Shown here piece after piece: positions 1-64,000 of a DNA stretch of 64,000 nucleotides. The notes under the pieces were generated by a model. That model saw only the letters and a list, made by a program, of their open reading frames with translations, was not told the DNA's origin and searched no databases. The DNA comes from Deltaproteobacteria bacterium (GTDB taxonomy: Bacteria; Myxococcota_A; UBA796; GCA-2862545): the NCBI GenBank assembly GCA_007693595.1, contig REDI01000031.1, positions 1 to 64,000 of the forward strand, in the 5' to 3' direction. Position 1 is the stretch's first letter. Each line of letters begins with the position of its first letter. Both the position numbers and the translations under genes were made by a program.

Positions 1-54
1 GACACGGACACGGACACGGACACGGACACGGACACGGACACGGACACGGACACC
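1..54 (+). repeat. Hexanucleotide tandem repeat (GACACG), coding for Asp-Thr
   Basis: Eight perfect GACACG units are followed by one GACACC unit, all in frame in the truncated MYXO-CTERM gene. The array continues past the left edge, so its full length is unknown. A perfect six-base unit keeps frame whenever copies are gained or lost, so linker length may vary between strains. Confidence 0.9.
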
Positions 55-162
55 GGGGGTGTCGAAGCCGGGTGTTATTGCTCGTCCTCGTCTTCGGCGA
101 GTGCGCTCTGGTGGCCTGCCCTCGCGCTCGGCCTCTTGGCGCTCGCCAGGCGTCGCCGCTGA
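1..162 (+). CDS. C-terminal end of a MYXO-CTERM surface protein (5' truncated)
   Basis: Frame 1 is open from the window edge to the TGA at 160-162 and gives 53 residues. They are nine Asp-Thr pairs, Gly-Gly, a Cys-Tyr-Cys motif (residues 25-27), a serine run, a hydrophobic segment (about residues 35-49) and four arginines before the stop. This order (Cys motif, transmembrane helix, basic tail) is that of the MYXO-CTERM sorting signal of myxobacteria, where the protein is thought to be processed at the Cys and shown on the cell surface. The Asp-Thr stretch is probably a stalk or linker next to the anchor. The functional domain lies outside the window, so nothing can be said about its activity. 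The tail pattern is convincing; the family name is from recall, not a profile search. Confidence 0.75.
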   Translation, partial: DTDTDTDTDTDTDTDTDTGGVEAGCYCSSSSSASALWWPALALGLLALARRRR

Positions 163-230
163 GCGATCGAAGGGGGCCACGCCGCGTTGGGCCGTCGACC
201 GCCCAAATGGCGGCCTGAAGGGAGGAGCCC

Positions 231-1160
231 TTGGCCGAGCGATTGCTCGTCTCTCTCGGAGTCTCGGCGCGTCCGGGGGGGCTGCTCCGTGCGGAGCTGA
301 GACTCTTGGACCTTGGCTCGGGTGCCTGGTCGCCGGTCTGGAGCATGTCGCCCGTTTCCTTGGCGATACAGGGGGATCACGCCGGGGTGACCGCCTTGGT
401 CGGCGAGGAGCTATGGGTGCCTACTCGTCGAGCGATCGTGGTCCTTGACCCCTGCACCTTCCGCGTGATCCGACACATTGACCACCCGCTCTTCCATGAC
501 CTGCACAGCGTGACGGATCTCGGCGCGGGCGAGGTCTTGGTCACCTCGACGGGCAACGAGCTCTTGCTCACCTTGACCACTGAGGGGGATCTTCGCGATG
601 TCATGACCCTCGGGGAGCCGCGGGACCTCGACCGAGACTACCGGGGCCTCCCCTACGATGAGTTCAAGCCGCACCGGGTCCACCCGAACCACGTCACGCT
701 TTGGCAGGGGAGGCGGTTGGTGACGGGCCTGCGCTCCGCGACGTGTACGGATCTGGACGACAGGAGCTACCAGATCTCCTTTGGGGGCCGCATGCCTCAC
801 GACGGGAGGCTGCGGGAGGGTTCGCTGTGGTTTACCACCACCTGCGGAAGCCTGGTGCAGATCGAGCCATCGCGCAGGACCGTCGTGCTCGATCTGAGGA
901 TCGTAGATCTGTCGGGTGGCGAGAAGCTGCTCGGCTTCTGCCGCGGGATCGAGATCGAAGAGGATCGGATCTGGGTTGGGCTGAGTCGGGTTCGCTGGAG
1001 CCGCTGGCGCAGCGTGGCGGGCGATGCTTGGCGAGCCCTCGCGGGGCGCCCCACCCCCGCCAGGGTGGTCGAGATCGACCTCTCGCGGCGCTGTGTCGTG
1101 CGCACCTTTGATCTCCCGGATGCAGGCGGGGCGGACATCTATGGGCTGACGCGGTGGTGA
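231..1160 (+). CDS. Beta-propeller-like protein of unknown function
   Basis: 309 residues from a TTG start with a strong GGAGGA about 5 bases upstream; no ATG fits as well. I see no signal peptide and no membrane segment, so it is probably cytoplasmic. The sequence has recurring short strand motifs of the type 'x-L-W-V-x-T' and 'V-V-x-L-D', as in six-bladed propellers, plus several His-rich spots (HDLHS near residue 88, HPNH near 150, PHDG near 185) that could line a site. I cannot assign a family with certainty; a sugar-lactone or metal-dependent propeller is only a guess. It ends 36 bases before slyX on the same strand, so the two may be cotranscribed. Confidence 0.65.
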   Translation: MAERLLVSLGVSARPGGLLRAELRLLDLGSGAWSPVWSMSPVSLAIQGDHAGVTALVGEELWVPTRRAIVVLDPCTFRVIRHIDHPLFHDLHSVTDLGAGEVLVTSTGNELLLTLTTEGDLRDVMTLGEPRDLDRDYRGLPYDEFKPHRVHPNHVTLWQGRRLVTGLRSATCTDLDDRSYQISFGGRMPHDGRLREGSLWFTTTCGSLVQIEPSRRTVVLDLRIVDLSGGEKLLGFCRGIEIEEDRIWVGLSRVRWSRWRSVAGDAWRALAGRPTPARVVEIDLSRRCVVRTFDLPDAGGADIYGLTRW

Positions 1161-1196
1161 AGCGGGATTAGGGGTCCGGCTCCGGCGGAGGTTCTC

Positions 1197-1382
1197 ATGC
1201 AACGACGTGTTGAAGATCTCGAGGTCAAGGTCGCCTACCTCGAAAAGCTCATCGAAGATCTCGATGAAGTGGTCAGGAGCCAGGCCGACGCCATCGATCG
1301 GCTCGCGCGCGAGCTCAAGGAGCTCCGTGAAGAGGTCGTCGACGTCGAAGACGAAGGCCACCAAGTGCCCCCGCATTATTGA
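1197..1382 (+). CDS. slyX: SlyX family protein
   Basis: 61 residues with GGAGG 5 bases before the ATG. Nearly the whole chain is a heptad-patterned coiled coil, and it ends in PPHY, the C-terminal signature of SlyX proteins (the E. coli protein also ends in PPPHY). The length fits the family (about 60-75). SlyX is a small cytoplasmic coiled-coil protein of unresolved function; in E. coli it was linked to phiX174 lysis through its neighbour slyD. No slyD is visible here. Confidence 0.85.
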   Translation: MQRRVEDLEVKVAYLEKLIEDLDEVVRSQADAIDRLARELKELREEVVDVEDEGHQVPPHY

Positions 1383-1457
1383 GCGGCCGCGTCGCACCCC
1401 GGTGGGGTGGCGCACGGGGGGCTTTCGTGCAACAGGGGGGGTCTTGGAGGTCGACTG

Positions 1458-3515
1458 ATGAACCGTCTCGCCTTGGCGCTCGCGCTTACCTGTGTCTCTT
1501 GCGCTCCGAAGGCCACCGAGCCCGAAGCCCCAACCGCCGACAAGCCCGATGGGCCCTACACAGAGGTCGAGCAGAGCGTGGCCGAGGCGATGAACCCTGA
1601 GGCCGATGCCTGTGAAGACTTCTACGAGTACGCTTGTGGGGGCTGGCTCGCGAACACCGAGCTGCCTTCCGATAAGACCCGTATGTCGCGTAGCTTCACC
1701 ACCATCCAGGATCAGAACCGCGCGATGCTCCGCGAGATCCTCGAGCAAGCTGCGGACGATCCGGGCGACGATCCCGATCTCAAGAAGGTCGGGGCCTTCT
1801 ACGGCGCCTGCATGGACATCGACGCCATCACTCAGGCGGGCCTCTCCCCCGTCCAGCCCTCCCTCGACGCCATCGCCCAGGCGAAGGACTTCAAGGCGCT
1901 GTGGGCTCTCGTGGCTGCCATGCACCTCGACGGCTCCGATCCGCTGTTCTCGATGGGGGTCGAGCCCGACTACAAGGATCCGACCTTCAACCTGCTGAAC
2001 ATCTGGCAGGGCGGCCTCGGCCTGCCCGATCGGTCCTTCTACCTCAACCAGGACAGCGCCGAGGTCAAGCAAGCCTATCAGGCGCACCTCGCGGCCATGC
2101 TCGAAGCCTCGGGCGTTGCCCCTGAGCTGGCCGGTGCGCAGGCGGAGCGCGTCGTGGCCTTCGAGACAGGTCTGGCCGAGGTCTCGTGGCCCCGGGCGGA
2201 GCTTCGTGACGCCGAGAAGACCTACAATCCGACCTCCGTCGCCGAGCTCGACAAGCTCACGCCCGCGCTGTCGTGGTCCGTGTTTCTCAAAGAGCTCGGT
2301 TACCCCGAGATCGAGAACACCAACGTCAACACCCCCTCCTTCTTCGAGGGCCTCTCGCCCCTGCTGCAAGAGACCGATCTCGACACCCTCAAGGCCTACC
2401 TGCAGCTTCGGGTCCTCAACAGCGCGGCGCCTTACCTCAGCCCCGAACTCGACTCGCTGCACTTCAGCTTCTATGGCACCGTGCTGTCGGGTCAGCAGGA
2501 ACAAGAGGATCGCTGGAAGCGCTGCGTGGGTCGAACGGAGTCGGCCATGGGCGAGGTCCTGGGCAAGGTCTACGTCGAGCGAGCCTTCCCGGGGGACAGC
2601 AAGGCCATCGCCCTCGACATGATCAGGCGGGTCGAGGGAGCCTTCGAGTCCGGCATGGCCGAGCTCGACTGGATGGACGACGCCACCCGTGCGGTCGCTA
2701 TCGAGAAGAGTCAGGCCATCACCAACAAGATCGGCTACCCCGACAAGTGGCGCGACTACTCTCCGCTCGTGGTCGAGCCCGGCGCGCATTTCCGAAACGT
2801 CGAGGCGGCCAAGCGCTTCGAGGCGCGGTTCTGGCTCGATCAAGCAGGGAAGGACGTCGACCGCGACCTCTGGTACATGTCCCCGCAGATGGTCAACGCC
2901 TACTACAACCCCTTGGCAAACGAGATCGCCTTTCCCGCCGGCATCCTTCAGCCGCCCTTCTTCAGTCGCGAGTTCCCACAGGCCATGAACTACGGTGCCA
3001 TGGGCATGGTCATGGGGCACGAGGTCAGCCACGGCTTCGACGACTCCGGGCGCAAGTTCAGCCCCACGGGCGCCCTTACGGAGTGGTGGCCGCCCGAGGT
3101 CGCGGAGCGCTTCGAGGAGCGCGCCTCTTGCGTCGAAGAGCAGTACAACGCCTACGAGGTCCAACCCGGCCTCTTCGTCGACGGCAAGCTCACCCTCGGC
3201 GAGAACATCGCTGATCTCGGTGGCATGAAGCAGTCCTTCCGCGCCTATCGAACGTGGGTCGAGGAGCACGGCGCCGAGCCCGAGATCGCGGGCTTGACCC
3301 CCGAGCAGCTCTTCTTCGTCGCCTACGCCCAGTCGTGGTGCTCCATCTACACCCCCGAAGCCGAGAAGGTGCAGGTCCGCTCCGATCCGCACAGCCCCTC
3401 GCGCTTCCGGGTAAACGGTCCGTTGCGCAACCTGCCCTACTTCGGCGAGGCCTTCGGCTGTGAGCGCGGCGCGCCGCTCTTCCCGGAGGCCGACGAGATC
3501 TGCGTGATCTGGTAA
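1458..3515 (+). CDS. M13 family zinc metallopeptidase (neprilysin/PepO-like), lipoprotein
   Basis: 685 residues. The ATG at 1458 follows GGAGG by 7 bases; an in-frame GTG at 1407 lacks a site. The first 16 residues form a signal peptide ending near VSC, a borderline lipobox, so the enzyme is probably anchored on the envelope. Catalytic signatures of M13 are present: HEVSH at about residues 521-525 (zinc ligands and general base), GENIADLGG near 581 (third ligand Glu), NAYYNP upstream for substrate binding, and the conserved C-terminal end in CVIW. The family cleaves small peptides on the N side of hydrophobic residues. The length matches PepO and neprilysin ectodomains. Function in this organism is unknown; peptide turnover in the periplasm or outside the cell is likely. 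Confidence 0.92.
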   Translation: MNRLALALALTCVSCAPKATEPEAPTADKPDGPYTEVEQSVAEAMNPEADACEDFYEYACGGWLANTELPSDKTRMSRSFTTIQDQNRAMLREILEQAADDPGDDPDLKKVGAFYGACMDIDAITQAGLSPVQPSLDAIAQAKDFKALWALVAAMHLDGSDPLFSMGVEPDYKDPTFNLLNIWQGGLGLPDRSFYLNQDSAEVKQAYQAHLAAMLEASGVAPELAGAQAERVVAFETGLAEVSWPRAELRDAEKTYNPTSVAELDKLTPALSWSVFLKELGYPEIENTNVNTPSFFEGLSPLLQETDLDTLKAYLQLRVLNSAAPYLSPELDSLHFSFYGTVLSGQQEQEDRWKRCVGRTESAMGEVLGKVYVERAFPGDSKAIALDMIRRVEGAFESGMAELDWMDDATRAVAIEKSQAITNKIGYPDKWRDYSPLVVEPGAHFRNVEAAKRFEARFWLDQAGKDVDRDLWYMSPQMVNAYYNPLANEIAFPAGILQPPFFSREFPQAMNYGAMGMVMGHEVSHGFDDSGRKFSPTGALTEWWPPEVAERFEERASCVEEQYNAYEVQPGLFVDGKLTLGENIADLGGMKQSFRAYRTWVEEHGAEPEIAGLTPEQLFFVAYAQSWCSIYTPEAEKVQVRSDPHSPSRFRVNGPLRNLPYFGEAFGCERGAPLFPEADEICVIW

Positions 3516-3585
3516 CGATGCCTTGGCTCCGCGGAGGCCCATGGGTTGGGGGGGCGGGGACCCGCGCTCTGGGGGCCTCAGTGCT

Positions 3586-3984
3586 TCAGGGGTCGGGAAC
3601 GAGCGTGATCGAGGCGCTGTTGACGCAGTAGCGCTTGCCGGTCGGCGGGGGGCCGTCTGGAAAGACGTGGCCCAGATGCCCCCCGCAGGCCCGACAGAGG
3701 ATCTCTTCGCGGATCATGCCATGGGAACGGTCGATCTGGACCTCGATGACATCGTCGCCGAGGTCATCGTAGAAGCTGGGCCACCCGCAGCCTGATGCGT
3801 ACTTGGTCTCGGATCGGAAGAGCGGCGTGTCGCATCCGGCGCAATGGTAGGTGCCCGCGGTCTGGGTCTGCCAGTATTCCCCGGTGAAGGCGCGCTCCGT
3901 CCCTGCCTCGCGCAGGATGTGGAACTGGTGTTCGGTGAGCTGGGCGCGCCAGAGTGCCTCCGACTTCTGGACGGTACGAGCCAT
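3586..3984 (-). CDS. msrB: Peptide-methionine (R)-S-oxide reductase MsrB
   Basis: 132 residues; AGGAGG lies 4 bases before the ATG. It reduces the R epimer of methionine sulfoxide in proteins. Visible are the two zinc-binding pairs (C48-x2-C51 and C97-x2-C100), the GCGWPSF substrate motif and the catalytic Cys120 in RYCVNS. The length is standard for a stand-alone cytoplasmic MsrB; no MsrA domain is fused and none is adjacent. It is monocistronic, convergent with the M13 peptidase gene and divergent from alkC. Confidence 0.96.
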   Translation of the reverse strand: MARTVQKSEALWRAQLTEHQFHILREAGTERAFTGEYWQTQTAGTYHCAGCDTPLFRSETKYASGCGWPSFYDDLGDDVIEVQIDRSHGMIREEILCRACGGHLGHVFPDGPPPTGKRYCVNSASITLVPDP

Positions 3985-4130
3985 GGTTCCTCCTTGACGC
4001 GTGTCATAGCCCGACGGTGCGCGGACGCGCAGCGCGAGCCTGTGGGATCAGGGTGGAGAGGATACAGGTCGGTTCTCGTGGTCAGCCGCCGACCGCGCCC
4101 CGCGCCTTGGAAGGCGGGTCTGGAGCCCCA

Positions 4131-5246
4131 ATGCCCGAGCCCTTTAAAGATCGGATCAACGCTCGGAGCGTCCGTCGCCTCGCGGCGGACTTGGCGCGAA
4201 CTCTACGCTCCTTCCAAGCCGATGACTTCGTGACGTCGGCCTGTGAGGGGCTGGACGTGCTCGAGCTGAAGGGTCGGGTCGACCACGTCGCGGATCAGCT
4301 CCGAGCGAATCTCCCCACAGATTGGGGCGACGCGGTGGAGGCGCTCATCGCGGCCTCCGGTGAGCCGCTCCCCAATGCACAGCGGGTCGCGGGTCGGATG
4401 GAGCTGTGGCCGGTCCTCACGGTCGTCGAGCGTCATGGGCTGCACGACCCCGAGCGCTCCCTCGCGGCGCTCCGGAGCCTCACGCGTCGCTTCTCGGCTG
4501 AGTTCGCGATCCGTCCCTACTTGTTACATCACCCTGAGCGGACCTGGACGGCGCTTCAGGCCTGGACCACCGATCCTTGTCTGCACGTCCGGCGGCTCTG
4601 TTCCGAAGGGAGCCGTCCTCGGTTGCCCTGGGCCTCGTCACTGCGTGCGTCCATCGAGGATCCCGGCCGTGGACTTCGCTTGATCGAGCGGCTCAAGGAC
4701 GACCGGGAGCCCTACGTGCGTCGATCGGTCGCGAATCACCTCAACGATGTGTGTAAAGATCATCCTGAGCGCGCGCTGAAGGTCGCGGAGGGGTGGTTGA
4801 AGGAGGCTCCCTCGGTCCGCCGCCGGCTAGTGCGTCACGGGGTTCGCACGCTGCTTAAGGCTGGTGAACCTAGGGCGCTGGCCCTGTTCGGCTTCGATCC
4901 CCCCGAGGTCGCTGTCTCAGGCGCCCGCGCCGATCCTGCGCTCCTGCGGATCGGGGCCTCCACCACCCTTCGCCTCGCCGTGCGCTCCTGCGCTGCGATC
5001 GATCAGCCTCTCCGGATCGACTGGATCGTGCATGGCCCTGGACTGAGGAGGCGCACGCGTCGTGTGGTTCGAGGCCCGGGGGGTACCCTGGAGCCAGGGG
5101 AGCTGTGGAGCATCGAGTACCGCTTGCCGATGGCGCCCACCACCACGCGGGCGGTCCGTCCGGGCGAGCATGTGATCGAGGTGCAGATCAACGGGGTTAT
5201 CCTGTCGGAGATCCGCCTGACGATGCTGCCGACCCTGGAGGCCTGA
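4131..5246 (+). CDS. alkC: AlkC-type DNA alkylation repair glycosylase
   Basis: 371 residues from the ATG at 4131, with GGAG 5 bases upstream; longer in-frame extensions have no ribosome site. The N-terminal MPEPFKDRIN segment and helical HEAT-like repeats (to about residue 270) with a RLIERLKDD...YVRRSVANHLND block match AlkC/AlkD glycosylases, which excise N3-alkylated purines without flipping the base. The last ~95 residues are beta-rich and resemble the Ig-like domain specific to AlkC, ending in a PGEHVIEVQING strand. The stop codon overlaps the next ATG by one base (TGATG), so the downstream AlbA_2 protein is translationally coupled. The family is solid; the choice of AlkC over AlkD rests on the Ig-like tail. 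Confidence 0.85.
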   Translation: MPEPFKDRINARSVRRLAADLARTLRSFQADDFVTSACEGLDVLELKGRVDHVADQLRANLPTDWGDAVEALIAASGEPLPNAQRVAGRMELWPVLTVVERHGLHDPERSLAALRSLTRRFSAEFAIRPYLLHHPERTWTALQAWTTDPCLHVRRLCSEGSRPRLPWASSLRASIEDPGRGLRLIERLKDDREPYVRRSVANHLNDVCKDHPERALKVAEGWLKEAPSVRRRLVRHGVRTLLKAGEPRALALFGFDPPEVAVSGARADPALLRIGASTTLRLAVRSCAAIDQPLRIDWIVHGPGLRRRTRRVVRGPGGTLEPGELWSIEYRLPMAPTTTRAVRPGEHVIEVQINGVILSEIRLTMLPTLEA

Positions 5247-6220
5247 TGGCTTGGGGACACACCTGGACCGAGCAGATGCTCGACGACCTCGAGCCCGATG
5301 AGCACTCCTATCAGGAGTTCAAGGCCTCGCCCTTTATGGTCACCGACGACCATGAGATCGCACCCGGCTTTCTCTTTCGGTTGTCCAAGCAGGTCAGCGC
5401 CTTCGCGAACGGCCACGGGGGCCGACTCTTCATCGGCATCGACGACCAGGGGCGGATCGATGGGGGGGTTCCTCGCGATCTCAAGGGTGGGGGCGTGCGG
5501 GAGTGGCTCGAAGACGTGGTGCCGGGCTCGGTCGATCCACCCCTGCGCGCCTTCAACGTCTTCGAGGTCCCCTGGCCAGGCCCCGGGGTGCCGACCAGCC
5601 TGCGCCGGGGCTGCGCGGTCTACGTCGTCGAGATCCAGCCCAGCCACGACGCACCCCACCAGGCTCAGGACTATCGCTACTACCTACGAATAGCGGGAAA
5701 GTCCCGCCCGATGAGCCACCTCCACCTCGAAGACATCAGTCGTCGGACCCGCACCCCACGGGTCCGGGTCGGTCGGCTCGCGCCGTTCGGCGAGCCCGAG
5801 CTCGTCCTCGACGACCCGCGAGGACCCAAGGTTCAGCTTCAGTTTCAGGTCTTCCTCCTCAACGAGGGGCGGGTCATGGCGCAGCACTGCGGTGGCGAGA
5901 TCGTCGTGCCACGCCCCCTCGTCAACAAGCGGCTTCGGCAGAGGCTTCGCGACGAAGGGGTGGATCTTACCCAGACCCCCGGTGAGCTGCACGCCTTTCG
6001 CTACCATCCAAGGCCCCTCTTCCCGGGTCAGGAGCTACCGTTGACCTCCTTCTGGGTCGGGATCCACGAGAATAATCTCGAGGCGGTTCGATCGGGTGAG
6101 TCGCGGATCGGCTGGCGGGTCTACGCCGACGACGCGCCTGCGACCGAGGGCGACCGGGCGCTCCACAGCTTCGGGGTCGTCAAGGATGCCCTGCGCTGGG
6201 TTGAGTCCAAGCTGCGTTAG
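5246..6220 (+). CDS. AlbA_2 / Schlafen-type putative nucleic-acid-binding protein
   Basis: 324 residues starting inside the alkC stop codon. The N-terminal ~150 residues carry the AlbA_2 (divergent AAA-4) signature: an acidic YQEFKAS strand, then SAFANGHGGRLFIGIDDQG and a basic RYYLRIAGKS strand. The rest (about 160-324) is beta-rich without a family I recognise. AlbA_2 domains occur in Schlafen proteins, which bind or cleave nucleic acid, and in putative transcription regulators; no nuclease motif is clear to me. Strict coupling to alkC suggests a role with the alkylation-repair glycosylase, but that is inference. It lacks the winged-helix tail of many AlbA_2 regulators. Confidence 0.8.
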   Translation: MAWGHTWTEQMLDDLEPDEHSYQEFKASPFMVTDDHEIAPGFLFRLSKQVSAFANGHGGRLFIGIDDQGRIDGGVPRDLKGGGVREWLEDVVPGSVDPPLRAFNVFEVPWPGPGVPTSLRRGCAVYVVEIQPSHDAPHQAQDYRYYLRIAGKSRPMSHLHLEDISRRTRTPRVRVGRLAPFGEPELVLDDPRGPKVQLQFQVFLLNEGRVMAQHCGGEIVVPRPLVNKRLRQRLRDEGVDLTQTPGELHAFRYHPRPLFPGQELPLTSFWVGIHENNLEAVRSGESRIGWRVYADDAPATEGDRALHSFGVVKDALRWVESKLR

Positions 6221-6247
6221 GGCCCCAGCGCGCTCTGTTCCAGGCGA

Positions 6248-8788
6248 TCAGGGGGACTCGAACACGCCGGACTCCAGCGCGGCGCGGCGCAGGGCGCCGG
6301 CCATCTCGCGGGCGGTGGACCACCGATCGTCGGGCTCGACCTCGAGTGCCTTCATCACGACGTCGGCGATGGGGGCGGGAACGTCGGGAGCACGGGTCGA
6401 GAGGGGCTCGGGATCGTGCACCAGTCGAATCATGGCGAGCTGCTGGACGCTCTGGCCCGAGAAGGGGATGTCGCCCGTCAGGAGCTCGTACAGCACCAGG
6501 CCCAAGGCGTAGAGGTCTACGCGCCCATCGAGGGGGGCGCGCTCTACCTGCTCGGGCGCGAGGTAGCGCGGCGTGCCGAGGATGGGAGCGCGCGGATCCA
6601 GGGTATCTTCAACGCGGATCGCGACGCCGAAGTCGAGCACCTTGGGTAGTTCGGCCTCGGGCTGCTCACAGAGGAAGATGTTGGCGGGCTTGATGTCGCG
6701 GTGTACCACGCCGTGCTCGTGGGCGGCATCGAGGCCGTCGAGGACGGCGAGCGCTACCTTGACCACGTCCTGGAGCGGCATCTTGCGGACGCCCTGGATC
6801 CGGTCGGCCAGCTCCTCGCCGTACAGGCGCTCCATCACCATCCACGCGTCTTGATCGGCGGCTCCATAGTCGAAGACGCGGATCGTGTTGGGGTGCTCGA
6901 TGCGCGAGGCGATGCGGGCTTCAAAGTAGAAGCGCTGGACGTTGGATGGATCGGCGGCGATCTCGGGGAGGAGCATCTTGACGGCGAGCTCCTCGCCGCT
7001 CTGGGGGTCGGTGGCGCTGTAGACCACCCCCATGCCTCCGCGGGCGAGCTCTCCGCTGATCCGGTAGGGCCCAACCTGGGTCGGTGGGGTGTCGCGGGGC
7101 ATGGCGGGCAGCGAGATCCAGTGGAAGGGCTGTCCCTCAGCGACGATCAAGGGCAGGTCCTTGCTGACGCGTAGCGCGGAGAGGTCGGGATCTTCGGCGG
7201 CAGCCTTGGCGATCGCCACCCGGCCTGCCCCCACTCGGCGAACGAGCGCCATGCTGCGCTCGACGTCTGGGCCCAGGGGAAGCTCGCGCTCCGCCGTTCG
7301 GAAGACCGCGACCTGGGCGTGATCGAGGAGCATCGAGAGCTCGGGGGCGGGCAGCAGGCGCCAGGCTGCGAGCATCGCGGTCGGCAGATCCCGCCATAGC
7401 GTCAGCACGCAGCCGTCGGAGGCGAAAGACCAGATCGGTCCCTGATCCCCGCGCTCCAGATCGAAGGTCGCGTCGGAGTCGTGGGTCAAGCCATGCAGCA
7501 GGACCTCCGCCTCGTCGGCCCCGTCGATGAGCAGGATCGCCCCTTCAAGGTGCCTGAGCTCCGGAGGGCTGGGCAAGGCGGTGGTGTCGACGAGCTCACG
7601 GGCGCGCGGGTGCTCGAGCAGGCGGCTGAGGGGAAGGGCGTCCTCGGGGCGATAACGGCGCTCGAGCTGGACGAAGGAGGCTTCTTGGGAGCGGTTGTGC
7701 AAGTGGACGTCGACCTGGCCGGGGCCGACCCGAAGGAGTGCGGGTGAGAGCTTGTTATCGCGGAGCTCGGCCGCCGCGGCTCGGGCGCGTAGGCCCTCGC
7801 GGACCTCGAGAGAGGCGCGGGCCGAGCCGTCGAAGGTGCGCAGGAGGTAGGCCCCGGACTCCAGGTTCAGGGTCAGTCGGACCTCTTCGCCAGCGGGCAG
7901 GAGGACCCGAGCGAGCACCTGGGGCGTGTGGACAGGGCTGTTGATGCAGTCGAGGGGGACCTCGATCTGGCGGAGATCCTCGGCGGGCTTGAAGGAGATC
8001 TCGAGGCTGTCTGGCAGAGTGCCGTCGTAGCGGATCCGGCAGGACTCGCAGTGGGGCTCGACCTCGCTCAGATCGAGCGCCTCGAGGCGCACCTTGGGCC
8101 CATGACAAGAGGGGCAGAGCAGGTCGTAACGGAGCTGTAGAGCTCCCTTGGCGCAGGCGCCGAGGAAGGCATCGAGGACCTCGGCTTCGGGGACTTGCCA
8201 GGCGCGGGCCAGGGCGAGGGGCCGCATCCGGTCGACCTCGCGCGGATCGCCATGGTCGACGAGCGCGGCGAGCTTCTCCCCGAGGGGCACCCCCTCGAAA
8301 CGGGCGAGGGTGGCGGGACGCGGGGCGGGCTGCTGGTCCTGGCTGAGCCGCTTGGCCGTGGCGTCGATGGTGCGGTTGAGCATGGGCCGAACCGAGGTGG
8401 TGGCCTCGAACCAGATGGCGGGCAGCAGGAGGGGGTGCACCGGGTAGAGATCGACCCGATAGTCGAGGTGCACACCGTCTTCGCGTGGGTCGAGGACGAT
8501 GGTGGCCACCAGGTGATCCAGCGGCCCGCCCTGGAAGCGTCGCACGCTGCGGAACGTGCGCGGCGCCTCGAGCTGGAAGGGCTCGTCTTCCCAGCGCAGG
8601 CGGATCCCCATGCGCCGCACCTCACCGTAGCGGCGCGGCCGACCTTGTTCGTCGATCTCCTGGCGGAAGTAGAAGCCGAGGCCTGCCTCGCGGTTGAAGC
8701 GGTCGGTGTCCGAGAAGATGCGCCAAGCCGCCCAGAGGTCGTGGGTAGGAAGAACTCGGGTCAGGTGGATGGTGAAGGGCTTGGGCAT
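6248..8788 (-). CDS. Ser/Thr protein kinase with SRPBCC, DUF5939-like and degenerate cyclase-like regions
   Basis: 846 residues from the ATG at 8788; a GTG at 8824 would add 12 residues, and neither start has a clear Shine-Dalgarno. Residues ~1-160 look like an SRPBCC (START-like) domain. Residues ~165-400 resemble DUF5939, usually found in front of class III nucleotide cyclases, with two CxxC-type pairs (CPSC, CESC). Residues ~415-560 align by eye with a cyclase catalytic domain but lack the metal-binding aspartates. Residues ~572-846 are a full Hanks kinase: GELARGGMG loop, AVK lysine, HRDIKPAN, DFG and APE. No transmembrane helix is seen, so it is a soluble kinase. It lies 79 bases downstream of topA on the same strand and may be read with it. 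Kinase identity is certain; the upstream domain names are pattern-based. Confidence 0.85.
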   Translation of the reverse strand: MPKPFTIHLTRVLPTHDLWAAWRIFSDTDRFNREAGLGFYFRQEIDEQGRPRRYGEVRRMGIRLRWEDEPFQLEAPRTFRSVRRFQGGPLDHLVATIVLDPREDGVHLDYRVDLYPVHPLLLPAIWFEATTSVRPMLNRTIDATAKRLSQDQQPAPRPATLARFEGVPLGEKLAALVDHGDPREVDRMRPLALARAWQVPEAEVLDAFLGACAKGALQLRYDLLCPSCHGPKVRLEALDLSEVEPHCESCRIRYDGTLPDSLEISFKPAEDLRQIEVPLDCINSPVHTPQVLARVLLPAGEEVRLTLNLESGAYLLRTFDGSARASLEVREGLRARAAAAELRDNKLSPALLRVGPGQVDVHLHNRSQEASFVQLERRYRPEDALPLSRLLEHPRARELVDTTALPSPPELRHLEGAILLIDGADEAEVLLHGLTHDSDATFDLERGDQGPIWSFASDGCVLTLWRDLPTAMLAAWRLLPAPELSMLLDHAQVAVFRTAERELPLGPDVERSMALVRRVGAGRVAIAKAAAEDPDLSALRVSKDLPLIVAEGQPFHWISLPAMPRDTPPTQVGPYRISGELARGGMGVVYSATDPQSGEELAVKMLLPEIAADPSNVQRFYFEARIASRIEHPNTIRVFDYGAADQDAWMVMERLYGEELADRIQGVRKMPLQDVVKVALAVLDGLDAAHEHGVVHRDIKPANIFLCEQPEAELPKVLDFGVAIRVEDTLDPRAPILGTPRYLAPEQVERAPLDGRVDLYALGLVLYELLTGDIPFSGQSVQQLAMIRLVHDPEPLSTRAPDVPAPIADVVMKALEVEPDDRWSTAREMAGALRRAALESGVFESP

Positions 8789-8867
8789 TGGGGGAGGGTA
8801 TCCCACTGCGGGCCTCCGAGACACCGGGTCGGGATCGCGGTGGCGGAGTCGATCCTTTCCCCAGCGG

Positions 8868-11150
8868 TCAGAGGGTTCGTTGAGGCCGCCTGGGCTTCTT
8901 GCCCGTCTTCTCGAGGAGGGCGTCGATGACGGTGCTCGCGCTGCCCTCGCGTCCCCCCGTCAGCTCCGTGAGGTCTTGGAGTCCGGCCAGGGCAGCGGCC
9001 TGGGTGGGGCTGAGCCCAGCCTTCTCGCGGAGTCGCTCGATGAGGGCCACCTGCTTTCGGCTCGGGGGTCGGCGCTCGTCGTGGAGCTGCTGTACCGCGT
9101 CGATGGCGGCGCTCATTTGGGTGGTGGTGCGGAGCTTGGAGGGGTCTTCGACCCCGAGGATCTCCACGATCTCGGCGGGGTCCAACTCGAGCTCCGCGAG
9201 CAGCTTGTCGAGGTGGGCGCGCTGCCGCTCGGTCGGGGAGGGGGCGACCCCCGCTTTGTGAAGTCGGTCGATCCACGCGCGGGCCTCGGCCCAGGACAGC
9301 GCGTCGATCGCCTGAGGGCGCTCGATGTCTTCGGGGGCGTTGTCGAGCAGACGGGTGAGGCGCTGCCGGAGCCCAGGGGTGATCTGGCCTCGCTTGAGGC
9401 GCTCCCGCGCCAGCTCGTGCAGGGCCCGGATCTGGTCGCGCCACTGCTCCCAGGTCGTGGCGGCTGGCTCTTCGCCACGGGCGACGGCGTCGAGGCGCTC
9501 TTCCATGGTGGCGGTGAACTCGGCGCTGAAGAGGTCGACCTCGGTCCCGTCTTCGGCGTACATCGGCGCGACGTCGAGCCACGCGGCGCGGCCGCGCTCG
9601 GTCGGAGCCAGACCGCCCTCTTCGGTGTGGAGGTAGCCCCGCTCCTCGAGCTTCTCGACGGTTCGGGCGTAGGTGGAGGGGCGGCCGATGCCGCCGTCCT
9701 TCATGGCTTTCACGAGGGTGTGGGGACGGTATCGGGGAGGGGGGCGCGTGGCATCTTCGATGAGGACGGGGTTGTCTTGCGCCTCGGTGGCGGGATCGAG
9801 GCTCCATTTGGCGCCCGGAGAGAGCTCGATCGATGGAGGCCCCGTGGGTGGAGCCTCTTGGAACTCGGCGAAGGCAGCCTCGAAGCCAGCGAAGGTGCGC
9901 CAGCTGACCGACCCGGTGAGGGGCCGCTCAAAGCCCTGCACCGCGCCGCGGATCGAGAGGATGGTACGGGCGGAGGGTGCCATCTGACTCCCGAGGGTCT
10001 GGGCTCGGATAAGTCGGTAGAGGCGGCGGGCGTCGGCGTCGTCGAGATCCAGATCGGCGACGGCGAGATCGGTGGGTCGGATCGCCTCGTGCGCGTCTTG
10101 GACCGGGCCGGTCGAGGGCTTGGCCTTGGCCCCGGCGCCGAGATGGTCCTCGCCGAAGGCTTCGTGGATCACTTGGCGGGCCGCGATGATCGCGCTGTCG
10201 GCCAGGCGGTTGGAGTCGGTGCGGATGTAGGTGATGTGGCCTGCTTCGTACAGCGCAGAGGCCAGCGCGGAGGTCTTCTTGGGCGACCAGCCGAAGCGGG
10301 ATCCGGCGGCCTGGAGCAGGGCATCGGTCGAGAAAGGGGGCTTGGGGCGCGCGGTGCGGCTGCCTTCCTTGACCTCGGTGAGAAGGACCAGGCCGTGCTC
10401 TCGCAGGGCTGTCTCGCCGCGCTGGGCCAGCGCTCCGTCAAAGGTGCGCGTGGGCACGGGCTTGCCCGCGTCGTCACGCCAGACGTCGGCGTCGGTGGGC
10501 TCGTGAAAGCGGGCCTGCAGATCGACTCCCTCCGCCTGCGCGCGGAGCTCGAAGTACGGGATGGGGACGTGGGCCTCGCGCTCGAGCTCGCGCTCCACGA
10601 CGAAGCCGAGGGTGGGGGTCTGCACCCGCCCCATCGAGGCCCGCCCGCCGGGCAACATCCCCCGCGCCAGCTTGGAGGTACGGTAGCCCACCAGCCGATC
10701 GAGGAACTTGCGCACCAAGGCGCTCTCGACCATGGCGAGATCGACCTCGCGCGGGCTGGCGATGGCGCGCTCGACGGCCTCGCGGGTGACCTCTTGGAAG
10801 GTCACGCGGTGGGTGGGGCCGTGCTCGCAGAGCAGACGGTCCAGGCACCAGGCGATGAACTCGCCCTCGCGGTCGGGGTCAGGGGCGAGGTAGAAGGTCG
10901 GATCGTCGCCGGCGGAAGCCAGGATCGCTTGGACTGCCTTCTCGCCCCGATCGGTCCAGACCCAGGGGGGGCTGGGGAGCTGACCCTTTCGGTTCGCCCA
11001 GAACGCCTTGCTCGCATCCTTGCCGTGCACCTTCCGATCGTTGGGCAAGGTCTGCACGTGCCCGCCGGTCGCGAGGACCTTCCAGCCCTTGCCGAGGTAT
11101 TTCTGGAGGGTTCGCGCTTTCGCGGCGGACTCGACGATGAGCAAGTTCAT
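8868..11150 (-). CDS. topA: DNA topoisomerase I (type IA)
   Basis: 760 residues starting at MNLLIVES (ATG at 11150, GGGAG about 5 bases upstream). The Toprim domain has VESAAKA and DPDREGE, and the active-site tyrosine is in TYIRTDSNR (about residue 308). It relaxes negative supercoils by single-strand cleavage. The C-terminal ~170 residues (about 590-760) show no Cys4 zinc ribbons, which E. coli TopA has. They hold helical segments repeated about every 55-80 residues, with a pattern like 'Q..LI..L....L...A.L.G..D...LT', ending in a basic KKPRRPQR tail. It starts 45 bases after the mtnB stop, so it may share the mtn transcript. Confidence 0.93.
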   Translation of the reverse strand: MNLLIVESAAKARTLQKYLGKGWKVLATGGHVQTLPNDRKVHGKDASKAFWANRKGQLPSPPWVWTDRGEKAVQAILASAGDDPTFYLAPDPDREGEFIAWCLDRLLCEHGPTHRVTFQEVTREAVERAIASPREVDLAMVESALVRKFLDRLVGYRTSKLARGMLPGGRASMGRVQTPTLGFVVERELEREAHVPIPYFELRAQAEGVDLQARFHEPTDADVWRDDAGKPVPTRTFDGALAQRGETALREHGLVLLTEVKEGSRTARPKPPFSTDALLQAAGSRFGWSPKKTSALASALYEAGHITYIRTDSNRLADSAIIAARQVIHEAFGEDHLGAGAKAKPSTGPVQDAHEAIRPTDLAVADLDLDDADARRLYRLIRAQTLGSQMAPSARTILSIRGAVQGFERPLTGSVSWRTFAGFEAAFAEFQEAPPTGPPSIELSPGAKWSLDPATEAQDNPVLIEDATRPPPRYRPHTLVKAMKDGGIGRPSTYARTVEKLEERGYLHTEEGGLAPTERGRAAWLDVAPMYAEDGTEVDLFSAEFTATMEERLDAVARGEEPAATTWEQWRDQIRALHELARERLKRGQITPGLRQRLTRLLDNAPEDIERPQAIDALSWAEARAWIDRLHKAGVAPSPTERQRAHLDKLLAELELDPAEIVEILGVEDPSKLRTTTQMSAAIDAVQQLHDERRPPSRKQVALIERLREKAGLSPTQAAALAGLQDLTELTGGREGSASTVIDALLEKTGKKPRRPQRTL

Positions 11151-11195
11151 GGCACTCCCAGGGTCGTGCAAGCCCTAACGGGGCTGCGCACCGCC

Positions 11196-11810
11196 CTACC
11201 ACTCGACCCCGGTTCGAGCCCCTTCGACCAGCAAGTCCAAGAGGTAGGCGCTCACCTCAACGCGGTTGAAGGCCTGGTTCAAGCTACGGCCCCAGGCCGT
11301 AATCCCGTGGTCCCGGATCATGAAGACCGGCACATCGGGTGGGGTGCTGGCGAAGCGCGCTCGCACAGCCTGGGCGATCTCGGGCACGGCCAGCGGGTTG
11401 TCGAAGACGGGCATGCAGACCCTTGGCCGTTCGTGGAAGATCCCGTAGCCCTTGACCATCTCGACCGGGGGGAGCGGAAGGTCGCCCGGATGGAGGCGCG
11501 CGGCGACCACCGCCGAGACGGTGTGGACGTGCAGGCAGGCCTGCTGATCGGGACTCCAGGCGTAGATCGCTTGGTGCAGGGAGGTCTCGGCCGAGGGGCG
11601 CGCGCCGTTGGGGGCTTCGAGGATCTCGCCCTCGACGGTCATGCGCACGAAGTGCTCCCGCTCCAGCCGACCCTTGGGCACACCGCTCGCGGTGATCCAG
11701 AAGGTCCCATCGGGCAGCCTGGCCGAGAGGTTGCCGCCGGTGCCGAGCATCCAGCCGCGGGCGTAGAAGCTGCGGCCCACGGCCGCGAGGGCGTCGCGCG
11801 GATCGGTCAT
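11196..11810 (-). CDS. mtnB: Methylthioribulose-1-phosphate dehydratase MtnB
   Basis: 204 residues of the class II aldolase fold. It removes water from 5-methylthioribulose-1-phosphate to give 2,3-diketo-5-methylthiopentyl-1-phosphate, the substrate of MtnW. The metal site is visible as LHVHT in the middle, and a later DHG motif (FMIRDHGIT) completes it; the SGVPKGRL and GGNLSAR segments are typical. Its ATG overlaps the mtnX stop in an ATGA. The specific function is inferred from fold plus operon: three other mtn enzymes lie directly upstream. Fuculose-phosphate aldolase is the alternative by fold alone. Confidence 0.92.
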   Translation of the reverse strand: MTDPRDALAAVGRSFYARGWMLGTGGNLSARLPDGTFWITASGVPKGRLEREHFVRMTVEGEILEAPNGARPSAETSLHQAIYAWSPDQQACLHVHTVSAVVAARLHPGDLPLPPVEMVKGYGIFHERPRVCMPVFDNPLAVPEIAQAVRARFASTPPDVPVFMIRDHGITAWGRSLNQAFNRVEVSAYLLDLLVEGARTGVEW

Positions 11811-12466
11811 GGCGCTTCCGAGGGGCAGGGCCAACCCCAGAGCGCGGCGAGGTGGTGGTGGATGTCGTGGAAGTCCTGCCAGCGGGTATAGGCCTTGCCT
11901 CGCTCGTCGAGGTAGTCGCACAGTCGCCGGCGAGCGAAGACCCGCTCCGCCACCATGCTCATCTGTAGATCGGTCGTCGAGTCGCCGATCGCCACCCGCT
12001 CGCGGGCGGGGTGTTCGCGCATCACCTCGACCTTGGCGACGAGCTCCTGACCGTCCGAGAAGGGTGAACGCACCTGAAGAGTGGACCCGCTGGTGTCGAT
12101 GTGGACCGCGTAGACGGCGGTGACCCGTTCCGCCAGTGGACCCAACTTGCGGACGACCATGTCGTACAGGCCTCCCGAGACGACGACGAAGGGGACATCG
12201 TGGGCGCGTGCTGCCTCGACCAGCTCGGCGAAGCCTGGCCTGATCTGGACGGGATCGGCGTGGGCGATCGCTGCTTCGTAGCGATCGGAGGGGATCGCTT
12301 GGAGCATGGTGGTCACGCCGTCGTGCAGGCTGCGCTTCAGGTCGTGGATCTGGGGGATGATCCGATCTGCCTCGGCGGGCGCGAAGGTACGCAGCATGTC
12401 GACGAAGGTCTCGGTCTGAGTGATCGTTCCGTCGAAGTCACAGAAGATGGCCCGCGCCGAGGTCAT
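11807..12466 (-). CDS. mtnX: 2-hydroxy-3-keto-5-methylthiopentenyl-1-phosphate phosphatase MtnX
   Basis: 219 residues, HAD superfamily. Motif I is FCDFDGTIT, motif II is VVVSGG, and the late acidic motif is IGDSTTD. It dephosphorylates the product of MtnW to the acireductone used by MtnD. Both ends overlap neighbours by four bases (ATGA with mtnW upstream and mtnB downstream), so the operon is tightly coupled. By fold alone it could be a phosphoserine phosphatase-like enzyme; the operon makes MtnX by far the best reading. Confidence 0.9.
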   Translation of the reverse strand: MTSARAIFCDFDGTITQTETFVDMLRTFAPAEADRIIPQIHDLKRSLHDGVTTMLQAIPSDRYEAAIAHADPVQIRPGFAELVEAARAHDVPFVVVSGGLYDMVVRKLGPLAERVTAVYAVHIDTSGSTLQVRSPFSDGQELVAKVEVMREHPARERVAIGDSTTDLQMSMVAERVFARRRLCDYLDERGKAYTRWQDFHDIHHHLAALWGWPCPSEAP

Positions 12467-13623
12467 GGGCTCCCCCACAGCGCGAGCGCGCGCTTCAGGG
12501 GGCCCTCGGGGAGCTGGGCTGGATCGAAGGCTTCGCCCCGAGCATGGACGTCCAAGGCTTCGTAAAACGCGCGCACCCCAGCGGCAGGCCCGCTGGGGTG
12601 ATCCATGATGCCCGTCCCGGCGTTGAGCACCACCTGCGTTCCGTAGTCGGCGAGGGCCCGCGGCACGACCCCAGGGTGGATGCCGGCGGACGGGACCGGG
12701 GCCACGCCGCGGGCGCGCAGGGCGTCGCGGATGGCGGCCTCTTGGGCTGGGTCGAAGGGCATGGAGCCATAGTGCGCGGGGTAGAGCACGGCGTCGACGC
12801 CGCTGTGGGCTGCCAGGGTGCCCAGGAGGGTGGCGTAGGAAAAGCCGTGGTCGGGGGCGCCGCACAAGGCCCCGGCGAGGGCGGGGTGGAGCAGCACCGG
12901 GATCTCGACCGCGTCGCACACCTGCTCGACGGTGTGCCAGCCGTAGGTCAGGCCATTGAGGAGAAGGGCATTTGCACCAGCGTCCTGCAGGGCGCGGGCG
13001 CGGTCGACCACCGCGCCACCCCCGCCCGTGCAGTTCACGGCGTATAGGGGTCGCTTGCCGGTCTTGGCCTCGATGGTGTCGAGGGCGCGCAGCCCCGCAG
13101 CGAGTCGGTCGCGCGTGGGCGCCGACGCGAGATCCGCCATGATCTCGTCGTCCTTGACCAGGTCGATGCCGGCGAGCCCGACCTCGGTCAGGATCTCGCC
13201 GTGCTCTTGGGCGGACAGGCCCAGCGCTGGCTTGAAGATCGCCATGAGGAGGGGACGGTCGGGTACGCCGAGCTGCTGCCGCAGGCCGTTCATGCCGAAC
13301 TTAGGCTTTCGACCGAACTCTTCGGGCAGCTCGATCCGAAGGACCTTGATGGGGCCCGCCATGCTGAACTTGCCGAAGATCAGCGTGAGCAGGCTGCCCA
13401 GATCGCCCTCGAGATCGGCCGTTGGGAAGCTGACGGTCGCGGTGGGGTGACCATCGGCCGAGGTTGCGGTGGAGACGACCTCGGCGAGGTGGGCCTGAAA
13501 GGAGGACGTGCGGTGCTCCCAGCGCTCGGACCACGAGCCTGCGGTCTGGCCGACGGCGAGCTTGTTGCCGAGCTTCTGGGGATCTGCACCCTTGGGGAAG
13601 CGGTAGGTGACGAGGGCTGACAA
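12463..13623 (-). CDS. mtnW: 2,3-diketo-5-methylthiopentyl-1-phosphate enolase, a RuBisCO-like protein (MtnW)
   Basis: 386 residues from a TTG start, with AGGAGC about 5 bases upstream. It is a form IV RuBisCO-like protein: GIDLVKDDE carries the lysine that is carbamylated for metal binding together with the Asp/Glu ligands, and the N-terminal domain is beta-alpha as in RuBisCO. MtnW tautomerises the diketo-phosphate to its enol form and does not fix CO2. The neighbours MtnX and MtnB act directly after and before it, which supports this over other RuBisCO-like functions. The use of a separate enolase and phosphatase, rather than the fused MtnC, is the Bacillus-type route. Confidence 0.92.
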   Translation of the reverse strand: MSALVTYRFPKGADPQKLGNKLAVGQTAGSWSERWEHRTSSFQAHLAEVVSTATSADGHPTATVSFPTADLEGDLGSLLTLIFGKFSMAGPIKVLRIELPEEFGRKPKFGMNGLRQQLGVPDRPLLMAIFKPALGLSAQEHGEILTEVGLAGIDLVKDDEIMADLASAPTRDRLAAGLRALDTIEAKTGKRPLYAVNCTGGGGAVVDRARALQDAGANALLLNGLTYGWHTVEQVCDAVEIPVLLHPALAGALCGAPDHGFSYATLLGTLAAHSGVDAVLYPAHYGSMPFDPAQEAAIRDALRARGVAPVPSAGIHPGVVPRALADYGTQVVLNAGTGIMDHPSGPAAGVRAFYEALDVHARGEAFDPAQLPEGPLKRALALWGSP

Positions 13624-13636
13624 GGGGGCTCCTGGC

Positions 13637-14179
13637 TCAGGTCAGAGGATCGACTCGGATCGTGGTGCCGGTGTAGTTGGGCACCCAGCCGTCGGTGCCT
13701 GAGAAGTAGCGCACGGCCTTGATGCGCCTGCGCTCGGTCAGGTGAAACCAGTGCTCGGTGTCGGCGGGCACGTTGATGTATTCGCCGGCCTCGACCAAGA
13801 GCTCAGCCTGCTGGCCGTCGGGGAAGGTGAAGCCGAAGACGCCCTCGCCATCGACGATGTAGCGGACCTCGTCGTCGTCGTGGGTGTGGGCGGGGCTGAA
13901 CTTGGCGAGGGCCTGGTCGAGGTTGGGGACCTGATCGTGGAGCACGATCAGGTCGCGGCTCTGGTAGCCGGCGTCGCGCTGGAGCTGCTCGAAGTAGCGA
14001 TCGTGGCCCTGGAGTACGCGCTCTTTCTGAGCGTCGTCGAGGGAGGGGGAGGCGAGGAGGTCGGCGACTTCGGGGGCCGTGGGCCAGGGCTTGACCTGCA
14101 CCCCGAGGGCCTCGAGCGCAGGCTGGATCTGCGCGAGGTCGCGCAGGACGGTTCCATCTTCGGTCTTGAGGCGGGCCAT
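13637..14179 (-). CDS. mtnD: Acireductone dioxygenase MtnD
   Basis: 180 residues, cupin fold; GGAG is 6 bases before the ATG. It opens the acireductone with oxygen to give the keto acid precursor of methionine (Fe form) or an off-pathway product (Ni form). Metal ligands are visible as H-T-H-D-D-D-E (His, His, Glu) and a later His in TEHWFH. It is the first gene of the minus-strand mtnD-mtnW-mtnX-mtnB run, with a 13-base gap to mtnW. The 165-base space upstream, shared with a divergent lipoprotein gene, must hold the promoter; I saw no recognisable SAM or SAH riboswitch there. Confidence 0.95.
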   Translation of the reverse strand: MARLKTEDGTVLRDLAQIQPALEALGVQVKPWPTAPEVADLLASPSLDDAQKERVLQGHDRYFEQLQRDAGYQSRDLIVLHDQVPNLDQALAKFSPAHTHDDDEVRYIVDGEGVFGFTFPDGQQAELLVEAGEYINVPADTEHWFHLTERRRIKAVRYFSGTDGWVPNYTGTTIRVDPLT

Positions 14180-14344
14180 GTTCGCTCCGGGAGGGGGGGG
14201 GCGGGAGAGCTAACAAGTCGGGCCTCGGACGGGTAACCTCCTACGGCACCAGGGGGAGGCGGGGCGCGTCGATCCGAGATAGGAGGTGACGTCCATCGAT
14301 CTTTGAGCTAGGATTCCGCCACGTTTTTTGTAGCGAGGAAAGTC
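14180..14344. other. Divergent intergenic region between mtnD and the VWA lipoprotein gene
   Basis: 165 bases that must carry both promoters. There is a G-rich run just upstream of mtnD and a short T6 run at about 14323-14328 near the lipoprotein start. I could not recognise a sigma-70 pair, a sigma-54 box or a riboswitch with confidence. Confidence 0.5.
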
Positions 14345-15349
14345 ATGCGTTCGATGATTCCATTGATTCTGTTGACGGCGGCGTGCAGTGAGACCGGCCT
14401 GAACCTGCGAGAAGATCTCGACCAGCCCCCCAACCCGCCCACGATCGGCTCCGAGATCGTCGAAGATCGCATCGTTCAGGTCACGACTCCGTCGGTCGAC
14501 GTGCTCTTCATCATCGACAACTCCTGCTCCATGAACAGCCACCAGACCGCGCTCAACACCTACGTGCGCTCCTTCATGGACTACTTCCTGGGCAGCGGGC
14601 TGGACTACCACATCGGCATGGTCACGACCGGCTGGCACGACCCGACCGAGCGGGGCCTGCTCATGGAGTCCCACGGCCACAAGTGGATCGACCCCGACAC
14701 CCCGGACCCTCTCGATGTCTTCGAGGGACTCGCCCTGCAGGGCACCTCGGGCCACCACATCGAGACGGGTCGCGCCCAGGTCTACGGCGCCATCGAGCTC
14801 ATGGGCGAAGCGAACGCCGGGTTCTACCGCCCCGACGCTTCCTTCGCCGTCATCGCTGTCTCCGACGAAGACGATCAGTCGGGGAATGTCCCGATCAACC
14901 GCCAAGACTTCATCGACTGGATGTTCGACCTCAAGCCCGATCCCGAAATGGTCAGCTTCTCGGGCATCGTGGGTCCCGATCACGGCTGCGCCACCGCCGA
15001 CCCCTGCCCCGAGTATCTCGCGCAGATCCGCACCATCGGCGGAGTGGAGTGGAACATCTGCGAAGGAAACTGGCCGGCCGCCCTCGAGGAGTTCGGCATG
15101 CAAGCGGCGGGGCTCAAGCGCGAGTTCACGCTCACCCAGGTCCCTGTCGAAGACAGCATCGAAGTCTGGGTCGAGCACGAAGGCCGGCGGACGGACTTCT
15201 ACGCCGACTCGGACTGGGAATACAACCGCGTCCGCAACAGCATCCTCTTCCTCGAATACATCCCTCCTTCCTTCTCGGACGTTCGCATCAGCTACACCAG
15301 CCTCGCTGGCGCGCAGCTCGCCGAGGATGAATCCTCCTGGGAGCGCTGA
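14345..15349 (+). CDS. VWA-domain lipoprotein
   Basis: 334 residues; GAGGAAA precedes the ATG. A short signal peptide ends in the lipobox LLTAAC, so the mature protein is lipid-anchored. Residues ~45-230 form a von Willebrand factor A-like domain: hydrophobic VDVLFIID strand, the metal-site variant DNSCSM in place of DxSxS, and AVIAVSDEDDQS as the last metal-site strand. Such VWA lipoproteins are common in myxobacteria; their ligands are unknown. The C-terminal part is beta-rich. It is divergent from mtnD and convergent with rarA. Confidence 0.85.
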   Translation: MRSMIPLILLTAACSETGLNLREDLDQPPNPPTIGSEIVEDRIVQVTTPSVDVLFIIDNSCSMNSHQTALNTYVRSFMDYFLGSGLDYHIGMVTTGWHDPTERGLLMESHGHKWIDPDTPDPLDVFEGLALQGTSGHHIETGRAQVYGAIELMGEANAGFYRPDASFAVIAVSDEDDQSGNVPINRQDFIDWMFDLKPDPEMVSFSGIVGPDHGCATADPCPEYLAQIRTIGGVEWNICEGNWPAALEEFGMQAAGLKREFTLTQVPVEDSIEVWVEHEGRRTDFYADSDWEYNRVRNSILFLEYIPPSFSDVRISYTSLAGAQLAEDESSWER

Positions 15350-15369
15350 GCGCGTCGTTCCGGCGTGGG

Positions 15370-15385
15370 CTCGAGCGCGCTTGAG
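15370..15385. terminator. Possible hairpin between convergent genes
   Basis: The sequence CTCGAGCGCGCTTGAG can fold into a 6-bp stem (one G-T pair) with a CGCG loop, between the VWA lipoprotein stop and the rarA stop. There is no T-run on either side, so it is only a weak candidate. Confidence 0.25.
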
Positions 15386-15408
15386 GGGGCTCCCGAAGGG
15401 TGTCGGCG

Positions 15409-16692
15409 TCAGTCTGATCGCTCCGCCAGCTTGCGGGCCCACCACGACAGCCGCTCCGCGATGCGTTTCTCTTCTGCAGGTCCGGTGGGCCCGTAGAAGG
15501 TTCGCCCCTCGAGGTGCTCTGGCAGATAGCGTTGTTGCACGATCCTATCGGGATGGTCGTGGGGGTAGCGGTAGCCGCGGCCGTAGCCTTGGGCCCGATC
15601 GTCGGCGGTGGCCGCGTTGCGGAGGTGTAGCGGCACCGGCAGAGGGCCGGAGCGGCCGACCTCTTCCATGGCGCGGTTGATCGCCAGGTAGGCCGCGTTG
15701 CTCTTGGGGGATGCGGCGAGCCAGGTCACGGCCTGGGCCAGAGGGATGCGGGCCTCGGGGTAGCCCACCCGCTCAGCCGCCTCAGCGGCGGCGACGGCGA
15801 CCTGCAGGGCGCGGGGGTCGGCGTTCCCTACGTCTTCGGCGGCGAAGATCACGAGCCTCCGCGCGATGAAGCGGGGAGACTCGCCCCCTTGGATGAGGCG
15901 CGCGAGCCAGTAGACGGCTGCGTCGGGATCGGACCCCCGCATGCTCTTGATCAGCGCGGACACGACGTTGTAGTGGTCTTCGCCGGCCTTGTCGTGGCGC
16001 ACCCCCCGATCTCGTAGGATCAGGGCCAGGTCCTCGGCGCGGACCGCCGTGCCAGCGGTGACACTCAGGCTCACCGCTTCGAGGTCCGCGAGGGCTTGGC
16101 GCACGTCGCCCCCCGAAGCTGTCGCGAGGGCGTCCAGCGCATCTGGCGCGAGCGAGACGCCACGGGCTCGCAGGGCTTCATCCTCGGCCAGCGCCCGGTC
16201 GAGCAGGGTGCGGACCGCCTCGGTGGGGACCGGGTCGAGTCGGATCAGGCGCACTCGGCTCCGCAGGGCGGGGTTGACCTCGAAGGACGGGTTCTCGGTG
16301 GTGGCACCGAGCAGCAGGATCGCCCCGGACTCGACGTGAGGGAGGAGCGCGTCCTGTTGGGCCTTGTTCCAGCGGTGGATCTCGTCGACGAACAAGGCCG
16401 TCGTCGTTCCGGTCGCTTCGCGTTCCCGCGCGGCCTGCTCGAGCGCCTCGCGCAGCGCCTTCACGCCGTCGAGCACCGCGGAGAGGGGCACCCACGCAGC
16501 CCCTCGGGCGTCGGCGAGCAGTCTGGCGAGGGTCGTCTTTCCGCACCCCGGCGGACCCCAGAGGATCAGGCTCGGCAGCTCACCGCGATCCAAGGCGCGG
16601 CGAAGCGGCGCCTCGGTGCCCAGCCAGCGCTCGTGTCCGACCACCTCGGACAGGGTTCGCGGACGCATGCGTTCGGGAAGGGGGGCTGACAT
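15409..16692 (-). CDS. rarA: Replication-associated recombination ATPase RarA (MgsA)
   Basis: 427 residues from an ATG with GAGGTG 5 bases upstream. It is an AAA+ clamp-loader-like ATPase: Walker A GPPGCGKTT, Walker B LFVDEIHRWNK, sensor 1 GATTENPSF. The C-terminal half has the MgsA tetramerisation segment (HYNVVSALIKSMRGSDPDAA) and the QGYGRGYRYPHD and YLPE motifs. RarA acts at stalled replication forks. The length is normal (about 440). It is divergent from lpxH across a 71-base space. Confidence 0.96.
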   Translation of the reverse strand: MSAPLPERMRPRTLSEVVGHERWLGTEAPLRRALDRGELPSLILWGPPGCGKTTLARLLADARGAAWVPLSAVLDGVKALREALEQAAREREATGTTTALFVDEIHRWNKAQQDALLPHVESGAILLLGATTENPSFEVNPALRSRVRLIRLDPVPTEAVRTLLDRALAEDEALRARGVSLAPDALDALATASGGDVRQALADLEAVSLSVTAGTAVRAEDLALILRDRGVRHDKAGEDHYNVVSALIKSMRGSDPDAAVYWLARLIQGGESPRFIARRLVIFAAEDVGNADPRALQVAVAAAEAAERVGYPEARIPLAQAVTWLAASPKSNAAYLAINRAMEEVGRSGPLPVPLHLRNAATADDRAQGYGRGYRYPHDHPDRIVQQRYLPEHLEGRTFYGPTGPAEEKRIAERLSWWARKLAERSD

Positions 16693-16763
16693 GATCACCT
16701 CGACTCGGGACGTGCAGGCTATCGTGACACGGTCGCGAAGGTCGGACGGGATACGCGGGGGCC

Positions 16764-17510
16764 ATGCGCACCACGCTGATCTCCGATCTTCACCTCGCCG
16801 AACCCGATCAGGCCCACGCCCTCGATCTGCTCCGCCTGCTGGCCACGTGGCCGACCGAGGCTTGGGTCCTGCTGGGCGATGTCTTCGACGACTGGTGGGG
16901 CTGGGAGCACTCGGTCTACGTTCACGCCGTCCCGGTCCTCGCCGCCCTCCACGCGCAGATCCGAGCGGGGCGTACGGTGGTCTGGGTCCCGGGAAACCGG
17001 GATCCGCGTCCCGGCGGTGCCGCCCAGCGTTTGGGGATCGAGGTCCGGTCCGCATGGCGCGCCGAAGCGGGTGGCGCGCAGATCCTCGCGGTTCACGGGG
17101 ATGTCGAGGCGGGGATCGGGCAGCGCCTCCTCGATCGGGCGATCCGCGGCCGGCCCACCCGCGCCTTGGCCCGAGCGCTCGGGCCCGAGCGGGTCTGGCC
17201 GGTGCTGCGACGGGCCGGCGATCTGAGCAGGCGTGCGAACCACGGGCCCGATCCCTCCTTGATCGCGCGGCAGGCGCGGTATGTGGACCGTCGCCTGGCC
17301 GAGGGGCTCGACATCGTGTGTCTGGGCCACAGCCATGCGCCCGGCGTACAGGCCCGACCGGGGGGCACCCTGGTGAACCTGGGGGACTGGGTCGGGCACA
17401 GGAGCTTCGCGGTGGTCGACAGAGAGGTGCGACTGATCCGCTGGCGCGATGGCGAGGTCGTCGAGATCGACGGACCGCCCCGATCGCGGCGGGGCTGCGG
17501 TGGGGGCTAG
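16764..17510 (+). CDS. lpxH: UDP-2,3-diacylglucosamine diphosphatase-like metallophosphoesterase (LpxH)
   Basis: 248 residues, calcineurin-type phosphoesterase with ISDLHL, LGDVFDDWW, GNRD, VHGD and LGHSH metal motifs. GNRD with Arg, rather than the usual GNHD, and the Trp-containing second motif are features of LpxH, the enzyme giving lipid X in lipid A synthesis at the inner membrane. The gene stands apart from the lpxD-fabZ-lpxA run at 51744-54116, where no LpxI is seen. Its TAG stop and the mreB TAG stop share the palindrome CTAG (17507-17510). A related phosphoesterase with another lipid substrate cannot be excluded. Confidence 0.8.
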   Translation: MRTTLISDLHLAEPDQAHALDLLRLLATWPTEAWVLLGDVFDDWWGWEHSVYVHAVPVLAALHAQIRAGRTVVWVPGNRDPRPGGAAQRLGIEVRSAWRAEAGGAQILAVHGDVEAGIGQRLLDRAIRGRPTRALARALGPERVWPVLRRAGDLSRRANHGPDPSLIARQARYVDRRLAEGLDIVCLGHSHAPGVQARPGGTLVNLGDWVGHRSFAVVDREVRLIRWRDGEVVEIDGPPRSRRGCGGG

Positions 17511-18544
17511 CTCACCTCGAGGCTCCGCGCGAGAAGCGCGCTGTCGTCGAGCATTCGGGCTGCGCCTTCCGCGATGCACAGGTCGGGGTCGTCCGCCATC
17601 AGCACCGGCAGCCCCGTCGCGTCGCGGAGCACGTCGGTCAGGCCGTACAGGCGCGCGGAGCCCCCGCACACCAGCACCCCTTGGGCGACGATGTCGGCGC
17701 AGAGCTCTGGCGGGGTCTCGCGCAGGGCCTCGAGCACCACATCGCGGATCTGTTCGACCATCGCGCCGAGGGGCTCCACCAGGTCGTTGGCGCTCACGTC
17801 GAGCTCGCGGGGGGCCCCAGTCTCGAGATCACGACCACGGATCCGCATTTGCGGCGGGTCTTGGAGCAGCACCGCGCTACCGACCCGGCGCTTGAGGAGC
17901 TCGGCGGTGCGCTCCCCGACCAGCAGTCCCCTCGCGTCGCGCAGCCAGTTCCGCACGGCCTCGTCCATGGCGTCGCCCGCGATGGGGACGCTGCGGCGTA
18001 CGACCAAGCCCCCGAGGCTCGTGACGGCGACCTCGACCCGTCCTCCGCCGATGTCGACGATCATGTTGCCGACGGCCTCGGAGATCGACAGGCCTGCCCC
18101 CACGGCCGCGGCCACGGCGGTCGCGACGAGGTGGACCTCTCGACCGCCCGCGGCCCGCGCGGACTCGGTAACGGCCCGCCGCTCGACCTCGGTGGTGGAC
18201 GAGGGAATGCAGACCAGCAGCCGCGGCCGGAGGAGGGTCGTGGTGGGCAGCCGCCTTAGGAGGTGACGCAGGAGCTGCTCGGTGGCTTCGAAGTCGGCCA
18301 CGACGCCTTCGCGCACGGGACGGACGACCTGGGTGTTGGCGGGAGTCCGGCCGAGCATGCGCCGAGCCTCCTTGCCGATGGCGACGACTTCGCGCCCGCG
18401 GGAGCCTGCCTGGGTCGCGACGAAGGAGGGCTGGTCGACCACGACGCCCTTACCACGCAACCCGAGCCGCGTGTTGGAGGTGCCGAGGTCGATGGCGACA
18501 TCGGCGGTGGTCTTCTTGGAGGTGGCGTCGCGGAGGCTACGCAC
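17507..18544 (-). CDS. mreB: Rod-shape-determining actin homologue MreB
   Basis: 345 residues, the normal MreB length, from a GTG 9 bases after the upstream gene. Actin-fold motifs: DLGTSNTRLG (phosphate 1), VDIGGG (phosphate 2) and CGGSARLYGL (adenosine). MreB forms membrane-bound filaments that guide lateral peptidoglycan synthesis. No mreC, mreD, pbp2 or rodA follows; instead the gene converges on lpxH, sharing the CTAG stop. Some motifs deviate slightly from the housekeeping consensus (GTSNTRLG against GTANTLVY), so a second, divergent MreB paralogue is possible. Confidence 0.88.
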   Translation of the reverse strand: MRSLRDATSKKTTADVAIDLGTSNTRLGLRGKGVVVDQPSFVATQAGSRGREVVAIGKEARRMLGRTPANTQVVRPVREGVVADFEATEQLLRHLLRRLPTTTLLRPRLLVCIPSSTTEVERRAVTESARAAGGREVHLVATAVAAAVGAGLSISEAVGNMIVDIGGGRVEVAVTSLGGLVVRRSVPIAGDAMDEAVRNWLRDARGLLVGERTAELLKRRVGSAVLLQDPPQMRIRGRDLETGAPRELDVSANDLVEPLGAMVEQIRDVVLEALRETPPELCADIVAQGVLVCGGSARLYGLTDVLRDATGLPVLMADDPDLCIAEGAARMLDDSALLARSLEVS

Positions 18545-18553
18545 GTCGCCGCC

Positions 18554-19048
18554 CTACTGGGCGGGCTGCATGTTGAAGCCGCGAGGGCTGTTGTCGGTCT
18601 CTTCGAAGCGCTTACCCATGAGGTTCGCGAAGTTCTCGGCGTCGTGTTTGCGGGACTTCTTGGAGCGCGCGAGGGTTAGATAGCCCCCACTCTGCTTGTG
18701 GGCGCGGATCTCGAAGTTACCGTTACCGACGATCAGATGTTCGACGTGTGAGATCTCGTCGAAGGAGACGCGGGAGGTTCGCACGCCGCTCACGTACTGA
18801 GTGGTCGCGATGACGTAGCGGGTCTCTTTGTTGACTTGAAGCTGTTCTTCGAGCGGGAAGTTGGTGATCGCCCCTAAGGTGACCGCCCCGAGCACCGCCA
18901 TGATCGCGACGCAGCCGGTGAGGACCAGGACCGCCGTGGACCACGAGCTCCCGCCCGACTTGGGCCGAAAGTCGTGGAAGCAGTCCCGGCACCGCTTGGC
19001 GACGGTGGGGACCTCGGCACCGCATGATGGGCATGTCTTGGTGTTCAA
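18554..19048 (-). CDS. Zinc-ribbon membrane protein of unknown function
   Basis: 164 residues from a TTG with GGGAGA about 6 bases upstream; the frame is open to 19075. An N-terminal zinc ribbon (CPSC...CRDC) is followed by one transmembrane helix (about residues 39-63) and a beta-rich C-terminal domain of ~100 residues that looks like a PH-type 'bacterial PH' fold (YVIATTQYVSG, HLIVGNGNFEI), though I am not certain of this. It sits 9 bases upstream of mreB and is probably cotranscribed. No enzymatic motif. Confidence 0.7.
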   Translation of the reverse strand: MNTKTCPSCGAEVPTVAKRCRDCFHDFRPKSGGSSWSTAVLVLTGCVAIMAVLGAVTLGAITNFPLEEQLQVNKETRYVIATTQYVSGVRTSRVSFDEISHVEHLIVGNGNFEIRAHKQSGGYLTLARSKKSRKHDAENFANLMGKRFEETDNSPRGFNMQPAQ

Positions 19049-19120
19049 GCGAATCTCCCGCTGGTGAGGTCGCACCTTTCATCGGCCGAGGGGCTGCTGT
19101 CAAGCGCGCTGACCAACCCT

Positions 19121-19528
19121 TCACGCAAGATCGGACGCGCTAGCCGCGCGCACCAATGGGGCCAACAGCAGCGGAAGGATCAAGACCATCGTGCTTCGAG
19201 GTCGGTTACGGCGGTAATGACGGCAAGCCTTCTTGCAGGTTCGGATCAGCGCGTCGGGGGTGACGCGGCCCTTGTGGCCCGCCATGTGGCCTAGGGCGTC
19301 GAGCTCGAGGGAGCTGAGCTCCTCGAGATCCGTCTTGTTGAAGCGGCTCAGGGGAAGTCCTTCTTCGGCGATGCGCTCGAGCATGGCGGGGAGGATGCGC
19401 CGCAGGAGATCGTGGCGGTCGACGGTGGCGGGGAGCACGATCTCGAGCTCCGCGGCGAGCTCATCGAGCTCGGATGAGGGGATCTGGTCGATCATGGCCC
19501 GCTCAGCGGCGGTGAAGGCGAAGGCCAT
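19121..19528 (-). CDS. Small protein with C-terminal hydrophobic segment, unknown function
   Basis: 135 residues; GGAG stands 6 bases before the ATG. Mostly acidic helices in the N-terminal 90 residues, then a Lys/Arg/His-rich stretch with two cysteines (CKKACRHYRRNRPR) and a hydrophobic run near residues 112-125. The layout suggests a tail-anchored helical protein. I do not recognise the family. It lies 72 bases upstream of the zinc-ribbon gene on the same strand and is divergent from sppA. Confidence 0.6.
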   Translation of the reverse strand: MAFAFTAAERAMIDQIPSSELDELAAELEIVLPATVDRHDLLRRILPAMLERIAEEGLPLSRFNKTDLEELSSLELDALGHMAGHKGRVTPDALIRTCKKACRHYRRNRPRSTMVLILPLLLAPLVRAASASDLA

Positions 19529-19591
19529 CAGGAGCTCCAGTCGCGGTTGACGGAGAGGTTAGGGTGCTGAGGTTCCTGGCTGGAGGCGTTT

Positions 19592-21259
19592 ATGGTATCT
19601 CGGCTCGCCCGCGCGGGCGCATCGCTCGCGGCATCTCCGCTCCTCGGGGCGACACACCTGGTCCGTAAGGCCTTGACCTCTAGGGGCAAGGTGGTGGAGC
19701 TCAAGGTCGCTCGGGTGGCCGACGTGCGCCAGCGCATGTGGCTCACGCAGCGCGTTCGCCGGTTGGGGCGCGATCCTGGGGTCAAGGGGGTGTTGCTCAC
19801 GATCGAGAGCGCGCCCGGGGGCTGGGCCTCGACCGAAGACCTGCGGCGCGCGCTGGTGGCGCTGCGCGAAGACGGCGTCAAGGTCGTCGCGTGCCTCGAA
19901 GCGCCTGGCAACGCCGCGCTCTGGCTCGCGAGCGCTTGCGAGGTCGTCGGGCTTGTCCCTTCGGGTCAGCTCATGCCCCTCGGCCTCGGGGGCGAGATGA
20001 CCTTCTTTGGCGCGGCGCTCGAACGCTTAGGGGTCAGGCCTGACTTCGAGTCGGCGGGGGCCTACAAGTCCTTCGGTGAGCCCTTCACCCGGACCTTCGC
20101 CTCCGAAGCGAACCGCGAGGCGACCGAAGAGCTCATCGGCGGCCTTCACGACCAGCTCCTCTCGGATCTCTCCCAGGCGCGGGGGATCTCGCTCGACGCG
20201 CTCCAGGCCTTGGCCGCGGTGGGGCCTCTATCCGCCGAAGAAGCTCTCGAACATGGGCTCGTCGACGTGCTCGCCTACCCCGACGAGCTGCTCGCGCGGT
20301 TCACGGAGTCGGGCCATGACCTGCCCGAGACCCTCGAGTTCGACAAGTGGGCGCGGGTCGATGCGGCGGCGGCGCGCCTCGAGCGGATGGGCCGAGGCGG
20401 GGGCTCGGTTGCGATCGTGCACCTCGAAGGCGCGATCGTGCTCGACAAGGGGTTGCGAAAACCTCAGATCCAGGCACGCAAGGCGGTCGAGACCCTCCGC
20501 AAGCTCCGTGAGAACGACGAGGTTAAGGCGGTGGTGCTCAACCTCAGCAGCCCAGGGGGGAGCGCGCTAGCTTCGGACCTGATCTGGCGGGAGCTCGTCC
20601 GCCTGGGCCAAGAGAAGCTCCTCGTCGCTTCCTACGAGGATGTCTCAGCCTCGGGCGGCGTCTACCTGAGCGCACCGGCCGCGCGGATCTTCGCACGACA
20701 AGGGACGATCACGGGCTCCATCGGTGTCTTTGGAGGCAAGCTCGTCCTGGGTGAGGGGCTCCGGCGCTTGGGGGTGCACCGGCAGTTCGTGGGGCCGGCC
20801 GAGGGGGCCGCTTTCTTCACCCCCTCACGCCGCTTCACTGACGCCGAGCGCGCGCGCTTCAGGGCTTCCCTCCAGAAGTTCTACGATGGCTTCGTAGAGC
20901 GGGTCGCCGAGGGGCGAGGTGCTGAGGTGTCGGACATCGAGCCCTACTGCCGTGGCCGGGTCTGGACGGGAACCCAAGCTTATGAGCATGGCCTGATCGA
21001 CGAGATCGGGGACGTTCGCGACGCGGTCCGCTTCGCGCGCGAAGAGGCGGGGCTTCCTCGCTCCTGTGGTCTGGTCGAGGCCTCCTTGCTCCCCAAGCGA
21101 AACCCGGTGCAGTGGGCGATGGATCAGGCGGGCTCGTCCAGCGAGCTCGTGGCCTTGGCTCGGGCGGCGGGTCTGGTCGAGCTTCAGCCCGCGATCGATC
21201 TGCTCACTCAACCGAGCCAGGCCCTGGCCCTGCTCCCCTTTGAGGTTCGGCCGCGCTGA
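19592..21259 (+). CDS. sppA: Signal peptide peptidase SppA, 67K type
   Basis: 555 residues; GGAGG precedes the ATG by 6 bases. This is the long, tandem-domain SppA (E. coli type), which degrades cleaved signal peptides in the membrane. The catalytic dyad is visible: Lys159 in AYKSF of the first half and Ser354 in SASGG of the second half. A PGGSALASD oxyanion segment precedes the serine. No strong N-terminal transmembrane helix is apparent, only a weakly hydrophobic stretch in the first 25 residues, so membrane association is less clear than in E. coli. It converges on the lytic transglycosylase gene with 2 bases between stops. Confidence 0.93.
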   Translation: MVSRLARAGASLAASPLLGATHLVRKALTSRGKVVELKVARVADVRQRMWLTQRVRRLGRDPGVKGVLLTIESAPGGWASTEDLRRALVALREDGVKVVACLEAPGNAALWLASACEVVGLVPSGQLMPLGLGGEMTFFGAALERLGVRPDFESAGAYKSFGEPFTRTFASEANREATEELIGGLHDQLLSDLSQARGISLDALQALAAVGPLSAEEALEHGLVDVLAYPDELLARFTESGHDLPETLEFDKWARVDAAAARLERMGRGGGSVAIVHLEGAIVLDKGLRKPQIQARKAVETLRKLRENDEVKAVVLNLSSPGGSALASDLIWRELVRLGQEKLLVASYEDVSASGGVYLSAPAARIFARQGTITGSIGVFGGKLVLGEGLRRLGVHRQFVGPAEGAAFFTPSRRFTDAERARFRASLQKFYDGFVERVAEGRGAEVSDIEPYCRGRVWTGTQAYEHGLIDEIGDVRDAVRFAREEAGLPRSCGLVEASLLPKRNPVQWAMDQAGSSSELVALARAAGLVELQPAIDLLTQPSQALALLPFEVRPR

Positions 21260-21261
21260 GA

Positions 21262-23322
21262 TTAGCGGTCGTTCGCCTGGCCGGGCTCGTCCCCGTAGAC
21301 GTGCCGGTAGAGCATCATGGTGCCGAGCACGCTCCGCACGTAGCGCCGTGTCTCGGTGAAGCTGATCTGCTCGGCGAAGACGTCGAAGGCTGGCTGGCCG
21401 CCCTGCTCCTCGATCCAGCGGCGGACCGCCGTTTCCCCTCCGTTGTATGCGGCGATGGCGGGGACCAGGGAGAGTCCCTCGACCGCGCCATGCAGCGCGG
21501 CGTGTTTCTGTCCGAGCTCCGTCACCCCCAAGGTGACGTTGTAGGAGGGCTTAAAGAGCAGGTCGGGGTGCCAAGGTCGATCGCCGTAGAGGTCTTGGTG
21601 CAGGCGCTCGGCCTCGGCGGGCATGAGCTGCATGAGGCCCCGCGCGTCGGCGAGTGAGACGGCGTTGGGGTCCAGGGCAGACTCGGTGACCATGACGCCG
21701 TAGGCGAGCAGCGGGGGGAGGTCGTGCTTGGTGCTATGTGCGCTGACCACCGGCCAGGCGGGTCGTGGCCAGCACGCGCCCGCGGCGGTGCGGTCTTGGG
21801 TTCCCCCTGGGGTCCCGCAGTAGCGGCGGGCGAGCGCCTGGCCTTCGCGCACGGCGCCGGCCTCGATGAGCGCCCAGGCAAGCGCAAGGTCGGCGTCGCG
21901 GGGACCCTTGCCGACCTCGACCGCGGGGCGGAGCTCCTCGCGGGCCTCGGCGAGCAGGCCAAGGCTCAGCAAGGCTTCGAAGCGCTCGATGGCGGGGTGC
22001 TCTGCGAGTGGCTGGGGCCAGCTCGGGCGTACGGGGCTCGGCTGAGGGGCGAAGCGGTGGTCGAGATGGTGGGCGGCGTAGGCGGCGTAGCCCGTGAAGG
22101 GGTGAAGCTTGAGCACGCGGCGCAAGCCCTCGCGCTGGGTCTTGGGGTCCTCTTCGGAGCGGGCCTTCCAGTAACGGGCTGCTGGCACGAGCGAGGAGTT
22201 GGGGTGATGCTGGATGAGGCCGGCCCAGGCCTCGTGGGCAGCGGGGATCTTGCCGAGCTGGTGGAGCGCCCAGCCGATCCACCATCGCGTCTCGTCTGCG
22301 TCGATCGCGTCGGGGTGTCGGGAGAGGTGAGCGCGGAGCAGGGGGATGGCCTCGGCCCACTCCGCCCGATCGACCTTGAGGTATCCGAGCTTGAACGAGG
22401 CGGTGACGGCTTCGGGGGTGTTCGGATGCAACGCGATCAGCCGCGTATAGAGGACGGCCGCGGTGTCGTAGTCGCCGGTGCGGCTGGTGTGCAGGGCGTA
22501 GTCGAAGAGGCGGGCCGGAGGTCCGGTGGCCTCGTCCGCAGCGCCGTACAGTTCGCGGTAGATGCGCAGGGCGCCTGGGTAGTCGCGCCCAAGCGCCGAG
22601 GCGCGGGCCATGGCGACCGGACGTCCGAGGGGATGATCGGGCTCCGCTTGGACGATCTGCTTGCGATAGCCCAGGGCGTCGCCGTATCGTCGGGCGTCCT
22701 CGAGGGCCTGGACGCGTCGGGCGACCAGAGCTCGACCATCGGAGGACTTCAGATCGGGAACGGGAGCGCCCAAGGCGTGCAGGCGAGCCGCTGCCCGCTC
22801 CGCTCCGTCGCCGCGCACGCTGCTCGCCCACAAGCCGCGGTAGGCTTCGATGGCAGGCTGGGTGTCGCCCCGGTCCTCGGCGCCAGCGGCGAGCCAGTAG
22901 AGGGCCTCGTCCCGCAGATCGGTGTCGAGCAGGGCACGCAAGGCGGGGCGAGCTTCGAGAGAGCGGCCTTGGAGGATCAGGGCGCGTCCGCGGAGCAGCG
23001 CGACCCGCCGCCCCGCCGCGCCAGGGAGCTCGAGGTCAGCGAGGACCTTCAGTGCGTCCTCGGCCTGTCCGAGAGTGATCAGGCTCTCGGCCCGTGCGAG
23101 TCGCGCGTAGTCGCCGTACACGCCCTGGGTGACCGCCTCGAGCAGATCCGTCGCGCGCTTGGACTCCCCCTGCATGTTGGCGCAGTAGCCTACGACCAGG
23201 CGCTCCTCGTCGGCCGACGGAGAGGGGAGGAGCTCGTGGACGGTGGCGCAGTCGCCGGTGGTCATCGCCACGGTCACCTCGGGGGGAAGCGCGAGAGCGA
23301 GCCAGGGTAGGAGAAGGAGCAT
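21262..23322 (-). CDS. Soluble lytic murein transglycosylase with TPR-rich superhelix
   Basis: 686 residues from the ATG at 23322, which has GAGGTC 5 bases upstream and opens a signal peptide (MLLLLPWLALA). Residues ~20-520 are tetratricopeptide-like helical pairs. Residues ~530-686 are the lysozyme-like SLT domain with catalytic Glu in VTESALDPNAVS, then ADARGLMQLMP, YNVTLGVTEL and AAYNGGETAV, the family 1 motifs. It cleaves peptidoglycan glycan strands to 1,6-anhydro ends in the periplasm, like Slt70. The last residues lie just before the convergent sppA stop. Confidence 0.93.
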   Translation of the reverse strand: MLLLLPWLALALPPEVTVAMTTGDCATVHELLPSPSADEERLVVGYCANMQGESKRATDLLEAVTQGVYGDYARLARAESLITLGQAEDALKVLADLELPGAAGRRVALLRGRALILQGRSLEARPALRALLDTDLRDEALYWLAAGAEDRGDTQPAIEAYRGLWASSVRGDGAERAAARLHALGAPVPDLKSSDGRALVARRVQALEDARRYGDALGYRKQIVQAEPDHPLGRPVAMARASALGRDYPGALRIYRELYGAADEATGPPARLFDYALHTSRTGDYDTAAVLYTRLIALHPNTPEAVTASFKLGYLKVDRAEWAEAIPLLRAHLSRHPDAIDADETRWWIGWALHQLGKIPAAHEAWAGLIQHHPNSSLVPAARYWKARSEEDPKTQREGLRRVLKLHPFTGYAAYAAHHLDHRFAPQPSPVRPSWPQPLAEHPAIERFEALLSLGLLAEAREELRPAVEVGKGPRDADLALAWALIEAGAVREGQALARRYCGTPGGTQDRTAAGACWPRPAWPVVSAHSTKHDLPPLLAYGVMVTESALDPNAVSLADARGLMQLMPAEAERLHQDLYGDRPWHPDLLFKPSYNVTLGVTELGQKHAALHGAVEGLSLVPAIAAYNGGETAVRRWIEEQGGQPAFDVFAEQISFTETRRYVRSVLGTMMLYRHVYGDEPGQANDR

Positions 23323-23553
23323 AAAGACCTCGGGGCGGGGGAGTGAGAGGTCTACCCCCAATCCTGGACCACGTCAGCCTGGGCAGCCTCGGCGGGTCAA
23401 CCCCATGGGCGCGCGAGAGCATCCTGAGCGGCCCCTCCCCTGCGCGCCATCGAGGTTCGTGACTTCCCCTGGATCGGAGGGAGTCTCGTTGTGTTGTGTG
23501 GGTCAAAGCGGTAGCATGGTTGTGGAGGGTGGTGCTCTTCCTCTCGGCTCGGG

Positions 23554-23578
23554 CCCCCCGGGCCTTCTACCCGGGGGG
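23554..23578 (+). other. GC-rich hairpin in the leader of the lipoprotein-kinase module
   Basis: CCCCCCGGG, a seven-base loop (CCTTCTA) and CCCGGGGGG form a perfect 9-bp stem that ends 24 bases before the lipoprotein ATG at 23603. No T-run follows. It could stabilise the leader or act as an attenuator. The rest of the 280-base divergent space (23323-23602) shows only a weak promoter-like pair (TTGTGT, 17 bases, TAGCAT, from about 23489). Confidence 0.45.
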
Positions 23579-23602
23579 GCTCCACCATCCCGCGGAGGGC
23601 CC

Positions 23603-24082
23603 ATGCTCCACATTCCATCTGCTCGATCCGCTCTCTTGCTGGCGGGGTGTGCCACGGTGGCTTGTGCTCCCCCGGAGCTCGACGGCGGTGTGGGGTCCCC
23701 TACCATCGAGATCGTCTACCCATCCGCGGCAGATGGCTCCTTGCTGCTCGACGAAGACTGCCGCTTCCGCGACCTCGTGGTGGTACACGTCGAGAACTTC
23801 CAGCTCGGTCCGGTCGACCCCGAGCGGCTCTCCCCCGACCGCGGGCACTGGCACATCAACGTGATCGGCGACTCCAACATCACCATGGTGACGGATGGGC
23901 TCCCGTACCTCCGCTACGTGGCAGGACCTTTCACCGTCGCGTCGACGGGCGAGACGGAGGTTGGCTTCTTCGTCGATCTGCGCGATGATCTGCACCAGAT
24001 CCCAGAAGGGGCCGATCCGGATCTCGTCGAAGACGAGGTTCGGGTCACCTTGACCGAGCCCTCTTCTGGAGCCTGCCAGTGA
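23603..24082 (+). CDS. Small lipoprotein, unknown function
   Basis: 159 residues; GGAGG precedes the ATG by 4 bases. The signal peptide has a lipobox LLAGC, so the mature protein is lipid-anchored. The mature part is beta-rich and acidic with repeated strand pairs (IEIVYPSAADGS, VVVHVENFQL, HWHINVIGD); it looks like a single Ig-like or DUF4399-like domain, the HWHINV segment recalling the latter. The stop overlaps the kinase GTG (GTGA), so the two are translationally coupled. Confidence 0.75.
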   Translation: MLHIPSARSALLLAGCATVACAPPELDGGVGSPTIEIVYPSAADGSLLLDEDCRFRDLVVVHVENFQLGPVDPERLSPDRGHWHINVIGDSNITMVTDGLPYLRYVAGPFTVASTGETEVGFFVDLRDDLHQIPEGADPDLVEDEVRVTLTEPSSGACQ

Positions 24083-25782
24083 GCTCATCGACGGCCTCCA
24101 GCAGCAGCAGCGGGCGGCGGTTCCATCTCCGCCGACTGCTCGGGGCTGGCGCGTTCGGCGAGGTCTACCTAGCCGAGATGATCTCGTCGGGGGACTTTCG
24201 CCGGCGGGTGGCGATCAAGCTCCTCCATGCGGATGTCGCCCAGAACCGAGGAGCGGCGCAACGCATGCGCGACGAGGCTCGCATCCTGGGTCGGCTCTCC
24301 CACCGGAACATCGTCTCGGTCCTCGATCTCATTAAGTTGGAGGATCGCTGGGCGGTCATCATGGATTACGTGCCGGGTGCGGACCTGGAGCAGGTCCTGG
24401 AGCGCTGCGTCAAGCTTCAGCGGGCTACCCCACTCGGCGCGGTCTTCGAGGTAGGCGCTGCGGTGGCGCGCGCGCTGCACGCGGCCTGGTCTACGGACGA
24501 CGGCGAGGGCAACCCGCTCAAGGTGGTCCACCGCGACATCAAGCCGAGCAACATCCGCCTCACGCCCGACGGCGAGGTCAAGGTGCTCGACTTCGGCGTC
24601 GCCCGAGTCGAGATGGACACCCGCGAGGCTGCGACCCGCGAGGTCGGCTGGATCGGCACCGAGCGCTACATGGCGCCCGAGCGCATCATGATGCTCGGCG
24701 ACACGCCCGCGGGTGATGTCTATGCGCTGGGAGCGAGTCTGGTGGAGCTGATCTTGGGCGCTCCACTCGGGCGGACCCCGGTGCTCCCCGACAAGCATCG
24801 GCCCCTGATCGATGAGGCGATGTCCAAGATCGAGGTCCGGCTGAACGGCCACCCCGCGACGGCTGAGGTGATCGAGACGCTTCGCTCCACGCTGCACGAC
24901 GAGCCAGAGCGCCGGGCCTCCGCAGCGGAGCTGGCGAAGTCGTTTCCGCGTCTCGCGCGAAGGCTCGGGGGGGGCTCGCTGGCGGAGTTCGCCGGTGAGC
25001 TCGTTCCACCTCTCATCGAGCAGGGCTCCTCCGAGGTGGTCGATCAGGTGCTCAGCGAAGAGCCGACCACGGCCGGGGCCATGTCCACCTTGGCCTTGCC
25101 CGACGAAGTGGGCCCTCCAGACGCCGAGGATCAACCTGCCAAGAGGGGGGCGCTGCTCGGGCTGGTCCTGGGCGGTGGGGCAGCGGTCGCCGTGGCGGGA
25201 GGCGGGGTACTGGTCCTCCTCTTAGCGGTGATCGTCGGCCTGTGGTTGTCCTTCTCGGTCGCCCCGATCGAGCCCTCGGTCGAGCCCTCCGAGATCGAGC
25301 GTGTCGAGGAGCCCCCGGTGCTCACCGAGCCTGCATCTCCCCAAGAGCTCTCGGGTTCCCCAGAGCCTCCGGGTTCCGCCTCCGAAGGATCGGACGAGGT
25401 GGACGAGGCCGGTGGGGCGAGCGAGCCTGTCGACGAGCGGGAGTCGGCTCCCGCGACCGAAGCGGAGGGTGCTCCGGTCGCCTCGCCCTCCAAGCCGACG
25501 CCCGCCAAGGTCCTCTCCTCGCCGCCCGAGATCCCCGCCGATGCGCCGCGGGTCCGGTCGGCCAAGGTCCTGTTCGCCGAGGCCTCGTCCCTCTCGGTGA
25601 CCTGCGGCGATCGCCACGGATCGGGCAGCTCCTCGGTCGCCTTGCGCAACGCCCCCGCTGGGCCCTGCGTGGTCCGTGCGACCTGGCTCGGCGAGGCCGT
25701 CGAGACCACCATCCAGCTCGAGGAGCCCACCGTGTTCACCTGCGCGATGCAGGGCGAGGAGATGTCGTGCGCGTCGTCGTGA
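24079..25782 (+). CDS. Transmembrane Ser/Thr protein kinase
   Basis: 567 residues from a GTG that overlaps the upstream lipoprotein stop. Residues ~15-300 are a Hanks kinase: GAGAFGEVY, VAIKLL lysine, VVHRDIKPSN, VLDFGVA and YMAPE. A long hydrophobic segment (about residues 358-392, Gly/Ala/Val-rich) crosses the membrane. It is followed by a Pro/Glu/Ser-rich linker of ~100 residues and a small C-terminal domain (about 500-567) with three cysteines (SVTCGDRHG, GPCVV, TCAMQG) outside the cytoplasm. The arrangement is that of PknB-like receptors, with lipoprotein and secreted partners encoded on each side. Confidence 0.9.
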   Translation: MSSSTASSSSSGRRFHLRRLLGAGAFGEVYLAEMISSGDFRRRVAIKLLHADVAQNRGAAQRMRDEARILGRLSHRNIVSVLDLIKLEDRWAVIMDYVPGADLEQVLERCVKLQRATPLGAVFEVGAAVARALHAAWSTDDGEGNPLKVVHRDIKPSNIRLTPDGEVKVLDFGVARVEMDTREAATREVGWIGTERYMAPERIMMLGDTPAGDVYALGASLVELILGAPLGRTPVLPDKHRPLIDEAMSKIEVRLNGHPATAEVIETLRSTLHDEPERRASAAELAKSFPRLARRLGGGSLAEFAGELVPPLIEQGSSEVVDQVLSEEPTTAGAMSTLALPDEVGPPDAEDQPAKRGALLGLVLGGGAAVAVAGGGVLVLLLAVIVGLWLSFSVAPIEPSVEPSEIERVEEPPVLTEPASPQELSGSPEPPGSASEGSDEVDEAGGASEPVDERESAPATEAEGAPVASPSKPTPAKVLSSPPEIPADAPRVRSAKVLFAEASSLSVTCGDRHGSGSSSVALRNAPAGPCVVRATWLGEAVETTIQLEEPTVFTCAMQGEEMSCASS

Positions 25783-27212
25783 TCACCGCTGCGGCGCTGC
25801 TCCCGTCCTTGGCCTGGGCCTCCGAGGTCGTCTGGGTCGATCCTCCCAAGCCCGGCGAGGTCTCAGAGGTGGCCTCGATGGCCCGTGCGTCGGGGGAGCC
25901 GCGGTCGGTCCTCGATCTACGTTCCGCGAGGGCTGGGTTTAGCGAGAGGGATCGCGCGGCGTGGCGGCGACTGGATCGCACCCTCGAAGAGCTCCGAGCC
26001 TTCGAGACCCAGCTCGACGGGGAGCTGATCATCGCCCGGGACCTGGCGGCTCCCATCGCAGCCATCTCCCTGGTTCGCTCGAGCGGGGAGCGCGCCCAGC
26101 TTCGGCGCGCTCTGGCCTACCAGGGCTTCGCCGTACACCGGCTTAGTGGGGGTGATCTCTCCGACCCGGACGCGGCGCCCTACGCGGTCGAGCTGGGGGA
26201 CGGGGCCTTCCTCAAGCCCTGGGCCGATGCCGCCGCCTTGGACCCCGACTATACGATCTCGGCCTACGACATCGCCGAGGCGCCCGAGCGTGTCGCCTAC
26301 GCCGCCCATGCGCAGGCCCTCAAGCGGGTGTTGCCTGCAACCTTGCGCGTCGAGGACCTCCCCGACGGGGCGTCGCTCTCCCTGAACGGGGAGCCTGCGA
26401 AGTTCTCCGACTCGGGGCTGATCCGGGTCCTCCCTGGGCGGCACTTCCTCCATCTCACGGTGGAGGGGCGGATCGTTGAGCGCTGGGTGGTGGAGCCCGA
26501 GGCTGGTGCGTCCCTCACGGTTCGGGCTGAGCACAGCGAGCAGGTCTGGACCAAGACCTTGCGAGGGCTCTCCGAAGGACCGACTCCCGAGCTGCTGCGC
26601 GAGGCGGTTCAGGCCATGGGCGGCGAAGTCTGGGTGGCTCACCGAGAGGGGGGGCAGCTCAAGGTGTTCAAGCTGGGTCCCGATGGGGTGAGCGAGGCTA
26701 CCCTCGACCCGAAGGGGGCCGAGGTCGATCGGGGAGCGCGAGCGGAGGGCCTCTTCCTGCGCGGTGCGGTGGGGGTGGGGTGGATGTGGAGCGGGGACTT
26801 CCTCGCGTCCCATCCGGGAGCTCCGGCGACCTACGGCACGGTCAACGCGGTGATGCCCGAGCTCTCCGCAGAGATCTCGTACCGTCAAGGCTGGCTCGCC
26901 TTCGATGCGGGCGCGAGTCTCTGGACGCCGCTCGGTCGCCACCACACGGCTCGGACCGGCACGATGGAGCTTCGTCCTCGTCCCATGCCTTTCGTAGCGG
27001 TGGGCCTCCCCTGGGTCCAGGCGTTCGGAGGCTACCTCTTCCCGCACCACCCCATGGCGGGCCTGCGCGCCGAGCTCCCCCTCGGTGAGCTCCCGCTCGC
27101 CCTGCGCGCCGAGGCTCGGATCGGGCCTGCCCTGAGCTGGACCCCGGACTTTCGAAGTCACGCCGTGCGCAGCGCGGGGATCTCGATCGTGGGTCGGACG
27201 AGGCTGCGCTGA
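25767..27212 (+). CDS. Secreted protein with PEGA-like segment and barrel-like C-terminus
   Basis: 481 residues from the GTG at 25767 (GAGGAG 6 bases upstream), overlapping the kinase end by 16 bases. A signal peptide ends near LAWA-SE. Residues ~190-255 resemble a PEGA domain (LRVEDLPDGASLSLNGEP...VLPGRHFLHLTVEGR). Residues ~330-481 are alternating amphipathic strands of the type seen in small outer-membrane barrels (GAVGVGWMWSG, AEISYRQGWLAFDAG, GLRAELPLGELPLALRAEARIG), but the chain ends in Leu-Arg rather than an aromatic residue. The function is unknown. Coupling to the kinase suggests an envelope target or sensor partner. Confidence 0.75.
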   Translation: MRVVVITAAALLPSLAWASEVVWVDPPKPGEVSEVASMARASGEPRSVLDLRSARAGFSERDRAAWRRLDRTLEELRAFETQLDGELIIARDLAAPIAAISLVRSSGERAQLRRALAYQGFAVHRLSGGDLSDPDAAPYAVELGDGAFLKPWADAAALDPDYTISAYDIAEAPERVAYAAHAQALKRVLPATLRVEDLPDGASLSLNGEPAKFSDSGLIRVLPGRHFLHLTVEGRIVERWVVEPEAGASLTVRAEHSEQVWTKTLRGLSEGPTPELLREAVQAMGGEVWVAHREGGQLKVFKLGPDGVSEATLDPKGAEVDRGARAEGLFLRGAVGVGWMWSGDFLASHPGAPATYGTVNAVMPELSAEISYRQGWLAFDAGASLWTPLGRHHTARTGTMELRPRPMPFVAVGLPWVQAFGGYLFPHHPMAGLRAELPLGELPLALRAEARIGPALSWTPDFRSHAVRSAGISIVGRTRLR

Positions 27213-27358
27213 ACGACGCGACCCTCCCACCGCGAGGCCTGCGTGATGATGCCTAGGCTCCCGCTCTCGGTCCGCTCGCGCGACCGCAGGGCGCACCTGG
27301 CCCCCCGCCTTGTGGTAGCGTTCTCGGGGTGACCTGCTGCCCCCCGCCCGAGGTGCCC

Positions 27359-28618
27359 TTGACTCCATCGCACGGCTCCCTCGTCCTCTCTGCCGCACTG
27401 CTGCTCGGCGCGTGTCCGGGTCGCCCCAGCGGGGCGAGTCCATCAGCACCTGAGCCCTCGCCGGTCCCTGAGCCCTCGCCGGTCCCTGAGCCCTCGCCGG
27501 TCCCTGAGCCCTCGCCCGTCCCTGCGCGCTGGGACGAGCCCGATCGCGCTCGACTCGCCCTGCTCGCCCACGACGCCTCCGAGCCCAAGGGGACGGTGGT
27601 CACCGTCCAACTCGGCGCAGAGGTGGCTGAGGTATCGAAGCCCTTCGAAGTCCCAGCCCTGCAGCAGCCCGGCCGTTCAGGTCAATACGCGGTGGTCGCT
27701 GCACACGACGGGGCGGACGCCTTGGCGGTCGCCCGGTCGGCGGGCAGCGAGGGCCCTTGGTTCGTCGATCTGCGCAACCTTGGAGCGCGCGACCCCTGGC
27801 GAGCGGTAGAGATTGCTCCTGCTCCCCCCGCCGCGCTTCACTGGGTGGGCGACCGTGTCTTTGTCGGGCAGCCAGCACGCTTGTCGTACTTCGTACCCTC
27901 GGATCCCAAGGGCCGCGTCACGGAGCTCCTCCATCGACCCCAGATGATGGGCAAGGCTTACGACCTCTTCGCGCGGCACGGGCGGTTTCTGGTCGCCATC
28001 GACGACGTCGTCATGCCGATCTACGCCGACACCTTCGACTTGCTCTCGGGAGCCCCGCGCCACGTCGCGGGCTTCGAGCTGCCTGGGGTGATCAACGGGC
28101 ACTATGCTCATGCTGGCCTCCTCGTGGATGACTCCGGCAGCGGACGCCTCTTCGCTCACACGCCCTTCGCCCACCGAGGGGGGAATGGGCAGGATCTCCT
28201 TGCGCTACCCTTTGTCGAAGGGTCTCCTCCGAGCGGCTCTGGGGTAGGCGAGGGGCTTCAGCGCGCCGGTGAGATGGTCCCTCGAAGGCATGGTTCAGAG
28301 CCAACCCTCTTCGCGGGCGAGGAACTCTCGGCCTGGACGGGTCTGGCGGTGGTCGAGGATGGGGGAGCGGGTCGCGTCCTGCTCGCCGCAGGTCCTCGAG
28401 GCCTGTTCAGTTCGAAGGCCGACGCGATCGCGACTCCTCGCGCGCACGATCTCGGCGGCGCGATCGTGGATGTCATCGCACACGGAGAGAGGGCCTGGGC
28501 GCTACGGATCGCCGATGGCGGGACGCAGCTTCTCGAGCTCGACCTGCAGGAGGCTGGCGAGGTCGGCGTTCGATGGAGCGTGTCTCTGGACGGAGAGTTC
28601 CGGGCCTTCCTTCGATAG
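27359..28618 (+). CDS. Lipoprotein with Pro-rich repeat linker, unknown function
   Basis: 419 residues from the TTG at 27359, which has GAGGTG 4 bases upstream and opens a good signal peptide; a GTG at 27329 would put a cysteine-rich stretch before it. The lipobox is LLGAC. A linker of four PEPSPV-type repeats follows, as in many surface lipoproteins. The remaining ~360 residues have propeller-like short strand repeats (VVAAHDG, FVDLRNLG, LFAHTPFA, VLLAAGPRGLF), without a family I can name. Confidence 0.75.
   Translation: MTPSHGSLVLSAALLLGACPGRPSGASPSAPEPSPVPEPSPVPEPSPVPEPSPVPARWDEPDRARLALLAHDASEPKGTVVTVQLGAEVAEVSKPFEVPALQQPGRSGQYAVVAAHDGADALAVARSAGSEGPWFVDLRNLGARDPWRAVEIAPAPPAALHWVGDRVFVGQPARLSYFVPSDPKGRVTELLHRPQMMGKAYDLFARHGRFLVAIDDVVMPIYADTFDLLSGAPRHVAGFELPGVINGHYAHAGLLVDDSGSGRLFAHTPFAHRGGNGQDLLALPFVEGSPPSGSGVGEGLQRAGEMVPRRHGSEPTLFAGEELSAWTGLAVVEDGGAGRVLLAAGPRGLFSSKADAIATPRAHDLGGAIVDVIAHGERAWALRIADGGTQLLELDLQEAGEVGVRWSVSLDGEFRAFLR
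27449..27520 (+). repeat. Four 18-base tandem repeats encoding a Pro-rich linker
   Basis: Four copies of an 18-base unit (CCTGAGCCCTCGCCGGTC), the last with one change, code in frame for repeats of P-E-P-S-P-V right after the lipobox. Copy number could vary by slippage without breaking the frame. Confidence 0.9.
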
Positions 28619-28789
28619 CTGGCTGAAGGGGACCTGCCGGGCGCCATCCACCGCGACCTCTTGCGACCTGGGACCCCTCCATCAGACGCATCAAGATTCT
28701 ATGTCGTCGGATCGCTCGGTGGACTCCGCGCCGCGGCACTCCGCGTCCGGCCCCTTTGATTAATCTTTGCGGTTGCGTTCCAAGTAGGC

Positions 28790-28817
28790 TTGACTCATGA
28801 GGCGCTCCAACGATAGT
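28790..28817 (+). promoter_or_regulatory. Putative sigma-70-type promoter of the small lipoprotein gene
   Basis: TTGACT (28790-28795) and GATAGT (28812-28817) are 16 bases apart, and the ATG of the downstream gene is at 28851. The -35 matches 5 of 6 consensus bases, the -10 only 4. The rest of the 232-base space (28619-28850) shows nothing else recognisable. Confidence 0.4.
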
Positions 28818-28850
28818 GGGCGGGGGTCCGTTCAACCTATGGAGGAACCT

Positions 28851-29294
28851 ATGAAACGCATCGCCTTGATCGCGCTGCTCGCCGTTGCGAGTGGCTGCAC
28901 CTTGAAGCACAACGCCGTCCCCGAGGCTGCGCCCGAGTTCGCCAAAGCGGACTACAGGGTGCTCGGCCAGACCAACCACGAAGAGTGTGGCAGCTACATC
29001 TTCGGGATCGACTTCGGTCACCTCTTCAGCAACCAGCGGGCCACCCGGATCTCGACCTCCGCGCTTCCGACCATCCCTTTCATCGGCGGCATGTCCCCCG
29101 AAGAGAGCCGTGCCCTCTACCACGCCCTCGACAAGATGCCCGAGGCCACGCACCTGCTGGCCCACCGTACCAACACGGTCTCGACCGGCCTCACCTTCTT
29201 CGGCACGCCGCTCTTCGGCAAGCGCTGCGCCTCTATCCAAGCGCGCGGCGTGGTCATCGGTGACAAGCCCTTGCCGGGCGTCAACACGCTCTGA
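28851..29294 (+). CDS. Small lipoprotein, unknown function
   Basis: 147 residues from the ATG at 28851 with GGAGG upstream; an earlier in-frame ATG (28797) would destroy the signal peptide. The signal peptide ends at VASGC. The mature part has two cysteines (EECGSY and GKRCASI) that may form a disulfide, and a Gly/Phe-rich centre (IPFIGGMSPEESRALYHALDKM). It resembles the TRL-like or small stress lipoproteins seen in several proteobacteria, but I cannot place it firmly. It is monocistronic. Confidence 0.75.
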   Translation: MKRIALIALLAVASGCTLKHNAVPEAAPEFAKADYRVLGQTNHEECGSYIFGIDFGHLFSNQRATRISTSALPTIPFIGGMSPEESRALYHALDKMPEATHLLAHRTNTVSTGLTFFGTPLFGKRCASIQARGVVIGDKPLPGVNTL

Positions 29295-29316
29295 TCATCC
29301 GATCATCGGGTTGTTC

Positions 29317-29330
29317 GGGCCTTCAGGCCC
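29317..29330 (+). terminator. Possible terminator hairpin between convergent lipoprotein genes
   Basis: GGGCC, TTCA, GGCCC forms a tight 5-6-bp stem, followed by TTCT, 22 bases after the stop of the lipoprotein gene at 28851-29294. The T-tract is short, so termination is only suggested. Confidence 0.4.
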
Positions 29331-29363
29331 TTCTACGGCGCGGTCGCTGGCCCAGGTTTGGGC

Positions 29364-30068
29364 TTAGAGGCCGCGTCGTAGCTTCTTTCGGACCCGGCGC
29401 TCCAGGGTCATGAGCAGGTCGTCGAGCTGCTCGCCGGTGGGCGAGAACTCTCGCGAGGCGATCCGGCTCGCGTCGATGTCGGTCCAGCCGAGCACGCTGC
29501 CGTCCGTGTCGTAGGCAGCCAGCAGGATCCGGATCCGTCCCCCGGCCCCCGATCCCCACTGCTGACCGTAGAACCATCCCCCGTTGTGGGTGTAGTAGGC
29601 GATGACCCAAGGGATGGCTGTGGGGGCGTCGAAGCGCCCCCCTGGGGTGGGCGCGTAACGGAGGCGCGGGAGGCTCTGGTTGTCTTTTCCATCCACGCGC
29701 GAGGTGCCGCGGTGCTTGGTGCGCGTGGGGGGAGGAGGAAGCTCCGGGACGCTGGCTGTGGGGCTCAAGGACTCGTCGATCCAGGCGATCACCATGTCGC
29801 GGTGATCGTCGGTGTTGGTGATGCGCACGGTCTTGCTGACATTGTAGAGGCCTTTCTCGCTCGAGTCCGTGACATAGCCGCCCGAGAACTGCAGGTTGCC
29901 GACCACGGTGCTGGTCCGAAAGGGGTCGACATCCTCGTGGTCCGCGATCAGCACCGCTTGGGCCACGGCGATGCGCGACGGGGGCTTCGGATCGCTCCGG
30001 GTGACGTGGAGCTGATCCTTGTGGAGTCCACAGGCTGAGAGCAGGAGCAGAAGGGGCAAGAAGCGCAC
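29364..30068 (-). CDS. Lipoprotein, unknown function
   Basis: 234 residues from a GTG with GGAGG 5 bases upstream. The signal peptide and lipobox (LLLLLSAC) are clear. The mature protein has a domain of ~190 residues with polar beta strands (VRITNTDDHRDMVIAWID, IPWVIAYYTHNGGWFYGQQ) and a basic C-terminal helix (RRVRKKLRR). No known family. It lies 59 bases downstream of the large protease-propeller-barrel gene on the same strand and could share its transcript. Confidence 0.7.
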   Translation of the reverse strand: MRFLPLLLLLSACGLHKDQLHVTRSDPKPPSRIAVAQAVLIADHEDVDPFRTSTVVGNLQFSGGYVTDSSEKGLYNVSKTVRITNTDDHRDMVIAWIDESLSPTASVPELPPPPTRTKHRGTSRVDGKDNQSLPRLRYAPTPGGRFDAPTAIPWVIAYYTHNGGWFYGQQWGSGAGGRIRILLAAYDTDGSVLGWTDIDASRIASREFSPTGEQLDDLLMTLERRVRKKLRRGL

Positions 30069-30127
30069 GAGACCTCCGAAGGATGTCGGTGTAGCACGGT
30101 CCAGTCGAAGGGACGCGAGCCCATGGC

Positions 30128-33100
30128 TCAGAAGGTCCCACCCACCCGCGCATAGATCATGCGCAGATCGGGGCCCCCATCGTCGCGCAGGAAGCGGTAT
30201 CCTGGACCCGTCAAGCCCGAGGCGACGCCGAGCCTTCCTTGAAAGCCGACATTGTACCAAAGCACCGCCGTCAGGTTGAGCTCGGCGCCGACCCCGACGA
30301 GCGGGGTGACGAGCAGATCGGCGGCGGAGTCCGGGGTCGAATAGGCCTGGCCTGCGTCCACGAAGAGCGAGCCGGCGAGCGCCTGCACGAAGACGGGCAA
30401 TGTGCGGACGCCGTGATCGATCCGGATCAGCGGCAGGCGGTACTCGGCGCTCGAGACCCAATAGAGATCCCCGACTGCCGCCCCGAAGTCGTAGCCACGA
30501 AGCATGACCGAGGCCTCGGGGGTCACGTAGAAGGTGCTCGCCCCAAAGCTTCCGCCGAGCTGGTAGAGCCCGAGGTAGCTGTCGGAGCCCCAGGTGATCC
30601 CGCTACCGGCCCGGAAGGCGAAGACGTGGTTGCGGGCCCAGGGCATCACGATGAACTCGCGGTAGTCGGCGGTGAGCTGGATGGCGGTGAGCGGGCTGCG
30701 CTCGTCGTCGGGCGTGAGGGCGTAGGCTCCGAGCCAGGGATGGACGAGCCCCCCGACCAGGCTCACGGTTCGCGCATCTTCACGGCTGATCTGGGTGCGG
30801 GTCGGCTGGCTCCAAGAGTAGCGCCAGCCTCCTTGTAGGGTAGCGAGCGCGCCGCGTAGGGGAAGGCGCGCGCGAACCGCGTCGCTCGGGATCTCGTCGA
30901 GGGGTTCGCGCAGGGAGTAGCTGTATCGGGCGAAGATCCACGTTCGGAAGGTGTAGGGGTAGTTAACCGAGGCCGAGATCGCGTGCCGCTGCTCCCAGTA
31001 GCGATCTCCAGGAACGAGCGGGGCGTCGGGATCGCCTGTGTCGGAGGGGGTGAAGAGCACCGAGGGCGACGTCGCGTTGCGTGAGACCGCGACGCTGTAG
31101 ACGGGGATCCAACGGTTGAGGGTAAAGCTTGCCGATCCGCCAAAGAAGTCGGCGTCGGTCCGATAGGTGCCTGTGGCGTTCCAGGCGTAGTGCCGCACGG
31201 GATCGGTCGAGCCGGTGCTGCCCGAGAAGAAGAGCCCCACCCCGGTCCCCTCGAAGGGCTTGCGTGGAGCGAAGGGGGTGGTCTGGACGAAGGGCATCCA
31301 GTAGCGAGGAACAAGGGTACCAAGGGGTGTATACCTACGGGGTGTGATCTCGAAGGGGTAGTCTGACTCCTCACCGAAGACACCGGGCACGTCGATCTGA
31401 TCGAAGCTGTCGATGCCTCCGGTGGACTGGGGGTGGTGGTCGGCGTAGGCTGAGTGTTCCAAGGCAACGCTCGCGGGGAGGATCCGACGGCCTAGGCCGG
31501 GCACGTCGGAGGCCGCGAGGTCGACCGGCACGCCGCGGCGTTCACGGGGGGGCGGCAGGGGCTCCGGCTGAAAGGCGAGGGGCTCGGGGCGTGGGCCCGA
31601 AGGATCGGTCAGGCTCAAGATCGGAGCGTCGTAGCGCAAAGACCGCGGGAGTCGTCCACGAGGAATCCACCGCTCGCGATCGAGGTCCGCGATGACGATA
31701 GCCCATCCATAGGCGTGATATTCTTGGTAGGCGAGTCGATCCCCTGCGGGGTGGGGGCTCGGGCCGGTCGCGCCGGTCGCGCTGTTGGTGACCTGCCAGA
31801 GCTCCTCGGTCTCGATGTCGACAGCGAAGATGTTGAGGATCCCCGTGCGGTCGCTCGTGAAAAAGAGCGTGCGCCCGTCAGCGGACCAGCGGGGCTCGCG
31901 CTCGATGGCGGCATCGAGGGTGAGCCGGCGTCGGGGGGTGCCGTCGGGGTCGAGCAACCAGAGATCCCAGCGACCGTCTCTCCACAGGATGGTGGCGATG
32001 GTCCTGCCGTCGGGGCTGTAGCGGGGGGTGGCGTACTGGGTGTGGTCGTCGTTCTTCGTGAGCGGCTCGCGTCGACGGTCGACGGTGAGCACCTCGAGCT
32101 GGTTGTTCTGGGCGCGGTTGGTCACGACGAGCAGGCGACTGCCGCCGGGCGAGAACTCCGGGTCGCGGGCTCGTGCGCCCTGGGTCAGCGGGGTCACCCC
32201 CTTCTTGCCGATCTCGTGCAGGTAGATGTCGGACCAGTTGTTGAAGCGGTTGACGATGTGCAGGCCGGCGTACACGAAGGCCTTGGAGTCGCTGCGCCAG
32301 GCGAAGCTGCGCGCCCCACGATCTTGGATCAGGACCTCGGCCTGGCTGCCGTCAGCTTTGGAGCGCCAGATCTGGTTGCCGAGCTGGATGTCCATGCACG
32401 ACCAAAGGAGCGTCTCGCCGTCGGGGCTGTAGGAGGGCGCGATGCAGGTCGCGGTCGAGGGGCTGAGAGGGACTCCGGTGGTGATCGGCCCGTCGAGGGC
32501 GGCGCGAGCCACCTGGGCCTCGGCGCGATCCCGCAGGTCTTCCGCCCAGGCGCGGTAGAGGGGCTGGAGCCGCTCCCCCAGGGCCTTTTTACCAGGCAAT
32601 AGGTAGGGCAGGGAGCTGCCGTAGCGATGGATCCAGCGCGTCCAGACTTGTTCGCCTTGCTGATCGGCGACGAACTGCATGAAGTCTTGCCCGAAGAGGT
32701 AGCGGATCTGTCCGCCCGGAATGGCCGCCTGGTAGCCGTCGAGCCGTCCGAATCCGGGCACGTCGTCTTCGAGGACGGCTGTACGCAGCAGCATCTCCAC
32801 GGCGGGGGTGCGACCGCGCCCCCCATTGGTCTGGCGGGTCTCCTGGAGGGTGGCGAGACCCTCCACGGTCCACTTGGGAGACAGGCGGTTGGTCGAAGCG
32901 ATCCGCCCAACCACCCATCGCGCCGCGCGCACGATGCCGTGGTTGCTGTCGATGTGCAGCGTGTGGGTGTACTCGTGGGTCTGGATCGCCGGCGTCCAGT
33001 CTTCGTAGTAGGCCAGCGTACTCTCGTTGGTCGGGGCCGTGACGAACAGGGTGATCTGGTTGTAAGGGACAGCGCCTGCGAAGCCGTTGGCGCTGTCGGT

Positions 33101-33349
33101 TCGATCGATGATCACCAGGTGGGTGCGCCGCCTGGGCGTCCAGCGCAGCTCGTCGACCATCTGGTGGTGGATCTCTTCGACGGTTCGGCTGAGCTCGTCC
33201 GCGAGGGGCTCGAGGCCCTGGTGGAAGTGGATGTGAAAGTGCTCGGTGGTGATCGTACGCCACGTGAGCTCGGGGTCGTAGGTGGCTGCCTGACACACGC
33301 CCGCCCAGCCGACGAAGAGCGCCCCGAAGACCCAGGCTCGGAGGCTCAC
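30128..33349 (-). CDS. Gluzincin protease, TolB-type propeller and outer-membrane barrel in one chain
   Basis: 1073 residues from a GTG that overlaps the upstream btpA-family stop (GTGA). A signal peptide ends at CQA-AT. Residues ~30-270 look like a peptidase MA-like (gluzincin) domain with the zinc motif HEYTH in THEYTHTLHID and a later EGLATLQE helix that could give the third ligand. Residues ~300-600 have WD40-like PD40 repeats as in TolB (YSPDGETLLW, FSPGGSRLLV, WSADGRTLFFTSD). Residues ~720-1073 are amphipathic strands like the Omp85/surface-antigen barrel, ending in RVGGTF with the terminal Phe that the Bam complex reads. This suggests an outer-membrane-anchored protease facing the periplasm or exterior. 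Substrate unknown. Confidence 0.85.
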   Translation of the reverse strand: MSLRAWVFGALFVGWAGVCQAATYDPELTWRTITTEHFHIHFHQGLEPLADELSRTVEEIHHQMVDELRWTPRRRTHLVIIDRTDSANGFAGAVPYNQITLFVTAPTNESTLAYYEDWTPAIQTHEYTHTLHIDSNHGIVRAARWVVGRIASTNRLSPKWTVEGLATLQETRQTNGGRGRTPAVEMLLRTAVLEDDVPGFGRLDGYQAAIPGGQIRYLFGQDFMQFVADQQGEQVWTRWIHRYGSSLPYLLPGKKALGERLQPLYRAWAEDLRDRAEAQVARAALDGPITTGVPLSPSTATCIAPSYSPDGETLLWSCMDIQLGNQIWRSKADGSQAEVLIQDRGARSFAWRSDSKAFVYAGLHIVNRFNNWSDIYLHEIGKKGVTPLTQGARARDPEFSPGGSRLLVVTNRAQNNQLEVLTVDRRREPLTKNDDHTQYATPRYSPDGRTIATILWRDGRWDLWLLDPDGTPRRRLTLDAAIEREPRWSADGRTLFFTSDRTGILNIFAVDIETEELWQVTNSATGATGPSPHPAGDRLAYQEYHAYGWAIVIADLDRERWIPRGRLPRSLRYDAPILSLTDPSGPRPEPLAFQPEPLPPPRERRGVPVDLAASDVPGLGRRILPASVALEHSAYADHHPQSTGGIDSFDQIDVPGVFGEESDYPFEITPRRYTPLGTLVPRYWMPFVQTTPFAPRKPFEGTGVGLFFSGSTGSTDPVRHYAWNATGTYRTDADFFGGSASFTLNRWIPVYSVAVSRNATSPSVLFTPSDTGDPDAPLVPGDRYWEQRHAISASVNYPYTFRTWIFARYSYSLREPLDEIPSDAVRARLPLRGALATLQGGWRYSWSQPTRTQISREDARTVSLVGGLVHPWLGAYALTPDDERSPLTAIQLTADYREFIVMPWARNHVFAFRAGSGITWGSDSYLGLYQLGGSFGASTFYVTPEASVMLRGYDFGAAVGDLYWVSSAEYRLPLIRIDHGVRTLPVFVQALAGSLFVDAGQAYSTPDSAADLLVTPLVGVGAELNLTAVLWYNVGFQGRLGVASGLTGPGYRFLRDDGGPDLRMIYARVGGTF

Positions 33350-34212
33350 CGGCCCGATCCCTCGAGGCCGATCGGGGGGAGGGCCGCCCTCAAGCGCTGG
33401 ACCAACGCGCGCACGCGGTCCGGATCGATCGGGTTGTGCAGCGCGCCGTCACGCTTGAGGGACGTGCCGACGATGGCAGCGTGGGCATGAGGGGCGAGGT
33501 CGTCTACGTTGTCGAGCCCGACCCCGGAGCCCAGCACGAGGGGGGCGCGGGTCGCCGCCGCAGCTTCCAGCAGATCGTCCGTGGCGATCCGCCCCCCCGT
33601 CGAGGCTCCGGTGAGGATGATCGCGTCGGCGCGCCCACGCTCGACCGTCTCGCGGACCTCCTCGGCCAGCGGGCGTGGGCTGAGGGGCGCGGCGTGCTTG
33701 ACCCGGACATCGGCGAGGATCGCAACGTGGGGGATCCCCAGCGACCGTCGGAGGCGCAGGGTGTGATGGGCGCGGCCCTCGATCAGTCCCTGGTCGGTGA
33801 GCATCGCGCCACAGTGGACGTTGACCCGAATGAAGGCAGCGCCGGTGGCCGCCGCGATGGCCAGCGCGGCTGCCGCATCGTTGCGGAGCACGTTCACCCC
33901 CAGCGGTAGCCCCGAGACCTCGGCGCACCGCGCAGCGGCGAGGGACATGGCGGCCAGGGTCACCTGAGGGGTGGGCTCGCTGAGGTCACCCTTGGAGAAG
34001 GGAGCGGAGCCGAAGTTCTCGACCAAGACGGCGGCCGCACCACCCTCCGCCAAGGCCTCAGCGTCGCGAGCAGCCCGCTCGAGGACCTGCCCCATTGCTA
34101 GGTTACTACACGGATCGCCGGGCAGTGGTGGCAGGTGTACGACCCCGATGAGCCCGCGCGGGCAGGCGGTCGCGTTCGAACGAGGCTCGGTGGCGCGCAT
34201 GAACAGGTGCAT
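33346..34212 (-). CDS. BtpA/SgcQ family protein
   Basis: 288 residues from the ATG at 34212; GTG 34236 and ATG 34200 are equally weak alternatives because none has a clear ribosome site. TIM-barrel motifs of the BtpA family are present: GLIGVVHLPPLPG, ALAEGGAAAVLVENFG, GVNVLRNDA, FIRVNVHCGA and ILTGASTGG. BtpA stabilises photosystem I in cyanobacteria, but homologues are widespread in non-photosynthetic bacteria with unknown or nucleoside-related functions, so the name is not a function here. The stop overlaps the GTG of the large protease-barrel gene, an unexpected partner. Confidence 0.85.
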   Translation of the reverse strand: MHLFMRATEPRSNATACPRGLIGVVHLPPLPGDPCSNLAMGQVLERAARDAEALAEGGAAAVLVENFGSAPFSKGDLSEPTPQVTLAAMSLAAARCAEVSGLPLGVNVLRNDAAAALAIAAATGAAFIRVNVHCGAMLTDQGLIEGRAHHTLRLRRSLGIPHVAILADVRVKHAAPLSPRPLAEEVRETVERGRADAIILTGASTGGRIATDDLLEAAAATRAPLVLGSGVGLDNVDDLAPHAHAAIVGTSLKRDGALHNPIDPDRVRALVQRLRAALPPIGLEGSGR

Positions 34213-34256
34213 CACCCGTCCGCGCGCCCTTGTCACGCGACCCGTGCGTGTTCTGC

Positions 34257-34284
34257 TTGACCCTCGTGGCTGCGTGGTTGTAAT
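34257..34284 (+). promoter_or_regulatory. Sigma-70-type promoter of the EF-G-like gene
   Basis: TTGACC (34257-34262) and TGTAAT (34279-34284), each 5 of 6 to consensus, are 16 bases apart. A start of transcription near 34291 would give a leader of about 24 bases with GAGGTG just before the GTG at 34315. This is the best promoter match in the window. Confidence 0.6.
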
Positions 34285-34314
34285 CTAGGAGGTGCTGACA
34301 GCGAGGTGTGTTCC

Positions 34315-36384
34315 GTGACGAAGAAGGGTTTTCTCCCGTCAGCTCTCCGAACGTTCGCGGTGGTCGGTCATCGCTCCGCCGGAAAGACCTCCCTCTCCGA
34401 CATGCTCCTTCAGCGAGCGGGCGTCACCCGAGCGGTGGGTCGAGTCGACGAGGGCACTTCGCTCCTCGATCACACGCTCGAAGCTCGGCGGGCACGCCAG
34501 ACCTTCGAGCCCTCTTCGGCTTGGATGTCTTGGCGCGACCACCTGCTCTTCTTGATCGACACGCCAGGCGCGCAGGATCTCGCTCATGTCGCGGAGATGG
34601 TGCTCCATCAGGTCGACGGCGCCATCGTCTGCGTCGCGGCGAACGATGGGCTCGCCCATGGCGCGGTGCGCATGCTCGAGGCGCTCGATCACGAGAGCCT
34701 CCCGGCGATCGTCGCGGTCCACCAAGCCGATCGCCCTCACAGCCTCACCCACCTCCTCGAAGATCTCCGGGAGCACACCGATCGCAAGGTGCTTGCACTT
34801 CAGCTCCCCTTCCTCGACGACGACGGACAGTTCGCGGGGGTCGTCGATGTGATCGAGCAGCGGGTCCACCGCTTCGACCCGGATGGCTCGGGTGCGTTCT
34901 CGACCGAGCCCCTCCCCGATCGCCTCCGCGTCGAGGCCGAGGCGGCTCGCGAGGCGCTGATCGAGGCGGTGGCCCTCGAAGACGAAGCGCTGCTGGATCA
35001 CTACCTCGAGTTCCTGGAGCTACCCCTCGATGAGGTGCGACGAGGTCTCGCGGAGGGGGTCAGGGCGGCGGGCTATTTGCCGGTGGTCTTCACCTCGTCG
35101 GCGTTGGTGGCAGGGGGCGAAGCCCTGCTCGATGTCGTGGTGGACCTGCTGCCCGCACCCGTCCAGACGCAGCGCGTCGACGTGCCCGACGACGACATGT
35201 TCACCGCGACCGTCGTCCACACCACCATCGACGATGAGGGCCGACCCTGCGCGCTCTTGCGGGTGTGGTCGGGTAGGGCCTCGGCCTCCACGGCTTGGGC
35301 CCACGGCGAGTCGGGCGAGCGCTTCAAGGTCCGAAAGGGCTTCTCGGTTCGGGGGCCGCGTCGCTCCACGCCGGTCTACCAGGGGCCCGGTGCGCTGATC
35401 GCTACCTGGGATCTGGTCCCGGCCCGTCCTGGAGAGACCGTGACCCACGGCGAGCGCTACGCCCTGCGGCGTCCGCCGCTTCCGCCCGTGATGGTGCGAC
35501 GAGAGCTTGTCCTTCCGCAGAGCGTTCACGTGCGCGACGTGCGGCGGGCGGTGCAGGTGCTCGAGCGTATGGATCACGGGCTCGATGTGGTCGAGCGGGG
35601 CGAGGTCCTACAGCTTCACGCGCGCACGCTGGGTCAGGTCCGCCGCGCCGTCGACTGGATGCGCGAGCGCATGGGGATCCGCGCCGAGGCCCGGCGCCCA
35701 TCGGTCGAGTACCGCGAAGTCCCTGCGCATGGGACCTGGGGAGTCGAAGGCGTACACCTGCGCGAGGTGGGCGGGCTGGTCGAAGAATATGGCCGCTGCG
35801 CGCTGGACATCGACCCCTCCAGCCGGGCCGAGGGGCTGGACTTCACCATCGACGTCGACGACCAAGACCTGCCTCAGCGCTTCGTCGGGGCGGTCTGCGA
35901 TGGGGCGCGTGAAGCAGCCCGCGAGGGACCGCTAGCGGGCTTTCCCGTGATCGGCGCGCGGGTCACCTGTGTCGGAGGGGAGTACGACATCCTGAGCTCG
36001 ACGGAAGATCACTTTCGGATCGCGGGCGCGCTGGCCATGCGCACCGCCCTCAGCCAGACGGGCACCCGCCTCGCGGAGCCTTGGACGGTCGTCGAGATCC
36101 ACGCGCCCGCCGAGGGACTAGGGGCGTTGATCAACGATCTCACCTCTCGTCGTGGTCGGATCCTCGACGTGCAGGTCGCCCGAGAGGCCAAGGTGCAAGC
36201 CCTTTGTCCTGAGCGTGAGACCCACGATCTCGTCGCGAGGCTCAGCGCTATCACAGCGGGTAGAGCTTGGTTTTCCGCGCGTCGTAGCCACTACGATCTG
36301 CTCCCCGACGCCTTGGTGACCGACGCGCTTCGCGACTGCGGCCGGGTGCATGCTCCGTTCGAGCTGGACAAGGTGGGCTCATGA
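34315..36384 (+). CDS. EF-G-like translational GTPase with degenerate G motifs
   Basis: 689 residues from the GTG at 34315 (GAGGTG 6 bases upstream; an alternative GTG at 34306 lacks spacing). The architecture is that of elongation factor G: P-loop GHRSAGKT (residues 18-25), switch I VDEGTSLLDH, DTPG, domain II, and the C-terminal domains IV-V (FTIDVDDQDLPQRFVGAV, EPWTVVEIHAPAEGLGALINDL). Two key features differ: the switch II motif is DTPGA, without the catalytic His of EF-G (DTPGH), and the base-recognition NKxD is replaced by HQAD. It therefore resembles the FusA2/EF-G-like paralogues of unknown function, not the housekeeping factor, and may bind GTP without efficient turnover. Confidence 0.88.
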   Translation: MTKKGFLPSALRTFAVVGHRSAGKTSLSDMLLQRAGVTRAVGRVDEGTSLLDHTLEARRARQTFEPSSAWMSWRDHLLFLIDTPGAQDLAHVAEMVLHQVDGAIVCVAANDGLAHGAVRMLEALDHESLPAIVAVHQADRPHSLTHLLEDLREHTDRKVLALQLPFLDDDGQFAGVVDVIEQRVHRFDPDGSGAFSTEPLPDRLRVEAEAAREALIEAVALEDEALLDHYLEFLELPLDEVRRGLAEGVRAAGYLPVVFTSSALVAGGEALLDVVVDLLPAPVQTQRVDVPDDDMFTATVVHTTIDDEGRPCALLRVWSGRASASTAWAHGESGERFKVRKGFSVRGPRRSTPVYQGPGALIATWDLVPARPGETVTHGERYALRRPPLPPVMVRRELVLPQSVHVRDVRRAVQVLERMDHGLDVVERGEVLQLHARTLGQVRRAVDWMRERMGIRAEARRPSVEYREVPAHGTWGVEGVHLREVGGLVEEYGRCALDIDPSSRAEGLDFTIDVDDQDLPQRFVGAVCDGAREAAREGPLAGFPVIGARVTCVGGEYDILSSTEDHFRIAGALAMRTALSQTGTRLAEPWTVVEIHAPAEGLGALINDLTSRRGRILDVQVAREAKVQALCPERETHDLVARLSAITAGRAWFSARRSHYDLLPDALVTDALRDCGRVHAPFELDKVGS

Positions 36385-36448
36385 GCGGCGTCTCCACGGC
36401 GACCCATCCCGCGACGGCGGGTGAGGTACCGCTGCTCCAAGTTCGGGC

Positions 36449-37525
36449 GTGGGTTATGCTTCGGACGTTCCGGAGCCATTCCGGCTCCTGAGGTGCCTCA
36501 TTCCGACCGGCCTATCCCCTGAACACTGTCTGACTGTCAATGACGCCCATCAGCTCCGTGAGCTCGTTGGGGAGTTCGGGGCCCACCTCAAGCTCATCGA
36601 GCGAGCGTTCGAGGTCCGAGTGCGCCAGCGTGGCGGGGCGATCGTGGTCGATCCAGCGCCCCAAGCGGCGCAGGCGCTGGGTGCGCTGCGGCAGCTCCTC
36701 TATCTGGTGCGCAAGGGGCACGCGCTCCACCCCTCTGACGTCGAGCAGGCACTGCGGATCGTGGGGCGCGATCCAGCGGCCGATCTGGGAGCCTTTTTCT
36801 CGGATACGGTGGTCGTCACCACCAGCGGTCGCTCCATCACGCCCCGCACGGTAGGTCAGCAGAAATATATCGACCTTCTCCGGCGCTTCGACGTCGTCTT
36901 TGGCATCGGCCCAGCGGGAACGGGCAAGACGTACCTCGCGGTCGCCACCGCGGCAGCGGCGCTTCTCAAGGGCGAGGTCAAGCGCATCGTCCTGACCCGT
37001 CCAGCGGTGGAGGCCGGGGAGAAACTTGGTTTTCTTCCTGGAGATCTGAACGAGAAGGTCGACCCTTACCTTCGCCCGCTCTACGACGCCCTCTACGACG
37101 TGCTCGGCCCAGAGCGAACCGCTCGGCTGCTGGAGCGCCAGACCATCGAGGTCGCGCCCTTGGCCTTCATGCGGGGTCGGACGCTGTCAGAGTCCTTCGT
37201 CATTCTCGATGAAGCACAGAACACGACCGTCGAGCAGATGAAGATGTTCCTCACCCGTCTCGGCGAGCGCAGCCGCATGGTCATCACCGGCGATGATACG
37301 CAGGTCGATCTGCCCCGAGGGTCGACCAGTGGCCTGGTCGACGCGGTCCGGGTGCTCGATGGCGTCTCCCGCATCGGCGTCGCTCGGTTCACCTCGGCTG
37401 ATGTCGTGCGTCACCCGCTCGTCGCAGATATCATCGGCGCCTACGAGGTCGATCTCGCTCGGCAGCGAGGGGAACAGGCGGCGGCTGTTCGGAGCGGTCA
37501 GCGAGGTTCAGGAGGAGGTCGATGA
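36449..37525 (+). CDS. phoH: PhoH-like ATPase
   Basis: 358 residues as drawn from a GTG at 36449. The start is uncertain, since no ribosome site is seen and the conserved PhoH region begins near LTVNDAHQL (residue ~28). Walker A GPAGTGKT, Walker B VILDEAQN, and the ARF-TSADVVRHPLV end are family hallmarks. PhoH proteins are cytoplasmic ATPases, probably RNA helicase-like, whose genes often precede ybeY. The stop overlaps the pgpH ATG (ATGA), matching the common phoH-pgpH-ybeY order. Confidence 0.92.
   Translation: MGYASDVPEPFRLLRCLIPTGLSPEHCLTVNDAHQLRELVGEFGAHLKLIERAFEVRVRQRGGAIVVDPAPQAAQALGALRQLLYLVRKGHALHPSDVEQALRIVGRDPAADLGAFFSDTVVVTTSGRSITPRTVGQQKYIDLLRRFDVVFGIGPAGTGKTYLAVATAAAALLKGEVKRIVLTRPAVEAGEKLGFLPGDLNEKVDPYLRPLYDALYDVLGPERTARLLERQTIEVAPLAFMRGRTLSESFVILDEAQNTTVEQMKMFLTRLGERSRMVITGDDTQVDLPRGSTSGLVDAVRVLDGVSRIGVARFTSADVVRHPLVADIIGAYEVDLARQRGEQAAAVRSGQRGSGGGR
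36472..36500 (+). other. Two adjacent hairpins in the phoH 5' region
   Basis: GGAGCC-ATTCC-GGCTCC (36472-36488) is a perfect 6-bp stem; directly after it TGAGGTGCCTCA (36489-36500) is another inverted repeat. They lie between the EF-G-like stop and the conserved start of PhoH, inside the longest phoH frame. They may mark a terminator, an RNA control element, or simply the true leader if phoH starts later. Confidence 0.4.
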
Positions 37526-40083
37526 GCCTGATCCAACACCTCCGGGCCCTTGGGGCCCGCCCCGGGGCCGGCCGGGCTGGGAGTGTCCTGCTCCTCGCGC
37601 TGGCCTGCACTCTGGTCGCGCTGCTGACTATCAACTATGGGGGCAGGAACGTCGAGAAGCTCTCGGTCGGCGATGTCGCGCCTCGGACCGTGCGCGCCGA
37701 TCGGAGCTTTACCTACGCCGACGAAGCGGCCTGGGAGGCACAGAAAGTCGAGGCCGCCGCGAGTGTGCGGCCGGTCTTTCGGCATCAGACCAGCCTGCTC
37801 GAGAGCCAGCGCTCGGCGGTCACCACCGCATTTGCCGATGCGCGCGAAGACCTCTTGGCTGCTTATGCCGACCACGGCCTCGAGGAGCCCACGCTTCAAG
37901 ATCTCCCGGCCGAGGTTCGCAGCGAGATCCGTGAGGTCTTTCGCAAGCGGCTCGGCGTCAACCTGCCCGACGCGAGCATCGACACCCTCCTTCGGTCGGG
38001 CTTGCCGGACGAAGCGCGCGATCTGGCGCTGACCCTGCTCGAGGATGCATCTCGGCGCTTCGTCGTAGCCGATCGCGAAGTGCTCCCGGGCGATCGGGGG
38101 GCGATCACCGTGATCGACGATCTCGGCGAGGAGCGCACCGTGCGAGACCTGGGCACCATCCTGGAGCCGAACGACGTCCGGCGGGAGCTTGAGGTGCGCA
38201 AAGCCGTTCTTCGGAGCGACGCATCTTGGGGCGACGCGGCGGCCGAGGTCGCACGCTCCCTGGTCACGCCCAACCTCTTTCAAGACCTCGACGCCCTCGC
38301 GCTTCGCCGCCAGCAAGCCTCAGAGTCGGTCGAGCCCGCCCAAGTCCTCGTCAAGCGGGGCACCGTGCTCTTCCGCGACGGCGAAGAGCTCGGCGCGGAC
38401 AGCGTCGCTCGGTATCACGCGCTGCAGCGGTCGGTGGGCTCGGTCTTGGGCCTCGAGATCGTGGCCGTTACCTTCTTTCTGGCGCTGGTCATGCTCGCGC
38501 TGGTGCATTTCGGGGTCCACAACCTTCGGAGGTTCAGCCTCTCGGTGCGCGACGTGGCTGCGGTAGGGGCGCTGCTCGTCCTGATGGGCCTGCTGACGCG
38601 GGTAGGGGTGGGGCTCTCGGGGGGGATCGCGTCCCTCGTCAGCTATGGCTGTGAACCCCAGAGCGTGTGGTTCGTGGTGCCGATCGCAGGGGTTCCTATG
38701 CTCGTCCGGCTTCTGGTCGGGGTGAACTGGGCTCTGGTCGCCGGTCTACTCAGCGCGGCGGTCGCCGGGCTGCTGATGGACCTGGATGGGCTGATGGTCC
38801 TGTTTGCGATGATCTCGGCGGTGATCGCGACGGGTGCGGTCGACCACACCCGCGAGCGGCTCGCTGTCCTCAAAGCCGGCCTGGTGGTTGGGAGCGTGAA
38901 CGCCGCCCTGGCGCTGCTCATTCACTTCATTGGAATCTTCTTGGGCGACGGAGCCCCCATCGAGTCCTTGGGGCCTCAGCCCTTGTGGTCGATGGGCTTC
39001 GCGTTCTTAGGCGGCTTGCTCGCGAGCTTTATGGTGCTCGTCCTCATGCCTGTCTTCGAGCGGCTCGGCTTCGTCACGGACTACCGGCTCATGGAGCTCG
39101 CCAATCTCAACCACCCGCTCATGAAGCAGCTCATGCTGCGCGCTCCAGGCAGTTACCACCACTCCGTCGTCGTGGGCTCTCTCGCCGAGGCCGCGTGCGA
39201 AGAGGTCGGCGCCAACGCGCTCCAGACGAGGGTGGCCGCCTACTTCCACGACATCGGAAAGGCCCTCAAGCCTCAGTATTTCGTCGAGAACCAGGGCGCT
39301 GGCACGAGCCGTCATGCAGGCCTCGATCCCCACACCTCCGCCGCGATCATCATCAGCCACGTCACCGACGGTGCGGAACTCGCGCGGCGCTACCGTCTCC
39401 CGAAGCCGTGTCTCGACAACATCTACATGCACCATGGCACGGGCCTGCTGCAATACTTCTACGCCCGCGCCGTCGAGCAGGCCGATGACGAAGAGGTCGA
39501 CGAGTCGGCCTTCCGCTACCCAGGCCCCAAGCCTGATTCCCGAGAGTCCGGCATCCTCATGCTAGCGGATAAGGTCGAGGCGGCGACCCGGACCATCAAG
39601 GAGCCCACCGAAGAGAAGTTCCGATCGATGATCCACGCCATCATCAACTCGGTCATGGCCGATGATCAGTTCGCGAACTGTCCCCTGACCTTCCGAGAGC
39701 TCTACAAGATCACCGATGCCTTCGTGGGGGTCCTGCTCGGGATTCACCATCAGCGCATCGAGTATCCGCAGACGGCCCATCTCTCCGCGAAGCGTCGCGA
39801 TGTGCCTCCACCACCGTCTACGCCCGAGATCATCACCCTTGAGCTGCCCACCGAAGAGCAGCTCCGCCAGCCCTCTCCGGTCCCGGCCCGCCAGGCCTCC
39901 TCCGATCCAGCCCGCCAGCCCTCTCCGGTCCCGGCCCGCCAGGCCTCCTCCGATCCGGCCCGCCAGGCCTCCTCCGATCCGGCCCGCCAGGCCTCCTCGG
40001 GCTCGGCCAGCCGGCCCAGCGACGTGCCTCAGGGCGACTATGAGTCGGTCGAGTACCTCCCTGGGAGCGACTCTGGATCATGA
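37522..40083 (+). CDS. pgpH: 7TM-HD phosphodiesterase (PgpH-type, cyclic-di-AMP)
   Basis: 853 residues. One N-terminal helix (about 20-38), a large extracytoplasmic 7TM-HDED domain (about 50-300), seven membrane helices (about 305-520) and a cytoplasmic HD domain with the catalytic pair H576-D577 in YFHDIGK. Listeria PgpH of this architecture hydrolyses c-di-AMP to pApA. The last ~90 residues are a disordered Arg/Gln/Pro/Ser repeat tail not found in Listeria PgpH. The gene overlaps phoH and ybeY by four bases on each side. Confidence 0.92.
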   Translation: MSLIQHLRALGARPGAGRAGSVLLLALACTLVALLTINYGGRNVEKLSVGDVAPRTVRADRSFTYADEAAWEAQKVEAAASVRPVFRHQTSLLESQRSAVTTAFADAREDLLAAYADHGLEEPTLQDLPAEVRSEIREVFRKRLGVNLPDASIDTLLRSGLPDEARDLALTLLEDASRRFVVADREVLPGDRGAITVIDDLGEERTVRDLGTILEPNDVRRELEVRKAVLRSDASWGDAAAEVARSLVTPNLFQDLDALALRRQQASESVEPAQVLVKRGTVLFRDGEELGADSVARYHALQRSVGSVLGLEIVAVTFFLALVMLALVHFGVHNLRRFSLSVRDVAAVGALLVLMGLLTRVGVGLSGGIASLVSYGCEPQSVWFVVPIAGVPMLVRLLVGVNWALVAGLLSAAVAGLLMDLDGLMVLFAMISAVIATGAVDHTRERLAVLKAGLVVGSVNAALALLIHFIGIFLGDGAPIESLGPQPLWSMGFAFLGGLLASFMVLVLMPVFERLGFVTDYRLMELANLNHPLMKQLMLRAPGSYHHSVVVGSLAEAACEEVGANALQTRVAAYFHDIGKALKPQYFVENQGAGTSRHAGLDPHTSAAIIISHVTDGAELARRYRLPKPCLDNIYMHHGTGLLQYFYARAVEQADDEEVDESAFRYPGPKPDSRESGILMLADKVEAATRTIKEPTEEKFRSMIHAIINSVMADDQFANCPLTFRELYKITDAFVGVLLGIHHQRIEYPQTAHLSAKRRDVPPPPSTPEIITLELPTEEQLRQPSPVPARQASSDPARQPSPVPARQASSDPARQASSDPARQASSGSASRPSDVPQGDYESVEYLPGSDSGS
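39865..40008 (+). repeat. Six 24-base tandem repeats in the pgpH C-terminal tail
   Basis: Six in-frame 24-base units alternate between two variants (beginning CGCCAGCCCTCTCC and CGCCAGGCCTCCTC) and code for R-Q-A/P-S-S/P-D/V-P-A repeats. They are perfectly frame-preserving and rich in Ser and Arg, so the tail is probably disordered and may be a phosphorylation or RNA-binding segment. Confidence 0.9.
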
Positions 40084-40526
40084 CCGATCTCAGTGATCTC
40101 GCACTGGAGCTGCTCGACGAGGCGCTCGACGCGGTCGAGTCTACGGGGCTTGGAGAGGGCTACCTGAGCCTGCGGATCGTGGACGACGCCGAGATCCGAG
40201 CTCTCAACCGCGAATGGAGAGGCAAGGACGCGCCCACCGATGTGCTCTCCTTTCCACAAGATGGCCCGCCGGGCGCGGTGCCGGTACTCGGGGATCTCGT
40301 GATCAGCGTCCAGACGGCCGCGCGGCAGGCGGCGGACCGAGGGCACGAGCTCGATGTGGAGCTGCGGATCCTCCTGGCTCACGGGATCGCGCACCTGCTC
40401 GGGTTCGATCATGAAGACCCATCGAGCGCCCGCGCCATGCGGGACGTTGAGGGGCAGCTCCTGCGGGCCATGCTCGGCGAAGACGCCCCCAAGGGCTTGG
40501 TCGGGCTGGCCTTCGACGGGCCGTGA
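40080..40526 (+). CDS. ybeY: Endoribonuclease YbeY (rRNA maturation)
   Basis: 148 residues, starting in the pgpH stop (ATGA). The zinc site HGIAHLLGFDH is fully conserved, and the preceding NREWRGKDAPTDVLSFP segment is the family signature. YbeY takes part in 16S rRNA 3'-end maturation and 70S quality control. It closes the phoH-pgpH-ybeY run. Confidence 0.96.
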   Translation: MTDLSDLALELLDEALDAVESTGLGEGYLSLRIVDDAEIRALNREWRGKDAPTDVLSFPQDGPPGAVPVLGDLVISVQTAARQAADRGHELDVELRILLAHGIAHLLGFDHEDPSSARAMRDVEGQLLRAMLGEDAPKGLVGLAFDGP

Positions 40527-40566
40527 GCGCGCGCGCACGTTAGGCGGACGCGGCTGAGGAGGCTCC

Positions 40567-41686
40567 ATGTTCGAAGACATCACCGCCGCGCTCTCCCCCG
40601 TCTCCGAGCGCATCGACGCGCTCTGGGGGCACCTTTGACGTAGAGGGCAAGCAGGCCCGGATCGAGGATCTCGATCGCCAGGCGGCCATGCCCGCTTTCT
40701 GGGATGACCCTGCAGCCGCCCAGCGGATTCTGAAAGAAAAGGGGGTCGTCGAGCGCGTGGTTCGCGACTGGAAGGAGGTCTCCCGGCTTCGCGACGATGT
40801 GGCGACCCTCCTGGAGCTCGCCGAGGAGCTGGAGGACGACGATGCCGCCGCCGAGTCGCGCGAGAAGCTCGAGCAGCTCGAGGCCGAGGTCCGCGCCCTC
40901 GAGACCCGCCGCTTGCTCTCGGAGGAGCACGACGCCCTCGACGCCATCGTCGAGTTCAACCCGGGCGCTGGCGGGGTCGACGCGGCCGACTGGGCGCAGA
41001 TGTTGCTCCGCATGGTCACCCGCTGGGCGGAGCGTCGCGGCTTCGCCACCGAGCTGCTCGATCACTCCGACGGTGAAGAGGCCGGAATCCGCGCTGCCAC
41101 CATCGCGGTTCGCGGCCCCTATGCCTACGGCTACCTCCAGTCCGAGATCGGCGTGCACCGCCTGGTGCGGATCTCGCCCTTCGATCAAGCGGCTAGGCGC
41201 CATACGGCCTTTGCCGCCATCTTCGCCTATCCCGAGATCGACGACACCATCGAGGTCGAGATCAACCCGGCCGATGTGCGCATGGAGACCATGCGCGCCG
41301 GAGGGGCCGGAGGCCAGCACGTCAACACCACCGACTCCGCCGTCCGGCTCATTCACGAACCGACCGGGATCGCCGTCAAGTGCTCTGCCGAGCGGAGCCA
41401 GCACAAGAACCGTGACAAGGCCCTGAAGATGCTGAAGGCCCGTCTCTACCAGCTTGAGCTCGACAAGCGCCTAGAAGCGCAGTCCGAGGCCAACGCCCAG
41501 AAGAAGCGCATCGACTTCGGCAGCCAGATCCGAAGTTACGTCCTCCAGCCCTACCAGCAAGTCAAGGACCTCCGCACGGGCGAGGTCAGCTCCGCCATCG
41601 ATCGGGTGCTCGACGGCGAGCTCGATCCCTTCATGGAGTCCTGGCTCGCGGCACGGGCCGAGGGCGAGCTCGAAGCCTCGGGGTGA
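40567..41686 (+). CDS. prfB: Peptide chain release factor 2, with programmed +1 frameshift
   Basis: The gene is split: ATG at 40567 opens 23 codons ending at an in-frame TGA (40636-40638) in the context CTT-TGA-C, preceded three bases earlier by the G-rich GGGGG. A +1 shift at CTT continues at GAC (40637) and runs to 41686, giving 372 residues in all. This is the classic RF2 autoregulation: low RF2 lets the ribosome slip at the UGA that RF2 itself reads. The second part carries the stop-codon tripeptide SPF (RISPFD) and the catalytic GGQ (AGGAGGQHVN), with no missing segment. A scan for single-frame genes would miss the first 23 residues. Confidence 0.95.
40624..40639 (+). promoter_or_regulatory. 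RF2 programmed frameshift site
   Basis: TGGGGGCACCTTTGAC: the internal Shine-Dalgarno-like GGGGG lies three bases upstream of CTTTGAC, the same layout as in E. coli prfB. The ribosome slips from CTT to TTT, skipping the UGA. Confidence 0.93.
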
Positions 41687-41846
41687 TCCCTCGCGCGACG
41701 GGGCGGGCCGAGCGCGTTACCCCCCCGCCGCCAGCGGAGCGGGGCCCTCGCCCGGCCGGTTCCCGACGGGCGGTTCACGGCCTTCGAACTTGCTGAGTTG
41801 TCGTGGATTCTCTGTGGTTTCGTCTCTCGACGTGGTGGGTGAGCCC

Positions 41847-42779
41847 TTGACTGAACAGTCGTCCGAGCCGGTCTCCAGGCTTCGATGGTATCCAGACCGC
41901 GGCTTCGAGCTCGATCTCAACGCCGTCGTTGACGATACGACCTTGACCCTCGTGGCGGTGCCTCTCCCTGCGGACGGCACGGCCGAGCTTCGGAGTCAAG
42001 AGCTCACGCTCGACCCGCTCGAGATCCTCTTCAAGGCTCAGGTCGATCTCGATGGGGTGCCGGGGCAGCTCACTCGGGCCACCATCGAGGTGGTGGTGCT
42101 CGACGGCGAGGAGTTCGTCGTGCTCGACGCCGAGGTCGAAGATGCTGAGACGGGGGATCGGAGCCCCCTCTCGGTTCGCGCTCCTCTCGTCGTCCCCATC
42201 GAAGCGCCCAAGGCCGGGGGCCCCAAGCCCCGGCCCAAGGATGAGTCCGAGCTTGACTGGGAAGACGAAGACACCTTTGAGGCCTACTTCAAGGATCCTC
42301 TCACCCAAGAAGACCCGCTCCCCGTCGGCGCGCCCCGTCGGGCAGATCCCGATCTCGATGGGTCGCCGCCTTCCCAAGCGTCCAAGCGCCCGACGAACCC
42401 AGAGCCGCCCTCTCGAACGCCCACTCAGGAAGCAGGCTTCAAGAGGCTCCTCAGCGCCCTGTTGCAGCAGGGTGAGCCCGAGGAGCCCGACGAAGAGCTC
42501 GGCGAAGGCTTCGATGAGCGAGGGCGCGTGGTGCCCATGGTGAGCGATCCCGCCGATGCGCGAGGCCTGCTCGCCTACCTCGTCGAGCGCGAGCAGCTCG
42601 AGCTCGAAGACGAGTGCACCGTCGACGAGCTCGTCGAGGGTGCGGCCCCGATCTTGGCCTCATCCAAGCCCCCCGCCGCGCGCGCCGAGGCGCTCTCGTC
42701 TTGGTTGTTCAAGCAAGACGAGGTGGCCGAGCTCTACATCGACGACGAGGCCCTGGCCGATCTCATCTCTCAGTGGTGA
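41847..42779 (+). CDS. Acidic protein of unknown function upstream of lysS
   Basis: 310 residues from a TTG at 41847 with GGTGAG just before it; the frame is open to 41790. The N-terminal ~110 residues form a beta-rich domain (RWYPDRGFELDLNAVV, TLTLVAVPLPADG, VVVLDGEEFVVLDAEVED). A long Pro/Asp/Glu-rich linker follows, and the last ~100 residues form a helical acidic domain (LLAYLVEREQLELED, ADLISQW). No signal peptide. No family recognised. It ends two bases before the lysS ATG, so it is in that operon. Confidence 0.65.
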   Translation: MTEQSSEPVSRLRWYPDRGFELDLNAVVDDTTLTLVAVPLPADGTAELRSQELTLDPLEILFKAQVDLDGVPGQLTRATIEVVVLDGEEFVVLDAEVEDAETGDRSPLSVRAPLVVPIEAPKAGGPKPRPKDESELDWEDEDTFEAYFKDPLTQEDPLPVGAPRRADPDLDGSPPSQASKRPTNPEPPSRTPTQEAGFKRLLSALLQQGEPEEPDEELGEGFDERGRVVPMVSDPADARGLLAYLVEREQLELEDECTVDELVEGAAPILASSKPPAARAEALSSWLFKQDEVAELYIDDEALADLISQW

Positions 42780-42781
42780 CC

Positions 42782-44371
<1,590 letters not shown>

Positions 44372-44432
44372 GACTCACACCAGGCCCGGCCGTGCGTTAC
44401 AAGGCCAACCTTGCACGGGCGATGGAGCTGAA

Positions 44433-45965
44433 ATGACGTCCGACCCTTCGGTCGACAGCGCAGCGAGCGAATCTTCGGGCGGGCGAACCCTCGACTTCAG
44501 CGCGCTGCCCTCCGTCACGCCTGGCGCTCCCTACGTCGCGGAGTTCCGGATCGCGATCCGGCACCTCATGTCCAAGAAGGCCGACGCGATGATCTCGATC
44601 GTTGCGGTCCTCTCCGTGCTGGCGGTCCTGGCCTCGGTGGCGCTCGTCAACGTCGTTCTCGCGGTCATGACCGGCTTTCAGGTGGAGTTTCGCGATCGCA
44701 TCCTCGGGGCCAACGCGCACATCGCCGTGCAGGGTCTCGGGGGGCAGGTCCGCAACGCCGACAAGATCGTCGACCTCGCCGACGAGATCCCAGGGGTGCG
44801 TGGCGCGGCCCCGTTCATCTACAGCGAGACCATCCTCAAGTCGGCCACCCGCTACTCCGGCGTGGTGCTCAAGGGCTTTGATCCCGAACGTACCGACCGG
44901 GTCACCGATCTGGCGAACGACCTGATCGTCGGTCCGAAGGGCGCGCTCACGAGCGAAGAACGCCTGGCGCTCTTTCGGGGCATGGCGGAGCCCACTCCGG
45001 GTCCGACCCTGCCCGACCTGCTCGCGATGCGACTTCTAACGGATACCGCAGGTGCCGATGGGCTCATCTTTCGCGTCGACGATGGGGCGCTCCAGCCCCA
45101 AGACGATCCGGGGGACGGCCCGGAGCTCGATTACGGTCTGGACCGGCCGGTCGAGCGCGAGGCAGAGCCGCTGCCGGGTGTCTTGATCGGAAAGGATCTC
45201 GCGCTGCATCTCGAGGTGGGTCCCGGATCCGAGGTCCAGCTCGTCGATCCCTTCGGCGGGGGCATGGGCCCGATGGGTATGCCCAACCCACGGGTCCGCC
45301 GCGTCCGGATCGCGGGGGTCTACCAGTCTGGGTTCCCGGAGTATGACGCCAAGTGGGTCTATATGGCGAACCCTGACGTGCAGGAGTATCTTCGCTTGGG
45401 CACGGCCGTCACCGGGGTAGAGCTCGCACTCCACGACATCTACGCCGCTCCCGCTGTCGCCGAGGCCTTGCAAGAGGGCCTCGGTCCGCTTCTCTATACC
45501 CGCACCTGGCAAGAGATGAACAAGGAGCTCTATCAAGCGCTGGCTTTGGAGCGTCAGGTCAGCGCGCTGCTCTTGTTCAGCACGGTCCTGATCGCTGCTC
45601 TGCTCGTGGTGTGCGTGCTGATCATGATGGTGCTCACCAAGACCCGCGAAATCGCGATCCTCCGAGCCATGGGTGCGTCGAGGAACGGGATCCTGCGGAT
45701 CTTCATCATCGAGGGCACCCTGATCGGTATCGTGGGATCGATCTTGGGAACCGGGCTCGGGTTTGCGGTCTGCGCCTTCCTCGAAGCCTATGGCTGGCCC
45801 TTGAACAGCTCCGTCTACCTGTTGAGCACCCTGCCGGTGCAGATCGATCTGGTCAACGTGGTCGGCGTGGCGGTCGGCGCCGTGGTGTGTTGCTTTCTCG
45901 CCACACTCTATCCGGCCTTGACCGCCGCTAATATCGACCCGGTCGAAGGGCTGAGGTACGAATGA
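44433..45965 (+). CDS. lolC: Lipoprotein-releasing ABC transporter permease LolC/LolE
   Basis: 510 residues from an ATG with GGAG 6 bases upstream. An N-terminal transmembrane helix (about 50-75, ISIVAVLSVLAVLASVALVNV), a long periplasmic domain (about 80-375) and three C-terminal helices in the FtsX/MacB fold (TREIAILRAMGAS coupling helix). With LolD it moves mature lipoproteins from the inner membrane to LolA. One permease with one LolD suggests a homodimeric LolF/LolC-type complex. The length exceeds E. coli LolC (about 400): the extra ~100 residues are acidic (e.g. PQDDPGDGPELDYG) in the periplasmic domain. Confidence 0.92.
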   Translation: MTSDPSVDSAASESSGGRTLDFSALPSVTPGAPYVAEFRIAIRHLMSKKADAMISIVAVLSVLAVLASVALVNVVLAVMTGFQVEFRDRILGANAHIAVQGLGGQVRNADKIVDLADEIPGVRGAAPFIYSETILKSATRYSGVVLKGFDPERTDRVTDLANDLIVGPKGALTSEERLALFRGMAEPTPGPTLPDLLAMRLLTDTAGADGLIFRVDDGALQPQDDPGDGPELDYGLDRPVEREAEPLPGVLIGKDLALHLEVGPGSEVQLVDPFGGGMGPMGMPNPRVRRVRIAGVYQSGFPEYDAKWVYMANPDVQEYLRLGTAVTGVELALHDIYAAPAVAEALQEGLGPLLYTRTWQEMNKELYQALALERQVSALLLFSTVLIAALLVVCVLIMMVLTKTREIAILRAMGASRNGILRIFIIEGTLIGIVGSILGTGLGFAVCAFLEAYGWPLNSSVYLLSTLPVQIDLVNVVGVAVGAVVCCFLATLYPALTAANIDPVEGLRYE

Positions 45966-46669
45966 GCGGCGACGTCATGCTGCGATCGGGCCCGGTCCAC
46001 ATCCAGGCAAAGGGGCTCAGCAAGGTCTACCACAAGGGCGGCCAGGCCATCGAAGTGCTCCGTGAGGTCGACCTCGAGGTGGGGCCGGGGGATCGGGTCT
46101 CGATCGTCGGTCCCTCGGGTTGTGGAAAGTCCACCTTTCTGCACTTAGTCGGCCTGCTCGACACGCCCACGAGCGGTCGACTCCTGCTCGATGAGCTCGA
46201 CGTCACTCGGGTAGGGAACCGCGGTCTTCACCGCTTCCGAAACTTCCGGGTAGGCTTCATCTTCCAGGCCCACAACCTCCTTCCGGAGCACACGGCGCTT
46301 AGCAACGTCATGATCCCGGTACAGCTCGCGGGCGCCTCCAAGGTGACCGCCCAGAAGCGGGCGACCGCCTTGCTCGAGATGGTCGGTCTGGGTCCCCGTC
46401 TCCAGCACAAGCCGGGTGAGCTCTCGGGGGGCGAGCAGCAGCGGGTCGCGATCGCGCGGGCGCTGGTGATGGGGCCTGGGCTGGTGCTGGCCGACGAGCC
46501 TACGGGCAACCTCGATCCCGTGACCTCCGACAGCGTCTTCGAGGTCTTGCTCGACCTCAACCGGCAGCTCGGCAGCACCCTGGTCATGGTCACCCACTCC
46601 TTGGAGCTCGCGCGCCGCTTTCCGCGTCAGCTCCAGCTCGTCCGTGGCCAGTTCGAGGACCTGTCGTGA
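45962..46669 (+). CDS. lolD: Lipoprotein-releasing ABC transporter ATPase LolD
   Basis: 235 residues, overlapping lolC by four bases (ATGA) and bamA by four (GTGA). Walker A GPSGCGKST, Q-loop FIFQAHNLLPEH, signature LSGGEQQRVAIA, Walker B LVLADEPTGNLD, and H-loop VTHS. It drives lipoprotein release from the inner membrane, which the many lipoproteins in this window need. Confidence 0.95.
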   Translation: MSGDVMLRSGPVHIQAKGLSKVYHKGGQAIEVLREVDLEVGPGDRVSIVGPSGCGKSTFLHLVGLLDTPTSGRLLLDELDVTRVGNRGLHRFRNFRVGFIFQAHNLLPEHTALSNVMIPVQLAGASKVTAQKRATALLEMVGLGPRLQHKPGELSGGEQQRVAIARALVMGPGLVLADEPTGNLDPVTSDSVFEVLLDLNRQLGSTLVMVTHSLELARRFPRQLQLVRGQFEDLS

Positions 46670-49164
46670 TCCGCTGGATGCTGCTCGCGATCGTCTTGGC
46701 CTTGGGGGTGGGGATCTCGACGGCTCCCGCCTGGGGGAGGCCTCTGTTGGCCGATGCCGATGGGGCGGTCTCAAAGGTGATCATCGAGGGTAATCGCCGC
46801 ATCGAGGAGCCCACGATCAAGGCGGCGGTGGGGGTCCACTTCGGCCAGGTCTTGAGCCGAAACCGAGTGCGATCCATCATCAAGTCCGTGCACAACACGG
46901 GCTTCTTCGACGACGTGCAGGTCTTTGTCGCCCCCGACGAAGAGGCGGGCCGAGGCCTCATTCTCACCATACGGGTCATCGAGAAGCCCGCCGTGCGCGA
47001 TGTTCAGGTGCTCGGCACCAAGAAGGTCAAGGAAGAAGACGTGCGCGAGGCGATGAGCCTGCGATCCTTCAACGTGCTCAACACGGCCGACATCAACCGC
47101 AACGTCAAGCGGATCCGCGATCTCTACATCGAGAAGGGGTACTACCTGGTCGAGGTCGAGCCTGAGATCGACCCTATCTCCGACGATCAGGTCGACGTGA
47201 CCTTCCGCATCACCGAGAACCGCAAGGTGGTGGTCCAGAAGGTCGAGTTTGTGGGGAACGATCAGGTGCCTCGTCGAAAGCTCAAGCGGGGCCTCGAGGT
47301 CAAGGAAGGCGGGATCCTGCCCTGGTTGGGATCCTCGGGCACCTTCGACCGCGCCAAGCTCGACACCGATCGGCTGAGGATCCAGAGCATCTTGTACGAG
47401 CTCGGCCATCTCGACGCCGAGGTCGATCCTCCCAAGGTCTTCTTGTCGCCCGACAAGCGCTTTATCTATATCAGCTATAAGATCGAGGAAGGACCCAGGT
47501 ACGATCAGGGTAAGTTTGCGATCGTCGGGGACTTTGTCGACGAAGAGGGCCTCACGCCCGACAACGTGCGTCGCATCGCCGAGGGCACCCCGGTGCTCGT
47601 CCTGCAAGAAGAGCTCTGGCGCAAGGCCAACGACAAGCGGTCGAGACTTCGCTTGCTCCGACTGAAGGCGGCGGCCTTCGAGCAGGGGGAGCCCTTCCGC
47701 TACAGCTTGATCCGAACCGGCTTCGGAGGTGGCATCGCCGAGAACATCGAGGCTTTCTACCAGGATCAGGGCTATGCCTTCGCCACGGTCGAGGCCATCC
47801 CCTACAGCAACCCGCGCACCGGCCAGGCGGACGTAGTCTTTCGGGTCGAGAAGGGGAGCAAGTACCGGATCGGCCTCATCGATGTGACCGGCAACGACGC
47901 GACCATCGACACGGTGGTTCGGCGCGAGATGCAGGTCGACGAGGGCGATCTCTACCGCGGAGCGCGCATTCAGGCCTCGCGTGCTCGGGTTGGGCGACTC
48001 GGCTTCTTTGAGGATGTAAGCATCGACACGCCGCGCGGCTCGGCGCCCGATGTGCTCGACCTCAAGGTGAACGTCCGGGAGCGCCCCACGGGCAGCTTCA
48101 GCATGGGGATGGGCTTCTCGAGCTTCGAGCAGTTCGTGCTCACCGGGAGCATCAGTAAGGCCAACTTCCTGGGCCGTGGCTACATGCTCAACGCGATGAT
48201 CAACTGGTCGGCGATCCGTCGTCAGTGGAACGTCGGGTTCTACGACCCTTACTTCTTGAACTCCCGCTGGACGCTCTCGGTCAATGGCTACTCGATCAAC
48301 CAGCAGTTTCAGCTCAATGAGTATATGCGCGGCGGCTCGGTCGAGATCGGTCGATACCTGGACCGCGCCGACGACTTCCGACTGGCCCTGCAGTATACGG
48401 TCGCCGACGTAGGGCTCATCTCGCTCGATCCCTACCGAAGCCAGCTCCTCGGCGGCGATCTCTACCGCAACGGGCTGACCTCGACGCTGGGCCTCAACCT
48501 CATGATGGACCGGCGGAACAACCGCATGATGGGGACGAAGGGCACCTTTACCAGCATCAGCACCAACCTCACGGGCGGCTTCCGCACCGACAAAGACACC
48601 GTGCTGCGCCTGCTCGGGGGGCGCTTCAACTTCGCCGAGGTTCGTGCGAACTTTCGTGCCTATTACCCGCTCATTCCCTCGGAGTCCGAGGACCTCATGG
48701 TCTTCCGCTTCAACACCACGCTGGGCTGGGTCCAGAGCACGGATGGTCGAGTCGTGCCGTTCATCCACCGCTATCGTGTCGGAGGCATCATGTCCGTGCG
48801 CGGCTACAACTGGTTCAGCCTGGGCCCTGCGCTGCGGGGTACAGGCACCGATGACCCGCTGCGAGGCGATGTGCCGATCCAGGCGGGTGGCACGCAGCAG
48901 TGGATCAACAACATCGAGATCGAGAACCCGATCGTGCGCGGAGCGGGCATCCGAGGGGTGGTCTTCTTCGACGCGGGCAACGCCTTTGGGGATCCCTGGG
49001 GCCAGGGCTTCATCAACCCCGCGGGGCTTCAGTATGCCATCGGCGCGGGGATCCGTTGGAACTCACCGATGGGTCTGCTACGCTTCGAGTATGGCATTCC
49101 GCTCAACCCTCGCGAGGGGGATCAGCGGGGGGTCTTTGACTTCGGCATGGGCCAGTTCTTCTAG
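46666..49164 (+). CDS. bamA: Outer-membrane assembly factor BamA
   Basis: 832 residues from a GTG. A signal peptide ends near APAWG-RP; five POTRA domains follow (about 35-440, each with GN/GT-x-V/R turns such as VIIEGNRRIEE and VQVLGTKKVKEED), then the Omp85 barrel (about 450-832) with the loop 6 motif SVRGYNW and a C-terminal Phe. BamA inserts barrel proteins, so it should handle the large barrel protein at 30128-33349 and others here. It sits between lolD and a kinase gene, only 17 bases ahead of the latter. Confidence 0.95.
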   Translation: MIRWMLLAIVLALGVGISTAPAWGRPLLADADGAVSKVIIEGNRRIEEPTIKAAVGVHFGQVLSRNRVRSIIKSVHNTGFFDDVQVFVAPDEEAGRGLILTIRVIEKPAVRDVQVLGTKKVKEEDVREAMSLRSFNVLNTADINRNVKRIRDLYIEKGYYLVEVEPEIDPISDDQVDVTFRITENRKVVVQKVEFVGNDQVPRRKLKRGLEVKEGGILPWLGSSGTFDRAKLDTDRLRIQSILYELGHLDAEVDPPKVFLSPDKRFIYISYKIEEGPRYDQGKFAIVGDFVDEEGLTPDNVRRIAEGTPVLVLQEELWRKANDKRSRLRLLRLKAAAFEQGEPFRYSLIRTGFGGGIAENIEAFYQDQGYAFATVEAIPYSNPRTGQADVVFRVEKGSKYRIGLIDVTGNDATIDTVVRREMQVDEGDLYRGARIQASRARVGRLGFFEDVSIDTPRGSAPDVLDLKVNVRERPTGSFSMGMGFSSFEQFVLTGSISKANFLGRGYMLNAMINWSAIRRQWNVGFYDPYFLNSRWTLSVNGYSINQQFQLNEYMRGGSVEIGRYLDRADDFRLALQYTVADVGLISLDPYRSQLLGGDLYRNGLTSTLGLNLMMDRRNNRMMGTKGTFTSISTNLTGGFRTDKDTVLRLLGGRFNFAEVRANFRAYYPLIPSESEDLMVFRFNTTLGWVQSTDGRVVPFIHRYRVGGIMSVRGYNWFSLGPALRGTGTDDPLRGDVPIQAGGTQQWINNIEIENPIVRGAGIRGVVFFDAGNAFGDPWGQGFINPAGLQYAIGAGIRWNSPMGLLRFEYGIPLNPREGDQRGVFDFGMGQFF

Positions 49165-49181
49165 CGCCCTTGGAGCCAGCC

Positions 49182-51149
49182 TTGCTTGAGCCTGGTGATC
49201 ATCTCGGAGATTGGGAGATCGAGAGCCTGCTCGGTGAGGGGGGCATGGGCGCGGTCTATCGTGCGCGGAACATGGTGCTCGGCGACGTCTACGCCGCAGT
49301 TAAGACTACGTTGCCCCGAGATTTTCAGCACGCCCGCGAGCGCTTCGTGCGCGAGATCAAGGCCCTGCTCCGGCTGCATCACTCCGCCGTGGTGCGGGTT
49401 CAGGGCTTCGGCGAAGATCGGGAGCGCGGGATCCTCTGGTTCGCCATGGATCTGGTCGAGGGCCACCCCCTCGACGCGTGGATCGAAGGGGGCGTCGCCT
49501 TTCCGGTCAAGCACGCGCTTCGCCTCTATGCGAGCCTGGCCGAGGGGCTGGCGCACGCCCATGAGCGAGGGGTCGCGCACCGCGACCTCAAGCCCGCCAA
49601 CGTCATCGTGGGTCATGATGGTTTGCCCGTGATGGTCGACTTCGGGATCAGCGCGACGGAGGGTGACGATCGGCTGACGCGGACCGGGACGGTCATCGGC
49701 ACGCCGCAGTATATGCCCCCCGAGGCCCTCGAAGGCCAGCTCCCCGACCCCATGCTTGGGGACATCTACGCGCTGGGCCAGATGCTCATGGAGACTGTGG
49801 CGGGAAGTCCTGCTTTTCCGACCGACCCGCGTCTGACCTCCACCCAGAACGCCCTCCGGGTCATGCATCAGAAGGTCATGCGCGATGATCTCGACCCAGG
49901 TGAGTCCTTCCCCGAGCCCCTCCGACAGATTATTCGCGATGCGACGCACGTCGATCCCACGCATCGACTCCAGTCCGCGGCGCTGCTCGCGCAGCGACTT
50001 CGTGACCTCTGCGATCGCCCGACCGAAGAGCTCGCGGTGGCGGCCCGGGCCGGGGGCATGGGGGCCGAGGTCGAACCCAATGGGCCGGCGATCCCACGTG
50101 ATCCGGGGCATGCGTTGGTCGCCGGCGGTACCGGCCCGGTGGGCGGCGCAGCGAGCACCGTGGATCTCGACGGCGCGGGCCTCGCACGGACCTCGACCCA
50201 GACCCTCGACCCCGCCACCAAGGTCAAGCGGAAGCGGCCGATGGCGTGGTTGCTCGGGCTCGCTGGCGGAAGCCTGGTGGCGTTGGTTGCGATCATGGGG
50301 GTGCTGTTGCTTTTTGGGGTGGGCATCGTTTGGCTGGCTCTCTCGTCCAGCCCATCCCAGCCTCCCGTGGTCGCCGACACCAGCGAGCCGGCCGCGCCCG
50401 CGAAGCCGCCCGAGCCGTCGAGCTCCTCCACGGCGCCGAGCCCTGAGCCCTCCAAGACGGAGCCAGACGACCTGGAGCCTCAGACCGGCAAGTCTCAGAC
50501 CCGAGTTCCGAGTCCGCCTCCCTCCAGATCGGGCCAGCCTGCGCCCGATGGGCAAGCCTCCTCGCCCAAGACCGGGCCCACGGACGCGCCATCGCCCCCC
50601 GAGCCGGTCGAGCCTCCGACGACTGAGCCCGATCCCCCCCCGAGCGACGACGGCGTGTCGGTCGTGACCTCCCCCGACCCGACGTCTCCAGCCCCGCCGG
50701 TCGAAGAGCCGGAACCGGAACCGGAACCGGAGCCGGAGCCGCCCAAGGTCGCGCCCTTTTCGCCGAACTGGTCCGAGGTCATCGGCATTCGCCGTGGCAT
50801 GAACGACCGCGAGCTCGATCGGCTCTTGGGAACCAGCAGCGACGGCACCTCGAACCACTGCGGTCGGGGCGAGAACCCGCGCGCCTACCTCTCGGGAGGC
50901 GTGCTGGTCTGTCGGGCGATGTTCGGAGGCGCGCGAACCGTGGTGATCAGCCGATCCGCCAAGGCCCAGCTCGCCCCGAAGAGCTCAGACCCGCTCGTCA
51001 GCCTGCTCGGCATGAGTCCCGAGCAGGTCGAGGCTACCATCGGTCCGCCCCAGAACCGCATCGGAGCCAACCGCTTCCACTACCAGCGCCGCGAGGTCCT
51101 GCTGGAGTTCCAACGCGGGCGGCTCGACCTCATCGTCGTCGCGCTCTGA
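49182..51149 (+). CDS. Transmembrane Ser/Thr kinase with BamE-like C-terminal domain, inserted between bamA and skp
   Basis: 655 residues from a TTG at 49182 with GGAG 6 bases upstream (the frame is open to 49170). Residues ~8-285 form a Hanks kinase: GEGGMGAVY, AVKTTL lysine, VAHRDLKPAN, VDFGISA and YMPPEA. A hydrophobic helix (about 354-383) is followed by a ~145-residue Pro/Glu-rich periplasmic linker, including an EP6 repeat. The last ~130 residues (about 525-655) contain two units of the form 'GM...E...LLG/IGPP...' with a Y/V strand pair, the second (LGMSPEQVEATIGPP...FHYQRREVLLEFQRGRL) closely recalling BamE/SmpA. Placement inside the bamA-skp-lpx operon makes an outer-membrane-assembly sensor plausible; that role is inference. 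Confidence 0.88.
   Translation: MLEPGDHLGDWEIESLLGEGGMGAVYRARNMVLGDVYAAVKTTLPRDFQHARERFVREIKALLRLHHSAVVRVQGFGEDRERGILWFAMDLVEGHPLDAWIEGGVAFPVKHALRLYASLAEGLAHAHERGVAHRDLKPANVIVGHDGLPVMVDFGISATEGDDRLTRTGTVIGTPQYMPPEALEGQLPDPMLGDIYALGQMLMETVAGSPAFPTDPRLTSTQNALRVMHQKVMRDDLDPGESFPEPLRQIIRDATHVDPTHRLQSAALLAQRLRDLCDRPTEELAVAARAGGMGAEVEPNGPAIPRDPGHALVAGGTGPVGGAASTVDLDGAGLARTSTQTLDPATKVKRKRPMAWLLGLAGGSLVALVAIMGVLLLFGVGIVWLALSSSPSQPPVVADTSEPAAPAKPPEPSSSSTAPSPEPSKTEPDDLEPQTGKSQTRVPSPPPSRSGQPAPDGQASSPKTGPTDAPSPPEPVEPPTTEPDPPPSDDGVSVVTSPDPTSPAPPVEEPEPEPEPEPEPPKVAPFSPNWSEVIGIRRGMNDRELDRLLGTSSDGTSNHCGRGENPRAYLSGGVLVCRAMFGGARTVVISRSAKAQLAPKSSDPLVSLLGMSPEQVEATIGPPQNRIGANRFHYQRREVLLEFQRGRLDLIVVAL
50706..50741 (+). 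repeat. Six Glu-Pro codon repeats in the kinase linker
   Basis: GAA/GAG-CCG repeated six times in the periplasmic linker. EP repeats give a stiff extended spacer, as in TonB, and here would project the C-terminal domain across the peptidoglycan. Confidence 0.85.
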
Positions 51150-51248
51150 CCCTCGCCGGGGGACGGGTTGGCAGGGCTTAGGGGTCTACCAGTCCTTGCC
51201 GCAGGCCGTGTGCCCGGCTACCTGCCGTCCGGCTGCCTTGGAGGATCC

Positions 51249-51743
51249 ATGTCTCGCTCGTTGCTCATCGCTGCCCTGCTGTTTATCTCGACCCCCGCGC
51301 TCGCCGGCAAGATCGCGATCGTCGACTTTCAGCGCGCCCTCGCCGAGACCAAAGACGGCCAAGCCGCCCAGAAGCGACTCGAAGATGGCATGTCCTCCCG
51401 CCGAGCCCAGCTCGAGAACCAGCGTCAGGATCTCGAGAAGCTCTACAAGGACTACGAGTCGCGTAAACTGATCCTCAACGACGAGGCACGCCGGGCCGCG
51501 GAGCAAGACATCGTGAGCCGGCAGCGCAAGCTCGAGGCCGATGCGTATCGCTTCGAGCAAGAGATGCAGCAGGAGTACGTCGAGATCGTCAGCGACCTCG
51601 ACGCCCGCATGCGCGAACTCTCAGCGAAGATCGCCAAAGAAAAGGGCTATGAGCTCGTCCTTGATCAGACGGCGGTGGTCTACTCCGGGGGCGAGACCGT
51701 CGACATGACCGCCGATCTCATCCGTCGGTACAACGGACAGTAG
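51249..51743 (+). CDS. skp: Periplasmic chaperone Skp (OmpH)
   Basis: 164 residues from the ATG at 51249 with GGAGG 4 bases upstream; earlier in-frame starts would spoil the signal peptide (ending TPALA-GK). The short beta strand IAIVDFQRALAET and the two long charged coiled-coil helices (about 40-125) are the jellyfish-like Skp fold. It carries unfolded outer-membrane proteins to BamA. A 99-base space to the kinase gene holds no clear promoter. Confidence 0.92.
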   Translation: MSRSLLIAALLFISTPALAGKIAIVDFQRALAETKDGQAAQKRLEDGMSSRRAQLENQRQDLEKLYKDYESRKLILNDEARRAAEQDIVSRQRKLEADAYRFEQEMQQEYVEIVSDLDARMRELSAKIAKEKGYELVLDQTAVVYSGGETVDMTADLIRRYNGQ

Positions 51744-52817
51744 GTGTCGCGGCGTGCGCTGGCTCGCGCGTGGACGGCCCGTGAGCTGGCGGAGCTGATC
51801 GGCGCGGAGCTCCAAGGGGATCCTGATCGAGCCGTGACCGGGGTGGCCCCCCTCGATCATGCTTGCGCCGACGATCTCACCTTCTGTGGTGGGGGCAGGT
51901 GGGCGGTACGCTTGGCCTCGAGCGAGGGGGGGGTGATCCTCTTGTCCGAGGAGCGTGCCCCCGAGGGAGCGGTGGTGTTGCGAGTCCCCTCGCCGCGGGC
52001 CGCTTTCGCCACGCTTCTCGCCCTCCTCTTTCCCGAGCCCGTCCCTGCTCCAGGGGTGCATCCCACGGCGGTCGTCGCGGACTCGGCGCAGGTTGAAGGG
52101 GCCTGTGTCGGACCTTTTGCGGTGGTCGAGGCCGAGGCGATCGTGTCGCCTGGGGCGTGGGTCCAAGCCCATGCGGTGATCGGAGCGGGCGCGCGCATCG
52201 GGCCCGAAACCCGGATCGGCCCGCACGCGGTGATCTGCGAGGGTTCATGGATCGGCGCGCGCGTTCGGGTTCATCCGGGCGCGGTCCTCGGCGCTGATGG
52301 CTTCGGTCACGCCCACAGCGAGGCGGGTCTGGTGCGGGTCCCTCACCACGGGCGGGTCGTGGTCGAAGACGAAGTCGAGATCGGGGCCAACACCTGCATC
52401 GATCGGGCCGCGATGGGCGAGACGCGCATCGGTCGCGGAAGCCGGATCGACAACCTGGTTCAGGTGGCGCATGGCGTAACCCTCGGAGAGCGATGCTTAC
52501 TCGCGGCGTTCGCTGGGGTGGCCGGCGGCGCAAGGCTGGGGGATGGGGCGGTGATGGCAGGCCGCTCCGCGGTGGTCGATGGCGTGCATCTAGGCGATGG
52601 CGCGGTGCTCGCCGGGCTGGCTTCGGCGAGCAAAGACATCCCAGCCGGCCGGACGGTCGGAGGCGCACCCGCTCGCCCCTACGCCCAGTGGATGCGCGAG
52701 GTGGCTTCGGTGCGGGAGCTTCCCGAGGCGCTGCGCACCCTGCGCCGACTGGAGCGCGAGCTCGCTGAGCTGCGAGAGATCCTTTCCACCTCAACCTCCC
52801 CGGAGGAGCCGTGCTGA
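51744..52817 (+). CDS. lpxD: UDP-3-O-acylglucosamine N-acyltransferase LpxD
   Basis: 357 residues from a GTG directly after the skp stop. The N-terminal uridine-binding domain (about 1-100) is followed by a left-handed beta helix of hexad repeats and a C-terminal helical tail. The active-site His is in QVAHGVTLG, and the GFGHAHSEAGLVRVPHHGRV and NTCIDRAAMGET segments are family-specific. It adds the second acyl chain (amide-linked) to the lipid A precursor. It overlaps fabZ by 7 bases. Confidence 0.95.
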   Translation: MSRRALARAWTARELAELIGAELQGDPDRAVTGVAPLDHACADDLTFCGGGRWAVRLASSEGGVILLSEERAPEGAVVLRVPSPRAAFATLLALLFPEPVPAPGVHPTAVVADSAQVEGACVGPFAVVEAEAIVSPGAWVQAHAVIGAGARIGPETRIGPHAVICEGSWIGARVRVHPGAVLGADGFGHAHSEAGLVRVPHHGRVVVEDEVEIGANTCIDRAAMGETRIGRGSRIDNLVQVAHGVTLGERCLLAAFAGVAGGARLGDGAVMAGRSAVVDGVHLGDGAVLAGLASASKDIPAGRTVGGAPARPYAQWMREVASVRELPEALRTLRRLERELAELREILSTSTSPEEPC

Positions 52818-53248
52818 GTTCTGAACAGGTCCAAGAGATCCTCCCCCACCGCGGGCCAATGCTGCTCATCGACGAAGTGGTCGAGATCGAGCCGGGTCGT
52901 CGCGCGGTCGCCCTGCATCGCGTGTCCTCCGACGCGTTCTGGGTTCCAGGGCACTTTCCACAGGAGCCGGTGATGCCAGGGGTGCTGATCGCCGAAGCGA
53001 TGGCCCAGGCGGCCGCGGTGGCCTTTCTGAGCGCAGGGTCGGGGGCTGGAGACCAGGTCTACCTGGTGGGCTATGACAAGCTCCGGCTCCGAAAGCCAGT
53101 TCGACCCGGCGATGATCTCTATCTGCACGCAACACACCAAGGCACCCGGCGTCGGCTCGCGACCTTCTCGGTCGAGGCCTTCGTGGGCGAGGATCGGGTC
53201 GCGAGCGGCACCCTGATGGCGACAGCGCCCGAGCCGACCTCATCCTGA
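52811..53248 (+). CDS. fabZ: (3R)-hydroxyacyl-ACP dehydratase FabZ
   Basis: 145 residues from a GTG inside the lpxD end. Hot-dog fold with ILPHRGPMLLID, the catalytic His in GHFPQEPVMPGVL and the Glu in EAMAQ. It dehydrates hydroxyacyl-ACP in fatty-acid synthesis and competes with LpxA/LpxD for hydroxyacyl-ACP, which explains the shared operon. Confidence 0.96.
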   Translation: MLSSEQVQEILPHRGPMLLIDEVVEIEPGRRAVALHRVSSDAFWVPGHFPQEPVMPGVLIAEAMAQAAAVAFLSAGSGAGDQVYLVGYDKLRLRKPVRPGDDLYLHATHQGTRRRLATFSVEAFVGEDRVASGTLMATAPEPTSS

Positions 53249-53321
53249 GGGTTTCGACGCCGGGCGGCCGGCTGCTCTGAGCCGAGGATGATAAGGTCCG
53301 TCCACGTTGAGGAGGGAGCGC

Positions 53322-54116
53322 ATGGCAGTTCACCCGACCGCGGTGGTCGATCCGCAGGCTCACCTTGGCCATGGCGTACACGTCGGCCCCTTCGCGGTGA
53401 TCGGTCCCGAGGTCTCCCTCGCCGATGGCGTCCAGGTGGGTCCCCACTGCGTCGTTCAGGGGCGCACCTCCGTTGGGGCGGGCACTGTGCTCACGGCCCA
53501 TGTCTGCCTCGGGGGGCCACCCCAAGACCGGGCCCACGACGGCGCGCCCACCCGGCTGATGATCGGGGAGCACAACGTCTTTCGAGAGTTCGTCACCGTC
53601 CATGCGGGCAGCAGCAGCGGGCGGGGAGAGACCCGAGTCGGCGCGAAGGGCTACTTTATGGCCAACAGCCACATCGCCCACGATGCTTGGGTCGGCGATG
53701 GGGTCATGCTCGCCAACTCCGCGGCCATCGCCGGGCACTGCGATGTCGGTGATGGCGCGGTGCTCGGGGGGCTCGCAGGCGTCCATCAGCATGTGCGGAT
53801 CGGGCGCCTGGCGATGGTCGGCGCTGGCGCCATGTGCTCCCAAGACGTCCCGCCCTTCACCATTGCTCAAGGCGATCGCGCGCGCTTGTTCGGCCTGAAC
53901 ATCGTCGGGCTGCGTCGTGCCGGCCTCGAGCCCGACGCGGTTCGCGCCCTGAAAGACGCCTGGAGGCTGGTCTTCACCAGTGGGTTGGCCATGCGAGCGG
54001 GCATGCATCAGGCCCGAGAGGCCGTCGGGTCCATGCCCGAGGTCGAAGAGCTGCTCACGTTCCTCGACGGGGCGCCCCGAGGGGTCTGCCGCGCGGCCTC
54101 GGTCCGTGTGGGGTGA
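53322..54116 (+). CDS. lpxA: UDP-N-acetylglucosamine acyltransferase LpxA
   Basis: 264 residues from the ATG at 53322 with GGAGGGAG upstream. Left-handed beta helix with hexads from residue 3; the active-site His is in SHIAHDAWVGD; the HNVFREFVTVH strand and the C-terminal helical bundle are typical. It adds the first hydroxyacyl chain to UDP-GlcNAc (or the amino analogue). Preceded by a 73-base space after fabZ; its stop overlaps the next GTG. Confidence 0.95.
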   Translation: MAVHPTAVVDPQAHLGHGVHVGPFAVIGPEVSLADGVQVGPHCVVQGRTSVGAGTVLTAHVCLGGPPQDRAHDGAPTRLMIGEHNVFREFVTVHAGSSSGRGETRVGAKGYFMANSHIAHDAWVGDGVMLANSAAIAGHCDVGDGAVLGGLAGVHQHVRIGRLAMVGAGAMCSQDVPPFTIAQGDRARLFGLNIVGLRRAGLEPDAVRALKDAWRLVFTSGLAMRAGMHQAREAVGSMPEVEELLTFLDGAPRGVCRAASVRVG

Positions 54117-54925
54117 GCTCCGTCCTCCCGGTCGCGGTGGTCGGCTGTGGGAGCATGGGGCGCCACCATGCCCGAGCGATCGCCCGCCACTCGTCGTGTC
54201 AGCTCGTCGGGGTGGTCGATCGACACCTTGAGCGCGCGCGTGAGCTCGGTCGCGAGCTGGGCGTCCCTGGCACGAGGCGGATCCCTGCGAGCGCGGTGCT
54301 CGTGGTCGTGGCGACCCCGGCCCACGCCCACGTAAAGGTCGCTCATGCAGCCCTCGAACAGGGTCGGTGGTGCCTGATCGAGAAGCCCTTGGCCCCGCTC
54401 GTGGCGCAGGCGCAGGCGCTGGATCACCCCAGGGCGATCCCCGCCTATGTGGAACGCTACAACCCCAGGCTGCCGGTTCCACTCCCGCCCTTCAAGACTC
54501 TCCGGATCGAGCGGACCAGCCCCCCCTCGGGGCGAGGACAGGGGATCGATGTCCTCTCGGATCTGCTGGTGCACGATCTGGACCTGCTCCACCACCGGGG
54601 GATCCATTGGAGCGGTATGCGCGGGATCCGTGCGGTCCGTGGAGCCGGTGGAATGATCGATGAGATCGAGCTCACCCTCTCGCTGGATGCGGGTCGAGCG
54701 ATCGCGATCCGGGCATCTCGGATGGCGGAGAAGGCCGCGCGACGCTGGCGGTTCGATCAGGTCGAGGTCGACCTCTCGCGGTGGAAGGAGGGCGGGGCGG
54801 ATCCGCTCGCCCGCCAGCTCGACCAAGTCCTCGCGCGGATCGCGGGCAGGCCAGACCAGGCGCCGACCATCGGTCAGGCACTCCTCGTGTTGGAGCAGGT
54901 CGAGCAGATCCGAGCCGCGATCTGA
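54113..54925 (+). CDS. Gfo/Idh/MocA family oxidoreductase next to lpxA
   Basis: 270 residues from a GTG overlapping the lpxA stop (GTGA). N-terminal Rossmann fold with VVGCGSMGRHHARAI, then the EKPLA motif (LIEKPLAP) of the Gfo/Idh family and a C-terminal alpha/beta domain with the conserved LVHDLDLLHH. A Gfo/Idh gene in this position recurs in other Deltaproteobacteria. In Acidithiobacillus and Leptospira the similarly placed GnnA oxidises UDP-GlcNAc to make 2,3-diamino lipid A. GnnB, the aminotransferase partner, is not seen here, so the substrate stays open. Confidence 0.85.
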   Translation: MSSVLPVAVVGCGSMGRHHARAIARHSSCQLVGVVDRHLERARELGRELGVPGTRRIPASAVLVVVATPAHAHVKVAHAALEQGRWCLIEKPLAPLVAQAQALDHPRAIPAYVERYNPRLPVPLPPFKTLRIERTSPPSGRGQGIDVLSDLLVHDLDLLHHRGIHWSGMRGIRAVRGAGGMIDEIELTLSLDAGRAIAIRASRMAEKAARRWRFDQVEVDLSRWKEGGADPLARQLDQVLARIAGRPDQAPTIGQALLVLEQVEQIRAAI

Positions 54926-54997
54926 CGAAGAGTCCTCCTTTACGCGCCGCGGGCTCGGGTTAGGCCGTGGTCTCCCTTCGTCTCGCTCGAGGTCCTC

Positions 54998-55951
54998 ATG
55001 TCGCTGTACGCACGTCTCAAGAAGCCCGGTCCGAGCGGATTTGGCTACGCCTCCACCGCCAACGAGGTCACCACGGGCCTCGATCTGACAGGGAAGCGGA
55101 TCCTCATCACGGGCTGCAACAGCGGGATCGGGCACGAGTCCATGCGGGTGCTGGCGGACCGGGGGGCGACGATCCTCGCGGCGGCGCGCACCGAGCAAAA
55201 GGCCGAGCTGGCGATCGCCGCGGTCCCTGGCGAGGACCACGTTCCACTCCCCTGTGAGCTCTCCGAGCCCCACAGCGTGATGCGGTGTGTCGATCGGGTC
55301 CGTTCGCTAGGCGAGCCCATCGATGTTCTCATGCTAAACGCGGGCATTATGGCGCTACCCAAGCTCCAGACCGCCCACGGCTTCGAGCTCCAGTTCCTCA
55401 CGAACCATCTGGGTCACTTCTTGTTCGCCACCAGCCTGCTCGACCAGCTCGCGCCCGATGCGCGGGTGGTGGTGCTGAGCAGTCGCGCGCACGAGTCGCC
55501 GGTCAAGGGCGGCATCGACTTCGACAACCTCGATGGCAGCAAGGGCTACAGCGCTATTGGGTTCTACGGTCAGAGCAAGCTGGCGAACCTGCTCTTCGCG
55601 CGCGAGCTCGGCCGTCGCTTCGAGGGCACCGAGCGGGTCGCCCTCGCGGTCCACCCCGGGGTCATCGCGACCAACCTGGGCCGCCACATCGGAGTCCTGG
55701 CAAACGTCTTTTTTGCCGTGGCCAACCCCATCGCCCTCAAGACCATCCCGCAGGGCGCAGCCACCCAATGTTGGGCGGCGGTCCACCCCGACGCGGCCGA
55801 GCACAACGGGGGCTACCTAGCGGACTGCAACCCGCGCGCCTCGTCCAAGCACGGCAGCGATCTGACCCTGGCCGCGCGGTTGTGGGAGGTCTCCGAGAAG
55901 ATCGTGGCCCCATGGCGCGAGTCGGAGCGAACGGATCGGACCTCAGCCTGA
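54998..55951 (+). CDS. Short-chain dehydrogenase/reductase
   Basis: 317 residues, Rossmann fold with TGCNSGIG, the NAG motif, catalytic Ser in VVVLSSRAHE and YGQSK (Tyr and Lys). The sequence is of the retinol dehydrogenase/WWOX-like classical SDR group, typically NADP-linked with unclear substrates in bacteria. It is 72 bases after the Gfo/Idh gene and overlaps the convergent membrane-protein gene by 9 bases. Confidence 0.9.
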   Translation: MSLYARLKKPGPSGFGYASTANEVTTGLDLTGKRILITGCNSGIGHESMRVLADRGATILAAARTEQKAELAIAAVPGEDHVPLPCELSEPHSVMRCVDRVRSLGEPIDVLMLNAGIMALPKLQTAHGFELQFLTNHLGHFLFATSLLDQLAPDARVVVLSSRAHESPVKGGIDFDNLDGSKGYSAIGFYGQSKLANLLFARELGRRFEGTERVALAVHPGVIATNLGRHIGVLANVFFAVANPIALKTIPQGAATQCWAAVHPDAAEHNGGYLADCNPRASSKHGSDLTLAARLWEVSEKIVAPWRESERTDRTSA

Positions 55952-56422
55952 GTCTTCGTTGTTAGGAGGGGGCTCTTTGGTGGAGGGTGCGGCTTGCTCT
56001 CGAAGCTCAAGGGCGGGGCGCAGGGTCTCCCAGGCGCCGGCGAGCAGGCCGGCGATCGCGAGCCCGTAGAAGAAGCCCGCCCCTTGCCAGGGGGTCTCGC
56101 CTGTCGCGACCCGTAGGAGGGCGAAGCCGACGATCCCGCAGTGTATGGCTCCCAAGGCGATCTGGCCAAGGCGGAGCTTTCGGAGGGTCGCGGGGCCTTT
56201 GCTGTGCCAGTCAAACGTCCACTTCCAGAGCTGTCCGTGCACGAGGGAGGGGATGGCGATGGCGACGACGGCGACCATGAAGTTCGCTTCGGGCCCGAAG
56301 AGAGGGAGGATCGAGGTCGCGGCCCCCGGCGCAGCGAGCACCATGACGAGCTGCCGCCACACCACGAAAGACATGAGGCCGGGTGCCTTCTTTCCTTTCG
56401 ACTTACCTTTGGACTTGCCCAT
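55943..56422 (-). CDS. Four-helix membrane protein, unknown function
   Basis: 159 residues. A Lys/Ser-rich N-terminus (KSKGKSKGKK) is followed by four hydrophobic segments (about 22-40, 47-64, 80-101 and 113-130) and an acidic tail. GGAGG lies a few bases before the ATG. It is the last gene of the minus-strand run after hsdS. No family recognised; helix positions are read by eye. Confidence 0.7.
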   Translation of the reverse strand: MGKSKGKSKGKKAPGLMSFVVWRQLVMVLAAPGAATSILPLFGPEANFMVAVVAIAIPSLVHGQLWKWTFDWHSKGPATLRKLRLGQIALGAIHCGIVGFALLRVATGETPWQGAGFFYGLAIAGLLAGAWETLRPALELREQAAPSTKEPPPNNEDSG

Positions 56423-56447
56423 CGGGCCCTCCTGAAGCTGCGCGACG

Positions 56448-57575
56448 TTAACCGATCGGGTCGGCTTGACCCACGCAGCGGGAGTCTCGTTCCGTCGCCG
56501 GGTGGATCAAGCGTCCGATCGCCTCCTCGCGCGCGCGTCGTAGGCATCGCCCATGATCTCCGGCCTGAAGGATGCTCTGGGCGATCGTGTCGAGGCTGTG
56601 GCGAAGCGTTGCTCGGGCTCCGTGGTCGAGCAGGCAGGGGGTGGCCCGGAGCTGCCGCAGACTGAAGCGAGGCATCCTGGCGCCGGTCGCCTGTTGGATC
56701 CAAGGCTCCTGCGTCATCCGGCTCCGCACCGTCCCCAGCACCGCGCCGAGCCATCCGGGCCGGGGCCGGACCACCGCCACCTCGGCCGAGACCCAGCCGT
56801 CGAGAGGGCAGAGTCCGACCTTTCGCAGCTTGGGTCGGAGCAGGCTCACCAGGATGTCGCCTCGGCGTACTCGTCTTCGGCCGGTCTGGGGGCGTTCGGA
56901 GGCGTAGCGGTCGATCTCGAGGCCCTCGGCCGGAAGGTCGGCGACGCCGTAGATCGGATCCCCAGAGCCGATCTGGCTCACCGGCGAGGGGCGGCCTCCG
57001 ATGATGTCGGCGATGTCGGCCAGGGGTGGGGCGTCGGAGCACCGATGGGCCTCGGTCATCGCCGTCAGGAGCTCGGCGCGGAGCGCTTGCTGGCGGTGGA
57101 GGATCTCGAGCCGCGCGTGGAGGAGGAGGAGCAGGCGATCGATGCGCTGCCGTTCCGTCGGAGGGGGGAGTCGGACCTTGAGCGCCCGCAGCGCGGACCA
57201 CCGCACGCGCGGCATGCGGGTGCCGGTCGCGAGGCGCTGGGCTGCGAGGAGCGTGGCAGGGTGGGCGAGCGCCGCCAGGGCCAGGCCGGCGCCGGCGTCG
57301 TCGCGAGGGCGCAGGACGAGCAGCTCCGTGGAGCAGACGCCAGCCTCTCGGGCCAGCACGACCTTGCGCAGTCCGGGGCGTAGCGCACCGAAGAGGAGGT
57401 CCCCCTTCTGGAAACGGTAAGGAACCGAGCGCTGAGATCCGGCCTCGCCGACGTGAGCGAGCCTCAGCTGGCCGGGCACGATGTGCTCCAAGCCGACGAA
57501 GGGGCCCTGGGCTCGCTCGAGGGGAGCTCGATCCTGAACCCGTTGGACCAGCTGATCGAGTCGCAGGACCGTCAC
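56448..57575 (-). CDS. hsdS: Type I restriction-modification specificity subunit HsdS
   Basis: 375 residues from a GTG overlapping the hsdM stop. Two target-recognition domains are arranged in tandem: the first (about 10-150) has the QKGDLLFGALRPGLRKV turn and the GTRMPRVRW end, the second (about 190-345) RRGDILVSLLRPKLRKV and GARMPRFSL. A helical PPPTERQRIDRLL spacer separates them. HsdS defines the bipartite target of the methylase. No HsdR is found within 57 kb upstream or 7 kb downstream. Confidence 0.9.
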   Translation of the reverse strand: MTVLRLDQLVQRVQDRAPLERAQGPFVGLEHIVPGQLRLAHVGEAGSQRSVPYRFQKGDLLFGALRPGLRKVVLAREAGVCSTELLVLRPRDDAGAGLALAALAHPATLLAAQRLATGTRMPRVRWSALRALKVRLPPPTERQRIDRLLLLLHARLEILHRQQALRAELLTAMTEAHRCSDAPPLADIADIIGGRPSPVSQIGSGDPIYGVADLPAEGLEIDRYASERPQTGRRRVRRGDILVSLLRPKLRKVGLCPLDGWVSAEVAVVRPRPGWLGAVLGTVRSRMTQEPWIQQATGARMPRFSLRQLRATPCLLDHGARATLRHSLDTIAQSILQAGDHGRCLRRAREEAIGRLIHPATERDSRCVGQADPIG

Positions 57576-58894
57576 GGGATGAGCTCCGACAAGGCTTGTT
57601 CTAGTTGGCGATCGAGGGTCTCGGCCTCGTGGCGCGCGTGGCGGAGCTCTTCGGCGACCGCTCGCCACGACCGCGCGGTGGGCGAGGGAAGGGCTGGGGG
57701 AGGGACGTGAGCGCCGGGGTTGAGTCGGACCTCGCCCTCGATCAAGGTGTCGATGGGGCAGCTTCGCGCCCAGCCCGGCTCATCGAGGTGTCCTCCCTGT
57801 CGGTAGCGCGTCACGGCCTCTACGATCCGGGCACGGTCTGCAGCAGGGAGGCTTCGATGCCCTGGCTCGCTCAGCTCTCCCAGATCTCGGGCATCGAGCA
57901 TCAGGACCTGGTCGCCTCGGCTCGGCCCCAGGAGCCAGATACATGCCGGGATGTTGGTCGTCCAGAACAAGCGGTCGGGCAAGGCGACGATCCCCTGGAT
58001 CCGGCGCGACCGGACCAGGGCTCGGCGAAGGTCGCGGTTGCGCTTGGAGCGATCGTCGAGCGAGCTGTTCGCCAGGACGATGGCGCCGGTTCCGCTCCGC
58101 GACAGGTGGTGGAGGGCGTGCTGGATCCAGGCCAGGTTGGCGTTCTTGTCGGGTGCCAGGCCCAGCGCCCACCGCGGGTCCTCTGCCGCGTTCGGTCCGC
58201 GCCAGCGGGCGAGGTTGAAGGGCGGGTTGGCCACCACGTGATCGGCGCGCAGGGAGCCATGAAGATCCTCCCGCAGGGTATCGGCGGGGCGAGGGCCCAG
58301 CTCGATGGGGATCCCTCGAACCAGCGCGCTCAGTCGCGCGAGTCTCCAGGTGTCGGGGTTGATCTCTTGCCCGAAGAGCCGTACCTGGGCCTCTGCTCGC
58401 CCCGCGGTGGCGAGGAGCAGGCCGCCGCTGCCGCACGCGGGATCGTAGACGTCGCCGCGGGCGGGCGCGACGAGGTCGGCGAGCAAGGCGGCGATGTCTG
58501 GAGGGGAGTAGTATTGGCCGCCGCGGAGGCCCTCGGAGCGCGCGAAGCCCCCCACCAGATGCATATAGACCTCGCCTAGTGGGTCTTGGTGCTGGGCGGG
58601 GTTGGGGAGATCGTCGACGGCCTGGAGGACCAGCGCCAGTCGCTCCGGGTCCAGGGAGACCGCCGGAGGAAGCACCTCGGCGAGTTCGGGATCGAACTCG
58701 ACCCACGCGGCGCGAGCGCGCAGGGGTTCGCGGGTACGTAAGACCGCACGCCAGCGGCCTTCGGCGGGGGCCTCGGGGCGCTCGTCGAGGATCCGAAGCG
58801 CGAGCAGCCCCAGCACCAGCCGTCGCGCGTCGGACGGCCCCAGCCGATCCCGAACCGCGACCGCGGCCTTCCAGAGCGACTCGGGGATCTTCAC
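57572..58894 (-). CDS. hsdM: Type I N6-adenine DNA methyltransferase HsdM
   Basis: 440 residues from a GTG overlapping the upstream lipoprotein stop. SAM-binding motif I is DPACGSGGLLL and the catalytic motif IV is NPPF, as in N6-adenine methylases of type I; GGQYYSPPDI is the conserved segment before motif I. The N-terminal helical domain is shorter than in many HsdM (whole protein about 440 against 500+). It pairs with HsdS next door. Confidence 0.92.
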   Translation of the reverse strand: MKIPESLWKAAVAVRDRLGPSDARRLVLGLLALRILDERPEAPAEGRWRAVLRTREPLRARAAWVEFDPELAEVLPPAVSLDPERLALVLQAVDDLPNPAQHQDPLGEVYMHLVGGFARSEGLRGGQYYSPPDIAALLADLVAPARGDVYDPACGSGGLLLATAGRAEAQVRLFGQEINPDTWRLARLSALVRGIPIELGPRPADTLREDLHGSLRADHVVANPPFNLARWRGPNAAEDPRWALGLAPDKNANLAWIQHALHHLSRSGTGAIVLANSSLDDRSKRNRDLRRALVRSRRIQGIVALPDRLFWTTNIPACIWLLGPSRGDQVLMLDARDLGELSEPGHRSLPAADRARIVEAVTRYRQGGHLDEPGWARSCPIDTLIEGEVRLNPGAHVPPPALPSPTARSWRAVAEELRHARHEAETLDRQLEQALSELIP

Positions 58895-59436
58895 TGGCCC
58901 GGCTCGCTCCGTCGATAGACCCGCCCGAAGCGGTAGCTGTTCGCGCCGTGGTTGCTGACATGGAGGTAGACGGGCTCTCCTTCGGCGAAGGACTCGGGCG
59001 CGGGGAGCTGCAGATCGTGGTGGCCTGAGCCCCACGGGATCGGGATCTCAAGGTGCCAGAGCTCGACCTCCCCGATCCAGAGGCGCACGTCCGCACGGCC
59101 AGGATCGGTCGCGGCGAGGGCGGAGTGAAAAAACAGCAGGTCCAAGGTATGGTCACTTGGGAGGGAGTGCCGAAGCGGGGCGCTGATGGTGACCCATTCG
59201 CAGTGGTCGGTGTCGATCTCGAAGACGGCGTTGTCGGGGTGTGCGGCGCGGGACGGGCAGGGCTCGTGCTCATGAGCGCCGGGGATGGGGTCGTCGGAAG
59301 GATCCACCAGCTCCCAGTCGTCGATCTCGACCAGGATCGCCTCTTCGGGGGCCTGGTTCGGGGCGCACGCGGCCACGGAGGTAGCCAGCGGCACGATGGC
59401 TGTGATAGACAGGGTCTTTGGAGAGAGGTTTGGCAT
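58891..59436 (-). CDS. Lipoprotein translationally coupled to hsdM
   Basis: 181 residues. The signal peptide ends at SVAAC, so the mature protein is lipid-anchored. The acidic mature domain (~155 residues) is beta-rich with a His/Glu patch (AHEHEPC), one further cysteine (DHCEWV) and a C-terminal YLHVSNHGANSYRFGRVYR strand pair. Its stop overlaps the hsdM GTG, and its ATG overlaps the ATG of the divergent gene (59434-59437). No Shine-Dalgarno is seen. A lipoprotein coupled to a cytoplasmic DNA methylase is odd; shared transcription may be by chance. Confidence 0.7.
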   Translation of the reverse strand: MPNLSPKTLSITAIVPLATSVAACAPNQAPEEAILVEIDDWELVDPSDDPIPGAHEHEPCPSRAAHPDNAVFEIDTDHCEWVTISAPLRHSLPSDHTLDLLFFHSALAATDPGRADVRLWIGEVELWHLEIPIPWGSGHHDLQLPAPESFAEGEPVYLHVSNHGANSYRFGRVYRRSEPGQ

Positions 59437-59437
59437 G
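59434..59437. other. Overlapping divergent start codons (CATG)
   Basis: The plus-strand ATG at 59435 and the minus-strand ATG at 59436 share the palindrome CATG. Each gene's 5' coding part must therefore contain the other gene's promoter and leader. GGAGAGAGG (59420-59428) serves the plus gene; no ribosome site serves the minus gene. Confidence 0.85.
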
Positions 59438-60727
59438 CGTGGTTCACTTGGGTTGTGTTTTTTCTTGGCGGTCGGTGCGTGCGACGGCGACGGAACGGAC
59501 TCCGCCGTGGAGCACGAAGTAACCTGGCACGCCGACGTTCACCCCATCATGGAGCAGCACTGCACCCGCTGTCACACCGAGGGCGGACAGGCCGTCGGGG
59601 ACTTCAGCGATCTTGAGCAGGCCCGCGCCTTCGCCGAGGTCTCCCTTGGGCGCATGGAGCACGATCTCATGCCGCCTCCTGTCGCGGATCCCGAGTGTCG
59701 TGACTACATCGGCTCGGAGCACCTCTCCTTGCCTCCGCACTCCCTCGAGACCTTCCGTACCTGGGTGGACAGCGGCATGCCCGAGGGCGACCCCTCCTCC
59801 GCCGTCGAGATCGAACCCATCGAGACCGAGCTCGAGGATCCCGATCTGGTGGTGCTCATGCCTGAGCCCTACACGCCCGCCTTCGATGATCCCGAGAACG
59901 TGGGCAACGAGTATCGCTGCTTCGTCATCGAGCATGGCCAAGACGAGCCCTTCTTTATCACGTCCTTCCACCCCATCGTCGGAGAGGCGGCACTGGTCCA
60001 CCACATCGTGCTCTTCTCCCTCGACGAGCGGCATGTCCCTGATGACTACGATCCGGCGGTTGGCGTCGACTGCATCAATGGTCGGGGCGGCATGGTCGGC
60101 CGCATCGACGGCATGCTCGCGGGGTGGGCGCCGGGCATGACCCCTGTCCACCTCGAAGAGTACGACCAAGCCGGGAATCTGACTGGAACTCGAGGCATTC
60201 GCGTCGCTCCCGGCCAGCGCATCGTCGTGCAGATGCACTACTATCGCAACGGTCCCGAGGTCGACGGACTCTCTGACCAGTCGGGCTACGCCTTCAAGAC
60301 CGCGAGCGAGGTAGACACGCCGCTCATCATGGCTCCTTTCGGAGCCTACAACTTCGTCATTCCACCGGGCGACGAAGCGTACTCCTACGAGCAGTCCTTC
60401 AGTCTCCCCGCGGGGATGAGCGGAAGGGTGCACGCGGTCTTTCCTCATATGCACGTCCTCGGCACGCGCTACCGGGTCTGGAGCAGCCGCGGCGAGGACC
60501 AGACCTGCATCGCCGAGGGGAACTACCTCTTCGACAACCAGCTCAGCTACGTGTTCAAGCAGCCGGTCGAGCTCCAGGCCGGGGATCAGGTCCACCTCGA
60601 GTGCACCTGGGACAACTCCACCAACAACCCCCACCGGATCTTGCCCGAGCCTCAAGAGGTCCGCTTCGGCGAGCGCACCGACGAAGAGATGTGCTACGCC
60701 TTCTCCCTCGTCTCGGTAGGCCGGTAG
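59435..60727 (+). CDS. Lipoprotein with heme-binding motif and copper type II monooxygenase-like domains
   Basis: 430 residues; the signal peptide ends at VGAC. A CTRCH heme motif (C43-H47) lies near the N-terminus. From ~160 on, the sequence follows copper type II ascorbate-dependent monooxygenases (PHM/DBH family): HH in LVHHIVLF, a His in VQMHYYR, HMH in FPHMHVLG, and a Met in DEEMC. These match the copper ligands of the two sites. Such heme-plus-copper proteins occur in myxobacteria; the substrate is unknown. It is divergent from the hsdM-linked lipoprotein and convergent with the response regulator. Confidence 0.82.
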   Translation: MRGSLGLCFFLAVGACDGDGTDSAVEHEVTWHADVHPIMEQHCTRCHTEGGQAVGDFSDLEQARAFAEVSLGRMEHDLMPPPVADPECRDYIGSEHLSLPPHSLETFRTWVDSGMPEGDPSSAVEIEPIETELEDPDLVVLMPEPYTPAFDDPENVGNEYRCFVIEHGQDEPFFITSFHPIVGEAALVHHIVLFSLDERHVPDDYDPAVGVDCINGRGGMVGRIDGMLAGWAPGMTPVHLEEYDQAGNLTGTRGIRVAPGQRIVVQMHYYRNGPEVDGLSDQSGYAFKTASEVDTPLIMAPFGAYNFVIPPGDEAYSYEQSFSLPAGMSGRVHAVFPHMHVLGTRYRVWSSRGEDQTCIAEGNYLFDNQLSYVFKQPVELQAGDQVHLECTWDNSTNNPHRILPEPQEVRFGERTDEEMCYAFSLVSVGR

Positions 60728-60762
60728 CGACACGAGAGGCGCGCCACGTTCAGGCGTGCTCT

Positions 60763-61224
60763 TCAGTCGCCATCGCTGAGCGCGCCGATCAGGACCTGGT
60801 TCAGGGTGCCGAGCAGCTCTTCAGACGTGAAGGGCTTGGTGACCAAGGGCCCCGGGAGCGTGGCGCCGCTCGAGGTATGACTCGACCAGCCCGTCATGAA
60901 GACCACAGGCTGGCGGGGTCGGGACGCGTGCAGTCGCGACACCAGGCCTACCCCGTCGAGGCCTGGCATGACGATGTCGGTGAGGACGAGGTCGAAGGGC
61001 TCGTTCGCCGCGTCGAAGCTCTGTTGCGCCTCGAAGGGGCTGTTCGCCGTGACAACCTGGGCGCCGGTCCGCTCGAGCATCCGGCGGACCACGCTGAGCA
61101 CCAGTCGCTCGTCGTCGACGACCAGGATCCTGGCGTTCTGAAGCCCGGGAAAGGAGGGATCCGATGGATTGGCCTGGGTCGTGCCGACCCGGCGCGAGGT
61201 GGGGCTGGGGCTGGGATCGCTCAT
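60763..61224 (-). CDS. Single-domain response regulator
   Basis: 153 residues: an N-terminal disordered 30-residue stretch rich in Ser/Pro, then a CheY-like receiver with D37-D38, phospho-acceptor D83 in LTDIVMPG, Thr in FMTGW and Lys in VTKPF. No output domain, so it signals by protein contact. Its ATG overlaps the stop of the YkgJ-type gene (ATGA). No histidine kinase is visible in the window. Confidence 0.92.
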   Translation of the reverse strand: MSDPSPSPTSRRVGTTQANPSDPSFPGLQNARILVVDDERLVLSVVRRMLERTGAQVVTANSPFEAQQSFDAANEPFDLVLTDIVMPGLDGVGLVSRLHASRPRQPVVFMTGWSSHTSSGATLPGPLVTKPFTSEELLGTLNQVLIGALSDGD

Positions 61225-62222
61225 GATGCAGCTCCTGCGGAGTTGGGGCGCTGGCCTGTCCCGAGCCAGACCATGGTCTCTCGGTCGCTCGCGAGCGTCT
61301 GCCAGAACAGGGAGAACCGTAGGGCGCGCTGCCATCCCGTGATCGCGCGGTTGAAAGGCTCCGGGCGAGGATCGGTCCAGGCTGCGGCGACCACACCGCC
61401 CAAGAGCAGGAGCGCCGCCGCTGAGACGTTGGGGATCTGGGGTAGCAATCGAAGGAAGATCGTGCGCCTGATCGCTTCGATGGCCCAGGCTTCGTCGTTG
61501 GAGGAGAGCCGGTCGGGCCAGGGGAGGGGACCGCTCGCCCACTTGCAGGCGGAGGCCGTGACAGGCTTCAGCGCGGCGCGTAGGTTCGGCCCTACCCCTT
61601 CGTTGGTCAGGAAGGGCTCGAAGTCGATCGAGGACAGGTGGCTCGCCCAGCGTTTCGCGAACCCCGGCGGCAGAACACCCCGAGGTGCGGGCTCGCGGGT
61701 GAGCACCGAGAGCAGGCCGGGGACACTCGCTTGGGGGTCTTCGCACATCGCGACGAGCTGCGCTTCGACCCGGTCTTGGCCACCCGGCGCGGGAGGGCTG
61801 GCTGCGACGATGGGGCCGTCAGGCAAGGGGGGACCCTCGCGCCAGCTCTGCCAGGCGCCGTAGGAGGCCGGATCGATCCCGATCCGAAACTCGGACCCCG
61901 TGTTGGGGGCGGACTGCGCCTTGATCGCGATGAGGGGGAACTGGAGGCAGGGAATCGGCTTGGCGCTGGGGCCGAGGCTGCTGTGGATCCGGCAGCGGTT
62001 GTCGTCAGCGAGGAAGACACAACGCCCCTTGGACATACGGAGCGCATCGTCTTGGATGGGGTCGGGGATGTCCAGGTGCGCGGCGGCTCGCTCCACCTTG
62101 GCCCGTTCTTGGTCATTGTATACCGGGATCCGGACGCCCTGACAGCAGCCCCCGCAGCCTGTGCAGCGATGGCGTAGGGTGGCGTTGCCTTGGCGCGTGA
62201 TGTGGGTTCGCTGGGATGACAT
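61221..62222 (-). CDS. YkgJ family cysteine-cluster protein
   Basis: 333 residues. The N-terminal half has the CxxCxxCC cluster (CTGCGGCC, residues ~20-27), CVF and CRIH plus PC-x-x-FPL, the Fe-S/zinc cluster pattern of YkgJ-like proteins. The C-terminal half (about 130-333) is a helical domain with no known family. YkgJ functions are mostly unknown. Translational coupling to a response regulator suggests a signalling link; this is inference. The start at 62222 lacks a visible ribosome site. Confidence 0.85.
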   Translation of the reverse strand: MSSQRTHITRQGNATLRHRCTGCGGCCQGVRIPVYNDQERAKVERAAAHLDIPDPIQDDALRMSKGRCVFLADDNRCRIHSSLGPSAKPIPCLQFPLIAIKAQSAPNTGSEFRIGIDPASYGAWQSWREGPPLPDGPIVAASPPAPGGQDRVEAQLVAMCEDPQASVPGLLSVLTREPAPRGVLPPGFAKRWASHLSSIDFEPFLTNEGVGPNLRAALKPVTASACKWASGPLPWPDRLSSNDEAWAIEAIRRTIFLRLLPQIPNVSAAALLLLGGVVAAAWTDPRPEPFNRAITGWQRALRFSLFWQTLASDRETMVWLGTGQRPNSAGAAS

Positions 62223-62349
62223 AGGAGAGTCATATCGTAGTGGGGAGAGGTTGCAGCCGATGAGTGCCAGATCCTTTCCTTTTTACAGCACACCCCAGAC
62301 CGGCTTCAAGGCCGTGCTCGGTCGGGTCAGAAGGATGGCCGGAGTACTA

Positions 62350-62380
62350 AAAGCCTTGACATGTCAAGTGAAAGCCTTGA
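62350..62380 (+). repeat. Two direct repeats AAAGCCTTGA spaced by 21 bases
   Basis: AAAGCCTTGA occurs at 62350-62359 and 62371-62380. The repeat distance of 21 bases is two helical turns, which would place bound proteins on the same DNA face. The first copy runs into the palindrome. Confidence 0.75.
62355..62368 (+). promoter_or_regulatory. Perfect 14-base palindrome CTTGACATGTCAAG, candidate operator
   Basis: Perfect inverted repeat upstream of the hydrolase-like gene. It contains the sigma-70 -35 consensus TTGACA (62356-62361), although no good -10 follows at the right distance. The core TTGACnnGTCAA recurs at 63638-63649 before the HTH gene. Confidence 0.6.
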
Positions 62381-62480
62381 GAAAACATGAAGTTCTTGCC
62401 AGGGGTCGCAGTTGCAGCTAGGTTATGTCTGGCGCAGGGCCTCGTTTCCCTTCGCCCCCGTCTCGCGGGCCTTCCATCCC

Positions 62481-63641
62481 ATGCTCCACGCACCTTCCCC
62501 CTCGGCTCCTACTCGTGACCCCCTCGCGGTTGGAGCTTCCCCAACGCCGTCCTCGCCGTCCGCGCCAACCCCCTTGGCGCGGCGGCTTGGGGGATGGGTT
62601 CGCCGGGCGACCTGGCGAGTCCTGCACCCTGACCTGCGCGAGCCCTACCTACGCCGGGTCGAGCTTCCCGAGCTGGAGCTCCTGCCCTTCGCCACACGCG
62701 ATGGTTGGCGCAGCGTAGTCCATGTGCTGCCTGCGCGGCCGGGAGCATCTGGAGAGCCGGTCGTCGTCGCCCACGCGCTGGGGGTCAGCCCAGACGCCTT
62801 TCGCCTCGACGATCGAGACAGCCTCGTTGCCCATCTGCGTCGTGCTGGTTTTGCGGTCTACCTCCTCACCCATCGCGGGGATCCCTGCGCGCGGGCTCCG
62901 TCGGTGGGCGCGACCTTCGACTTCGATGACGTGCTCGAGCGCGATCTCCCGGCCGCGCTGCGGGAGATCCGAGCGCACTGCGGAGCGGCTCGTGTCCACT
63001 TCATCGGCCACGGGCTCGGCGGGCACCTTGGTTTGGCCCACGCAGGGCGCGGATATTCCGACGATCTCGCTTCGCTCACGGTCCTTGGTGCGCCGGCGCG
63101 GTTCGAGCCCTCTTCGGCGCGCTCCGAGGCCCGACGCGCGGCCCGAGCGTTGGCCTTCCTCCCGGCCCACTGGCGTCTACCATCCGCCTCGTTGGCTTGG
63201 GCGGTCGCCCCTTGGGTCCGAGATGGGGCCAGCTTGGGGCTCGACCTCGCCTCCGAGGCCCCAGGGGACCTGATGCGAAGCCTCCTGTGCCTAGGCAGCC
63301 AAGATGTGGCGGTGGGGCTCGCCCGTCAGGTAGCCCGGTGGCAGCGCACTGGGGTCTGGTCCGATCGGACAGGGCTGCTCGACTACGCAGCCACCCTTCG
63401 CGGTGCCGACGCGCCCCTCTTTGCCATCTCCGTCGCAGCCGATGGGGTCGCCTGTGCGTCGCACACGACCTCTCTGTGGGGCGCAGGCCCAACGGCGCAT
63501 CTCTCTGTCCCCGGCGGACGGCACCTCGATCCCTTGATCGGCGAACGTGCTCCAGAGCAGGTCTTTGCTCCCATCGTCCAGTGGCTGGACCAGCACCGTC
63601 ACCGAAGCTGGGGTGGCGTCGATCCTCACCGGCAGGGTTGA
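62481..63641 (+). CDS. Alpha/beta-hydrolase-like protein lacking the nucleophile serine
   Basis: 386 residues from the ATG at 62481. The fold is clear: oxyanion-strand VVVAHALGVSPDAF, AGFAVYLLTHRGD, nucleophile elbow HFIGHGLGGHLG, and late SVAADGVACASH and PGGRHLDPLIG, as in PHA synthase/lipase-like proteins. The elbow reads G-H-G-L-G where active enzymes have G-x-S-x-G (Gly178 instead of Ser), so catalysis by the usual mechanism is unlikely. It may bind a lipid or act as a pseudo-enzyme. Its stop lies in the second TTGAC-GTCAA palindrome. Confidence 0.82.
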   Translation: MLHAPSPSAPTRDPLAVGASPTPSSPSAPTPLARRLGGWVRRATWRVLHPDLREPYLRRVELPELELLPFATRDGWRSVVHVLPARPGASGEPVVVAHALGVSPDAFRLDDRDSLVAHLRRAGFAVYLLTHRGDPCARAPSVGATFDFDDVLERDLPAALREIRAHCGAARVHFIGHGLGGHLGLAHAGRGYSDDLASLTVLGAPARFEPSSARSEARRAARALAFLPAHWRLPSASLAWAVAPWVRDGASLGLDLASEAPGDLMRSLLCLGSQDVAVGLARQVARWQRTGVWSDRTGLLDYAATLRGADAPLFAISVAADGVACASHTTSLWGAGPTAHLSVPGGRHLDPLIGERAPEQVFAPIVQWLDQHRHRSWGGVDPHRQG

Positions 63642-63650
63642 CGCGTCAAC
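63637..63650 (+). promoter_or_regulatory. Perfect 14-base palindrome GTTGACGCGTCAAC, candidate operator of the HTH gene
   Basis: Perfect inverted repeat spanning the hydrolase stop codon, ending 37 bases before the HTH ATG at 63688. It has the same core TTGACnnGTCAA as the palindrome at 62355-62368. Confidence 0.6.
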
Positions 63651-63665
63651 GGAGGGAGCGTTAGA

Positions 63666-63680
63666 CCTCCTGGGCGGAGG
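63666..63680 (+). other. Small hairpin covering part of the HTH gene ribosome site
   Basis: CCTCC-TGGGC-GGAGG (63666-63680) pairs with the first half of the GGAGGAGG ribosome site, seven bases before the ATG at 63688. It could mask the site and lower translation. Confidence 0.35.
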
Positions 63681-63687
63681 AGGCCCG

Positions 63688-63945
63688 ATGTCGAGTCGAG
63701 AACGAATCGCCGAGAACTTCGTGCGACGCTACGGTGCGGAGCGCCTTCGAACCCTGATCGACGCCTTCGCGCAAGGGGTCTCGGGCCAAGTGATCGCCGA
63801 CGAGCTCCAGGTGAGTCGGGAACGCGTTCGTCAGTGGAAGAACGCTTTTGGATCCGTCATCATGGTCTACCAGGTACACCCCGAGATCCAGCGACTCATC
63901 GCCGTGGAAGCGGGCGTGTCGTCGGATCCTTCCGAGAGGCGGTAG
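63688..63945 (+). CDS. Small helix-turn-helix protein
   Basis: 85 residues from an ATG preceded by GGAGGAGG. Helix-turn-helix near residues 31-56 (SGQVIADELQVSRERVRQW), of the type in sigma region 4 or LuxR-like domains, with a C-terminal tail of ~30 residues. It has no ligand domain. It probably binds DNA and, given the palindrome 37 bases upstream, may regulate itself and the hydrolase-like gene. Confidence 0.75.
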   Translation: MSSRERIAENFVRRYGAERLRTLIDAFAQGVSGQVIADELQVSRERVRQWKNAFGSVIMVYQVHPEIQRLIAVEAGVSSDPSERR

Positions 63946-64000
63946 CCCCTGCTCCAACAGACTGCTAGCAGGCCTTATCCCTGCGACCCAACAAGGAGCT

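Follow-up and report, generated by a model that had tools for sequence, protein, structure and literature searches.

A single-pass Ser/Thr kinase with a predicted tandem BLIP-like periplasmic tip, encoded between bamA and skp in a deltaproteobacterial genome

The stretch of DNA that we analyzed (hereafter the window; 64,000 nucleotides) carries a kinase gene set between bamA and skp, with all three genes on the same strand. The features of this locus are as follows:

46666–49164, + strand: bamA, the 5′ neighbor of the kinase gene (PF07244 and PF01103, Omp85/POTRA)
49182–51149, + strand: gene for a single-pass Hanks Ser/Thr kinase of 655 aa, with a TTG start (open reading frame and translation)
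49215–49994, + strand: kinase domain, residues 12–271, predicted cytoplasmic side (PF00069, E = 1.1e-40)
50274–50336, + strand: predicted single transmembrane helix, residues about 365–385, preceded by KVKRKR (positive-inside; hydropathy)
50337–50759, + strand: Pro/Glu/Ser-rich linker, predicted periplasmic, 141 residues, 31% Pro (composition)
50760–50987, + strand: tip unit 1, helices followed by antiparallel strands (AlphaFold2 models of the window tip and its homologue; alignment)
50988–51146, + strand: tip unit 2, helices followed by three strands, with the motif GMSPEQVEATIGPP (AlphaFold2 model; weak PF04355 match)
51249–51743, + strand: skp/ompH, the 3′ neighbor (PF03938, OmpH, 2.2e-25)

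The spacing is as the earlier sequence-only reading of this DNA had claimed, with 17 bases between the bamA stop (49164) and the kinase gene and 99 bases from its end to the skp start (51249). A GGAG lies at 49172–49175, 6 nt ahead of the TTG start, and an in-frame TTG at 49170 is also possible as an alternative start. The third-position G+C of the kinase gene is 0.819, similar to that of the neighboring genes. A search of the bamA–kinase gap for a sigma-70-like promoter, which is a weak test in this organism, found none, and the kinase is probably transcribed together with bamA.

By its fold (the PF00069 match) and its Lys, HRD and DFG motifs the protein is a Hanks-type Ser/Thr kinase, as had been proposed, with GEGGMG, VK, HRDLKPAN and DFG all located in the domain. 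The PASTA-kinase profile NF033483 also matches it (4.6e-51), though the match stops at residue 377. A PASTA kinase identity (PknB/Stk1) was rejected, with 174.5 bits scored against a cut-off of 450 and no PASTA domains found. The single membrane helix, with a hydropathy peak of 2.81 over 21 residues, and the long Pro/Glu linker ending in six EP pairs (50706–50741) are likewise all present as first described. From these features we infer a topology in which the kinase domain is cytoplasmic and the C-terminal tip periplasmic. The stalk is in principle long enough to reach the outer membrane, so that an outer-membrane or a periplasmic ligand is possible.

The tip itself, a domain of 129 residues, had been described as carrying two GM...E...GPP units that resemble BamE/SmpA. 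Unit 2 does hold a good copy (GMSPEQVEATIGPP), but unit 1 holds a partial one (GMNDRELDRLLGTSS) that lacks GPP. Alignment of the two units by hhalign places the motifs in the same register with E = 0.14, a value at which the repeat is not proven by sequence. The BamE profile PF04355 matches unit 2 over 25 residues with E = 0.033 and 14.4 bits, under the curated cut-off of 23.2 bits, and it gives no match to the homologue of the tip in the same-genus genome G001. We rejected a BamE identity for the tip on this sub-threshold profile score and because the domain is the C-terminal part of a membrane kinase of 655 residues rather than a small outer-membrane lipoprotein. Apart from this weak PF04355 match, searches of Pfam, NCBIfam and PDB sequences gave no sequence-level match. 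The sole real homologue found is the one in G001, at 43% identity; none was present in the other 56 relatives searched (from a set of 58), a pattern scan of the genome contigs recovered the same G001 contig alone, and a scan of 379 genomes of the phylum returned weak matches that added no convincing homologue. Four of these weak matches were examined (L077, L079, L081 and L082) and rejected, with no kinase in any of them. Unit 1 has two cysteines (C34 and C51 in domain numbering; 50859–50861 and 50910–50912) that are conserved in the homologue, and the pair is consistent with a possible disulphide outside the cytoplasm.

To place the tip at the level of fold, we predicted the structures of both the window and G001 tips with AlphaFold2, each model being built on the same two-sequence alignment of the window and G001 tips. 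The best models (pLDDT 74.5 and pTM 0.69 for the window; pLDDT 76.4 and pTM 0.72 for G001) both show two tandem alpha/beta units, each consisting of short helices and then antiparallel strands. The mean pLDDT of the five models was 74.5, 72.5, 53.5, 50.7 and 48.7 for the window tip, with two of five above 60, and 76.4, 58.6, 55.6, 49.7 and 41.4 for the G001 tip, with one of five above 60. In Foldseek searches against the PDB, where no tip match had an E-value below 0.001 and TM-scores of the main matches ranged from 0.4 to 0.56 by query length, the top match for both models was the DUF4309 protein YjgB (4ygt; E = 1.7e-3 for the window and 1.6e-3 for G001, probability 1.00). The C-terminal domain of TagH was matched by the G001 model (9a4o at 1.00 and 5bnd at 0.84) and by the window model (5bnd at 0.57), while BLIP-like proteins were matched weakly and by the G001 model only (4fr9 at 0.38 and 3gmx at 0.20). 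Further matches of the window tip were 4ifa, an extracellular protein with an SCP domain (0.95), and 9j9w, an antifungal effector (0.80). BamE (5wam) came 21st for the window tip, with E = 0.54 and probability 0.16, and was not among the 50 matches listed for the G001 tip.

DUF4309, TagH, BLIP and BamE are all of one fold type, and TagH, whose C-terminal domain is extracellular, is a component of an exporter of cell-wall polymers. The likeness to BamE read from the sequence therefore touches the broad fold type but not the nearest relatives, which are DUF4309/YjgB and then TagH, and the predicted tip departs from BamE in being a double unit where BamE is a single one. BLIP is an enzyme inhibitor built as a tandem repeat of alpha/beta units (PMC8363833). 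The tip is most likely a tandem BLIP-like double unit, as modeled, with BamE the wrong relative and at most a distant single-unit cousin.

The kinase also has a family context. This genome, a draft of 97 contigs, gives 62 kinase-like matches and encodes about sixty protein kinases; two more of the kinase-like matches fall within the same 64 kb window (6284–7087 on the − strand and 24127–25536 on the + strand). In a kinase-domain tree the window kinase groups with that of G001 at 100/100, and other kinases of the same chassis lie nearby. These relatives have the kinase, the membrane helix and a proline-rich stretch in common, yet their C-terminal tips differ, with PEGA in L109 and several that have no Pfam name. 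This suggests that one kinase chassis has carried exchanged tips in this bacterial family, with the BLIP-like tip among them, while the window kinase together with its tip is restricted to one genus in our sample. In the G001 orthologue the linker is comparable (151 residues, 27% Pro); the gene, on contig C329, is unlinked to bamA, and genes other than skp follow it. This gene is probably split over two contigs (L120 and L122) at GEGGMG by what is likely an assembly break, and its N-terminal piece is probably the one at the end of contig C30, next to a gene placed divergently, a join that we treat as tentative because GEGGMG is common to many kinases of that genome.

Taken together, we think it likely that the gene encodes a lineage-specific single-pass Ser/Thr sensor kinase with a tandem BLIP-like periplasmic tip on a Pro-rich stalk. 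The tip would probably bind a protein or other envelope ligand in the periplasm, and such binding, or clustering, would place kinase domains side by side, leading to trans-autophosphorylation and then to phosphorylation of cytoplasmic targets. We propose this order of events because other single-pass Hanks receptor kinases work in this way. A different use of the same tip is conceivable: it would bind an envelope ligand outside the BAM machinery, for example cell-wall material, a lipoprotein or a secreted enzyme, and would function less as a classical sensor than as an anchor or inhibitor. The fold does include the extracellular domain carried by the exporter component TagH. It also includes the enzyme inhibitor BLIP (PMC8363833), but the complete-looking kinase domain attached to the tip favors signaling, and we regard the anchor or inhibitor role as unlikely.

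Whether the position beside bamA bears on function was assessed by comparing this junction among relatives. We searched for bamA in 94 genomes, with a match in 88, and examined the loci of 59 relatives in which bamA and downstream DNA were available. At none of the 59 does a kinase adjoin bamA, so that the bamA–kinase–skp order, and the presence of the kinase at this site, belong to this genome only within the sample searched. At 42 of the loci a recognizable skp follows bamA in the same orientation, and the DNA that separates them gives no kinase-domain match; at the other 17 skp was not recognized within the available downstream DNA, which is short in some. In G001, skp starts about ten bases past the bamA stop, again with no kinase between. 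Unrelated genes occupy the junction in some relatives, so it evidently tolerates insertions: the bamA–skp gap spans 3.8 kb in L018 (reverse strand, 2983–6192) and 4.1 kb in L029 (1579–5512), and in L021 and L022 (the latter reverse, 1523–2632) it holds an opposite-strand gene that reads like a cation antiporter. Because bamA and skp commonly adjoin, it is simpler to suppose that the kinase was inserted in the lineage of the window, and the kinase most likely moved into the junction recently, this direction of movement being the one that best fits the comparison. The tight 17-base junction could nevertheless reflect selection for co-expression, a point against the explanation that we favor.

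A different Hanks kinase was seen near the same group of genes in four other genomes, directly 3′ of fabZ and in the bamA–skp–lpxD–fabZ direction:

L123, 862–1692, − strand: fabZ-adjoining Hanks kinase
L040, 3113–4531, + strand: fabZ-adjoining Hanks kinase
L046, 2189–3625, reverse strand: fabZ-adjoining Hanks kinase
L049, 3484–4743, reverse strand: fabZ-adjoining Hanks kinase

Three of these genomes (G025, G029 and G034) belong to one genus of family f6 and the fourth (G048) to family f4, and in G029 and G034 the kinase is followed by two more co-directional genes. Unlike the bamA–kinase–skp order of the window, this placement of a kinase by the lpx operon is recurrent.

These comparisons bear on the proposal that the kinase is a true sensor of outer-membrane assembly, whose tip binds BamA/BamD or unfolded porins while the kinase adjusts envelope synthesis, and whose gene order is functional. 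The short same-strand distance from bamA, the gap in which no sigma-70-like promoter was seen in that weak test, and a Pro-rich linker of 141 residues that could in principle cross the periplasm, with a comparable one in G001, all fit such a role, as does the fact that BamE is of the same broad fold type. However, the gene order occurs in one genome and at none of the 59 relatives' loci, the same-genus orthologue is unlinked to bamA, the closest folds are not BamE, and unrelated genes fill the same junction in other relatives. In addition, a six-frame search for PF04355, which was positive in the E. coli and Caulobacter controls, detected no match in this genome and the 59 relatives, and evidence for BamE as a BAM subunit was not found for the delta-proteobacteria in a published survey (PMC3359395). 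Our literature searches turned up no account of a kinase linked to bamA–skp. We therefore hold a sensor of outer-membrane assembly to be distinctly improbable: the case made for it from BamE-likeness and gene order did not hold up, and since the kinase adjoins bamA and skp in this genome only, it lacks comparative support. Its fuller form, in which the kinase uses a double BLIP/BamE-type domain on a periplasm-crossing stalk to monitor outer-membrane protein assembly, and was recruited to the bamA operon in this lineage so that sensing would be coupled with production, is very unlikely. That a misassembly joined the kinase to the bamA operon is hardly credible: the genome is a 97-contig draft and near-identical kinase motifs can confuse assembly, as the probable GEGGMG split of the G001 kinase illustrates, yet neither junction falls within the conserved kinase motifs, the frames are coherent and the third-position G+C matches that of the neighbors.

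What stands from the sequence-only reading is that the kinase is a membrane protein and that its extracytoplasmic domain is, broadly, of the BLIP/BamE type. With the sensor kinase that we favor, a predicted tandem BLIP-like sensor tip on a bacterial Ser/Thr kinase is now documented, a pairing that we did not find in the literature searched, where absence is weak evidence. The same-chassis relatives, for their part, indicate that tips have been exchanged on a single kinase chassis in one bacterial family. An outer-membrane-assembly role cannot be assigned from likeness to a BamE motif or from one gene neighborhood; the protein has an unusual tip, yet its setting is ordinary for a kinase-rich genome.

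Compared with known systems, the tip resembles BamE/SmpA (PF04355) in a weak GM..E....G.P motif match in unit 2, but BamE/SmpA is a single-unit lipoprotein and the tip a double unit on a kinase. BLIP and the BLIP-like proteins (3gmx and 4fr9) share its tandem alpha/beta units, but they are secreted and match weakly, through one model only. YjgB of Bacillus subtilis (4ygt) is the best structural match of both models, at 12–14% identity and with no sequence-level match, whereas the tip ends a membrane kinase. TagH is like the window kinase in carrying an extracytoplasmic domain on a membrane-bound, cytoplasmic nucleotide-using enzyme (TM-score 0.44–0.56 by query length), though that enzyme is the ATPase of a Gram-positive ABC exporter and not a kinase. 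Finally, while the window kinase differs from PknB/PASTA-type kinases in carrying no PASTA domains and in falling far under the PASTA-kinase cut-off, it shares with them, and with the eukaryotic-like single-pass Hanks receptor kinases of myxobacteria, the same plan of a cytoplasmic kinase, one membrane helix and an extracytoplasmic sensor.
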